Shown one piece after another: positions 1 through 44,213 of a DNA stretch of 44,213 bases. The notes below the pieces were generated by a model. It worked only from the letters and a program-made list of their open reading frames with translations. It did not search any database and had not been told where the DNA came from. The stretch is taken from contig CAIWFB010000336.1 of NCBI GenBank assembly GCA_903911825.1, positions 1 to 44,213 of the forward strand, read 5' to 3'. The position numbers and the translations under genes were made by a program. Each line of letters opens with the position of its first letter. Within the stretch, counting starts at the first letter, position 1. Origin of the DNA: an uncultured Verrucomicrobia subdivision 3 bacterium. GTDB lineage: Bacteria; Verrucomicrobiota; Verrucomicrobiia; Limisphaerales; UBA11358.

Positions 1-393
1 GTCGACGACGAGATCCACCGGCACGAGCGGCTCGATGATCTTAGGATTCTTGTTCAGCTTCGCGACGGCGGTGCGCATCGCGGCCAAATCCACCAGCAGC
101 GGCACGCCGGTGAAATCTTGCAACACGATGCGCGCGACCACGAACGGGATTTCCGCTGTGCGCGTCTCGGTCGCCTGCCAGTTCGCGAGTTCCTTCACGT
201 TCGCTTCGTGGACTTTCTTGCCGTCGCAATTGCGCAGGACGGATTCCAGCACGATGCGGACGGAAACGGGCAGTTTGGAGATGGGACCGACGCCGGCTTT
301 TTCCAAAGCGGGCAGTGAATAGAATTTCCCCGGCTGGCCGTTGCCGAGTTCGAAGGTTTGCAGCGTGCCGAACAAGTTATGTGATGCGCTCAT
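1..393 (-). CDS. acnA: aconitate hydratase, N-terminal part (cut by window edge)
   Basis: The reverse strand reads open from an ATG at 393 to the window edge, 131 codons with no stop. The product begins [17 protein letters not shown] and continues with the conserved AcnA stretches [47 protein letters not shown] and [16 protein letters not shown]. These match the start of domain 1 of the AcnA/IRP-type aconitase, which isomerises citrate to isocitrate in the TCA cycle with a [4Fe-4S] cluster. The cluster cysteines lie further downstream, outside the window. The next gene upstream is the receiver protein, about 85 bp away on the same strand. Identity is secure; completeness cannot be judged. Confidence 0.95.
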
Positions 394-478
394 GTGATTT
401 CTTGATTAAAAAACAATCACAAGAAAATGAAGATTGCTCGCCGCAGTGTCAAGCGAAGCGCGGGGCAATTTGCGATGG

Positions 479-857
479 TCAGTTGACCGCAACTTTGGGT
501 TTGAGGACTTCGCGGATGCGTTTTTCGAGCCGATTCAAGTCGAGCGGCTTGGTGAAGAAATCCACGGCATGAATCGCGGCGGTGCGCTTGGTCACATCGC
601 CGGTCAACGCACTCATGAAGATGACGGGAATGGCTTTGGTGGCAGGCTGGCGATGCAGAATCTCGCAGACGGACAGGCCATCCAAATCCGGCAGTAAAAT
701 ATCCAGCAGGATGAGGTGCGGCTTCATCGTCCGCGCCTGACTCAAGGCGTGAACGCCGTCGTTTGCCACGATCAAGTCGTAGCCATGACCGGCGAGCTTG
801 TATTGCAATAGCTCGATAGTCGTTCTCGTCATCCACGATTAAAATGCGGGGCACCAT
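479..857 (-). pseudogene. single-domain response regulator (CheY-like receiver), apparent frameshift
   Basis: Two overlapping reverse frames together spell one receiver domain. The first frame starts at ATG 857 and gives MVPRILIVDDENDYR, with the acidic pair DD at residues 9-10. The second frame (stop at 479) gives ELLQYKLAGHGYDLI, then LLDILLPDLDG with the phospho-acceptor Asp, and FFTKPLD with the conserved Lys. Joining them needs a shift at about 812-818. Against the family pattern (DE-x4-E-x11-GY), two bases appear to be missing after the Tyr codon. Repaired, the protein is about 126 aa: a lone receiver without an output domain, which would act by protein-protein contact in phosphorelay signalling. 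It may be a real pseudogene or a sequencing or assembly error; as written, no complete receiver can be made. Confidence 0.75.
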
Positions 858-928
858 GCTGGCAAGGTAGCCAGCCCGGCGCCAAACACAAAGACGAGCG
901 GGTTAAATCCAGGTGACGAATGAGAAAC

Positions 929-958
929 GAAAAAGGGCGCGCCGGTGACGGCGCGCCC
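929..958 (-). terminator. intrinsic terminator of the peroxiredoxin gene
   Basis: A perfect 9-bp GC stem (GGGCGCGCC at 935-943, GGCGCGCCC at 950-958) encloses the loop GGTGAC. Read on the minus strand it lies just after the stop at 975 and is followed by TTTTT (930-934), the usual form of a Rho-independent terminator. Confidence 0.85.
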
Positions 959-974
959 AAGAAACAGGCTAAAA

Positions 975-1451
975 TTATTGCAACTTAGCCAAAGCCGCTT
1001 TGATGGCTTCGAAGTTCGGCAAATCTTTCGGCGTAGCGGTCTGTTCGCTGTATTGGACGACGCCAGCTTTATCAATGACGAACGCGGCGCGCGCGGACGT
1101 ATCACCCACACCGGCGAGCATCGGGAATACGACGTCGTAGGCTTTGGTGACAGTCTTGTTCAAATCGCTGGCGAGCGTGATGGTGATCTTTTCCTTCGCG
1201 GCCCAAGCGGCTTGCGCGAACGGGCTGTCCACGCTGATGGCGATGACTTCCGCGCCAAGGCTGGCGTAGGCGTCGAGTCCAGCAGAGAGGCTGCACATTT
1301 CCGTGGTGCAGACACCAGTGAACGCGAGCGGGAAGAACAACACGACGGTGTTTTTCTTGCCGAAGTTGTTGCTCAATTTGACTTCCACATCCGCCGGGGA
1401 TTTGGATTTGAGGGTGAAATCAGGAGCTTGGGAACCGACAGGAATAGGCAT
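975..1451 (-). CDS. peroxiredoxin, AhpC/TSA family (AhpE-like)
   Basis: A 158-aa thioredoxin-fold peroxidase. The active-site motif P41-LAF-T45-GV-C48 matches the PxxxTxxC pattern, so C48 is the peroxidatic cysteine; a second cysteine, C53, sits in TTEMC. The sequence PLAFTGVCTTEMC resembles AhpE-type enzymes rather than the PrxQ/Bcp type encoded next door. It would reduce H2O2 and organic peroxides in the cytoplasm using thioredoxin or a similar thiol donor. The gene stands alone with its own terminator just downstream. No clear Shine-Dalgarno sequence precedes the ATG at 1451. Reductant and exact subfamily are uncertain. Confidence 0.9.
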   Translation of the reverse strand: MPIPVGSQAPDFTLKSKSPADVEVKLSNNFGKKNTVVLFFPLAFTGVCTTEMCSLSAGLDAYASLGAEVIAISVDSPFAQAAWAAKEKITITLASDLNKTVTKAYDVVFPMLAGVGDTSARAAFVIDKAGVVQYSEQTATPKDLPNFEAIKAALAKLQ

Positions 1452-1623
1452 AATAATTTTAGTTTTGGTTTCAGTTGTTCAAACGAACTGGCCGGATTTT
1501 GTTAATTCACGCCCCCAGTGTCAAATGAGGATTTCCCCTACCCGACTAAAATTCCGATCCGGCGCGTCGCGGTCTAGGAGGCGGGACAGAGGATGTCCAC
1601 TGAAGAAACCCGACGCCGCCGGA

Positions 1624-1866
1624 TCAAAAGCGTTTTTCCCGCCGCCGCGATTTGCGGCACGGCTCCAGCAAACGGGGCGAACCTTGATGAAAGCCCGCTT
1701 CGTCCTGATAGCCGACGGGAACTTCTAAATGGATGATGGAAACTAAAGTAGCGGTAGCTTGCTTGAGCCAATCAATGGTGGTGGCAGCAATGGGCAATTC
1801 GCTAGAGGATGAAGTGGCGGCCGCGGGAGCGGCGACTTTCTGGGAGCGAGAGCAACCAAAATTCAT
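1624..1866 (-). CDS. short hypothetical ORF, possibly a gene remnant
   Basis: An 80-aa reverse ORF starting MNFGCSRSQKVAAPAAATSS, followed by TIDWLKQATATLVSIIHLEV and PVGYQDEAGFHQG, then a basic tail (RKSRRREKRF) that looks out of frame. The middle looks protein-like (WLKQ helix, PVGYQDEAGFH) whereas the end does not, which suggests the 3' part of a longer gene has been lost or shifted. No domain is recognised and no function is proposed. It could equally be a chance ORF. Confidence 0.3.
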   Translation of the reverse strand: MNFGCSRSQKVAAPAAATSSSSELPIAATTIDWLKQATATLVSIIHLEVPVGYQDEAGFHQGSPRLLEPCRKSRRREKRF

Positions 1867-1891
1867 GCACCCACTATCTGCGTAGCAAACA

Positions 1892-1918
1892 CTCTCGGCT
1901 AAACGTTTTTAGCGAGAG
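1892..1918. terminator. stem-loop downstream of bcp, possible terminator
   Basis: CTCTC (1892-1896) and GCTAAA (1898-1903) pair with TTTAGC and GAGAG (1908-1918), with one bulged G and a CGTT loop. It lies about 55 bp past the bcp stop. The minus-strand side has no T-run, so function as an intrinsic terminator is only possible. Confidence 0.35.
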
Positions 1919-1971
1919 CTATTACAAATTTTGCTGCAAAGACAGATCGTGGGCGCAAATGAAAACGGGCG

Positions 1972-2445
1972 TCAAAGGGCAGCAAGCACCTCTGCGGCGT
2001 GTTCTTCGGGCTTCACCGTGGGCCAGATTTTTTTAATCTTGCCGTCGGGGCCGATGAGGAAGGTGACGCGAAAGATGCCTTGGTATTTGCGGCCCATGAA
2101 ACTCTTTTCGCCCCAGACACCGTAGGCTTGAACGATTTTCTTATCCTCGTCCGCAAGCAACGTGAACGGCAGTTTAAATTTCTCCACGAACTTGTCGTGC
2201 GATTTTACCGAGTCTACGCTGACACCGAAAACGACGGCACCCTTTTTCTTGAAATCGGCAAAGTGGTCGCGGAAAGCGCAGGCTTCTTTCGTGCAACCCG
2301 GCGTGTCGTCGCGCGGATAAAAATAGAGAATGACGTTTTGACCTTGGTAGTCGGCGAGGGAGATTTTCCCGCCGCCGCTAGTCGCGGCTGTAAATTTGGG
2401 GGCAACTTGACCTTCTTTTAATTTGAGTTCGATTTCTTTAGCCAT
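1972..2445 (-). CDS. bcp: thioredoxin-dependent thiol peroxidase (Bcp/PrxQ)
   Basis: A 157-aa PrxQ-family peroxidase. Motif P44-RDD-T48-PG-C51-TKEA-C56 contains the peroxidatic C51 and the resolving C56 five residues later, typical of Bcp. The expected C-terminal elements are present, including FLIGPDGKIKKIW. The ATG at 2445 (MAKEIELK) is preferred over the ATG at 2466 because AGGAAC lies about 8 nt before it. It detoxifies hydroperoxides in the cytoplasm, recycled by thioredoxin. It is the last gene of a likely minus-strand run MFS transporter-pgsA-bcp, 53 bp after pgsA. Confidence 0.95.
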   Translation of the reverse strand: MAKEIELKLKEGQVAPKFTAATSGGGKISLADYQGQNVILYFYPRDDTPGCTKEACAFRDHFADFKKKGAVVFGVSVDSVKSHDKFVEKFKLPFTLLADEDKKIVQAYGVWGEKSFMGRKYQGIFRVTFLIGPDGKIKKIWPTVKPEEHAAEVLAAL

Positions 2446-2498
2446 AAAAAGTTCCTGAATGAACACCAGCTTGGGGAAATTTCAACTGGGAGTTGAAT

Positions 2499-3080
2499 TT
2501 ATTTTTTGGCGGAGCTGGCAGGATGCTTGCCCAATTGCGTTGTGCCGTCCCATACGTAAAACAGCCCGGAAACTCCGGTGAACAGTCCGGCTCCAAGAAT
2601 CCAAATCTGCAGAAAGCCATAGTTGAAATCCCACCGTAACAAAATCCACGTCACGGCCAGCATTTGAAAAACGGTGGCCAGCTTGCCCGTCAAGCGCGGG
2701 CGCACCGTGATTTTTCCCACGACGAGGTGGATCACCACGGCACCAATGCTCAACAGCAAATCACGGCCGATGATGGTGCCGGTGAGCCAAAGCGGAATCT
2801 GGCGAAGATGCGGTGTGTTATTGAAGCTCAACACGACAATTGCGGAAACCAGCAGGAGTTTGTCGGCCAACGGGTCAAGGATGGTGCCGAGTTCGCTGCG
2901 TTGATTGTAACGCCGGGCCACGTAGCCATCCACGCCATCCAGAATGGCCGCTACCGCAAAACACAAGACGGCGAGCAAGCGGTGCAATTCATTGCCGGTC
3001 TCGACGTAATAAAGAATCTCCACAACGAAGAATGGGATGAGCAAAATTCGCAGGATGGTGATTTTATTAGCCGTCGTCAT
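2499..3080 (-). CDS. pgsA: CDP-diacylglycerol-glycerol-3-phosphate 3-phosphatidyltransferase
   Basis: A 193-aa integral membrane enzyme of the CDP-alcohol phosphatidyltransferase family. The complete signature D48-G-x-D51-G-x2-A55-R56-x8-G65-x3-D69-x3-D73 is present; these aspartates bind metal and the CDP group. Several hydrophobic segments span the length (for example IPFFVVEILYYV and LRILLIPFF near the start). It makes phosphatidylglycerol phosphate from CDP-diacylglycerol and glycerol-3-phosphate, the first committed step to phosphatidylglycerol. Length and N-terminus (NKITILRILLIPFF) fit PgsA better than phosphatidylserine synthase. It is 24 bp downstream of the MFS gene and likely cotranscribed. 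Confidence 0.9.
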   Translation of the reverse strand: MTTANKITILRILLIPFFVVEILYYVETGNELHRLLAVLCFAVAAILDGVDGYVARRYNQRSELGTILDPLADKLLLVSAIVVLSFNNTPHLRQIPLWLTGTIIGRDLLLSIGAVVIHLVVGKITVRPRLTGKLATVFQMLAVTWILLRWDFNYGFLQIWILGAGLFTGVSGLFYVWDGTTQLGKHPASSAKK

Positions 3081-3104
3081 GGAGGCGGGAAGATGACAGA
3101 AATC

Positions 3105-4337
3105 TCACGGATTGGCACGCAAGGAATTCTGCGGCTGACGATAGATAAACCACCAAAACCAAAGCGTTCCCAAGGCACCGCAAACGGCTGCGCCTACGAA
3201 ATTCGCCGTCGGACTGAGGCTCCACAGCCACGCGCCGAGGAACGAACCGCTCGTCACGACACAATCGCGGATAAGATAATAGGCGCCGTAAGTTCGCGCG
3301 CGGAGTTCCGGCAACGCCTCGCCGATAATGAGGGCTTTGCGAGCGGGTTCGCCAAATTCTTTCAGTCCGCGCACTACAAAAGCGAGCGCCAACCATTTGA
3401 AATCATGCGCCCACAGGAGTGTCAGCGGAAACAGCGTGAAAAATCCAAACGTGATCAGCACGAAGGGGCGTCGCCCATATTTGTCCGCCAAATGCGCCAC
3501 GGGGAGGTAACACAACATCGCCGTGCCCATCTCGAAAGTGATGAGATAACCAAACTGCTGCGCGGTGACGCCACCGGAATTCATCGCCCACAAAATAATG
3601 AAAGCGTAAGGAATGCGTTCGCAAAAGCGGATGAGGATGTCGCTCACCAATAATTCGCGCAGCGCGGGCGTGAAAGATTTGACGACGTCGAAAAATGTGG
3701 CGCTGCCGTCGCGGTTGCCGTTCACCGACGCAGGCGAGACGCCCGCGCTACTTTCAAACATGAACCATTGAAACGCCAGCGTCAGCAAGCTCATGGCGAT
3801 GCACAGTGCGAGGGCATAACGCACGCCGTCCGTCCAGCCGTAGCGCGTCAGCAGCCAGCCGCCGAGGAGCGGTCCCAGCATCATGGGCACGCGGCGGATC
3901 ATGGATTGCACACCCACGCCCATCGTGTGGCGGTTACTTTTTAAAGAGGTGGCAATCACGGCGAGCGTGGCGGGCAACGACAAGGCGCTCCACGCGAGAA
4001 AAAGAAAGGAACCGAGCAGCAAGGCTAGCCAATGTTGCCAAAATAAAACGAGGAGATAGCCGAGCACGGAAATCAGGCTGAATAGCAACAGCGATTTACG
4101 TTGTCCCCATTTATCCGTCAGCCAGCCGCCGGGATAGGCGTAGATCGCTCCGAGAAAAGTTTGCAGCGCGTCGAACAAGCCGATGATCAAAACACTTCCG
4201 CCGAGCGTCTCGATATATTTCGGGGCAAAGCCCAGCCACAATTTTTCGCCGGTGCCCGCCAGCACCAGCGTGACGAGCAGCAATGAGGTATTCCGCCGCA
4301 GCGCGAGAAATTCCGAAATTTTTGGCCAAAGGCTCAC
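3105..4337 (-). CDS. MFS transporter
   Basis: A 410-aa protein with about twelve hydrophobic segments in two halves separated by a polar loop near residues 195-215. The MFS motif A appears after the second helix as GGWLTDKWGQRKS and again in the second half as HLADKYGRRP. This is a plasma-membrane secondary transporter, perhaps a drug or metabolite exporter; the substrate cannot be read from sequence. It is the first gene of a minus-strand set with pgsA and bcp. The 90 bp between its start and the purE start must hold divergent promoters. Confidence 0.85.
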   Translation of the reverse strand: MSLWPKISEFLALRRNTSLLLVTLVLAGTGEKLWLGFAPKYIETLGGSVLIIGLFDALQTFLGAIYAYPGGWLTDKWGQRKSLLLFSLISVLGYLLVLFWQHWLALLLGSFLFLAWSALSLPATLAVIATSLKSNRHTMGVGVQSMIRRVPMMLGPLLGGWLLTRYGWTDGVRYALALCIAMSLLTLAFQWFMFESSAGVSPASVNGNRDGSATFFDVVKSFTPALRELLVSDILIRFCERIPYAFIILWAMNSGGVTAQQFGYLITFEMGTAMLCYLPVAHLADKYGRRPFVLITFGFFTLFPLTLLWAHDFKWLALAFVVRGLKEFGEPARKALIIGEALPELRARTYGAYYLIRDCVVTSGSFLGAWLWSLSPTANFVGAAVCGALGTLWFWWFIYRQPQNSLRANP

Positions 4338-4427
4338 GCAGTTATCTTAGGCACAAATCAAGTTTTAAGGAAAACTTGAAGATTTTGGCCGATGACATTT
4401 TGGCAAGATTCGGTTAGGCTACGATCC

Positions 4428-4928
4428 ATGATTTCAACTTCCGATCAACCGCAGGTAGGGATTTTGATGGGCAGCGATTCCGACTGGCCCACGATGAAAG
4501 CCGCCGTCGAAGCGCTGAAAGAATTTGGCGTCGTCAGTGAAGCCAAAGTGATTTCGGCGCACCGCGATCCGCATGGCCTCGAAGAATACGTTTCCGGTGC
4601 CCTCACACGCGGTCTGAAAGTCATCATCTGCGGCGCGGGCGGCGCGGCGCATCTGGCGGGCGTCACGGCGGCGTTCACCACCTTGCCGATCATTGGCGTG
4701 CCGATTCTGGGTAAATCTACGGATGGCTTGGATTCGCTTTTATCCATGGTGCAAATGCCGCCCGGCGTGCCGGTGGCCACAGTCGCTATTAACGGCGGTC
4801 GCAACGCCGGTATTCTCGCCGCACAAATCTTGGCGACGGGTGATGCGAAATTAGGCGAAGAATTGAAGAAATTCAAAGTGCGCCTCATGGAAGAATCCCG
4901 CGCTAAAAACAAAACGCTCGCCCAATAA
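4428..4928 (+). CDS. purE: 5-(carboxyamino)imidazole ribonucleotide mutase (PurE, class I)
   Basis: About 166 aa with the PurE signatures GSDSDWPTM near the N-terminus, SAHRDP with the catalytic His, and [10 protein letters not shown], followed by [20 protein letters not shown]. The pattern is that of class I PurE, which converts N5-CAIR to CAIR in purine synthesis. The start at 4428 ([11 protein letters not shown]) is chosen over an upstream in-frame ATG at 4392 because conserved sequence begins just after it. The usual partner purK is not adjacent; a carbonic anhydrase gene follows 6 bp later instead. An unusual NGGRNAG replaces the common GNAGA-like segment late in the protein. Confidence 0.95.
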
Positions 4929-4934
4929 TTTTCC

Positions 4935-5573
4935 ATGCAACGGCTCATCGAAGGCGTCCATAAATTCCAAACGGATGAGTTTGGGAATTACCGGAAACTA
5001 TTTCGTAAGCTGTCGCAAGATGGGCAGAATCCGCACACGCTGTTCATTACCTGTTCGGATTCCCGCGTGTTGGCGGAACTGATCACGCAAAGCAAACCGG
5101 GCGATCTGTTCGTCGTCAAAAACGTTGGCAATATTGTCCCCCCCGCCAGCGTGCAGGGCGACACGAACTCTACGGCAGCAGCGATTGAATTTGCCGTGGA
5201 GAGCCTGCGCGTCAGCGACATCGTCATTTGCGGGCATTCGCAATGCGGCGCCATCTCCGCCTTGCTAGGGGCCACGCCCGTCGGCAAAAATACCCCGCAT
5301 CTCCGCGATTGGTTGCGACTGGCCGATCCGGTGCTGGAAACGATGCGCAAAGAATATGGCCATATTACCAAAGAGACGGAGCGCATGACGGCCGCCGCTC
5401 AAGAAAATGTTCTCTTTGGCCTCGATAGTTTGCACAGCTACCCTTGCGTGCAGAATCGTTTGATGGATGGTTCGCTGCGGCTGCACGGCTGGTTTTTCCA
5501 GATCGCCACCGCCGAGCTCTTTGCCTACGACCCTGACACCCGCCAGTTCTCTCCGCTCCTCGCCGAAAAATGA
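4935..5573 (+). CDS. beta-class carbonic anhydrase
   Basis: A 212-aa zinc enzyme. The zinc ligands are visible as C40-S-D42-S-R44 and H101-S-Q-C104, with the D42/R44 catalytic dyad and the conserved KNVGNIVPP and CGHSQCGA stretches. It interconverts CO2 and bicarbonate in the cytoplasm. It starts 6 bp after purE and is almost certainly cotranscribed. The inferred link is supply of bicarbonate/CO2 to the carboxylation steps around N5-CAIR. There is no signal peptide. Length and motif spacing are normal for the family. Confidence 0.95.
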   Translation: MQRLIEGVHKFQTDEFGNYRKLFRKLSQDGQNPHTLFITCSDSRVLAELITQSKPGDLFVVKNVGNIVPPASVQGDTNSTAAAIEFAVESLRVSDIVICGHSQCGAISALLGATPVGKNTPHLRDWLRLADPVLETMRKEYGHITKETERMTAAAQENVLFGLDSLHSYPCVQNRLMDGSLRLHGWFFQIATAELFAYDPDTRQFSPLLAEK

Positions 5574-5824
5574 CGCAGCGACGGGATTTGCTCACGAAGC
5601 ATTACCGTCTGCACTGAACGTCCAGCAACTTCCTACCTCGGCTTAGTCGCCAATTCTTTCCGTCGGCATCGGCTGATAACTCAAGTTGTTCGCGGTGCCA
5701 TTGGGACACTTGCTGTCTCGCTTGCGGACAAAATGGCCTGGCTGATGGCACTTTCCCGTTTCATTCCCGCCTCAAACCTCGAAATTCCACCTCGTGGCTC
5801 ATTAACTGCTTAATCCGCTTCGTA

Positions 5825-5844
5825 AATCGTCGAATAAGACGATT
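5825..5844. other. hairpin AATCGTC-N6-GACGATT in the leader of the repeat exoprotein
   Basis: A perfect 7-bp inverted repeat with loop GAATAA sits 25-44 bp before the ATG at 5869. The rest of the 295-bp gap 5574-5868 shows no gene and no clear terminator for the purE operon. A hairpin with the same arms occurs at 30618-30639, so this may be part of a dispersed element rather than a dedicated regulator. Confidence 0.4.
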
Positions 5845-5868
5845 AGGTAGATTTTAATCAGAAATTTT

Positions 5869-8800
5869 ATGCAACTGGGCAGAACATTCAAAATCGTAAA
5901 AACGGCGACCTTCTTTATCCTACTGGGCTTATTTCCCAGCCTCGCCGCCACCGCACCGAGCCAACTGGTTTTCACAACTCAACCAGTGGGGAGCACGATT
6001 GGCGGCAATCTGGGGAATCTGACCGTGCAACTCGCCGATAAAGGTGGCACGAATGTTTTGCTCAGTGGCACGACCATCAAAATCGCGCTGAACAAAAACG
6101 GTGGATTGACGGGCGTGACCAACCTGAATACCGACGCCAATGGCAAGGTCACATTCAGCAACCTCAGCGTGAACCTTCCGGGAACGGGCTATGCGTTTAC
6201 GGCGGCAGCGACGGGTCTAAAAAGCGTGACCAGCACTAACTTCAGTGTAATCAAGGGTAATGCGACCATTGTAGAGACCACCTCGACCAATAGCGCCGTT
6301 TACGGACAAAGCATTACCTTCACAGCGACGGTCAAAGCCATGGCTCCGGCGACCAATCTCCCGACCGGCACGGTTACTTTCAAAGACGGCGCCCTTACGC
6401 TCGGTGTGGTCAGCATTAATACCAACGGCACGGCTACTTTCAGCACGAACAAAATTTCCGCCGCCACCGCCAGTCACATCATCGCGTCGGTTTATAGCGG
6501 CGACGCTAATTTCAATAGCAACACCGCCAGCAATCTGGTTCAGACCGTAGCGAAACTGTCGTTGACCGTTTCGGGGATTCTCGCCAGCAATAAGATTTAT
6601 GACGGCAATACCAACGCCGCCCTGAATTTCACTAACGCAACTCTCGCCACCCTGCTAACGGGCGATACCGTGACACTCACGACCAGCGGAGCTAAAGGGA
6701 TTTTTGTAGATAAGAAGGTAGGCAACGGAAAAACCGTCTCCGTTTCCGGCCTCGTCCTCGGCGGCAGCAGTGCCGCCAACTATGCCCTAAACGCTCCGGT
6801 GCTCACCGCGAATATTTCCGCCCGCAGCCTCAGCCTCACAGCTAGGGGCGTGAATAAAACCTATGACGGCACGGCTAACGCCACGGCTACGCTTACCGAC
6901 AATCGGCTGATCGGCGACGTTTTCACGAACGGCTATACCGCCGCCGCCTTCACGAATAAAAATGTCGGCACTGCGATCCTAATCAATGTCAACGGCTTGT
7001 TCATCGGCGGCACGGATGCAGGCAACTACACGTTGAGCAACCTGAACACTACCGCAAACGCCAACATCACACCCGCCTCCCTGACGGTTTCCGGCATTGT
7101 AGCCAGCAACAAGATTTACGATGCCACTACGAGTGCGACGCTCAATTTTACGAACGCTAATTTTGTCACGGTTTTCATTGGCGATTCCGTCACGCTTAAC
7201 GCCACGGCGGCCAAAGGAGCCTTTGCGAACAAGCTCGCGGCGACTGGCAAAACGGTTCAGGTTTCCGGTCTCACTCTCGGCGGCACCAACGCGGGAAATT
7301 ATCTACTCACGCAACCGACGACGATAGCCAGCATCACCCCGCGTCCGCTCGCCATCACCGCCAAGAGCGCGAACAAAGTTTATGACGGGACAACCACCGC
7401 CACGGCCACCTGCACCGACACGCGCGTGGCCGGCGATCTCTTGACCGATAGTTTCACCAATGCCGCCTTCGCCACCAAGAACGTTGGCACCAATCTGTTG
7501 GTGACGGTTTCTGGTCTGGCGGTGAGCGGCACGGATGCGGGTAATTACTCCCTCACTAATTTGAGCGCGCTGGCGACCAACAATATCACGCCAGCCACGC
7601 TCACGGTCATTGGCACTTTGGCCAACAATAAAGTTTACGACCGCACCACCAGCGCGACTTTAAATTTCAGCAACGCCACCCTCACCCCGGTTTGGGCAGG
7701 CGACGCCGTGACTCTGAATGCCGCAAGCGCGACCGGACTATTCGCTAACAAGACGGTCGGCACAGGCAAAACCGTGACCATTTCCGGTCTAACGATCACG
7801 GGCAGCAACTCGGTAAATTATAAATTAACTCAGCCCACGGCTACCGCTGACATCACCGCCCGCAGCCTCACACTCACGGCCAAGGGCGTGAATAAAGCTT
7901 ACGATGGTAACACCAACGCAACCGTCACACTGACCGATAACCGGATCGCTGGCGACGCGTTGACCAACAGCTATGCCAACGCCAGCTTCATCAGCCAGAA
8001 TGTCGGCACGAACATTTTGATCAATGTTTTCGGCCTTTCAGCTGCTGGAACGGATGCCACCAACTACGTTTTATCCGCGACGAACACCACCGCCACCGGC
8101 AATATTTCCGCGGTGACCTTGACCATCGCGGCGGCAAATCTGTCGCGCCCCTACGCCACAACGAACCCGGTTTTAATGGCGACTTATTCCGGCTTCGTCG
8201 CTGGCGAATCTTCAAGCAACTTGACCGGTGCGCCGGCGTTCACGACCACGGCCAAGACCAATAGCAATGTCGGGACGTATCCTATCACCATCGCCAAAGG
8301 TTCATTGTTCTCGGTGAATTACAGTTTAAAATTCACCAACGGCGTTTTGACGGTGACCAAGGCAGACACCGCCGCCTTGCTCTCCACGACGCTAAATCCA
8401 GCGCTCACGAATCAGAACATTACCTTCGCAGCGAATATCAAACCCCTTGCCACCTCGGTGTTGCCGCCAGTGGGCACGATTCAATTCAAATGTAACGGCA
8501 CCAATAAACTCGGCAACGCCGTCTCTGTGGCCACGAGCGGCTTGGCGAATCTCACCGTGCTGGCTTCGACTTTGGGTCAAAGCAATGCCGTCATCACGGC
8601 GGAATACTCTGATCCGGCGGGGAATTTTGCACCGAGCACGAACAGCTTGACGCAGGTCATCGTCAGCGTCGTGGTGCCGCCGGTGCCCAGCAAAATTTCG
8701 CTCGCGCCTTCTTTCGGCAACGGCACGGTCACGGCCTCACTTTCGGGCACCGCTGGCCAAACCTACGTCATCGAAGCCTCCACGGATTTGCTCCACTGGC

Positions 8801-8904
8801 AGGCGCTCTCGACGAACATTGCGGATGCGGCGGGCATCGTGTCGCTGGTAGATTCGAACGCCGTATCGTTCCCCAGCCGCTTCTACCGCGCATATTCGCC
8901 GTAA
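5869..8904 (+). CDS. secreted MBG/YDG-repeat exoprotein
   Basis: A 1011-aa protein with an N-terminal signal segment (about 1-28, hydrophobic FFILLGLFPSLAATA). It has an Ig-like part (about 30-230, including a Big-type PTGTVTFKDG segment), then six YDG-type units with KIYDGNT-like motifs near residues 242, 331, 415, 503, 588 and 676. These are followed by an MBG-like unit from about 750 (LSRPYATTNPVLMATYSGFV) and another Ig-like unit. A C-terminal module from about 941 reads QTYVIEASTDLLHWQAL ... FPSRFYRAYSP. Such proteins are exported and probably adhesive or surface-associated; no catalytic residues are seen. The C-terminal module recurs in the protein at 22822-25008 and may be a sorting or anchoring signal. 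Composition is extremely rich in T, N, A and S. A terminator follows. Confidence 0.85.
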   Translation: MQLGRTFKIVKTATFFILLGLFPSLAATAPSQLVFTTQPVGSTIGGNLGNLTVQLADKGGTNVLLSGTTIKIALNKNGGLTGVTNLNTDANGKVTFSNLSVNLPGTGYAFTAAATGLKSVTSTNFSVIKGNATIVETTSTNSAVYGQSITFTATVKAMAPATNLPTGTVTFKDGALTLGVVSINTNGTATFSTNKISAATASHIIASVYSGDANFNSNTASNLVQTVAKLSLTVSGILASNKIYDGNTNAALNFTNATLATLLTGDTVTLTTSGAKGIFVDKKVGNGKTVSVSGLVLGGSSAANYALNAPVLTANISARSLSLTARGVNKTYDGTANATATLTDNRLIGDVFTNGYTAAAFTNKNVGTAILINVNGLFIGGTDAGNYTLSNLNTTANANITPASLTVSGIVASNKIYDATTSATLNFTNANFVTVFIGDSVTLNATAAKGAFANKLAATGKTVQVSGLTLGGTNAGNYLLTQPTTIASITPRPLAITAKSANKVYDGTTTATATCTDTRVAGDLLTDSFTNAAFATKNVGTNLLVTVSGLAVSGTDAGNYSLTNLSALATNNITPATLTVIGTLANNKVYDRTTSATLNFSNATLTPVWAGDAVTLNAASATGLFANKTVGTGKTVTISGLTITGSNSVNYKLTQPTATADITARSLTLTAKGVNKAYDGNTNATVTLTDNRIAGDALTNSYANASFISQNVGTNILINVFGLSAAGTDATNYVLSATNTTATGNISAVTLTIAAANLSRPYATTNPVLMATYSGFVAGESSSNLTGAPAFTTTAKTNSNVGTYPITIAKGSLFSVNYSLKFTNGVLTVTKADTAALLSTTLNPALTNQNITFAANIKPLATSVLPPVGTIQFKCNGTNKLGNAVSVATSGLANLTVLASTLGQSNAVITAEYSDPAGNFAPSTNSLTQVIVSVVVPPVPSKISLAPSFGNGTVTASLSGTAGQTYVIEASTDLLHWQALSTNIADAAGIVSLVDSNAVSFPSRFYRAYSP
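6559..8115 (+). repeat. three tandem 519-bp higher-order repeats (A-B YDG pairs)
   Basis: Inside the exoprotein, units alternate between type A (TVSGILASNKIYDG...) and type B (RSLSLTARGVNKTYDG...). Each A-B pair is exactly 519 bp (173 codons): pair starts are at 6559, 7078 and 7597, and the array ends at 8115. The constant length with diverged DNA suggests old duplication of a two-domain block rather than recent slippage. Confidence 0.8.
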
Positions 8905-8925
8905 CGATTTGGTTCCTCACTAACT

Positions 8926-8959
8926 AGCGGAAGTTGTCTGCGGACAGCTTCCGCTTTTT
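8926..8959 (+). terminator. intrinsic terminator of the exoprotein gene
   Basis: A 13-bp stem with one G-U pair (8926-8938 with 8943-8955), a TGCG tetraloop and a following TTTTTATATTTT tract lies 22 bp after the stop codon. Confidence 0.9.
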
Positions 8960-9005
8960 ATATTTTCCCATGGACGCTTAAAACGATAAGCTGACGCACA
9001 TTTTT

Positions 9006-10832
9006 ATGGCTTTACCGAATCCTCAACCAAACGCGCCTGTTGTTCCTGTGGCCCCGCCCGCGCCTTCTGATTTCATCCGCGACATCGTCGCCGCGCACGT
9101 CAGCGAACACAAATACCCGCGCGTGCACACCCGTTTTCCGCCGGAGCCGAATGGCTACCTGCACATCGGTCACGCCAAGAGCATCTGCCTGAACTTCGGC
9201 ATCGCCCGCGAGTTCGGCGGCGTCTGCAACTTGCGAATGGACGACACGAACCCGACCAAGGAGGACATCGAATACGTCGAGTCTATCCAAGCAGATGTGA
9301 ATTGGCTCATCGGCGCGTGGGCGGAAGATCGGCTCGGCCTCAAGCAACACGGCAAGGAACCCGAAGCGAAAAGTGTTGAAGGCAAAGCGGACTTCTTCAT
9401 GCCGCCCGTGTTCGGCACTTCGGAAGCGGAACGCAAACATTCCGATGTGAAACTGGAGCCGTTTTACGCCAGCGATTACTTCGACCAGATCTACGAATTC
9501 GCCGTCGCGCTCATCAAGAAGGGCAAAGCCTTCGTCTGCGACATGACGCCGGATCAGACGGATGAATTCCGTCGCCTTGGCAAAGCCTCGCCGTTCCGCG
9601 ACCGTAGCGTGGAAGAAAATTTGGATCTCTTCACGCGCATGAAAAACGGGGAATTCCCCGATGGCACGCGCGTGCTCCGCGCCAAGATCATCGTGGACGC
9701 GCCGAATATCTGGCTGCGCGACCCGCTCATCTACCGCATCAAACACGCCGAGCATCATCAGACCGGTGCGAAATGGTGCATCTACCCGATGTATGATTTC
9801 GCGCATTGCTTGAGCGATTACATTGAAGGCATCACGCACTCCATCTGCACGCTGGAATTTGAAGTGCACCGTCCGCTTTACGATTGGATTCTCGAATCGC
9901 TCGAACTCGCCCGCCCCCTGCCCCATCAATACGAATTCGCCCGCCTCTCGCTCGGCTACACCGTGATGAGCAAGCGCAAGCTCATGCAACTCGTGGACGA
10001 AAATCTCGTCAGCGGTTGGAACGATCCGCGCATGCCCACCATCAGCGGCATCCGGCGTCGCGGGGTCACAGCGGAAGCGTTGCGCAATTTCGCCTACAAC
10101 ATCGGCATCACCAAATACAACGGCGTCACCGACGTCAGTGTGTTGGAACACGCCATCCGCGAAGACTTGAACAAACGCGCCCAACGCCGCCTCGCCGTGT
10201 TGCGCCCGATCAAAGTGGTGCTCACGAATTATCCTGAAGGCCAAGTTGAGGAACTCAACGCCATCAATAATCCGGAGAATCCCATTTCCGGTGGACGCAA
10301 GATTCCCTTCACGCGCGAAATCTACATCGAACGCGACGACTTTCAGGAAGTGCCGCCGCCGAAATTCTTCCGTCTCAAACCGGGTGGTGAAGTGCGATTG
10401 AAATACGCCTACATCATCAAGTGCGAGGAAGTCATCAAAGACGCCGCCGGCAACATCACCGAACTGCGTTGCACCGCCGACCTCGACAGCAAGAGCGGTG
10501 GAGCTACTGCGGGTCGTAAGATCAAAGGCACCATCCATTGGGTCAGTGCCGCGCACGCCGTGGACGCCGAAGTGCGCCTCTACGACCGCCTCTTCACCGT
10601 TGCGGAGCCGGATGCCGAAGGAGATTTCAAGCGGCATCTCAACCCGCATTCCCTCGAAGTCATCTCCGCCAAGTGCGAGCCCAGCTTGAAGGAAGCCAGC
10701 GCCGACGAACGTTACCAGTTCGAACGCCTCGCCTACTTCACCCTGGACTACGATGCCAAGCCCGGCCACCTCGTTTTCAACCGCACCATCACGTTGAAAG
10801 ACGCGTGGGCGAAGGAAGCCCAGAAGGGGTAA
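9006..10832 (+). CDS. glnS: glutaminyl-tRNA synthetase
   Basis: A 608-aa class I aminoacyl-tRNA synthetase charging tRNA-Gln with glutamine. The HIGH motif is H53-I-G-H56 in [15 protein letters not shown]; the KMSKS equivalent is VMSKRK at about 320-325. The conserved GlnRS segments [36 protein letters not shown] and [13 protein letters not shown] are intact, and the C-terminal beta-barrel anticodon-binding part ([10 protein letters not shown]-type) is present. Compared with the E. coli enzyme there is an insertion of roughly 40-45 mostly charged residues at about 102-151, before YASDYFDQ. The protein is longer than the E. coli enzyme (about 550 aa) for this reason. The next gene starts 2 bp after the stop. 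Confidence 0.97.
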
Positions 10833-10834
10833 AG

Positions 10835-11473
10835 ATGAAACTAAAGCAGACGAAGCCTTCGCTTGCTGAAATGAATTCTGTCTTGAACGGAACTGCCAGC
10901 TTACTCGATTTGCTTATTAAAGATGCAAACGTCGCACTAAAAGAAGCAAGAGAAGCTAACGACGAATTGAAAACATATCGTCGCAGAATTTTAGTCCGAG
11001 CCCTCTTTGCTCTAATTGAAGGCCAATGTTTTTGCCATCGAAATTTGATGCTTACATGCGCCCCGCTATTGGACTACAAGTTCTCGCCTGATGAATTTCT
11101 AAAACTCGAAGAATTAAGAGAAGTGCATGACACCACAACAGGTAAACTTAGGGAGGTGAAAAACTGGCTAAAGACAGAAGAGAGCTTGAAGATTTCATTT
11201 GAATGGACCGCCAAAGTTTTTGGAACGGAATTTAAGCTTGATACAAAATCCGACGGTTACCAAGCACTGCTCGAAACCAAGCAAATTCGGGATGCGTTGA
11301 TGCACCCCAAGAAAACTTCAAGTTTAGTAATAGGTGATTTTCAGTTTAGTAGGATTGAAAAAGCGCTGGAATGGTTTCTGAGTGAATATCACCGATACAA
11401 CCAAAAAGTCTCAGACATTCGCTCAAGTGATTTAATAAAGTTAACCATAAAACGCCTTCCTCAGGAGTCGTAA
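10835..11473 (+). CDS. HEPN-like domain protein (putative RNase), coupled to glnS
   Basis: A 212-aa, mostly helical, charged protein. The ATG at 10835 has an excellent ribosome site (AAGGGG, 6 nt spacing) lying inside the last glnS codons, so an upstream in-frame ATG at 10538 is rejected. Near the C-terminus R152-DALM-H157 fits the R-x4-6-H signature of HEPN RNases, and an earlier helix carries RALFALIEG (55-63). HEPN proteins often act as toxins or in defence, cutting RNA. No antitoxin partner (such as MNT) is adjacent. The gene is visibly more A/T-rich than glnS, suggesting it was acquired. The HEPN assignment rests on the short motif plus fold character; it could be another helical family. 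Confidence 0.6.
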   Translation: MKLKQTKPSLAEMNSVLNGTASLLDLLIKDANVALKEAREANDELKTYRRRILVRALFALIEGQCFCHRNLMLTCAPLLDYKFSPDEFLKLEELREVHDTTTGKLREVKNWLKTEESLKISFEWTAKVFGTEFKLDTKSDGYQALLETKQIRDALMHPKKTSSLVIGDFQFSRIEKALEWFLSEYHRYNQKVSDIRSSDLIKLTIKRLPQES

Positions 11474-11690
11474 ATTTCGCATCAATCTTGGATAGCAGCA
11501 GACTTAGATTTATGTAGCGAGGAAATCCGAGCGATAGCTAAATTTATTTACGCACTCGGACCGACTGTGCCGTTGACGAATTTAGAAAATGTCGTGGCTC
11601 TAGACTTTAGTTTCAAGACGGTGCGGCTATGACAGCAGGGCGATTTTTTGCTTTGGAATCGCGGGGGGCAGGTTAGCTTACGACCACTTT

Positions 11691-12503
11691 ATGAATGCGA
11701 TGGCTCGGCGATTTTTTAAGACAAAATTCTTGGCGCTGCTGTTTGTTCTGGGCGGCGGACTGGTCGCGTGTGGCGGGCCGGTGGAAGAACATTTCGCCAC
11801 GCTCACGGTGCAAAACGAGACTTACACGAACGTGATCATCACGAAGGTTTCCAAGACGGATGTGTTTTTCCAACATGCGCGCGGGATGGGGAATGTGAAG
11901 TTGAAGAATCTTTCGCCGGAGTTGCAAAAACATTTCACGTTCAATCCTAGCGAGGCGGCGAAAGTCGAAAAGGCGCAGGCGGCGGCCAATGCGGAATTGC
12001 ATAAACAATCGGTGCGCGCGCCGCGACTGAACCCCGAGGCTTACGCTCGCGAACCCGAGGTGCAAGTGCCGGAGGGCTTGGAGGTGGGCAAGAAATTTCC
12101 AGGTTTCGAGGTGATGGATCTGAGTGGCCAGGCGCTGTCGGTGGCGGGCTTTCGCGGCAAAGTGGTGTTGCTTGATATTTGGGCGACGTGGTGCGGGCCG
12201 TGTCGGCAGGCGTTGCCGGATGTGCAGGCGACGTATCAGCAATTCCACAGTCAGAGTTTTGAGGTCATCGGCATCAGTCTGGACGAGGACCGGAAAACGT
12301 TGGACCGATTCATCCAACAAGCGGGCCTGCCGTGGCCGCAGTATTTTGATGGCGGCGGCTGGGATAATAAATTGGCGAAGCAATACGGCGTGCGCAGTAT
12401 TCCAGCGACCTTTCTCTTGAACCAGCGCGGCGTAATCATCGCGAAAAATCTGCACGGCGACGATTTGGCGAGAGCTGTGGCGCGCGCGGTGACGAAACCA
12501 TAA
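11691..12503 (+). CDS. TlpA-like thioredoxin-fold lipoprotein
   Basis: A 270-aa lipoprotein: the hydrophobic N-terminus ends in the lipobox LVAC with C27. Residues about 35-85 (TLTVQNETYTNVIITKV ... GNVKLKNLSPELQKHF) form a small beta-rich module seen before enzymes in Verrucomicrobia and Planctomycetes. Residues about 125-270 are a TlpA/ResA-type thioredoxin domain with W167-C168-G-P-C171, a GISLDED strand and a cis-Pro loop (SIPATFLLN). It should act as a membrane-anchored thiol-disulfide reductase outside the cytoplasm, for example in cytochrome c maturation, though no such genes are nearby. The 217 bp upstream hold no gene. An in-frame ATG at 11700 is an alternative start. Confidence 0.88.
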   Translation: MNAMARRFFKTKFLALLFVLGGGLVACGGPVEEHFATLTVQNETYTNVIITKVSKTDVFFQHARGMGNVKLKNLSPELQKHFTFNPSEAAKVEKAQAAANAELHKQSVRAPRLNPEAYAREPEVQVPEGLEVGKKFPGFEVMDLSGQALSVAGFRGKVVLLDIWATWCGPCRQALPDVQATYQQFHSQSFEVIGISLDEDRKTLDRFIQQAGLPWPQYFDGGGWDNKLAKQYGVRSIPATFLLNQRGVIIAKNLHGDDLARAVARAVTKP

Positions 12504-12556
12504 ACTCAGGCAGGCGGCGGCAGTAACATCCTCAGCTAACCGTCCGTCTGGATGGC

Positions 12557-13549
12557 ATGAGAACCAAAATGTTCTGGGTAGCGCGGGTGTGGCTGGCGTT
12601 TAGTTTCACCAGTTCGGCGGAGGGTTTGAACTACGATCCGCTGGCGGTGCAGTTCGCGGCCGCACCCAAAATCGTGGACCTCACCGTGCACGATGCGACC
12701 CGGAATCGAGATCTGCCCATCCGCGTTTATCTACCCACGAATCCCGCGCCCGTGCCGGTGATTCTTTTCAGCCACGGGTTGGGTGGGAATCGCGAGAACA
12801 GCCAATATCTCGGCGAACATTGGGCGGCGCGCGGTTACGTCTGCGTGTTTCTGCAACATCCCGGCAGCGATGATTCCGTCTGGAAAAACACGCCCGGCGG
12901 CAAAAGGATGCAAGCGATGAATAGCGCTGCGTCGCTGGATAATTTTCTCCTGCGCGTGAAAGATGTGCCGGTGGTGCTGGATCAATTGGAGCGGTGGAAC
13001 AAGCAGACGAATCACGCGCTGGCCGGGCGGATGGATCTGAAAAAGGTCGGCATGTCGGGGCATTCGTTTGGCGCCGTGACGACGCAAGCGGTGAGCGGAC
13101 AGTCCACGATGCAAGGCGACCAACGGTTCACCGATCCGCGCATCACGGCGGCGATTGCGTTCAGCCCCAGCAAACCGAAAGCGGGCAGTGCGGCGAAGGC
13201 TTTTGGCAATGTGAAAATTCCTTGGTTACTGATGACGGGCACCAAAGACACCGCGCCTATCGGCAACACTTCCGTAGCCGATCGGCTCGCGGTTTATCCC
13301 AATCTTAAAGGCGCGGCGAAGTATGAAGTGGTGCTGCACGACGCGGAGCATTCCGCTTTTACCGACCGTCCCCTGCCCGGCGAAAAGGTCCCGCGCAACC
13401 CGAATCATCATCGCGTCATACTGGCGCTTTCGACGGCGTTCTGGGACGCAAATCTGAAAGGCGACGCCGCCGCGCGGGCCTGGCTCGAGGGGGCGGGCCC
13501 ACGTTCGGTCATGGAGACGGAAGACAATTGGCAGTGGGCGGCGCATTGA
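12557..13549 (+). CDS. secreted alpha/beta-hydrolase (chlorophyllase/PAF-acetylhydrolase-like)
   Basis: A 330-aa protein with a signal-like N-terminus. The oxyanion segment ILFSHGLGGNRENSQYL is followed by the nucleophile elbow G-H-S170-F-G; D231 (GTKDTAP) and H265 (DAEHSAF) complete a likely Ser-Asp-His triad. The HGLGG/GHSFG pattern with a long cap fits the dienelactone hydrolase/PAF-acetylhydrolase-like esterases, which cleave short or activated esters. It is predicted to be exported. The natural substrate cannot be told from sequence. The following gene starts about 100 bp later. Confidence 0.82.
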   Translation: MRTKMFWVARVWLAFSFTSSAEGLNYDPLAVQFAAAPKIVDLTVHDATRNRDLPIRVYLPTNPAPVPVILFSHGLGGNRENSQYLGEHWAARGYVCVFLQHPGSDDSVWKNTPGGKRMQAMNSAASLDNFLLRVKDVPVVLDQLERWNKQTNHALAGRMDLKKVGMSGHSFGAVTTQAVSGQSTMQGDQRFTDPRITAAIAFSPSKPKAGSAAKAFGNVKIPWLLMTGTKDTAPIGNTSVADRLAVYPNLKGAAKYEVVLHDAEHSAFTDRPLPGEKVPRNPNHHRVILALSTAFWDANLKGDAAARAWLEGAGPRSVMETEDNWQWAAH

Positions 13550-13651
13550 GGCCATTCCGTAAGTAATCTTCAGGTTCGCGTGGCCGCGCAACTTTCCCGG
13601 CGGAATGGAGTTTTACACTGGGTAACTATGCGATTACCCATTTGCCGACCT

Positions 13652-14206
13652 ATGAAATCATTGCGCCTGCTGTTGCTGTTGACCTTGGGCTATTTCACCT
13701 GCGCCGCCCACGCCCAAGACACCAACCAACTCAAAACGCAGCTTGGCGTTTTTGAAACCAAGACCGGCGTGGTGCTGGTGAAAGGTTACGAACACATCGG
13801 CAATCTGAACGCGGCGGACGTGATTTCGGTGGGCATCAAGGAATCCACCGACGTCAGCAACGGCCACAAAGTTTATGGCCTCACCATCGGTCTCACCGGC
13901 AGCGGCGAAGGCCGCGAACGCATCTACGTAGACGACGAGGAAGTGGACGCCCTTCTCGCAGGCATTTATTACCTCATCAAGATTGATTACGACGTGACAA
14001 CGCTGCCGAGTTTTGAAGCGAGCTTTGCCACGAAATCCGGCCTGCGCATCTGCGCGCACAGTCTGCGACGCGAAGGCGGCATCCAACCGTATCTCCAATA
14101 TTGTGACCGCCCGAAAATCGCGCTGACCTCCATGCAGATGAACGAACTTTACGAACTTATTGAAACGGCTAAGAAACATTTGGACGCGCTCAAGGCGGCG
14201 AAGTGA
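13652..14206 (+). CDS. conserved secreted protein of unknown function
   Basis: 184 aa from ATG 13652, where a clean signal peptide begins (MKSLRLLLLLTLGYFTCAAHA, mature end near AQD). Upstream in-frame starts at 13580 and 13628 would place extra residues before the signal and are less likely. The mature part contains FETKTGVVLVKGYEHIGNL, EVDALLAGIYYLIKID and FEASFATKSGL, and ends in a helical stretch (MNELYELIETAKKHLDALKA). No catalytic motif is seen and I do not recognise a named domain. The TfoX-domain gene starts 2 bp after the stop, so the two are probably cotranscribed. Confidence 0.75.
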   Translation: MKSLRLLLLLTLGYFTCAAHAQDTNQLKTQLGVFETKTGVVLVKGYEHIGNLNAADVISVGIKESTDVSNGHKVYGLTIGLTGSGEGRERIYVDDEEVDALLAGIYYLIKIDYDVTTLPSFEASFATKSGLRICAHSLRREGGIQPYLQYCDRPKIALTSMQMNELYELIETAKKHLDALKAAK

Positions 14207-14208
14207 CT

Positions 14209-14565
14209 ATGGCCGATGACTCCTTCAAAGAATTTGTGCTCGATCAATTGAGCGCCCTGCCCGACCTGCGCGCGAGGGCTATGTTCGGCGCGCACGGGCT
14301 GTATTCGGACGATAAATTTTTCGCCATCCTCGACGAAGGGCGGCTGTTCTTCAAAACCGATGCCGCCACGCAGACGGAATACACCGAACGCGGCATGGGG
14401 CCGTTCACCTACGAGATGCAGGGGCAAACCAAGTCCATGGCGTATCACGAGGTGCCGCCGGACGTCTTGGAAAATCCCCACGAACTCACGCTATGGGCGC
14501 GGCGGGCAATGCTCTTAGCGAAGACCAAAAAGCCGACTAAGAAACCTCGCCGCGTGGCCACTTGA
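14209..14565 (+). CDS. TfoX N-terminal domain protein
   Basis: A 118-aa protein (start ATG 14209; a GTG at 14203 is also in frame) with the TfoX/Sxy N-terminal pattern: FVLDQLSALPDLRARAMFGA, HGLYSDDKFFAILDEGRLF, KTD and a later PFTYEMQGQTKSMAYHEVP. The tail is lysine-rich (KTKKPTKKPRR). In gammaproteobacteria TfoX regulates competence, but stand-alone N-terminal domain proteins are widespread and their role is largely unknown. The common C-terminal TfoX domain is absent. Confidence 0.85.
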   Translation: MADDSFKEFVLDQLSALPDLRARAMFGAHGLYSDDKFFAILDEGRLFFKTDAATQTEYTERGMGPFTYEMQGQTKSMAYHEVPPDVLENPHELTLWARRAMLLAKTKKPTKKPRRVAT

Positions 14566-14633
14566 GGCCACACGTTTGTCACAATTTTTCATTTGGCGCA
14601 GGTGGCTGACGGTATAATTTGTCTCCAAGGTTT

Positions 14634-15593
14634 ATGAAACAAACACGTCGCCAATTTGTCCGCACTCTCTTTGTCGCCACTGCGCAAGCTGCCGTCGTAG
14701 GCGCGTTGCTGCCGCGCCACTTATTCGCCGCCGATGCGCAAGCGGGCGGGGTGAACTTCCTCATTGTCGGCGATTGGGGCCGCGAAGGTGACCCGACCCA
14801 ACGCCGCGTGGCCGAGCAGATGGGCCTCGCAGGTCAGGCGATTGGCGCGAAGTTCGTCATCTCCGTCGGCGATAATTTCTACGAACACGGCGTGAAATCC
14901 GTGGACGACCCGCAATGGCAAACGTCGTTCGAGAAGATCTACACCGCGCCGTCACTGCAAGTGCCGTGGCACGTCATTCTTGGCAATCACGATTACGGTG
15001 GCAATTGCGACGCGCAGATTGCTTACAGCCAAGTCAGTAAACGCTGGCACATGCCCGCTCGTTATTTCACCCGCACCGAACGCATCGACGAAAAAACCAC
15101 GGCGGAGTTTTTCTACCTCGATACCACGCCGATGGTTTTAGGCAGCGTCGCCATTCCAACGCCCAACACCAGCAAACATCGCGAGTATAGCGAGAAACAA
15201 GTCGTCTGGCTCGAGGCCGCACTTGCCGCTTCTAACGCGCCGTGGAAGATCGTCATCGCGCATCACCCGGTTTATTCCGGTGGCATCCACGGCGACACGC
15301 CCTACGTCATCCAACACATCCTCCCGTTGCTCGAAAAATATCAGGTGCAAGCTTACTTCAACGGCCATGACCACGACTTGCAACATCTGCAAGCCGGTAA
15401 AATCAATCTCTTCTGTTCCGGCGCCGGTTCCACGGTGCGGGAAACCAAGCACACCGCGCACACCAAGTTCGCCAAAGGCAGTTGCTCCGGTTTTGTCGCG
15501 GTCGCGTTGCAGGCCGACAAATTGGAAGTGCGCATGCTCGATGATCACGGGCAGATGCTCTACACCACCACCGTGCCGCGTAACCAAGCCTGA
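14634..15593 (+). CDS. Tat-exported metallophosphatase, tartrate-resistant acid phosphatase type
   Basis: 319 aa from ATG 14634. R5-R6 in TRRQFVRTLF followed by a hydrophobic stretch is a twin-arginine signal. The dinuclear metal ligands appear in order: G46-D47-W-G, G79-D80-N-F-Y83, G117-N-H-D120, AHHPVY and NGHDHDLQ. The segments YTAPSLQVPWHVILGNHDY and AQIAYSQVSKRW closely resemble animal TRAP/type-5 acid phosphatase. It would hydrolyse phosphomonoesters after folding with metal in the cytoplasm and export by Tat. The upstream ATG at 14619 is less likely because it only extends the signal. A GH43-GH16 gene follows after 21 bp. Confidence 0.9.
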   Translation: MKQTRRQFVRTLFVATAQAAVVGALLPRHLFAADAQAGGVNFLIVGDWGREGDPTQRRVAEQMGLAGQAIGAKFVISVGDNFYEHGVKSVDDPQWQTSFEKIYTAPSLQVPWHVILGNHDYGGNCDAQIAYSQVSKRWHMPARYFTRTERIDEKTTAEFFYLDTTPMVLGSVAIPTPNTSKHREYSEKQVVWLEAALAASNAPWKIVIAHHPVYSGGIHGDTPYVIQHILPLLEKYQVQAYFNGHDHDLQHLQAGKINLFCSGAGSTVRETKHTAHTKFAKGSCSGFVAVALQADKLEVRMLDDHGQMLYTTTVPRNQA

Positions 15594-15614
15594 CACCGAC
15601 GCGTCCGTTCCATC

Positions 15615-17354
15615 TTGAAACGTATCCTTTCTCTGTTCGGTCTGCTGCTGCTCGCCGCAACGATCCTTGGCGCAGCCACGCCATTTGAGCCCACCGCCCC
15701 CACGGGCCAGACACTCATCCATGATCCCTCCACCATCGTCCAAGATGGCGGACGCTACTATATCTTCGGCACCAAGCCCGGCATCAATGCCCGCTCGTCC
15801 ACCGACTTGCTGAATTGGGTCGCCGAACCGAACGTGTTCAAAAGCCCGCCCGCGTGGACGAAAACCGTCGCGCCCGGCTTCGACGGCTATTTCTGGGCAC
15901 CCGACATCATCAAGGTGAATGGAAAATTTCTCCTCTACTATTCCGTCTCCGCGTGGGGCAAGCAGACTTCCGCCATCGGCCTCGTCACCACACCCACGCT
16001 CGACGCCGCCGCCACCAATCACGTTTGGACCGATTGCGGCGAAGTCATCCATTCCACCAACGGCTACGCTTTCAACACCATTGACCCGAGCGTCATGCAA
16101 GATCACGACGGCAAACTGTGGCTCGCGTTCGGATCTTATTGGCAGGGGCTTTACCTCACCGAACTCGACCCGCAAACCGGCAAACGCGTCAGCACTAATT
16201 CTCCGTTGCATCACCTCGCGTGGAATCATTCCATCGAAGCCGCCTGCCTCACGCGGCATGGAAAATTTTATTACCTCTTCGTGAATTGGGGCCAATGCTG
16301 CAAAGGCACCAACAGCACCTACGAAGTCCGCGTGGGCCGCGCCGAAAATGTCACCGGCCCTTACCTCGACCGCGACGGCAAAGATCTGAAAGACGGCGGC
16401 GGCTCACCCTTCCTCCAAAGCCACGGACGCTTCTTCGGCCCCGGCCACATCGGCATTCTCGGCGGCGATGGCGACGCGCAACCCACCCGGTTCAGCTTTC
16501 ATTACTACGACGCTGACACGGCGGGCAAATCGCGCTTCGCCCTCGGCACTTTGGATTGGAGCGATGGCTGGCCCGTGGCCGTGACCGAGGCCGCCAACGA
16601 AGCTTGGAAATTAGTTTGGGCCGATGAATTCAACACCAACGGCACGCCCGATCCCGCGAATTGGAATTACGAACACGGCTTCGAACGCAATCACGAGGCG
16701 CAATGGTATCAGCCCGAAAATGCCGTCTGCACGAATGGCCTGCTCGTCATCACAGCGCGGCGCGAAACGAAACCGAATCCCCACTACGTCGCTGACAGCA
16801 ACGATTGGCGCAAAGAACGCGCGAATATCCACTACACCTCCGCCAGCCTCACCACGCGCCATTTGCGCGAGTTCAAATACGGCAAATTCGAGATGCGCGC
16901 GCGCATTGATACACGCTCCGGTAGTTGGCCCGCCTTCTGGACGCTCGGCGCCGAACGCGGCCACACCCACTGGCCCGCCGGCGGCGAAGTGGACATCATG
17001 GAATTTTACACCGGCACCGTGCTCGCCAACTTCGGCTACCAATTAGACCACCAGATCAAATGGCTGGCGGCCAAGAAACCCATCGCAGATTTCAATGACC
17101 CCGCGTGGACGGAAAAATTCCACACCTGGACCATGGTTTGGGACGAACAGAAAATGGACCTGCTACTCGACGGCCAACTGCTGAATCACCTCGACCTTGC
17201 CGAGGCCGACCACGCGGATGAGGGCAATCCCTTTCACCGCTCCGTTTACCTCATTTTGAACCAAGCCATCGGTGGCGATTCCGGCGGCGACCCGACACCG
17301 ACGACCTTTCCCGTCAAGTTTGAAGTGGATTGGGTGCGCGTGTATCAACGTTGA
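15615..17354 (+). CDS. secreted bifunctional glycoside hydrolase GH43-GH16
   Basis: A 579-aa protein from a TTG start with a signal peptide (LLLLAATILGAA). Residues about 30-325 are a GH43 five-bladed propeller (arabinanase/arabinosidase type), with likely catalytic residues D37 (HDPS), D157 (TIDPSV) and E208 (HSIEAA). From about 330 (KLVWADEFN) a GH16 jelly-roll domain follows, with ARRETKP, SGSWPAFWTLG and the active-site motif E458-V-D460-I-M-E463, ending in VDWVRVYQR. GH43 usually removes or cuts arabinose/xylose polymers and GH16 cuts beta-1,3/1,4-glucans or galactans. Both catalytic cores look complete, so the product may attack two linkages in one polymer. The fusion is uninterrupted in one frame. 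Confidence 0.88.
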   Translation: MKRILSLFGLLLLAATILGAATPFEPTAPTGQTLIHDPSTIVQDGGRYYIFGTKPGINARSSTDLLNWVAEPNVFKSPPAWTKTVAPGFDGYFWAPDIIKVNGKFLLYYSVSAWGKQTSAIGLVTTPTLDAAATNHVWTDCGEVIHSTNGYAFNTIDPSVMQDHDGKLWLAFGSYWQGLYLTELDPQTGKRVSTNSPLHHLAWNHSIEAACLTRHGKFYYLFVNWGQCCKGTNSTYEVRVGRAENVTGPYLDRDGKDLKDGGGSPFLQSHGRFFGPGHIGILGGDGDAQPTRFSFHYYDADTAGKSRFALGTLDWSDGWPVAVTEAANEAWKLVWADEFNTNGTPDPANWNYEHGFERNHEAQWYQPENAVCTNGLLVITARRETKPNPHYVADSNDWRKERANIHYTSASLTTRHLREFKYGKFEMRARIDTRSGSWPAFWTLGAERGHTHWPAGGEVDIMEFYTGTVLANFGYQLDHQIKWLAAKKPIADFNDPAWTEKFHTWTMVWDEQKMDLLLDGQLLNHLDLAEADHADEGNPFHRSVYLILNQAIGGDSGGDPTPTTFPVKFEVDWVRVYQR

Positions 17355-17564
17355 ACCGCCACCTTAGCTGGCAGCCAGCGCCACCGCCGACTTGCGACGC
17401 GAACCCCGTAAAGGGGCGTGGCCCCACGGGGCTTTACGCCCGCGACAGCGGAACTGACAGCGCCAACGGCGGTTGGCTCCGGCGAGAGGCTGTGTGAAAA
17501 CTCTTTCATCGTTTTGAAACTTCTAAGGTGGCGGGGCGTCTTTGCCAAGCATGAATTCCCGTCG
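17355..17564. repeat. dispersed-repeat-like intergenic segment
   Basis: The sequence between the GH43-GH16 stop and the 21-bp array contains a compound inverted repeat at 17408-17437 (GTAAAG ... CTTTAC around CGTGG-CC-CCACG). Its minus-strand translation contains SLSPEPTAVGAVSSAVAG, a string I associate with spurious ORFs repeated through related genomes. This is probably a dispersed non-coding element; copy number was not tested. Confidence 0.45.
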
Positions 17565-18068
17565 CCCCGTTTAGGGTTCTGGTCAGGAACCAAGTTGTTC
17601 CGGCGGGGAACTATTGTGTTTCGGTCAGGAACAATAGTGTTTCGAGCGGGAACCTTAGTGTTCTCGTCAGGAAGTATTGTGTTCTGGCCGGGAACAATAG
17701 TGTTTGGTGCGGGAAGTTTAGTGTTCTCCGCAGGAACCTTAGTGTTCTGGTCGGGAAGTTTAGTGTTTTCCCCGGGAACTATTGTGTTCGGAGAAAACCC
17801 TAAACTTCTTTTCAAAAAGAAGTTGGTTTCCGGGGCGGGAAGTCATTGGTTTGGCCCGCGAAGTCATTGGTTCGCGTCCGGAAAGTATTCATTTTCAACG
17901 GGAAGTCATTTGTCTGGCCCGCCAAAGTATTTGTTTCCGTCACGAAGTCATTTAACCCGCCGGGGAAAGTATTTGTTTTGGTCGGGAAGTCATTTGATGG
18001 CGGCGGGAAAGCACTTTCTTTTGAAAAACAACTTGGTTGGCGGGAGGGGAAAAAGCCTGGTTTTGCCA
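17565..18068. repeat. array of 24 in-phase 21-bp units
   Basis: Units of exactly 21 bp run without phase change for 504 bp. The first block (17586-17795) has consensus GGAA(C/G)nnTAGTGTT plus 7 variable bases. Two degenerate units (17796-17837) follow, then a second block (17838-18026) alternating GAAGTCATT and GAAAGTATT types. On the plus strand one frame stays open through the whole array (ORF 17418-18188), giving heptads such as GTIVFRS and GSHLSGP. On the minus strand two TTG-start ORFs (17345-17815 and 17812-18069), in different frames, give NTIVPGE/NTKLPDQ and NDFPTKT/NTFPGGL heptads. No ATG start with a ribosome site was found on the minus strand, so coding is unproven. There are no CRISPR-like spacers. 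Confidence 0.85.
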
Positions 18069-18191
18069 AAAAACCCTGTTTTTGACAGAAATGGGTCTAA
18101 ACAGGCTGCCAAAGGTAGGGCTGGGCGCGCGGCGCTGGGACTGGCGGGCGGTTTCCTACCGGGCACCTCGTCCCGCAGGGACTGTTGACAG

Positions 18192-18217
18192 TAGCCCGCA
18201 GTTTTAACTGCGGGCTA
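18192..18217. repeat. 26-bp palindrome
   Basis: TAGCCCGCAGTT and AACTGCGGGCTA are perfect inverted arms with a TT centre. A short T-run follows, so it could also terminate transcription from the array region. It ends 5 bp before the ATG at 18223, which argues against that codon being a real start. Confidence 0.7.
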
Positions 18218-18309
18218 TTTGCATGCGCGCCGTTGGCGCGAGGAAAAAAAGCATGGATTCCGTAAAAGGTGTCCGTCCCGGTCTAAGGCCAGCGACCAGC
18301 AGGAGTTCG

Positions 18310-18327
18310 AGCGGACTCACGTCCGCT
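18310..18327. repeat. 18-bp palindrome AGCGGAC-TCAC-GTCCGCT
   Basis: A perfect 7-bp inverted repeat lying inside the long upstream extension of the MFS ORF. It looks like another small dispersed palindrome and supports a downstream start for that gene. Confidence 0.55.
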
Positions 18328-18414
18328 GCCACTGGCTCTGGGGGGCGGGCGGGGGCTTTGCGCGCTTTAATTTTTAGCGGACTGCGCTACCTTGTCGGCC
18401 TCGTGTTAGCCACG

Positions 18415-19617
18415 TTGCGCAAAGCGGAATATTTTGAATTGCTCGTCCTGTTCTTCATCCAGGGCGCGGCGATGGCGATCTGGTTTGTGCCGCTGGGGCC
18501 GATTCTCGATGCGCACGGGTTGCACGGGATCAAGCCGTATGCGTTTGCGGCGTCGGCCATCGCGGCGTTCGTTTCGCCGTTGATGTTCGGCGCGATGGCA
18601 GACCGCCATGTGCCGCCCGCCAAAGTGCTCCGCTGGCTCGCGACGGCCACGGCCATCACGCTCACGGCGGTGGGCACGGCGATCAAATACGACGCGCACC
18701 CGTGGCTGGTGCTGTTGCTGATCCAGATCTATTACCTCGCTTACGCGCCGATGTTCAGCATCTCCTCGGCACTGGTGCTGGCGCGGTTGGCGGATGCGAA
18801 AAAGGAATACGGCCCCATCCGCTCGATGGCGACGATCGGCTGGATGGCGGGCGCGTTGATGGTGAGCGCGTTGAACGCGGACACGTCGCCCTACGCAGGT
18901 TATTACGCGGCGGCGATGTGGCTGTTGGTGGCGGGTTTCACGTTTTTTCTGCCGCAGTTGGAGGTGCCGAAATCGGCGGAGAATCTGGCGTGGCACGAGC
19001 GGTTGGGATTGGACGCGCTGACGTTGCTGAAGAACCCGCGCCATCGCGTGGTGTTCATCACGACGTCGTTGTTGAGCATTCCGCTGGCGGCGTTTTACCC
19101 GTATGCGCCGACGCATCTGCGGGCGCTGGGGTTCGACCACACGAGCGCGTGGATGAGTCTGGCGCAGGTGTCGGAAATCGTGGCGATGTTCAGTCTGGGC
19201 TGGCTGCTGTTCAACTGGCGTTTGAAATGGATCTTTGCGGCGGGGCTGGCTATCGGCGTGGTGCGGTTTGCGTTGAGCGCGTGGGATGAAAGATATTTTC
19301 TGCTCACGGGCATCATGTTGCACGGCGCGTCGTTCGCGCTGGTCTTCATCACGGCGCAGATCTATCTGGACCAGAATATCGAAGGCGCGTGGCGCACGCG
19401 GGCGCAGGCGCTGCTGTCGTTCATGAACGGCGGGATCGGCAATCTGATCGGCTATCTGGGCACGGGCTGGTGGTTCAACGCGTGCACGCGGGCGAGCGGC
19501 ACGCATTGGCCGTGGTTCTGGGGCGGACTCGCGGCGCTGGTGACGGCGGTGATGATTTATTTCCTGCTCGCGTTCCGTGAAAAACCCACGCCCACGGCAG
19601 CGGCGCTCACTCAATAA
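18415..19617 (+). CDS. MFS transporter, nucleoside permease (NupG-like) type
   Basis: About 400 aa with roughly twelve transmembrane helices. The conserved start YFELLVLFFIQGAAMAIWFV resembles NupG/XapB nucleoside:H+ symporters, and later segments such as YGPIRSMATIGWMAGAL and FMNGGIGNLIGYLGTGWW fit that family. The ORF is open from ATG 18223, and ATG 18253 has a fair ribosome site (GAGGA), but the first 60 or so residues are palindromic repeat sequence. I therefore take TTG 18415 (or GTG 18403) as the likely start. It probably imports nucleosides or related sugars and may serve the two exported proteins encoded just downstream. Confidence 0.8.
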   Translation: MRKAEYFELLVLFFIQGAAMAIWFVPLGPILDAHGLHGIKPYAFAASAIAAFVSPLMFGAMADRHVPPAKVLRWLATATAITLTAVGTAIKYDAHPWLVLLLIQIYYLAYAPMFSISSALVLARLADAKKEYGPIRSMATIGWMAGALMVSALNADTSPYAGYYAAAMWLLVAGFTFFLPQLEVPKSAENLAWHERLGLDALTLLKNPRHRVVFITTSLLSIPLAAFYPYAPTHLRALGFDHTSAWMSLAQVSEIVAMFSLGWLLFNWRLKWIFAAGLAIGVVRFALSAWDERYFLLTGIMLHGASFALVFITAQIYLDQNIEGAWRTRAQALLSFMNGGIGNLIGYLGTGWWFNACTRASGTHWPWFWGGLAALVTAVMIYFLLAFREKPTPTAAALTQ

Positions 19618-19626
19618 TTTCCGACC

Positions 19627-20535
19627 ATGACGCAAACAATATTTTCCTACTGGCCGTCAACTTGGCTGAGCGGCTTGATGCTTTGGTTGTGCCTCACGGC
19701 GAGGCCCGTTCAGGCCGTTGAGTATCAAACGACGCTGGCTTATCACCTCGCCACGAATGCCGCGGCCTACGCCGAAGGCCGCACGAGCAGCTACCCGGAT
19801 TTTCTCGTCATCAAAGCGCCGAACTCGACCCAACTGGATCGGCTGACGAACGCAATTTGGTCGCACTCGTTCTGGCTGCGCGGGGTGCATGGCTTGAGCG
19901 CCACGCCCATCGGGTTCACGAACGTCCTCGGCGCGCAAGGTCTGCCCACGATGGTTTCGCCGAGGCATTATCTCTTCGCGACGCACATGCATCCGGAGGG
20001 TTATCTCACCGCTTTTCTCGACACGAACAACGTCGTGCATTGGCGCAGAACGTTGCAGCGCGTGGCCGTGGGCGGGGATACTTCGGTGGGAATTCTGGAT
20101 GAAGACTTGCCGGCGAGTGTGGAATTTCTGCCGGTGTTGCCGAAAGATTACGGCGATTATCTGCCCGCGAATCCGACGAACTATGTGCAAGGCGTCGGCA
20201 TGAATCAGGATTTGTATGTGTTCGGACAACCGATGAAATTCGCCGGGGGCTGGGGCTTTGTGAGTTGGGATAGCGGGGCGATGGCGCCGGATGGGCTCTC
20301 GAAGAATTGGAATATCGCCATTCGCGGCGGGGATTCCTCCAATCCCGAAATGTTGCTCATCGGCAACCAACTGGTGCTGGTGTCGCATAATTACACGGCG
20401 CGCGGCGGACCGAACTACGCCTACCAAGTTCCGGGCATCAACCAAGCGATGCACCTGCTCTCCACGAATAATCACGTGGGCACGGATTATCAGCTCACCG
20501 AATTTCCGCTGACGAACTGGGTGAAGCTCCGTTGA
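19627..20535 (+). CDS. exported protein, possibly trypsin-like serine protease fold
   Basis: 302 aa with a signal peptide (LMLWLCLTARPVQA). I do not recognise a named family. Three spaced motifs recall a chymotrypsin triad: FATHMHP with H120 or H122, GGDTSVGILDEDLP with D151, and RGGDSSNPEML with S237 in a GDSG-like context, followed by a LVLVSHNY strand. Order and spacing fit a trypsin-like fold, but GDSS instead of GDSG and the unusual His context mean it could be inactive or unrelated. The gene lies 9 bp after the permease gene, and its stop overlaps the next start by one base, so the three are very likely one operon. Confidence 0.6.
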   Translation: MTQTIFSYWPSTWLSGLMLWLCLTARPVQAVEYQTTLAYHLATNAAAYAEGRTSSYPDFLVIKAPNSTQLDRLTNAIWSHSFWLRGVHGLSATPIGFTNVLGAQGLPTMVSPRHYLFATHMHPEGYLTAFLDTNNVVHWRRTLQRVAVGGDTSVGILDEDLPASVEFLPVLPKDYGDYLPANPTNYVQGVGMNQDLYVFGQPMKFAGGWGFVSWDSGAMAPDGLSKNWNIAIRGGDSSNPEMLLIGNQLVLVSHNYTARGGPNYAYQVPGINQAMHLLSTNNHVGTDYQLTEFPLTNWVKLR

Positions 20536-21620
20536 TGAGAACCACCAAACCATTCGCTGCCGCCGGGCTGTTATTGGTGCTGGCGCTGACCGGTTGTGTT
20601 CATCAGCCGTCGCCGCCGCGCGTGCAACACGTCACTTTCGGCGGCGAACTCTGGTCGGCAAGCCAAGGGCAAGCGGGCGTGCTCTTTCAAGATTGGGCGC
20701 AAGCCACTGCGGTGCCGGGCGGTAGTCTGTGGACGTTCGGCGATACGTTCATCGGCCAACCGCACGCCCGTCAAGCGCCGCGCAATGCCGACATCACCGG
20801 CATGATCGGCAACACGATCGCCTTTTTGCCAGCGGGCGAAACGAACCTGCCGCCGCGTTTGCAGTATCTCACCAACACGCTGGGGCAAGCGACGAATCCG
20901 CTCACGCTCTGGCCGGAAGAATCCGCCGCCACCCAGCGCATCTGGCCGCTCGGCAGCATCAGTGTGAGCGAACGCTGCTATCTGTTTTATTCGATGATCG
21001 AAAAAACCGCCGGCCCCGGCCCGTGGAATTTTCGCGGCACGGGTGCCGGTCTGGCGGTGGCGAATCAACCGCGAGCAACCTTCACGCGCTTGCGGCCGGA
21101 TGGGCATTGGCGCTTTCCCGTGCAGCCCGCCCAAGTGGTGCGCGTCGGCGATTGGCTGTATCTCTACGAAATCAGCAGCGCGCCCAAAGGTTTGATTCTC
21201 GCCAGCGTGCCGGCGAAGCAGATCGAGCAGCCGACGGCGTATGAATTTCTCACCGGGCAAGGTTGGAGCACGAATCGGGCGCAGGTGAAAATCATTTTGC
21301 GCGCAGCCTACGGACAGGTTTCGGTGGTGTGGAACGCGCGGCTGCGCCGTTATCTGCTGGCGACTTCGAGTGATGCGGCGCATCCGCAGGAAATCCAATT
21401 GCGCTTGGCGCGCCAACCGGAAGGGCCGTGGAGTGAACCCGCGCGCATCGCGGTGCCCGGTTTGGCAGGCAAGAAAACCAACCTGATCTACTGCGCCTTC
21501 CTGCATCCAGAACTCAGCGATGCGGCGGAACTCCACTACGTCGCCACGTTTTGCCGGGTGCTGGCGGGCGAATGGGATTTGTCCAATCCCGAGTGGCTGA
21601 CGTTTACGCTGCTGCCGTGA
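20535..21620 (+). CDS. DUF4185-like lipoprotein
   Basis: 361 aa from ATG 20535, whose A is the last base of the preceding TGA. The N-terminus has a clear lipobox (LVLALTGC). The body contains SLWTFGDTFIG, NTIAFLPAGETNLPPRLQYL, LGSISVSERCYLFYSMI and QVSVVWNARLRRYLLATSS, a propeller-like pattern resembling DUF4185 proteins, which are related to five-bladed glycosidase propellers. It should sit on the periplasmic face of a membrane. A role in sugar polymer handling is inferred from fold resemblance only. Convergent with the aldo/keto reductase gene, 9 bp away. Confidence 0.75.
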   Translation: MRTTKPFAAAGLLLVLALTGCVHQPSPPRVQHVTFGGELWSASQGQAGVLFQDWAQATAVPGGSLWTFGDTFIGQPHARQAPRNADITGMIGNTIAFLPAGETNLPPRLQYLTNTLGQATNPLTLWPEESAATQRIWPLGSISVSERCYLFYSMIEKTAGPGPWNFRGTGAGLAVANQPRATFTRLRPDGHWRFPVQPAQVVRVGDWLYLYEISSAPKGLILASVPAKQIEQPTAYEFLTGQGWSTNRAQVKIILRAAYGQVSVVWNARLRRYLLATSSDAAHPQEIQLRLARQPEGPWSEPARIAVPGLAGKKTNLIYCAFLHPELSDAAELHYVATFCRVLAGEWDLSNPEWLTFTLLP

Positions 21621-21629
21621 ACGCAGCGT

Positions 21630-22619
21630 TCACCCCGCCAGAATCGTCTCGATCAACGCCAGTTCTTCCGTGCTGAAATTCAGATTCTTCACGGCGCCGA
21701 CGCAGTCGTCCACCTGCTCCACTTTGCTCGCGCCGATGAGCGCGCTCGTCACCACCGGATGCCGCAGCACCCACGCCAACGCCATTTGCGCGAGCGTCTG
21801 ACCGCGCGCTTGGGCGAGGTCGTTCAGCTTGCGGGTTTGGCCGAGCACTGCATCGGTGACGTGTTCGGGCCGAAGAAAGCGTTGATCTTTGGCGATGCGG
21901 GAATCCGCCGGGATGCCTTTGAAATAACGATCCGTGAGCAGACCCTTCGCGAGCGGCGAGAAGACCGTGGCGCCGATGCCTTCGGCGGCGAGCGTGGCGA
22001 GCAACTCCGGCTCCACCCAACGGTCGAGCATGGAATAACGCGGTTGATGAATCACACACGGCGTGCCGAGCTCGCGCAGAATTTTCGCCGCGCGCGCCGT
22101 CTGCGCCGGGGGATAATTCGAGAGCCCCGCATACAACGCCTTGCCACTACGCACCGCGTGTGCGAGCGCGCCCATCGTTTCTTCTAACGGCGTGTCGGGG
22201 TCAGGCCGATGCGAATAAAAAATATCCACATACGGTAAGCCCATGCGCTTGAGCGATTGATCCAACGACGCCAAAAGATTTTTGCGCGAACCCCATTCGC
22301 CATACGGCCCCGGCCACATGTAGTAACCCGCCTTGGTGGTGATGATTAATTCATCGCGCCACGGAGCGAGGTCCTCGCGCAGAATTATCCCGAACGTCTC
22401 CTCGGCTGAACCATCGGGCGGACCGTAATTGTTCGCCAGATCAAAACAGGTGATACCGAGGTCGAACGCGCGCAACGCGATGGCGCGGGCGTTCGCGTAA
22501 GAATCCACCCCGCCAAAATTATGCCACAGCCCCAGCGACAGCAGCGGCAGGCGCAGCCCGGAACGACCGGAGCGGCGGTAGAAATCCTTGTTGTAGCGAG
22601 TCGCAGCGGGTGAATACAT
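21630..22619 (-). CDS. aldo/keto reductase, YghZ-like
   Basis: A 329-aa NADPH-dependent reductase with the full catalytic tetrad D60, Y65 (NNYGPP), K96 (TTKAGY) and H137 (YSHRPDP). The N-terminal YRRSGRSGLRLPLLSLGLWH and the GYYMWPGPYGEWGSRKNLL segment match the AKR14/YghZ group (L-glyceraldehyde-3-phosphate or methylglyoxal reductase). The C-terminal cofactor loop includes SALIGASKVEQ. It probably detoxifies small aldehydes in the cytoplasm. It is monocistronic and divergent from the exoprotein gene at 22822. Confidence 0.92.
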   Translation of the reverse strand: MYSPAATRYNKDFYRRSGRSGLRLPLLSLGLWHNFGGVDSYANARAIALRAFDLGITCFDLANNYGPPDGSAEETFGIILREDLAPWRDELIITTKAGYYMWPGPYGEWGSRKNLLASLDQSLKRMGLPYVDIFYSHRPDPDTPLEETMGALAHAVRSGKALYAGLSNYPPAQTARAAKILRELGTPCVIHQPRYSMLDRWVEPELLATLAAEGIGATVFSPLAKGLLTDRYFKGIPADSRIAKDQRFLRPEHVTDAVLGQTRKLNDLAQARGQTLAQMALAWVLRHPVVTSALIGASKVEQVDDCVGAVKNLNFSTEELALIETILAG

Positions 22620-22821
22620 GATGCGCGCAGCTTAATGAAGTGACGATTCCGCTTCGATAAAAATCTGGCGACGGAAACTTGATCAACTACTGGTTCCGCT
22701 TCGCCGCCAGCAACGCGTCGGCCAAGGGCCGTGGAGTCAACCGGTGAGTGTCCGAGTGAAGTGAATGATAGGTATTAAAACTGATTTCATTTTCTACAAT
22801 CCGAGGTATGGTTTGGTGCAG

Positions 22822-25008
22822 ATGAACAACCGATTCCTCAGTTTGCTTGGGGGGCTTTTGGTGCTGGTAACAGCGCGTCATCTTGTGGCTGGTCCTCTGG
22901 ATGAATGGTCGCTACGTTTTCCTTATCCTACCGCGCAGACTTTGATTGCCGTGACCTACGGCGGTGGACAATTCGTGGCCGTGGGCGCAAGCGGCACCAT
23001 CATCAGTTCGCCGGACGGATATAATTGGACGAATCGAACTTCGGGTGTGTGGAATACACTTCGGGGCGTGGCTTATGCAGATGGTGAATATGCAGCCATT
23101 GGGGATGGTGGAATAATTTTAGTGTCTACCAACCTTGCTTCGTGGACACAAATCTCCCCGTTAACAAACACTACCTTTCATGGCATCGTGGGCAACTCGG
23201 GTTGGCAACAATACAACCTGCCTCAGTTCTTAGCCGTAGGAGACGGCGGCAACGTGATGTTTTGTCGGAGCAATTTTGTTTGGACGAACGCAGCATCCGG
23301 AAATCCGAACAATCTTTACGGCGCCACACTAACTTCCAACGTCTTCCCCTTCGGCAATGGCCCTGTTTATCTCATCGTCGGTGATAACGGAACCGTGCTG
23401 AGGTATTCAGGAACATTCCAGCAGATTTCGACCAATACTTTAAAAACGGCAAACAACCTTTACTCTATTGCCAGTGCAGGTGGCAGTTTCATCGCTATCG
23501 GCGGAGATCTGACAGTAAATCCGCAAACCGTGCTTTCAAAGATGACGAATCAAATGCTTTACACACAAAACGGAGGCACCTCTTGGAAAAAGCAAATTTG
23601 GATCTTTGGCGGAAGCGACTATTACCCCAACACCAATCTTTGGCAACTGAGTGAAGAATTTATCCTCACCAGCATGACCTACGGCACCAATGGCTTCGTT
23701 GGTGTGGGCTACACCGGTAACAGTTTAGAATATCATCCCGGCGTCATTATGACTTCTGCCATGGGGACAAACTGGATTGAAATGCCTTCGACCACTTCGC
23801 TCAACGGCCTTTCCGGCGTGGCTTACGGCAACGGTCTTTATGTAGCGGTTGGTGACTATGGCGAAATTGTCGTCTCCACGAACGCCGTGGATTGGACCGA
23901 ACTGAACGCGCCTCATCGGAATGCCATCATCGCGATGGCGGCCAACACCAACAATCTGTGCATCGCACTCTCGCTGAACGCTTGGTATAATTGGGGCTTT
24001 CCCAATTTCAGAGTGCTGGTTTCCACCAACGGCAGCAACTGGAAGTCGGCTCGCACTAGATTTGAATTGCCCGTGATCACGGATTTGACCTGCGACGGTA
24101 ATCGTTTTGTCGGTGTCAGCGGGGCGACGATTTACACCACCATCGACGGCTATGACTGGCAGACAGTCAGCGGCTTCACTAATGCTTTGAATGGCGTCCG
24201 TTATCTCAATGGTCAGTTCTTTGCCGTAGGTGACAATGGAGCGATTTACAAATCCGCCGATGGAACGAATTGGAGCAATCAAACCATCACCACCACGGGC
24301 GCATTTGATGGCGTTGCCTACGGCAATGGTTTTTATCTTACCGCCGGAACTATCGCAGCGACTTCTCCTGACGGCAGCAACTGGACGCTTTGCTCGTCCA
24401 ATCCGCCTACCCGTGTATCTCGCATGACTTTTGGCCTTGGAATATTTGTGGCCTCGGGATATTGCCAACCTATTGGATATCTGATGCAAACGGGACCAAT
24501 TTTGAACACCACAGATGGAGTTAATTGGCAACAACAAGAGTTTGGCTTCGGCATCGGAAATGTTGTTTATGTTGGCGGAACTTTTGTGGCTAGTTTGAAC
24601 GGACAATCGCTGTCCATAAATTCTACCGACGGAATCAATTGGGGATATAACGGCTTCTCAACTTCATTTAACTATCTCTCACAATACTATTCCAGACAAG
24701 CATCCGGCTGCGCCTCGGCGGTGTGCGCCTATTATGGAACCTTTCTAGTGGGTGGCGGAGAAGGCATGATGATTCAATCCCAGAGCATTCTGGAACCGGC
24801 GGTTTTCACCAGCGCACAAGCAAATGCGGGCAGTTTCAATTTGGCTTACAATCAGCAGATTGATTTACCCTACCGCATCCAAGCCTCCAGCAATCTGATT
24901 TCATGGGAAACGGTTTTTAGCGGCATGGGCAGCGGACAACCCACCAATCTTAATTTTCCAGCATCCGTAAATTATCCGTCACGTTTCTTTCGGATCGTTT
25001 CGCCTTAG
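22822..25008 (+). CDS. secreted propeller-like repeat protein with PSRFFR C-terminus
   Basis: 728 aa from ATG 22822, where a signal peptide begins (FLSLLGGLLVLVTARHLVAG); the ATG at 22765 would bury it. Repeats of the form GVAYGNGxYVAVGDxGxIxxS followed by W-T recur along the chain, the first two at about 42-70 and 80-110, suggesting a beta-propeller like BNR or YCF48-type proteins. The C-terminus (PYRIQASSNLISWETV ... YPSRFFRIVSP) is the same module as in the exoprotein ending at 8904. No catalytic site is seen; export and a binding role are inferred. Its stop overlaps the convergent GNAT gene by 4 bp. Confidence 0.8.
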   Translation: MNNRFLSLLGGLLVLVTARHLVAGPLDEWSLRFPYPTAQTLIAVTYGGGQFVAVGASGTIISSPDGYNWTNRTSGVWNTLRGVAYADGEYAAIGDGGIILVSTNLASWTQISPLTNTTFHGIVGNSGWQQYNLPQFLAVGDGGNVMFCRSNFVWTNAASGNPNNLYGATLTSNVFPFGNGPVYLIVGDNGTVLRYSGTFQQISTNTLKTANNLYSIASAGGSFIAIGGDLTVNPQTVLSKMTNQMLYTQNGGTSWKKQIWIFGGSDYYPNTNLWQLSEEFILTSMTYGTNGFVGVGYTGNSLEYHPGVIMTSAMGTNWIEMPSTTSLNGLSGVAYGNGLYVAVGDYGEIVVSTNAVDWTELNAPHRNAIIAMAANTNNLCIALSLNAWYNWGFPNFRVLVSTNGSNWKSARTRFELPVITDLTCDGNRFVGVSGATIYTTIDGYDWQTVSGFTNALNGVRYLNGQFFAVGDNGAIYKSADGTNWSNQTITTTGAFDGVAYGNGFYLTAGTIAATSPDGSNWTLCSSNPPTRVSRMTFGLGIFVASGYCQPIGYLMQTGPILNTTDGVNWQQQEFGFGIGNVVYVGGTFVASLNGQSLSINSTDGINWGYNGFSTSFNYLSQYYSRQASGCASAVCAYYGTFLVGGGEGMMIQSQSILEPAVFTSAQANAGSFNLAYNQQIDLPYRIQASSNLISWETVFSGMGSGQPTNLNFPASVNYPSRFFRIVSP

Positions 25009-25538
25009 TTTTCGTTTGTAGCGAGCTCCTTCGCCATGAGGAAATCATCCATCACAAAGCCGTGGCCGAAATCGGTAATGACGGACGCGGCCACTTGAAA
25101 GCCGTTGCGTTGATAGGCAGTAATGGCTTTGACGTTGCGCTTATTTACCGCGAGCACCAAGCGCCGAGCGCCGAGGCGGCGACATTCGCTTTCGCAGTAT
25201 TGCAACAATCGGCTACCGAACCCTTGGCTGTGGAATTCCGGTAGGAGATAACATTTGTGCAGTTTCATCACGCCGAGTTCCGGCTGCGGGCCAAAGGACG
25301 CGAAGCCCACAAACCGTTCCGCCACGAGCAGGCGCACAAAAAGGATGCCTTGGGTGCGCAGCTGTTCGCGCAAGGTGTCGAGCGCATACATCTGGCTGAG
25401 CATGTATTCGATCTGTTCGCGGGAGATGATGCCGGGATAATGTTGACGCCAGATGTCGCCCGCGAGGGCCGCGAGCGCGGGCAGATCTGCTTCCGTCGCG
25501 GGCAGAATCTCAACGTAGCGCGGCGCAGGGGGAGCCAT
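25005..25538 (-). CDS. GNAT-family N-acetyltransferase
   Basis: A 177-aa single-domain acetyltransferase. The acetyl-CoA pyrophosphate-binding motif appears as Q105-G-F-G-S-R110 after KLHKCYLLPEF, followed by ARRLVLAVNKRNVKAITAYQ (motif B) with the usual N..A..Y..GF pattern. It transfers acetyl from acetyl-CoA to an amine; the substrate is unknown. It starts 6 bp after the kinase gene stop and may be cotranscribed with it. Confidence 0.9.
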   Translation of the reverse strand: MAPPAPRYVEILPATEADLPALAALAGDIWRQHYPGIISREQIEYMLSQMYALDTLREQLRTQGILFVRLLVAERFVGFASFGPQPELGVMKLHKCYLLPEFHSQGFGSRLLQYCESECRRLGARRLVLAVNKRNVKAITAYQRNGFQVAASVITDFGHGFVMDDFLMAKELATNEN

Positions 25539-25544
25539 AAGCGA

Positions 25545-27749
25545 TCATTCTCGGCGCGAGCCGAGGTCAATGCGCACGGTGGCCAGCGGGGTGGAGGTGT
25601 CGGGCGCGCCCGTCGGCGGGAGAGCCGGCTGTTGTTCGTAAGCTTCCCACCACGCACAGCGGGCGGTGACGGGCCAGTTCGCGGCGGCGGTGCACGCGGC
25701 GAGGCGCAGCCGCAAATCAGTCGCGCTGGCGGGGCGATCAGCCGGAGCTTTGGCGAGGCATTGCAGGAGGAGTTGTTCCAGTTCCGCGCTCACCGGCGAG
25801 CCGAGGCGCGCACTCGGCGGGATGGGCGCGGCGTTCAATTGTTTCTCGTGGATCTCGGCCACGCTGTCGGCGTCAAAGATGTATTGGCCCGTGAGCAGAT
25901 AATAACCGAGGGCGCCCAGCGAATAGAGATCGCTGCGCGGGTCCACGGGCGCGGCCCCGTGAATGGCTTCGGGCGGCGTGAACCACGGCGTGCCTTCGAT
26001 GACGTGACGGCTGGCTTCCACTTCAGGCGAGTTCACTTCCGCGCGATATTCCTGCACGAGCCCGAAGTCCAAGACTTTCACGCAATCGGCCACCCCGCCG
26101 CGTCGGCAGAGAAAGATATTTCCCGGTTTGATGTCGCGATGGATCAGCCCGACGTGATGCGCTTCGGCGAGCGAATCGCAAATCTGCGTGATAATGTGAA
26201 TGACGCGGCCTTCGCCTTGCGGGCCAAACCGCGCGATGAGATCGTGCAGATTCAGGCCGGGGAGATATTCCATGGCGTAATAGAAAATGCCGTCGGGCGT
26301 GTGACCGTAATCGTAAACCTGAATCGTGTTGGGATGCGTGAGCTGGCAGGTAAGGCAGACTTCGCGTTCGAAGCGCGCAATCGCCGCCGGGTCGGCGCGG
26401 TCGGGCAGGAGTAATTTCACCGCCGTGTCACGCCGCAGCAACGCGTGCCGCGCGCGATACACGACGCCCATACCGCCTTCGCCAATCTTTTCTTCGAGCG
26501 TGTATTGGCCGAGTTGTTTCAATTTCAATTCCGCCTCGCTCAAGCGCCGCCGCCACGTGAGGTTGGTGAGAACAAACATGGCCGTGGCGCACAGTAACAG
26601 AAACAACACGAGCACCACGAAGATCCATTGCAACACACGCAGTGGGCGGTAGGCTTCCTCGGCATCAATCTGCGTGGCGACGCCGAAACCGAATTGCGGT
26701 AGCCAGCACGCCGCGCCCACGATGGGCACCCCGCGATAATCGCGCGCGGGCACAACCTCCACGGCGTCTTCACCATCCACGGCGCGGGCGACCAATTGCA
26801 TCAACGGGCGCGTGGCGGCATCGGCATTCGTCGGCGACATTCCGTGCGTCAAATCCACGCCGGGATCATGTAAGCGCAAGTTGAGCGCGGAACTGGTATT
26901 CGTGGCGTCAAGCAAACCGAGTTGGCGCAACTGCACATCGAAACGGCTATGCGAAATCAGCAGCCCCGTCTGGTCGAATGCATAGGTCTCGCCGGAATTA
27001 CCGGAGCGCGCCACGGAGAGGATGCGGGAGAATTCATTGTCCGGATTGATGATCAAGGCGAGCGCACCGACCACGGCTTTAGCGTCGTCCCGCACCGGCG
27101 CGGCGACCTGCATCAACGTGACATCACCGCGCCGCGGACGGCCCAGCCCCTGCGGCGGTGGACGATTGACCCGGCGCAAATCATTCGTGCGAAACCCGCC
27201 GGGCGGAGGGCGTCCGCCGCGCCGCTGAATGAGCAGCTCCGGCTTGAAGGGCGTAATGATGACGGGTTCACCCGACGCGAAGAGTTCCGCGAATTTATTG
27301 GTGTGCGCGTCCGAGAGTTCAAGGTTGCCGAATGATTGCGCGCGCAAGGAATTCGCGACGATCATGAAATTGGTGTTCACCAATTGCGCGACTTCATAGC
27401 CGAGTTGCGCGAGGCGCGGTTTGAAATCGGTGACGAATTCTTCCAGTTGCGGCGCGGGGGAGGAACGAAATTCTCGCCGCACGGGCGGCGGCATCTGGAA
27501 AATTTTGTTGGCGCGCGCGCGCAGCACCGGATCTTCCGCGAGCGACGTGGCGAGGCGCGTTTGATTCGTCGTCCAAATACCCAACGCGGTGACGTTGGCG
27601 TTCAGCGTGGCGGTCAACTGCGCGGTCAATTGACCTTCGATGGTCTGGCGCAACTGGCCATTACCCCACCAACCCAGCAGTGCCACCAGACCAGCGATAG
27701 CCAGCGGCAGAATCCAGAGCGGCAGTTTGAAACGTCCGAGCATGTTCAC
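25545..27749 (-). CDS. membrane serine/threonine protein kinase with N-terminal sensor
   Basis: 734 aa. A transmembrane helix at about 9-27 and another at about 372-397 enclose a large extracytoplasmic region whose composition resembles a Cache-type sensor (SGETYAFDQTGLLISHSRF, GVPIVGAACWLPQFGFGVAT). The cytoplasmic kinase domain runs from about 412: glycine loop GEGGMGVVY, catalytic lysine K445 in AVKLL, HRD with D539 in HRDIKPGN, and D561-F-G. A GTPWFTPPEA activation segment follows. The kinase end carries a short non-domain tail. It would phosphorylate Ser/Thr in response to an external ligand. Domain order (sensor before kinase) is the reverse of PknB-type kinases. Confidence 0.9.
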   Translation of the reverse strand: MNMLGRFKLPLWILPLAIAGLVALLGWWGNGQLRQTIEGQLTAQLTATLNANVTALGIWTTNQTRLATSLAEDPVLRARANKIFQMPPPVRREFRSSPAPQLEEFVTDFKPRLAQLGYEVAQLVNTNFMIVANSLRAQSFGNLELSDAHTNKFAELFASGEPVIITPFKPELLIQRRGGRPPPGGFRTNDLRRVNRPPPQGLGRPRRGDVTLMQVAAPVRDDAKAVVGALALIINPDNEFSRILSVARSGNSGETYAFDQTGLLISHSRFDVQLRQLGLLDATNTSSALNLRLHDPGVDLTHGMSPTNADAATRPLMQLVARAVDGEDAVEVVPARDYRGVPIVGAACWLPQFGFGVATQIDAEEAYRPLRVLQWIFVVLVLFLLLCATAMFVLTNLTWRRRLSEAELKLKQLGQYTLEEKIGEGGMGVVYRARHALLRRDTAVKLLLPDRADPAAIARFEREVCLTCQLTHPNTIQVYDYGHTPDGIFYYAMEYLPGLNLHDLIARFGPQGEGRVIHIITQICDSLAEAHHVGLIHRDIKPGNIFLCRRGGVADCVKVLDFGLVQEYRAEVNSPEVEASRHVIEGTPWFTPPEAIHGAAPVDPRSDLYSLGALGYYLLTGQYIFDADSVAEIHEKQLNAAPIPPSARLGSPVSAELEQLLLQCLAKAPADRPASATDLRLRLAACTAAANWPVTARCAWWEAYEQQPALPPTGAPDTSTPLATVRIDLGSRRE

Positions 27750-27800
27750 GGCAGAGACGTTAGCAAAGCGGCCGGGGTTTCAACGATGAAATCTCGCCAA

Positions 27801-27835
27801 GAAACAAAATGGCAGGGCAGCCGCGCTGCCCTGCC
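27801..27835 (-). terminator. intrinsic terminator after the Gfo/Idh gene
   Basis: A perfect 10-bp stem (GGCAGGGCAG 27811-27820, CTGCCCTGCC 27826-27835) with a CCGCG loop lies 19 bp past the stop at 27854. On the minus strand it is followed by ATTTTGTTTC. Confidence 0.75.
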
Positions 27836-27853
27836 CTGCCCAAGGATAAAAAT

Positions 27854-29179
27854 TTACGCCAACTTCCAGGGCGCACGATATTCGCGGGTCAGCCAACTAG
27901 CATCGCCGGTGCCGTCCACAAAAACTTCTTTGGCCGGATTCCATTTCAAGCCCTTGCCGCTGAAGTAAACCATATTTGCCAGATTGCAAACAGTGGCGGA
28001 ACGTTGGCCGGTTTCCACATCGCAACACGGCGTGGTGCGAGCGCGGATGCTCTTCACCCAATCGGTGATGTGGTTGGTGCTGCGATACAGACGCACCGCG
28101 TCTTTGGGCAATAATTCTTTCAGCAACGGCGAGTAATCATCCATCACGTCGGACTTTTTCTCGCCACCCAGCCAGAGTTCAAACTTGCCGCGATTGACGT
28201 AGAGTTTTCCTTTATCGCCGTAGAACGTGATGCCGTTGCCCGCTTGATGCGTGACTTCCGTGCCATTCGCATAACGCCAGCGCACGCCGGATTGCGCGTG
28301 CGGATCAGCCACAGGAAAATATTCCAACGGCCCGCTCGTGTCGTAGCCGAACGCCCATTGCACGATGTCAAAATGATGAGCGCCCCAATCGCAGACTTTG
28401 CCGCCGCCGTATTCGCGATAATGCCGCCACTGCGGATAATCCTTGGGGAAACCGCGCGGGCTTAAAATGGAATTGTAAGGCCGCAGCGGCGCCGGCCCGA
28501 GCCACAAATCCCAATCGAGTCCGGGCTCGAGCGTTTCTTCCGGCAAATCACAAAATACCGGCGGGCCAGCAACGGCAGCATCCACTTTCGCCACGGTGCC
28601 GAGCACGCCGTTGCGCACGAGTTCGCACGCAGCGCGAAATTCGCCCATTGAGCGCTGCATGGAGCCGACTTGAAAAATGCGTTTGTTCGCGCGAGCTGCT
28701 GTGACCATTGCCCGGCCCTCGATCACCGTGTGCGACATCGGCTTCTCGCAATAGACATCTTTACCCGCATTCACCGCCGCGATGGCGATCAGCGCGTGCC
28801 AGTGATCTGGCGTGGCGATGACGACGGCATCAATATCTTTGCGCGCGAGCAGTTCGCGAAAATCGTTGTAAGCGGCGCACGTTTCACCCGCCACTGACGT
28901 TTTATTTTTGGCGTAAGCAGTTTCAACTTTTTGCTTCGCCAGATTACGACGAGTGGTGTCCACATCACTCACCGCCACCACGCGCATGTCGGAACGCGGC
29001 AGGCAGGCACCGAGCAGACCGCTGCCCTGTTTACCAAGGCCGATAAAACCGACGTTCAGCTTGCTATTCGGTGCCGTGTCCGCCGCCCAAATAGAACTGG
29101 GTAAAATAAACGGCGCCGCGCCAGCCACAGCGGCGGTCTTCAAAAATTGGCGACGATTTAAGGAACGATTCGTGGTCAT
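27854..29179 (-). CDS. Tat-exported Gfo/Idh/MocA-family oxidoreductase
   Basis: 441 aa from ATG 29179 (a TTG at 29188 is in frame but unnecessary). R9-R10 in NRRQFLKTAAVAGAAPF is a twin-arginine signal. The Rossmann motif GFIGLGKQGSG (about 44-54) binds NAD(P), and E145-K146-P147 in YCEKPMSH is the family's conserved substrate/cofactor lysine. DWGAHHFDIVQWAFG and the C-terminal GRGKFELWLGG-type region fit the many secreted family members of Planctomycetes and Verrucomicrobia. It probably oxidises or epimerises sugars or cyclitols outside the cytoplasm; the substrate is unknown. It carries its own terminator. Confidence 0.9.
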   Translation of the reverse strand: MTTNRSLNRRQFLKTAAVAGAAPFILPSSIWAADTAPNSKLNVGFIGLGKQGSGLLGACLPRSDMRVVAVSDVDTTRRNLAKQKVETAYAKNKTSVAGETCAAYNDFRELLARKDIDAVVIATPDHWHALIAIAAVNAGKDVYCEKPMSHTVIEGRAMVTAARANKRIFQVGSMQRSMGEFRAACELVRNGVLGTVAKVDAAVAGPPVFCDLPEETLEPGLDWDLWLGPAPLRPYNSILSPRGFPKDYPQWRHYREYGGGKVCDWGAHHFDIVQWAFGYDTSGPLEYFPVADPHAQSGVRWRYANGTEVTHQAGNGITFYGDKGKLYVNRGKFELWLGGEKKSDVMDDYSPLLKELLPKDAVRLYRSTNHITDWVKSIRARTTPCCDVETGQRSATVCNLANMVYFSGKGLKWNPAKEVFVDGTGDASWLTREYRAPWKLA

Positions 29180-29242
29180 AATAATCAACTACTGCCAACA
29201 GACGCCCCAATAGAACGCGCCGTTACGGTTTTTTGATACTCG

Positions 29243-30577
29243 TCAAAGCCCCAGCTTTTTGAACCGGTTGTTCACTTCTTTGAAATGGAAATCCAGCGAA
29301 CAGAGCGCTTCGAGTTCGCCTTTCTTGAACAGCTTCGCCACGTCGGCATCTAGTTTGAGTTGCTCGACAAAGTCCGCGTCGTCGCGGCCAGCGTGTTTGA
29401 CTTCCCACGTTTTCATCGCGGCGTCCTGACAGATCTTGTAGGCGGCTTCGCGCGTCAGACCTTTCTTGATGAGCGCGAGCAGAATCGTCTGGCTGTTCCA
29501 CATGCCGAGCGAGAGGCCGAGATTCTTCTTCATGTTCGCCGGATAAACGACGATGCCATCCATCAAACGCGTGAGCAGGCCAAACATGTAATCGAGCAGC
29601 GTGCAGGAATCGGGGAAAATAATCCGCTCGACACTCGAATGCGAAATATCGCGTTCGTGCCAGAGCGCGACGTTTTCGAGTGATGCCATCGCATTGCCGC
29701 GCAGCACACGCGCGAGACCAGTGAGGCGTTCCCACGTGATGGGGTTGCGCTTGTGAGGCATGGCGCTGGAACCTTTTTGACCTTTGGTGAAAGGCTCTTC
29801 CGCTTCCAAAACTTCCGTGCGTTGCAGATGGCGGAACTCCACCGCCCAACGTTCGATGCTGGCGCCGACGAGTGCCATCGCGAGCTGAAATTCGGCGTGA
29901 ATGTCGCGCTGCACCACTTGCGTGGCGATGGGCGCGGGTTTGATGCCGAGTGCTTTGCAAACGTAAGACTCGACGCGCGGCGAGAGATGCGCGCTGGTGC
30001 CGACCGCACCGGAAATTTTCCCGACGGCCACCACGGTGCGCACGGTGATCAAGCGGCGCAAGGCACGAGTGAATTCATCGTGCATCAGCGCCATCTTCAG
30101 ACCGAAAGTGGTGGGCTCGCCGTGGATGCCGTGACTGCGCCCCATGCACGGCGTGAACTTATGCTCCTGCGCGCGGCGGGCGATGACGGGTAACAGTTTC
30201 TTGACGTCGGCGATCAAAATATCCGCGCTCTGCATCATCTGCACGGCGTAGCAAGTGTCGCCCACGTCGCTGCTGGTGAGGCCGAAATGGAACCAGCGGC
30301 TGGCGTTGTCATTGATGGATTCGGCAACCGCAGTGGTGAAACCGATGACATCGTGATTGAGCACCTTTTCCAACTCCCGCTGGCGGGCGACGAGGCCAGG
30401 CAGATCCGCAAACCATTTGTCACAGCCAGCTTTGATTTTTTTGTAATCAGCGGCCGGCACCACCTTCTCTTTAACCAAAGCATCGCTGGCGAGCAGTTCA
30501 ATCTGCAGCCAGATCTTGAGTTTATTTTCGTCCGTCCAAATCGCCCGCATTTCGGGGCGGGAATAGCGCGTAATCAT
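29243..30577 (-). CDS. purB: adenylosuccinate lyase
   Basis: A 444-aa fumarase/aspartase-superfamily enzyme. Key segments are TSSD (101-104), RSHG with H149 as likely general acid, and the signature G269-SSAMPHKRNP-279, whose mobile loop carries the catalytic serine. PurB splits SAICAR and adenylosuccinate to fumarate plus AICAR or AMP in purine synthesis. Length and N-terminus (MITRYSRPEMRAIW) are normal for the bacterial short form. It is 77 bp from the EamA transporter gene, with a hairpin between them, and is separate from purE in the same window. Confidence 0.97.
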   Translation of the reverse strand: MITRYSRPEMRAIWTDENKLKIWLQIELLASDALVKEKVVPAADYKKIKAGCDKWFADLPGLVARQRELEKVLNHDVIGFTTAVAESINDNASRWFHFGLTSSDVGDTCYAVQMMQSADILIADVKKLLPVIARRAQEHKFTPCMGRSHGIHGEPTTFGLKMALMHDEFTRALRRLITVRTVVAVGKISGAVGTSAHLSPRVESYVCKALGIKPAPIATQVVQRDIHAEFQLAMALVGASIERWAVEFRHLQRTEVLEAEEPFTKGQKGSSAMPHKRNPITWERLTGLARVLRGNAMASLENVALWHERDISHSSVERIIFPDSCTLLDYMFGLLTRLMDGIVVYPANMKKNLGLSLGMWNSQTILLALIKKGLTREAAYKICQDAAMKTWEVKHAGRDDADFVEQLKLDADVAKLFKKGELEALCSLDFHFKEVNNRFKKLGL

Positions 30578-30617
30578 GGCTGTAGAATAATAAAGTCGTT
30601 GAATCGTTGAAATGTTA

Positions 30618-30639
30618 AATCGTCAGCCCGATGACGATT
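30618..30639. other. hairpin AATCGTCA-N6-TGACGATT between the transporter gene and purB
   Basis: A perfect 8-bp inverted repeat with loop GCCCGA, embedded in ATCGTT/ATCGTC-like words. It shares arms with the hairpin at 5825-5844. There is no T-run on the minus strand, so it is more likely a small dispersed element or a purB leader structure than a terminator. Confidence 0.4.
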
Positions 30640-30654
30640 CGACGATCTAACGGT

Positions 30655-31626
30655 TCACGCCTGGACCGGTCTGGGCTCCAACCAGCGTGATTGCAACAAC
30701 AGATTCGCCGCGGTCACCAAAGCGCCGCCGATGAGCAGGCGCGAAGTAAGTTGTTCGTTCGGATAATTGATGTTCGCCCAAATCGAAAACCACGCGGGTA
30801 AAAATAGCGCCAGCACGCTCGCGCAGACTGGCTCGATGCAATAGATCAACCCAGCTTCCGTCGCCGAAACCTGTCGTTGCCAGCGGTTCATGATGAGATA
30901 CCCGGCCAGAGTGCAGACGATGATCAGGGACGCCATAAAACCGCAGGCGGCCGGCGAGGCGTAAGCGTGCAGGCACGCGGCGGCATTGGGCGCAGTGGCC
31001 CAGAGCAGTGGCGCACTGAACAGCGCCATCGCCAGAAACATGACGACGGAAAATTGCACGGGACGATTAGCTGAATAACGCGGATGTTCCAACGTGAGAA
31101 TTTGCGCGGTGAAGAACAGCGAGGCGATGACCGTCTCCAATTCGCCGCGCCCCAATTTCAGCGCGTGCGGTTTCAAATCCGCCAACACCGCCACGCCAAC
31201 CAACACGAGCAATACGCTCAAAACAATTTTCAACTTCGGCCAACGCCGCGTCGTCAGCACCACCCAGATGGGAATGAAGACGGTGTAACCTTGCGTGAGA
31301 AAAGCCGAAGTCGAGGCCGCCGTGTAGGCGAGACCATCCATCTGAAACAAAATTCCGCCGCCACCGAACAGCGCCAGAATAATCCCTTGCTCCACTTCAC
31401 GCGCAGAAAATTTTCCACCCGCGCGAAACAATAGCGGCAACATCAGCAGACCCGCCAGACCAAAGCGGATCATCACGCCCAGCGCAGTGAAAAACCAACT
31501 GCTCGCATCCGGCAACAGCTTTTGCTGTTCCAGCGCGAGAGCTTTCATCACGGGGAAACTTAACGCCCAGCACGGCGTCGCCAAAATGAGCATCCCGATG
31601 GCGCGGGAACGGCGGGAGTCGTTCAT
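30655..31626 (-). CDS. EamA/DMT-family transporter
   Basis: A 323-aa protein with about ten transmembrane helices in two EamA repeats; the first begins AIGMLILATPCWALSFPVM and the second near ETVIASLFFTAQILTLEH. The PxW...F pattern at the first helix and GLIYCIEPVCASVLALFLPA near the end are typical of metabolite exporters of this family. The substrate is unknown. Its start overlaps the rhomboid stop by 4 bp (ATGA), indicating translational coupling. Confidence 0.88.
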   Translation of the reverse strand: MNDSRRSRAIGMLILATPCWALSFPVMKALALEQQKLLPDASSWFFTALGVMIRFGLAGLLMLPLLFRAGGKFSAREVEQGIILALFGGGGILFQMDGLAYTAASTSAFLTQGYTVFIPIWVVLTTRRWPKLKIVLSVLLVLVGVAVLADLKPHALKLGRGELETVIASLFFTAQILTLEHPRYSANRPVQFSVVMFLAMALFSAPLLWATAPNAAACLHAYASPAACGFMASLIIVCTLAGYLIMNRWQRQVSATEAGLIYCIEPVCASVLALFLPAWFSIWANINYPNEQLTSRLLIGGALVTAANLLLQSRWLEPRPVQA

Positions 31627-32495
31627 GGACGGCCGATTTTTTTGCGGGCGGCTTCGAGAATTTCGCGTTCGCGCTTGGTCAGGCTATTGAGGCCGTGGGC
31701 GGAAATCTTTTCCAGAATTGGATCCACTTGATTTTGCAAGAAACTGGCCGCGTCTTCCTCTTCGGGTTCAGCCACAGCTTTGCGAGCTTCCTTTTTCTCA
31801 AACACGCGCAAGGTGCCTTCCGGGGCCGACCATTCGCGCTGCATGATTTTTTTGACGAAGAACCAGCCCATCGCCATACCGCCGAGGTGCGCGGCGTTGG
31901 CCATGTTATCAATCGGGAAAACGATGCCTGCCACCGCGAGCACGGCGGAGAAGATGAGTAGTTTTTGCGCCGTCATCGTCACGGGAATGATATACATGAC
32001 GAGCATGGTGAATTCCCGATTCGGAAACATTGCCGCATAAGCCGCCACCAGACCAAACGCGCCCGCCGAGGCGCCGACTACCCAACCGCCAAACAGGTGC
32101 GGCCAGACCAGCGCCACGGAAATCTGAAAAACGCCACCCACCACGCCGCTGGTCAATAGCAGTGTGAGAAAACGGCGAACCCCGAGCAGTTGCTCCAATT
32201 CACGACCAAAGGTGTAGATGGCCCAGCCGTTGAAAATCAGGTGCAACACACCGGCGTGCATGAATTGATACGTCACAAACTGCCAGACGTAGCCGTGGAA
32301 AATCCCGTTCTTGCTCAACGCCAGATATTCGTAGAAAAACCGGTTGGCCGCCGGAAAGTAGCGACCGCAGACCAATTCAGCGATGAAGACCGCGGCATAC
32401 GTCACCAGGAGAATCATGGTGGCAGACCAACGAAACCGGCGCGAATACGAGTCTTCATATTCCGGTTGGCGCATATAGTCGCGATCTTCAAGCAT
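31623..32495 (-). CDS. rhomboid-family intramembrane serine protease
   Basis: 290 aa with about six transmembrane helices. The catalytic dyad is S143 in G141-A-S-A-G145 and H203 in ANAAHLGGM; H85 and N89 in HLIFNGWAI form the oxyanion side. The cytoplasmic C-terminus after about 215 ends with DPILEKISAHGLNSLTKRER, a helical tail common on PVC and Bacteroidetes rhomboids (DUF6576-like). It cleaves membrane proteins within the bilayer; targets are unknown. It is 30 bp after the methyltransferase gene and coupled to the EamA gene. Confidence 0.93.
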   Translation of the reverse strand: MLEDRDYMRQPEYEDSYSRRFRWSATMILLVTYAAVFIAELVCGRYFPAANRFFYEYLALSKNGIFHGYVWQFVTYQFMHAGVLHLIFNGWAIYTFGRELEQLLGVRRFLTLLLTSGVVGGVFQISVALVWPHLFGGWVVGASAGAFGLVAAYAAMFPNREFTMLVMYIIPVTMTAQKLLIFSAVLAVAGIVFPIDNMANAAHLGGMAMGWFFVKKIMQREWSAPEGTLRVFEKKEARKAVAEPEEEDAASFLQNQVDPILEKISAHGLNSLTKREREILEAARKKIGRP

Positions 32496-32525
32496 GGGCA
32501 GAGTCTAGTAAAATTGCGGCGCTTA

Positions 32526-33110
32526 TCAAACGGCTTTCCGGCGCCACCAGAACATCCGTTCCAAGTTGGTGCGATTCGGATACGAGCGTGGCACCCATTC
32601 CGCCAGCAATTCAAAGTGTGGCGAAAAACGTTCCCAGATTTCTTCGCGCGTGGTGCCGAATGGCGGGCCATCGGTGTCGGGAATCAGATAATTCACCGCC
32701 AGATAATGACTACCGGGCGGCAACCAACGGATCGCCGCGCGAACATAATCTTCACGTTCGGAAGGTTGGATGGCGCAGAAGAGCGTGTGTTCAAACAACC
32801 AGTCAAATTTCTGCGGCGGCTCGTCGCGCAGAAAATCGCCGAGTTCGAACGTCGCCGACAAACCAGCCGCAAGGGTCTTCTCCCGTGCCAGACGAATTCC
32901 GCTCGGCGCGATATCGTAGCCAAACGTCGTAAAGCCAGCGCGGGCGAATTCACGGGCATCGTGGCCAGTGCCGCAACCGGGAACGCAAACGGTGCCACGC
33001 GGCAGATCGGGATTCGCGGCGAGAAAATCTACCAAGCCGGGCGACGCCGCGCCCTTTTCCCACGGCATGTCGGAGGACTGATAACGCGCTTCCCAGTATT
33101 GTTGACTCAT
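32526..33110 (-). CDS. TPMT-family SAM-dependent methyltransferase
   Basis: A 194-aa class I methyltransferase. It begins MSQQYWEARYQSSDMPWEKG, the characteristic TPMT-family opening, and the SAM-binding loop is VPGCGTGHDAREFA (43-56), followed by GYDIAPSGIRLARE with the acidic residue for ribose. Bacterial members methylate thiols, selenium or tellurium compounds, or halides. The C-terminus (PNRTNLERMFWWRRK) is typical. It sits between rhomboid and lolD; no functional link is evident. Confidence 0.9.
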   Translation of the reverse strand: MSQQYWEARYQSSDMPWEKGAASPGLVDFLAANPDLPRGTVCVPGCGTGHDAREFARAGFTTFGYDIAPSGIRLAREKTLAAGLSATFELGDFLRDEPPQKFDWLFEHTLFCAIQPSEREDYVRAAIRWLPPGSHYLAVNYLIPDTDGPPFGTTREEIWERFSPHFELLAEWVPRSYPNRTNLERMFWWRRKAV

Positions 33111-33119
33111 AATAAAAAT

Positions 33120-33181
33120 GTAGGAGCCGAGGTAACGAGGCTCAAATTGAAAAGTTAGAGACTCCTCACGTCGTCTCCTAC
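33120..33181. repeat. 62-bp imperfect inverted-repeat element overlapping the lolD stop
   Basis: Arms of 24 bp (33120-33143 and 33158-33181) match at 19 of 24 positions, beginning GTAGGAGCCGA and ending TCGTCTCCTAC, around a 14-nt centre. The form (palindromic, intergenic, imperfect) resembles a miniature dispersed element. It contains the lolD stop codon (33178-33180). It could also act as a hairpin between lolD and the next gene. Confidence 0.65.
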
Positions 33182-33861
33182 GAGATGGAACTGATTAGTC
33201 CATCCACCAGTTCGATCACGCGGGGCGCAGTGGCGGCGACTTTGGAATCGTGCGTGGCGATGACGAGCGTCATGGATTTTTCGGCGCGCAACTGTTTGAG
33301 CAGATCAATGATTTCCATGCCGGTGTGCGAATCCAAATTCCCCGTCGGCTCATCGGCGAGGAGCAAAATCGGTTCGTTGACCAACGCGCGGGCGATGGCC
33401 ACGCGCTGCTGTTCACCGCCGGAAAGTTCAGAGGGCTTATGGTCTAGCCGTTCGCTCAAGCCAACGCGACCGAGCAATTCCTTGGCGCGTTTCGCCGCCT
33501 CACCCGCCGAAATCCGGGCGATGCGCGCGGCGAGACAGACGTTTTCCAGCGCCGTCAGTTCGGGCAACAAGTGATACGCCTGAAACACGAAGCCCACGCT
33601 GCGGTTACGGAAGTCCGTCAGCTTGCGCTCGGAGAAATCGGAGAGTTTCTGGCCACGAAAAATGATTTCGCCCGCATTCGGCGTGTCGAGTCCGCCGATG
33701 AGATGGAGCAAAGTGCTTTTGCCCGCACCGGAGGAACCGCGCAGCGCGAGGAAATCGCCCACTGCCACGTCCACGTCCACGCCGCGCAGGACTTCCAGCG
33801 TGCGTTTGCCCATGGCGTAAGATTTTTTTAGTCCGCGAGCGGACAGCAACAGTTCACTCAT
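33178..33861 (-). CDS. lolD: lipoprotein-releasing ABC transporter ATPase LolD
   Basis: A 227-aa ABC ATPase. Walker A is G42-SSGAGKST-50, the signature LSGGE is at 146-150, Walker B LLLADE at 166-171, and the H-loop is ATHD. The MacB/LolD-type opening (LLLSARGLKKSYAMGKRTLEV) and FVFQAYHLLPELTALENV fit LolD. With LolC/E it extracts outer-membrane lipoproteins from the inner membrane. Its start overlaps the permease gene by 8 bp. The last codons lie within an inverted-repeat element. Confidence 0.93.
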   Translation of the reverse strand: MSELLLSARGLKKSYAMGKRTLEVLRGVDVDVAVGDFLALRGSSGAGKSTLLHLIGGLDTPNAGEIIFRGQKLSDFSERKLTDFRNRSVGFVFQAYHLLPELTALENVCLAARIARISAGEAAKRAKELLGRVGLSERLDHKPSELSGGEQQRVAIARALVNEPILLLADEPTGNLDSHTGMEIIDLLKQLRAEKSMTLVIATHDSKVAATAPRVIELVDGLISSIS

Positions 33862-35128
33862 AACGCAACGCCTCCACGGGTTTCAGACGGCCAGCCCGAA
33901 TCGCCGGCAACACGCCGCCGATGATGCAGATGAAAAAGGAACTGACGCAGATGATGGCGACGTCGTTCGGCAAAATCAGCGCGGGCAATTCGCCAAAGCC
34001 ATATACGGACGCGGGAAATAATTCAAAGCCCGTCATCCGATTCATGAAGTGCAGGAAGCCATTGCGATACGTCAGCGCCAGCATGCCCAAGCCGAAACCC
34101 GACGCCACACCGATGACGCCGATGATGGCGCTTTGGGCGAGAAAGATTCCCGAGATTTGCAGCTTGGTTGCGCCGAGCGCTTTCAACATTCCGATCTCAC
34201 GCGTCTTCTGGATGACGAACGTGATCTGCGCGCTCAAGATGCAGAGCGCAGCGACAAGCACGATGAAGAACAGCAGATAAAACATCACGTTCTTCTCCAC
34301 GATGAGCGCGTTGAGAATGCCGGAATTCTGCTCCATCCACGTCGTGACGTAGTAATTCAGGCCGAATGCTTTCTCCAACTGTTTTTTGAAAGCCGGCGCA
34401 CGATACGGATCATCCAGCATCACAAACAGCCCGTGAACTGAGTCATCCAAGTCGTATAAATCTTGTGCGTTTTCGAGCGAGGTGACGACGACGCGGGCAT
34501 TGTATTCGTAGTAACCAGCGTCAAAAATCCCGCGCACTTCATAATCTTCCGGGAGAATAGCTTCATCTTTTTTCGCATCGTGCGCGGCCTTCATCTTTTT
34601 GATTTCGCGCGCGGAATAGATGGAAAGATGGTCGCCGACCTGAAGGTGTAGATTGCTCGCAAAATCCAAGCCCACCACCACGCCATGACCGCTCAAATCC
34701 ATACTCCCGACCACTAAATTGGTGGAAATATTACTGACTTTGGATTCCGCTACCGGATCAATACCACGCAACATCGGCGCGTCTTGCAGCGCTGGACGAT
34801 TCGTGTCGCCCATGGTTTCCACCAGCACTGGACCGAAAACGAAGGGCGAAACGCCTTTCACGACTTTGCTTTTGGAAAGTTGCCCGGCGAGGCGAGAATA
34901 ATTCTTCATCGTGCTGCCCGCCTCGGTGATAGTCAGGTGCGCGTTGAAGCCGAGAATTTTATCGCGCAAATCGTGGTCGAAGCCGCTCATCACACTGATG
35001 ACGATGATGAGCACGGCCACGCCCAGCGCCACACCGATGATGGAGATCAGGGTGATGATGGAAACGAACGTGCGCTTGGGCCGCAGATAACGCAGCGCCA
35101 GGAACAGTTCAAACGGCAATCGAGACAT
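33854..35128 (-). CDS. lolC: lipoprotein-releasing ABC transporter permease (LolC/LolE)
   Basis: 424 aa of the LolC/E-FtsX type: the N-terminus FELFLALRYLRPKRTFVSII leads into the first transmembrane helix (about 20-47). A large periplasmic domain (about 50-275) follows, then three more helices, one containing VLVAALCILSAQITFVIQ and the last near FICIIGGVLPAIRAGRLKP. The segment ISVMSGFDHDLRDKILG is diagnostic for LolC/E. Only one permease gene is present here, so the complex may be a homodimer or use a second gene elsewhere. It overlaps lolD and heads the transcription unit. Confidence 0.93.
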   Translation of the reverse strand: MSRLPFELFLALRYLRPKRTFVSIITLISIIGVALGVAVLIIVISVMSGFDHDLRDKILGFNAHLTITEAGSTMKNYSRLAGQLSKSKVVKGVSPFVFGPVLVETMGDTNRPALQDAPMLRGIDPVAESKVSNISTNLVVGSMDLSGHGVVVGLDFASNLHLQVGDHLSIYSAREIKKMKAAHDAKKDEAILPEDYEVRGIFDAGYYEYNARVVVTSLENAQDLYDLDDSVHGLFVMLDDPYRAPAFKKQLEKAFGLNYYVTTWMEQNSGILNALIVEKNVMFYLLFFIVLVAALCILSAQITFVIQKTREIGMLKALGATKLQISGIFLAQSAIIGVIGVASGFGLGMLALTYRNGFLHFMNRMTGFELFPASVYGFGELPALILPNDVAIICVSSFFICIIGGVLPAIRAGRLKPVEALRYE

Positions 35129-35225
35129 TGGCGCAGGCTAAAGCACGGTCGGGGCGGCGTCAATTCGCGCAAGAAAGTTTGCGTTCGCGGGAGGTTTTGT
35201 GAAGAATCCGCCAAAGGAAATCAAT

Positions 35226-36092
35226 ATGAGCACGCGTCTCGAAATCAAGAAAACCTACAAGCTTTACGTCGGCGGAAAATTTCCGCGCAGCGAAAGCGGC
35301 CGTTATCTCCCCGCCACTTCGGCCAAAGGTGAGCACCTGGACAATTTCGCGCATGCCTCCCGCAAAGATTTTCGCGAGGCCGTGGTGGCCGCGCGCAGTG
35401 CTTTTGGCGGCTGGAGCAAAGCCACCGCTTACAACCGCGGCCAGATCCTCTACCGCGCCGCCGAGATGCTGCAAAATCGCGCGGCGGAATTGGTCACGGA
35501 AATTGTCCGCTCCACCAACGGCACCGCCGCTCAAGCCAAACGCGAAGTGACCACGGCGATTGATCGGCTGGTTTATTACGCGGGCTGGACAGATAAATAC
35601 TCGCAGGTGTTTGGCAGCGTGAATCCGGTGGCGTCGTCGCATTTCAATTTCACCACCACGGAACCGACCGGCGTGGTCGTGGCGCTCGCGCCGGATGCCC
35701 CGTCGCTACTCGCGCTCGTTTCGCTCATCGCACCAATCATCGCCAGCGGCAACACAGTCATCATCGTCGCCTCAGAAAAGTTTCCGCTGCCCGCCGCGAG
35801 CTTGGGCGAAATTCTCGCCACGAGCGACCTGCCCGGCGGCGTGGTCAACATTCTCACCGGCAAACGCGCGGAACTCATTTCGCACATCGCCACACACATG
35901 GACGTGAACGCCATCGTGGACGGCACGGGCGACGCGACCATTGGCGCACAGTTGCAAGCGGGGGTGGCGACGAATCTGAAACGCTACTTCAACCATGCTG
36001 CCGACGATTGGTTCTCGGCCAAGGTGGAAGACCCCTACCGCCTGCTCGATGGCGTGGAATACAAGACCGCGTGGCATCCGATCGGCATCTGA
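35226..36092 (+). CDS. half-length aldehyde dehydrogenase-family protein (no catalytic Cys domain)
   Basis: 288 aa from ATG 35226, chosen over 35199 because AAAGGAAAT lies at ribosome-site distance. It covers only the N-terminal, cofactor-binding part of the ALDH fold (YKLYVGGKFPRSESGR, AFGGWSKATAYNRGQILYR, TEPTGVVVALAPDAPSLLAL, ATSDLPGGVVNILTG). It ends at VEYKTAWHPIGI, where a full enzyme of about 480 aa would continue to the nucleophilic Cys. The ending is clean, not a frameshift. Similar half-proteins are known beside a full ALDH in Actinobacteria (recalled, not searched), but no full ALDH gene is in this window. It may be a regulatory or structural partner. Confidence 0.8.
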   Translation: MSTRLEIKKTYKLYVGGKFPRSESGRYLPATSAKGEHLDNFAHASRKDFREAVVAARSAFGGWSKATAYNRGQILYRAAEMLQNRAAELVTEIVRSTNGTAAQAKREVTTAIDRLVYYAGWTDKYSQVFGSVNPVASSHFNFTTTEPTGVVVALAPDAPSLLALVSLIAPIIASGNTVIIVASEKFPLPAASLGEILATSDLPGGVVNILTGKRAELISHIATHMDVNAIVDGTGDATIGAQLQAGVATNLKRYFNHAADDWFSAKVEDPYRLLDGVEYKTAWHPIGI

Positions 36093-36104
36093 CGCCGCAA
36101 GATT

Positions 36105-36302
36105 ATGCGCAAAGTTCTCGGCGTGGTTTGCATCGTCGCCAGCGTGCTGCTGATCGTGAAAGGTCACGACGTGGGCAATTCACTGGCATCGGAATTCAAA
36201 CGCACCATCACCGGCGCGCCAGTGGATGCGGCGCTAAGACTTTACGGCGCAGGGGCGGGTGTCGGCTTGCTGGGATTGGTGCTGATCTTCTGGAAGAAAT
36301 GA
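36105..36302 (+). CDS. DUF3185-family small membrane protein
   Basis: 65 aa with two hydrophobic helices (VLGVVCIVASVLLIVKG and GAGAGVGLLGLVLIF) around a polar loop SLASEFKRTITGAPVDAALR, the pattern of DUF3185 proteins. Function is unknown. It starts 12 bp after the half-ALDH stop and may be cotranscribed with it. Confidence 0.75.
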   Translation: MRKVLGVVCIVASVLLIVKGHDVGNSLASEFKRTITGAPVDAALRLYGAGAGVGLLGLVLIFWKK

Positions 36303-36328
36303 CTGCTTTTTGCGGCCAGCCATCCGAC

Positions 36329-36475
36329 TTAGGGAGCTAACTTTTCGCGATGCGGTAAATGGTCACGGTTCCAGCGGGACAAAGCGGCATCGCTGGTGTC
36401 TTCAAACAAAAATTTCAGCGTTGGCGATTCGACGCGGCCGTCGCAAAAGACGACGTTGTAGTTGCGAATTTTAAA
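36329..36475 (-). pseudogene. prepilin-like (DUF1559, H-X9-DG type) C-terminal remnant
   Basis: The reverse strand carries RNYNVVFCDGRVESPTLKF and then FEDTSDAALSRWNRDHLPHR before a stop at 36329. This is the C-terminal signature of DUF1559-type prepilin-like proteins (NVVFCDGHVES...), abundant in Planctomycetes and Verrucomicrobia. The N-terminal pilin helix and most of the body are missing: just upstream the frame runs into the HNH gene. The His expected nine residues before DG is a Lys at the junction. It therefore looks like a stump left by insertion or deletion. Confidence 0.6.
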
Positions 36476-37100
36476 ACGGCACATCTTCATCCGGTGGCTT
36501 CGGGGCTTTCCTCGGAAATAAATCTTTTGCATTTCCACCGCCAAGACCTTTCACATCTCTCCGGGCGCGGATATTTGAGTTTTCTGGATGCTCTTTTGAA
36601 TGACAAAGTAGACAATAAAGAACCAGATTTCCGAAATCATGATCTCCTCCAGAAGATATATGCTTGGCATGATGAACATCTGCATCATAAAGAAGATGTT
36701 CGGTAAATTTGAAGTTCCATATCTGATTTGGGCTACAAGCCAGATGCCCACAAGATCTTCCACATTTCTGACATTTGCCTTTGTCTTTTACGAATACTAA
36801 TGCCCTTCGGCGTTGCCAATCCGGAGGATATCCAGCGGATTTCCTGTAGTTTTGCTCTATTTCCGACCTCCAAGTTTCCTCATCATTATGAATCGGATTC
36901 CAATTAGGGAACTGCTGTTCTGGGCTTACTAATCTATTTCCAGATTTTATTTTCCGGTGGCGGCGCTTTTGGGGAATAGGTCGCTGATATTTTTGTATTT
37001 TTTCTGAACTGGAGTGATTTGTGTTGAGAAATTTACCAGCCAGCCACGGGATTAAAAACATGGCGCCGAAAAACAACGCAAAGAAAAATAAAACATTCAT
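36471..37100 (-). CDS. membrane-anchored HNH endonuclease-like protein
   Basis: A 209-aa protein. The N-terminus (MNVLFFFALFFGAMFLIPWL) is a transmembrane or signal-anchor helix, followed by a basic linker (about 30-60). The C-terminal half is an HNH module: C110-x2-C113, D141-V-H143-H144, N158 and C163-x2-C166-H167, the zinc and catalytic residues of HNH nucleases. Codon use is clearly more A/T-rich than mrp on one side and the half-ALDH on the other, suggesting recent acquisition. It abuts the prepilin remnant. HNH proteins nick or cut DNA; why this one is tethered to the membrane is unknown. It may be an effector, a defence protein or mis-targeted. Confidence 0.75.
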   Translation of the reverse strand: MNVLFFFALFFGAMFLIPWLAGKFLNTNHSSSEKIQKYQRPIPQKRRHRKIKSGNRLVSPEQQFPNWNPIHNDEETWRSEIEQNYRKSAGYPPDWQRRRALVFVKDKGKCQKCGRSCGHLACSPNQIWNFKFTEHLLYDADVHHAKHISSGGDHDFGNLVLYCLLCHSKEHPENSNIRARRDVKGLGGGNAKDLFPRKAPKPPDEDVPF

Positions 37101-37161
37101 CCTTAGCTACAGATTTTGCCATTCCTGTTCAATCTGTGTTCCATTGGTCGCTGAAATGATT

Positions 37162-38199
37162 TCAGAAATTCTTCCGCACCGCTTCCGCGATTTGGAGGAA
37201 GGCTTTGCCCGCCGGATGATTCGGCGCGGAAACCGTGATGGGCGTGCCGCGGTCGCCGCCTTCGCGGATTTCGGTGAAGATGGGGATTTCGCCGAGGAAC
37301 GGCACGTCCTGACGTGCGGCTTCTTCTTTGCCGCCGCCGTGGCCGAAAATCTCCACGCGCTCGCCATTCGGCGTGGTGAAGTAGCTCATGTTTTCCACGA
37401 TGCCGAGGATCGGCACATTCACCTTGCGGAACATGGCAATGCCTTTGCGCACGACGCCGAGCGACGCTTCCTGCGGGGTGCTGATGATGACGCCGCCATC
37501 GAGCGGCACGGTCTGGCAAAGCGAGAGTTGCGCGTCGCCGGTGCCGGGTGGCAGGTCCACGAGCAAGAAATCCAGATCACCCCACTCCACGGCGAGGAGA
37601 AATTGCTGGATGGTTTTGGTGATCATTGGCCCGCGCCAGATGACGGGTTGATCATCCGTCAACAACAGGCCGATACTCATGACTTTCACGCCGTGATTGG
37701 AAGGTGGCACAAGGCGTTCGTCAGCATTGACGGTCGGTTTTTCGTGCACGCCCATCATGAGCGGGATGCTGGGGCCGTAAATATCGCAATCCAACAAGCC
37801 GACTTTGGCGCCGAGTTGCGCGAGGGCGCAGGCGAGGTTCGCCGAGCACGTGGATTTGCCCACGCCGCCCTTGCCGCTGGCCACGGCGATGATGCGTTTG
37901 ACGCCGGAAACTTTATTCTGATTGGCGAACGGACTCGTCGGTGCCGTAGCGCCACCAGCGGGTTGGCGAACTTCGACGATGACTTGCTTCACGCCGGGTA
38001 GCGCAGCGATGACGCGTTCCGCTTCGGTTTTGATCTGCAAAGCAGCTTCAGCATTGGGCGAGGTCAACTGCATCGCCACGCCGACGACGCCGTCGGTGGT
38101 GGAGATTTCTTTGACGAGTCCGAACGAAACGACGTCGCGCGAATAGCCGGGATATTTGACGGCTTTGAGCGCGTTTTGAATGACTTCCGATGACAACAT
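37162..38199 (-). CDS. Mrp/NBP35-family Fe-S carrier ATPase
   Basis: 345 aa. Residues 1-80 form a MIP18 (DUF59) domain; a linker rich in A/P/T follows. The P-loop ATPase has the deviant Walker A SGKGGVGKST (108-117), LLDCDIYGPSIP and LLVDLPPGTGDAQL. Family members carry Fe-S clusters to target proteins. The C-terminal CxxC present in many Mrp proteins is absent: the segment reads NMSYFTTPNGERVEIFGHGG. Some lineages naturally lack it, so this need not mean loss of function. The suf genes lie about 2 kb away in the opposite orientation. Confidence 0.92.
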   Translation of the reverse strand: MLSSEVIQNALKAVKYPGYSRDVVSFGLVKEISTTDGVVGVAMQLTSPNAEAALQIKTEAERVIAALPGVKQVIVEVRQPAGGATAPTSPFANQNKVSGVKRIIAVASGKGGVGKSTCSANLACALAQLGAKVGLLDCDIYGPSIPLMMGVHEKPTVNADERLVPPSNHGVKVMSIGLLLTDDQPVIWRGPMITKTIQQFLLAVEWGDLDFLLVDLPPGTGDAQLSLCQTVPLDGGVIISTPQEASLGVVRKGIAMFRKVNVPILGIVENMSYFTTPNGERVEIFGHGGGKEEAARQDVPFLGEIPIFTEIREGGDRGTPITVSAPNHPAGKAFLQIAEAVRKNF

Positions 38200-38250
38200 G
38201 CGGACAGGTTGCCAGCTTCAGGCGCGAAAACAAGTTTGCGGAGCACGGAC

Positions 38251-40098
38251 TTACTCGAAGACGTTCAGTTCGCGGTTGGCCTTGCGCAATTTGGCGGTCA
38301 GGTCGAGGCAGAGACGTTCTAGCATCTTGATTTTGATGGCGGGATGAGTGCGACCAAGCAATTGAAAATCTTCCATCGCCAGCTGATGACATTCGACATC
38401 GGAGTCGGCCACAATATTTGCCGAACGCGGCGCGCCATCGAGAAACGCCATTTCGCCAAACGCCATGCCTGGAGAGAACGTCGCGAGCCGGTGACGTTCT
38501 TCGCCAGGCAGAAACACACTGACCGTGCCGCGAATGATGAAGAAGACTTCGCGGGCATCGTCACCGGCAGAAATGATGTTCTGGCCGCGCTTGAAGGATT
38601 TGGTTTTCAACAGCGATTCGACGGTGTCCACTTCCACCTCGGTAAAATCCTTGAAGAGTTGATAGTCGGCGAGCTTGGCTTTGTAACTCGACGCATGGAT
38701 GGTTCGCGTATGATCCAGCAGACGTTCCTCGCACCATTCCAAGGCGAGATCATTGTTAGCAAAGACGGCGAAGAGTTCGGCGAACTGGCCTGCGAATTTT
38801 TTCTTCATCATCCGCCGTAGTAAGGACAGATGATCACAGTGGGTGAACAGAACGGTGATGCCAGCTTCAGAAAGTTTACCAACGAGCGAGTGCAAGAGGT
38901 GACCGGCGCTTTCGTTCAAACTCAAGACCCGCTTGAGGTCGAGAATGAAATATTGCGCACCTTCGGCTTGCTCTAAAATTTCGCTGACGATGGGTTCCGT
39001 GGACGCGAACGCCAGATGCCCCTGCAATTGATAGACTTTTATGGCTTTGGCCAACTCGCGCAGCATTTGGCTTTCTTCCGCTGTGCGGATGCGACTGGAG
39101 TTGAATTCCGCGCCCGAGAACTGCAGGCGGATGGTGGATTTGCCGAGCACCGGGCGGTTGTAGATGTGCAAATCCAGCGCCCGCGATAATTCTTTGCAGA
39201 CTTGAATGCCCCGCACGCTGTTGCCGTGCGCATCCAAGCGCGGCGAAAAAACACCGATGCCAATCTGTCCCGGCAACACCGCCAACACGCCGCCCGCGAC
39301 GCCGCTCTTGGCCGGAATGCCCACGGTATAAAGCCATTCACCGGCATAATCATACATCCCGCAAGTGCCCATCACGCTCAGGACGCTTTCCACATACTCG
39401 CCGCGCAACGCTTGCTTGCCCGTGAGCGGATTCACCCCGCGATTCGCCAGCGTAGCGGCCATCACGCCGAGATCGCGACAGGTCACGGAAATGGAGCATT
39501 GTTGGAAATAGATTTCTGTGGTCGGCGCGGGATCACCAGTAAGTTTGTCGAAATTGCGCAGCATATGGCCGATGGCGCGGTTGCGATGACCGGTTTCGCT
39601 CTCTGAAAGGTATACCGTTTTATCCACGGACAACTCGCGGCCAGCATACAAAGAAAACGTTTCCAGAATGCGTTTGAAACGCGACGCCGGAGACTTACCA
39701 GCAATCAAGCCAGCAGTCGCGATGGCGCCAGCATTGATCATCGGGTTACGGGGGCGACCGGTTTCTGGGTCGAGGCTGATGGAATTGAAAGCATCGCCCG
39801 TCGGTTCCACCCCGACACGCTGCAATGTTTCTTCGCGGCCATTATCCTCGAGCGCGAGACCATAGACAAAGGGTTTAGAAATGGACTGGATCGTGAATTC
39901 GTGCTGCGTGTCGCCGACTTCGTAAACCGCACCGTTGGCCGTCACGAGACAGATGCCAAATAAGCCCGGATCGGCTTTGGCGAGTTCGGGAATGTAGGTA
40001 GCGACTTTCCCGCCGGTGTCACCGGCACATTTGCGGTGTAATTCTTCGAGAAAATCCTGAATGGGAGAAACGATGGTAGCTTCACTATTTTTTTTCAT
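38251..40098 (-). CDS. glsA: glutaminase fused to STAS and cyclic-nucleotide-binding domains
   Basis: 615 aa. Residues about 10-315 are a glutaminase of the beta-lactamase-like fold, with the nucleophile in S72-I-S-K75 and conserved segments MINAGAIATAGLI, ELSVDKTVYLSE and GIPAKSGVAGGVLAVLPGQ. Residues about 335-450 resemble a STAS domain (YFILDLKRVLSLNESAGHLL). Residues about 480-600 are a cNMP-binding domain with the phosphate-binding cassette FGEMAFLDGAPRSANIVA. It hydrolyses glutamine to glutamate and ammonia; the extra domains suggest control by a cyclic nucleotide and by protein partners. It is transcribed away from sufD. Confidence 0.93.
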   Translation of the reverse strand: MKKNSEATIVSPIQDFLEELHRKCAGDTGGKVATYIPELAKADPGLFGICLVTANGAVYEVGDTQHEFTIQSISKPFVYGLALEDNGREETLQRVGVEPTGDAFNSISLDPETGRPRNPMINAGAIATAGLIAGKSPASRFKRILETFSLYAGRELSVDKTVYLSESETGHRNRAIGHMLRNFDKLTGDPAPTTEIYFQQCSISVTCRDLGVMAATLANRGVNPLTGKQALRGEYVESVLSVMGTCGMYDYAGEWLYTVGIPAKSGVAGGVLAVLPGQIGIGVFSPRLDAHGNSVRGIQVCKELSRALDLHIYNRPVLGKSTIRLQFSGAEFNSSRIRTAEESQMLRELAKAIKVYQLQGHLAFASTEPIVSEILEQAEGAQYFILDLKRVLSLNESAGHLLHSLVGKLSEAGITVLFTHCDHLSLLRRMMKKKFAGQFAELFAVFANNDLALEWCEERLLDHTRTIHASSYKAKLADYQLFKDFTEVEVDTVESLLKTKSFKRGQNIISAGDDAREVFFIIRGTVSVFLPGEERHRLATFSPGMAFGEMAFLDGAPRSANIVADSDVECHQLAMEDFQLLGRTHPAIKIKMLERLCLDLTAKLRKANRELNVFE

Positions 40099-40283
40099 AT
40101 GTCCCTAAAACTCCTTCTGATGATTTCTAAACGACGGGCGTCAGATTGAACCTTCGATTTAGCATCGTCAAGCCAGACAATGCAAAACCTCATTCATTGT
40201 GGCGCTAAGGCTGTGAGCGCCCGTTTTGGCCACGCTTTTCAATTGCACAAAAGTCTCCATCATGGGAGATTGTCCGCCTGATT

Positions 40284-40303
40284 TATAATTAGAATCATTC
40301 TAA
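40284..40303 (+). promoter_or_regulatory. -10 box overlapping a Fur/PerR-type 7-1-7 palindrome, upstream of sufD
   Basis: TATAAT (40284-40289) runs into TTAGAAT-C-ATTCTAA (40289-40303), a perfect 15-bp 7-1-7 inverted repeat, the form of Fur-family operators (PerR differs from this by one symmetrical base). A start of transcription near 40296 would put the operator across it, so binding would block the promoter. It ends 2 bp before the sufD ATG. No good -35 box is visible. The binding protein is not encoded in the window. Confidence 0.65.
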
Positions 40304-40305
40304 AC

Positions 40306-41646
40306 ATGACGCCCAAAGCAAACAACGGAACGGAATCGCTGGTTGAAACATTTTCGCAATTGGAAGTCGCCGCAGCGCAACCCAAATGGCTTGCGCCCCT
40401 GCGCAAAGCGGGCATCGCCAGCTTTGCTGACCAAGGTTTCCCCACGTTGCACGACGAAGACTGGCGCTTCACGAACGTTGCGCCGATTGCCAAGCTGCCC
40501 TTTCAACTGGCAAGTCAGGTCGCGGTCAATGGTGCCGAAAGCAAATTGCTCGACGACGCGGCGTTCACCAAGCTCCCCGGCCATCGACTTGTGTTCGTGA
40601 ACGGATTTTTCTGCGCGAAACTTTCCAGCATCAAACCCGTTTCCGGCGGCGTGCGCATTGAAAATCTGGCGGCCACTTTAGCAAATGATTCGGCACTCAT
40701 TGAAAAACATCTCGGCAAATACGCGCACGCAGCGGGCAATACTTTTGCCGCGCTGAATCAAGCGCTGTTCACGGACGGCGCATTCATCTTCGTGCCGAAA
40801 GGCGTGGAAGTATCCGAGCCGATTCAATTGATCTACGTTTCCTCCGCGAAACAAAATGGCGAAGTCATTCTTCCGCGCAATTTGGTCATTGCCGAGGCGA
40901 ATAGCAAATTGACGGTGGTGGAAAGTTATATCAGCACCGGCAACGTGGCGTATTTTACGAATGCCGTGACGGAAATTATCGCCGGCGAAAATGCCAACGT
41001 CGAACACGTCAAATTGCAAGACGAAGCGACCGAAGCGTTTCACATCGCCACCATCGCCGGTGAATTTGGCCGCGCGAGCAATGTCAGTGTTCACTCCTTT
41101 GCGCTGGGCGCAAAACTTTCCCGCAACAATATCCGCACTAACCTCGCGGGCGAAGGTTTGGAGTGCGTGCTGAACGGACTTTACCTGACGAAAGACGAGC
41201 AGCTCGCCGACCATCACATGATTGTCGAGCACGCACAGCCGCACTGCGCGAGCCACGAGTATTTCAACGGCATTCTCGATGACAAATCGAAGGGCGTTTT
41301 CCACGGCCGCATTTTGGTTCGCGAAATCGCGCAGAAGACAGACGCCAAGCAGACGAATAAAAATCTGTTGCTCTCAGATGACGCGACGGCGGATACCAAA
41401 CCGCAATTGGAAATTTATGCGGACGACGTGAAATGCACGCACGGTGCGACAATTGGCCAGTTGAACAAGGAATCAATTTTTTATCTCCGGGCACGCGGCA
41501 TCGGTTCCGACATGGCGCGGCAGATGTTGATCCACGCGTTCGCTGGCGAAATCATCGAGCGCATCAAGTGCGAACCGGCGCGGGAAGTGATTGATAAATT
41601 GGTGTGGGATCGCCTCGAAGCGAATCCGCATCTGGCGGGGAAGTAA
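40306..41646 (+). CDS. sufD: Fe-S cluster assembly protein SufD
   Basis: 446 aa of the SufB/SufD beta-helix family. The N-terminal helical part contains HDEDWRFTNVAPIAKL, and the C-terminus has the SufD-type RARGIGSDMARQMLIHAFAG followed by EIIERIKCEPAREVIDKLVW. It forms the SufBC2D scaffold with SufB and the ATPase SufC. SufB, SufC and SufS are not found in this window, so the operon here is minimal. No Shine-Dalgarno sequence is seen before ATG 40306; the short leader predicted from the promoter may mean near-leaderless translation. sufU follows after 5 bp. Confidence 0.92.
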   Translation: MTPKANNGTESLVETFSQLEVAAAQPKWLAPLRKAGIASFADQGFPTLHDEDWRFTNVAPIAKLPFQLASQVAVNGAESKLLDDAAFTKLPGHRLVFVNGFFCAKLSSIKPVSGGVRIENLAATLANDSALIEKHLGKYAHAAGNTFAALNQALFTDGAFIFVPKGVEVSEPIQLIYVSSAKQNGEVILPRNLVIAEANSKLTVVESYISTGNVAYFTNAVTEIIAGENANVEHVKLQDEATEAFHIATIAGEFGRASNVSVHSFALGAKLSRNNIRTNLAGEGLECVLNGLYLTKDEQLADHHMIVEHAQPHCASHEYFNGILDDKSKGVFHGRILVREIAQKTDAKQTNKNLLLSDDATADTKPQLEIYADDVKCTHGATIGQLNKESIFYLRARGIGSDMARQMLIHAFAGEIIERIKCEPAREVIDKLVWDRLEANPHLAGK

Positions 41647-41651
41647 TTTGT

Positions 41652-42107
41652 ATGTTCGACGACGTCAATGACCTGTATCAGCAAGTGATTTTGGATCACT
41701 GCAAAAAGCCGCGCAATTTCCACGAGATGCCGACGGCGACTTGCTCGGCGCAAGGTCACAACCCGTTGTGCGGCGATAATCTAAAATTATTTCTCACGTT
41801 GGAAGGCGACGTCATCAAAGACGCCAGCTTTGTGGGTTCGGGTTGCTGCATTTCCAAAGCGTCGGCGTCGTTGCTGACGGATAACATCAAGGGCAAAACC
41901 AAAGCCGAAGCAGAAAAAACCTTCGAGCAAGTGCGCGAAATGATCACGACGGGCCAAGTAAATGGCGACGTCGGTAAACTGGCGGTGTTTGCGGGCGTCC
42001 ACAAATATCCGGCACGCGTGAAATGCGCGATTCTGTCGTGGCACGCACTGATTGGCGCACTCAAAGGCGAAAACCAGCCGGTCAGCACCGAGTCGGAGCA
42101 GAATTGA
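41652..42107 (+). CDS. sufU: SufU Fe-S assembly/sulfur transfer protein
   Basis: 151 aa from ATG 41652 (upstream in-frame ATG 41604 lies inside sufD and is rejected). It has the SufU zinc ligands C40, D42 (NPLCGDNL), C65 (GSGCCISKASAS) and C125 (ARVKCAILSW), and the typical start LYQQVILDHCKKPRNFH. SufU accepts sulfur from the cysteine desulfurase SufS; here SufS must be elsewhere. Cotranscribed with sufD. Confidence 0.95.
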   Translation: MFDDVNDLYQQVILDHCKKPRNFHEMPTATCSAQGHNPLCGDNLKLFLTLEGDVIKDASFVGSGCCISKASASLLTDNIKGKTKAEAEKTFEQVREMITTGQVNGDVGKLAVFAGVHKYPARVKCAILSWHALIGALKGENQPVSTESEQN

Positions 42108-42136
42108 CCGAGGTTGCAGAACGGTTAACCCAAGAT

Positions 42137-42421
42137 ATGAAACTGCTAGTCCTGCTAATCTTGGTGACCTTGCTGACTTCAGTTGGATTCGGCCAAACGA
42201 ACGCACCGATAATTCTCCTGACGACCAATCTCATTCCTGCTAGCCACTCCATCTTAGCCGATCCTAATTTTCGCATTGCGGTCCGCGCTTTAGAGCAACG
42301 CTCAAAGACTAATACCCTGAAAGAACCTCCGGCTGAAATCACCACCTCAAATCCTCGCCGGATTAATGCGCCTCCCAGCGTGCTCACCCAACCGGTTACC
42401 GGCACCGGAACGAACCGTTGA
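42137..42421 (+). CDS. small secreted protein of unknown function
   Basis: 94 aa from ATG 42137, where a good signal peptide begins (MKLLVLLILVTLLTSVGFGQ); the longer frame from 42023 overlaps sufU and is rejected. The mature part is polar and rich in T, N and P (ITTSNPRRINAPPSVLTQPV), with one helical patch FRIAVRALEQRSK. No domain is recognised. It begins 29 bp after sufU and may be part of the same transcript. The following 228 bp (42422-42649) contain no gene and must carry the rpsA promoter. Confidence 0.6.
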   Translation: MKLLVLLILVTLLTSVGFGQTNAPIILLTTNLIPASHSILADPNFRIAVRALEQRSKTNTLKEPPAEITTSNPRRINAPPSVLTQPVTGTGTNR

Positions 42422-42649
42422 TCCAGGCGATTTCGCCTTGCCTTTAGCAGCGTTTCTCCTATTCTCCAGCCTGCCTGAACGCCGCGTGTGCGGATGTTCA
42501 TTTAGGCTGAGAAAAAACCGTTAACCAATAACCTAACCTTTAACCTCCGTTGCCCCGGCAGCGTTTGTTGTTAGTTTAGGCAATGGAGTCTTCAAATTCC
42601 CGATCTTCATCGGGGACTAAAAGCCTCCCGCAGTTCGAAAAGCACAATT

Positions 42650-44213
42650 ATGCTTACCATGGAAGAAGCCCTTAAGCAGAGCGGTAAATCGCTCGTCGCT
42701 CAAGGCGAAATCGTCAAAGGCATCGTCATCGAAATCCGTTCCAAAGAAGTTTTGGTGGATATCGGCTACAAGAGCGAAGGTGTCATCCCCACTAACGAAT
42801 TTATCGAAATCGACGCCATCAAAGTTGGCAGCGAAATCGACGTCCTCATCGAGAAGCTCGAAAATAAAGAAGGCACCGTGGTGCTCTCCCACGAAAAAGC
42901 CGAGTTCAAGAAGAACTGGGAACGCATCCTCTCCATCTGCAACGAAGGCGGCCGCGTCAACGGCAAAGTCAAAGCCGTCGTCAAAGGTGGTCTCATCGTC
43001 AACGTGGGCGTGGAAGCTTTCTTGCCTTCCTCCCAGATCGACGTCAACACGCCGAAGAATTTGCAATCGTTCGTGGGCAACACCTACGAATTCAAAGTCG
43101 TTAAGATCAACCAAGAGCGCCAGAACATCGTGCTCTCCCGCCGCGAGCTCATCGAAGCGGAACGCAACGACAAACGCGGCAAATTGTTGGCCGAAATGGT
43201 TCCGGGCGATATCCGCAAGGGCACCGTCAAGAACATCACCGACTTCGGTGCGTTCATCGACCTCAATGGTTTGGATGGCTTGCTCCATATCACCGATATG
43301 AGCTGGGGTCGTTTGACCCATCCTTCCGAAATCCTCAAGGTCGGTCAGGAACTCGACGTGGTGGTGCTCGACGTGAACAAAGAAAAAGAACGCGTCAGCC
43401 TCGGCCTCAAGCAGAAGATGACCAACCCTTGGGACAACATCGAAGCGAAGTTCCCCATCGGCACCAAGGTTAAAGGCAAAGTCGTCAGCCTCGTGCCCTA
43501 CGGCGCTTTCGTGCAACTCGAACCCGGTGTGGAAGGTCTCGTCCACGTCACCGAACTCTCTTGGACCAAGCGCGTGGCTAAGCCCAGCGACGTCCTCAAG
43601 CAGGATCAGGAACTCGAAGCCGTGGTCCTCGGTATCAACCGCGACGAACAGAAGATTTCCCTCGGCGTCCGCCAATTGGAAAACAATCCTTGGGACAACG
43701 CCGACGGCAAATACAAAGTCGGCGAACGCGTCAAAGGCAAAGTCCGCAACCTCACCAGCTACGGTGCGTTCGTGGAACTCGAAGAAGGCATCGACGGTAT
43801 GGTGCACGTCTCCGATATGTCCTGGACCCGCAAAATCAATCACCCGAGCGAAATGCTCAAGAAAGGTGATGACATCGAAGCGCAGGTGCTCGAAGTCGAT
43901 AAGGCCAACCAGCGCATCGCGCTCGGCATGAAACAGATCGAAATCGATCCGTGGGAAAACATCGAGAAACTCTACAAAGTCGGCGACCTCGTGCAGGGCA
44001 AAGTCAGCAAGCTCGCCAGCTTCGGCGCGTTTGTCGGCCTCCAACACGAAATCGACGGCCTCGTGCACATCTCGCAGATCAGCGACGCACGCGTTGAAAA
44101 GATCAAGCACGTGCTCAAGGTTGGTCACGAGGTCAGCGCCCGCGTCGTGAAACTCGACCGCACGGAACGCCGGAACGGTCTGTCCAACAAGGCCGCCGCT
44201 GACTCCGACGAAC
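42650..44213 (+). CDS. rpsA: 30S ribosomal protein S1 (3' end beyond window)
   Basis: The frame from ATG 42650 (MLTMEEALKQSGKSL; ATG 42659 is an alternative) is open to the window edge, 521 codons. It has tandem S1 RNA-binding domains, each with the core G-x-V-x-G-x-V; examples are GTVKNITDFGAFIDLNG, GKVVSLVPYGAFVQLEPG, GKVRNLTSYGAFVELEEG and GKVSKLASFGAFVGLQ, with LHITDMSW and VHVTELSW strands. S1 binds mRNA and helps initiate translation. As in other bacteria, its own start lacks a strong Shine-Dalgarno sequence. At least six domains are visible; the end is cut. Confidence 0.97.
   Translation, partial: MLTMEEALKQSGKSLVAQGEIVKGIVIEIRSKEVLVDIGYKSEGVIPTNEFIEIDAIKVGSEIDVLIEKLENKEGTVVLSHEKAEFKKNWERILSICNEGGRVNGKVKAVVKGGLIVNVGVEAFLPSSQIDVNTPKNLQSFVGNTYEFKVVKINQERQNIVLSRRELIEAERNDKRGKLLAEMVPGDIRKGTVKNITDFGAFIDLNGLDGLLHITDMSWGRLTHPSEILKVGQELDVVVLDVNKEKERVSLGLKQKMTNPWDNIEAKFPIGTKVKGKVVSLVPYGAFVQLEPGVEGLVHVTELSWTKRVAKPSDVLKQDQELEAVVLGINRDEQKISLGVRQLENNPWDNADGKYKVGERVKGKVRNLTSYGAFVELEEGIDGMVHVSDMSWTRKINHPSEMLKKGDDIEAQVLEVDKANQRIALGMKQIEIDPWENIEKLYKVGDLVQGKVSKLASFGAFVGLQHEIDGLVHISQISDARVEKIKHVLKVGHEVSARVVKLDRTERRNGLSNKAAADSDE

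Follow-up and report, generated by a model that had tools for sequence, protein, structure and literature searches.

Intergenic repeat arrays of unrelated sequence and common helical geometry in Limisphaerales-type Verrucomicrobia: a possible DNA platform

Between two plus-strand genes of an uncultured Verrucomicrobia subdivision 3 bacterium, coding for a GH43-GH16 protein (15615-17354) and a transporter of the nucleoside-symporter type (start at 18223 or 18253, end at 19617), lies a stretch in which short units recur every 21 bp. The first-pass annotation of the window (the whole stretch of 44,213 nucleotides that was analysed) left three readings for it, a heptad-repeat protein, a DNA-level structure and an iteron-like binding array, and the question raised by the locus is which of them applies. 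The 504-bp array in 21-bp phase that was reported there is borne out, as the exact phase holds across 17565-18068, degenerate units included, and the identities at lags 21, 42, 63 and 84 are 0.505, 0.576, 0.540 and 0.574, respectively, whereas shuffles that preserve dinucleotides give about 0.258 +/- 0.02 (z between 11.9 and 16.6, the highest being that of lag 42). The upstream neighbour is a fused glycoside hydrolase that directly precedes the array. Elsewhere in the window, 5869-8904 encodes a repeat-rich surface protein of 1011 aa with six YDG domains, two Big_3_5 domains and one MBG domain.

Approximately 24 units are in phase, 17 of which are clear (nine in block 1 and eight in block 2), and the starts of both blocks, at 17607 and 17838, are multiples of 21 from 17565. 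Block 1 spans ten units (17586-17795), nine of them clear from 17607, and has the consensus GGAA(C/G)NNTNGTGTT(C/T)NNNNC(G/A); its core words are present in both orientations, so that the reverse-complement words noticed earlier, such as CTATTG/CAATAG, are real. Two linking units (17796-17837) keep the phase and comprise one inverted unit, AACCCTAAACTTC, recognised in an inverted-repeat search as the partner of GAAGTTTAGTGTT, and a short hairpin, AACTTCTTTTCAAAAAGAAGTT. The eight units of block 2 (17838-18005) belong to the GGAAGTCATTTG and GGAAAGTATTTG types; the alternation at 42 bp proposed for this block holds for the most part, with GAAGTCATT and GAAAGTATT types following each other, and is broken by some exceptions. 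Degenerate units are located at both ends of the array (17565, 17586 and three terminal units at 18006-18068), followed by an A/T-tract flank on the minus strand (18069-18110) that is similar to the leaders of related arrays, whereas no strand is assigned to the other elements. The palindromes described on both sides were recovered by the inverted-repeat search, on the left as CGTAAAGGGGCGTGG / CCACGGGGCTTTACG (17407-17438) and on the right at 18192-18217, within a flank (18169-18240) that gives a sub-threshold match to the Acido-Lenti-1 family (27 bits versus a gathering score of 37).

A blastn comparison of the window array with its own genome recovered only the array itself. Similar arrays elsewhere, whose absence the first-pass annotation had named as its refutation, were looked for and many were found. 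A pattern search of the genus identified arrays of the same layout in the genome G016, for example with GGAACAATGATGTTCCGCTCG repeated, and when every lag between 5 and 63 was scanned without regard to sequence, periods of 21, 42 and 63 dominated in 729 kb of this genome (16-17 arrays) and in 268 kb of the window's own genome (3-4 arrays). Further arrays of the own genome are located at L062, L067 and L078, and one at L170 was found through the end box described below. Four arrays were present in 78 kb of G018, while none was detected in 169 kb of G001, the genome most closely related to the window's own; in the array-rich sampled genomes the density is about one per 20-90 kb. G016, G018, G014, G013 and G026 count as array-rich and G001 as array-poor. 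The unit words are unrelated between arrays, as exemplified by AAACGACTTCCCAAGACTGGG, CAATGGTGGCGGGATTGCTGG, AATTACATCGATGTTCCCGCG and CAGATGCGCCACTGGTGCCGC, among others. Most arrays of G110, which belongs to another family of the order, have a period of 41 with unrelated words (five contigs, L302-L304, L306 and L309, with a sixth, weaker array at L313), and a single one has a period of 42 (L312); 41 bp corresponds to four turns of 10.25 bp, which fits whole helical turns. Array period is thus characteristic of a genome and lies near whole helical turns. One 21-bp array (L080) proved to be coding, with PEVAPP repeats, and was excluded from the family.

Four contigs of G016 (L050, L052, L104 and L105) end inside arrays of one unit, ACATCGATGTTCCCGCGAATT, which indicates that the arrays break assemblies and that array counts are lower bounds. 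An ortholog comparison of the site upstream of the symporter was impossible in the nearest relatives, as their gene context differs; in one relative, G067, an array of different sequence is located upstream of this same symporter gene. The array and leader of L254, in a record titled Akkermansia muciniphila AH-24oct19-276, are identical to those of L262 in G085, a genome of the window's own order, and the public species label of this metagenome-assembled genome is therefore probably wrong. The window array belongs to a large family of intergenic arrays in Limisphaerales-type Verrucomicrobia that is apparently undescribed, and a literature search confined to open-access papers found no account of such arrays.

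In part of the family the array is preceded by an end box of conserved sequence, AACTGTC-N-CTTTTTGACC-A, and by a leader with T-tracts that extends for about 60-80 bp behind the box; arrays of this layout occur in many species. In a search of the genus for the box with at most one mismatch, an adjoining array was present at about half of 30 loci. In 84,980 species genomes the exact box occurs at 42 loci, and directly on its 3' side a 21/42/63 array was found at 15 of the 24 loci in Verrucomicrobia versus none of the 18 in other phyla; three Verrucomicrobia matches precede one conserved gene and are without an array. Within the order, 43 box matches were counted versus two control matches, ten of the 43, all in G247, being an insertion sequence end. 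These ten copies of the insertion sequence end (L292-L301), whose sequence GGTCTTTTTCACTGTCACTTTTTGACCAGAGGGGTTCTTCAGCAGAATC matches the box with one mismatch and has no array behind, were excluded. The array is located on the 5' side of the box at four loci in array-bearing genomes (L219/L225, L238, L261 and L207) and also at loci in G037 and G110, and no box was found in viral contigs. The box accompanies roughly six of the 16 arrays of the G016 sample. An array does not need the box, as arrays without it exist both in G016 and in the window, where the canonical box is not recognisable and the leader profile gives a non-significant E = 2.4. Acido-Lenti-1 hairpins (Rfam RF01687) occur as inverted pairs on the upstream side of the box in some arrays, no more than about 500 bp away (L094:17745-17939, L213:1747-1941 and L050:2180-2374); they resemble a REP-type repeat, and it is a weak match of this kind that adjoins the window array.

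The arrays hold their geometry while their sequence changes almost freely. Across nine pairs of related copies, 887 substitutions were counted versus only four gaps, of 1, 1, 21 and 21 bases. With positions counted from the box and taken modulo 10.5, the AA/TT peak lies at 7.5 in the arrays and at 7.3 in the leaders, and G+C steps are in antiphase with a peak at 2.2; the AA/TT phase is significant at a Rayleigh p of about 3e-6, or 5e-4 once the leader families are reduced to 17 units. Arrays of unrelated sequence have their dyad axes in common, 2.0 and 12.5 away from the box, and with families collapsed a random rotation never gave an equally sharp register in 5000 trials (p = 2e-4). The 10.5-bp spacing of the dyads is a mathematical consequence of one dyad within a 21-bp period and thus not independent evidence. 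The window copy shares the 21-bp period, the dyads and predicted curvature. According to a curvature model with a wedge table, 28 of 31 leaders are predicted to be curved, as is, strongly, block 1 of the window (z -7.2); the predicted curvature of the arrays is bimodal, and therefore curvature is neither a general feature nor by itself the principle of the arrays.

Our main reading, to which we give a probability of about one half, takes the array as non-coding duplex DNA that serves as a platform for a helically phased nucleoprotein and is recognised by its geometry. The array would be a string of half-sites of about 10.5 bp in alternating orientation, each 21-bp unit covering two helical turns, and its dyad axes on one helical face would form a row of two-fold axes suited to a dimeric or polymerising protein. 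Such a DNA-binding protein, or a nucleoid protein that wraps DNA, would load cooperatively in helical register and would read the helical phase and the rhythm of AA/TT versus G+C more than the exact bases. In many copies the loading point would be the end box with its curved T-tract leader, and the array sequence would be free to drift as long as the phase and the A/T rhythm hold. At these intergenic sites the arrays would probably contribute to local chromosome architecture, to insulation or to tethering. A period of 21 common to arrays with unrelated words and the fit of the 41-bp arrays to whole helical turns count for the platform, and the DNA-level or iteron-like reading of the first-pass annotation gains support from this common period together with the helical phase, the dyad register and the near-absence of indels other than whole units. 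The binding protein, its loading and the role of the array are what we infer beyond these features, the association with the box and the lack of RNA and codon signatures described below. Two observations that count against the platform are the absence of histone-fold proteins (PF00808 in none of the 49 genomes of the genus, with positive controls) and the absence of a recurrent gene among the gene families within 4 kb of the elements, and the lack of a box at the window copy weighs in the same direction; patchy presence, as in G001, argues against an essential role. The common register could also be an inheritance from one ancestral array instead of a product of selection. That the arrays represent a new class of chromosomal element specific to one group of Verrucomicrobia, in which helical geometry (period in whole turns, dyad register and A/T phase relative to an end box) is conserved, sequence is free and a putative wrapping or filament protein does the reading, is a more tentative proposal.

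The readings that place the function in a protein or in a folded single strand fare worse in the comparison of arrays. A heptad-repeat protein encoded on one or both strands could be suggested from the plus frame that is open across the window array (17418-18188, 256 aa) and contains G(T/S)(I/L)VF heptads, the changes in block 1 being partly synonymous; the open frame is not telling, however, since a stop-free 21-bp unit yields one for nothing, and it starts at a GTG inside a palindrome and is not shared by other arrays. Column variability in 31 related arrays has no codon rhythm, their stop-free frames keep no common register, with stops falling in different frames, and mismatches between related copies favour no codon position, so that this reading of the first-pass annotation is not supported and a protein origin is very improbable. 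Half-site words placed in a 21-bp unit give the plus-strand heptads of block 1 as a by-product, and the apparent synonymy on both strands arises because these words are used in both orientations. An array of RNA or single-stranded DNA hairpins, whether REP/BIME-like, attC-like or a structured non-coding RNA, would agree with the many units that form near-perfect stems of 5-7 bp with loops of 3-6 nt (for example GGCTGGA-ACC-TCCAGCC) and with the REP-like Acido-Lenti-1 hairpins beside some arrays, but the arms within units do not covary (1712 observed versus 1721 expected pairs, z -0.46, when arms of the same unit were compared with arms of different units in 41 arrays). G-T mismatches number 347 versus 349 expected from the columns, A-C mismatches are also at expectation, so that no excess of the former over the latter reveals an RNA strand, and no Rfam match inside the arrays reaches the gathering score. 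The lack of covariation and of a wobble excess is what independent half-sites in duplex DNA would show and speaks against selection on hairpins of RNA or of a single strand; hairpin arrays are accordingly quite unlikely. The unit vocabulary is palindromic despite the absent covariation of the arms.

The main rival, which is compatible with the platform, is a selfish or neutral satellite-like mobile element without host function, whose copies would spread within the genome, with the box as their recognised end and with 21-bp units made by a copying enzyme that has a two-turn ruler. The homology between copies often begins exactly at the box (-2 to +1), a single genome may hold several copies of one leader type, the distribution is patchy, and units are often homogeneous near the leader and degenerate far from it, all of which would be expected of such an element. 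The flanking genes, counted from crude gene calls, show no preferred orientation (8 convergent, 7 divergent and 8 tandem), which speaks against a role as promoters and would suit an architectural as well as a selfish element. However, no terminal inverted repeat, sharp second end or gene in cis was seen, the arrays inspected having one sharp end, at the box, and no inverted box copy at the far end; in some cases the array is found on the opposite side of the box, and a ruler alone leaves the equal AA/TT phase and dyad register of unrelated words unexplained. A mobile satellite is thus possible, if on balance doubtful. An open reading frame beside a 21-bp array in G016 (L020:1643-2632) resembles by eye a RAYT-type Y1 transposase, and REP-like palindromes, GCCGGCATCCTGCCGGC, are located near it. 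An ordinary minisatellite made by replication slippage, with 21 bp arising by chance or from a coding origin, would account for array lengths that change by whole units, but not readily for the single period of unrelated arrays in one genome (21 in most and 41 in another) or for the conserved phase and register relative to the box, and we regard it as unlikely.

Bacterial repeats are usually recognised by a common sequence, and the arrays described here, being of unrelated sequence, agree in period, phase and register. As this agreement is one of geometry and not of sequence, sequence-based annotation would miss the family. If a protein reads the geometry, as the platform proposes, the arrays would be natural substrates for studies of shape-based DNA recognition and of chromosome architecture in Verrucomicrobia, whose nucleoid proteins are little known; if the arrays are mobile, they would display a repeat-making mechanism with a helical ruler. 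Under either reading they break genome assemblies.

Several known systems share part of this organization. The plasmid partition centromeres built of iterons, such as parC of ParR systems, tubC and the omega heptad arrays, are loaded cooperatively by a protein and have one fixed recognition sequence and an adjacent par operon. Like them, the arrays are intergenic, consist of short repeats at helical spacing with direct and inverted half-sites, and agree with iteron-type centromeres or origins in this spacing, by their period (21) and AA/TT phase (10.5); unlike them, they occur many times per genome with words that differ from array to array, no single recognition sequence and no par or rep neighbour, the window array being flanked by the GH43-GH16 and symporter genes. 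CRISPR arrays also combine a leader with regular units, and a conserved leader, a regular unit length and, in some arrays, homogeneous units near the leader are found here as well. However, CRISPR arrays consist of identical repeats with unique spacers, whereas the present units vary throughout and, at 21 bp, are far too short. No gene family recurs within 4 kb of the elements, and no cas gene was noticed among the neighbouring ORF clusters. The opposition of AA/TT and GC at about 10 bp is typical of nucleosome-positioning DNA and is matched by the antiphase of AA/TT and G+C at 10.5 bp, but the arrays are tandem and anchored at a box, and PF00808 is missing from the genus, as noted above. Bacterial VNTR/MIRU minisatellites are likewise tandem, intergenic and variable by whole units; their loci have a common unit sequence, whereas the loci of this family agree in period and phase only.

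REP/BIME elements with RAYT transposases are dispersed, intergenic, palindromic and present in many copies, are known in Verrucomicrobia (Opitutus terrae) and are defined by a conserved palindrome of 20-40 nt with a GTAG or CGTC tag (PMC3733652). The arrays are similarly dispersed, intergenic, palindromic and multi-copy, but keep neither a sequence nor the complementarity of the arms (z -0.46), only the period and the phase. For each of the known kinds compared here, at least one defining feature is missing from the arrays, and the arrays belong to a general kind that can be described as a helically spaced repeat array.
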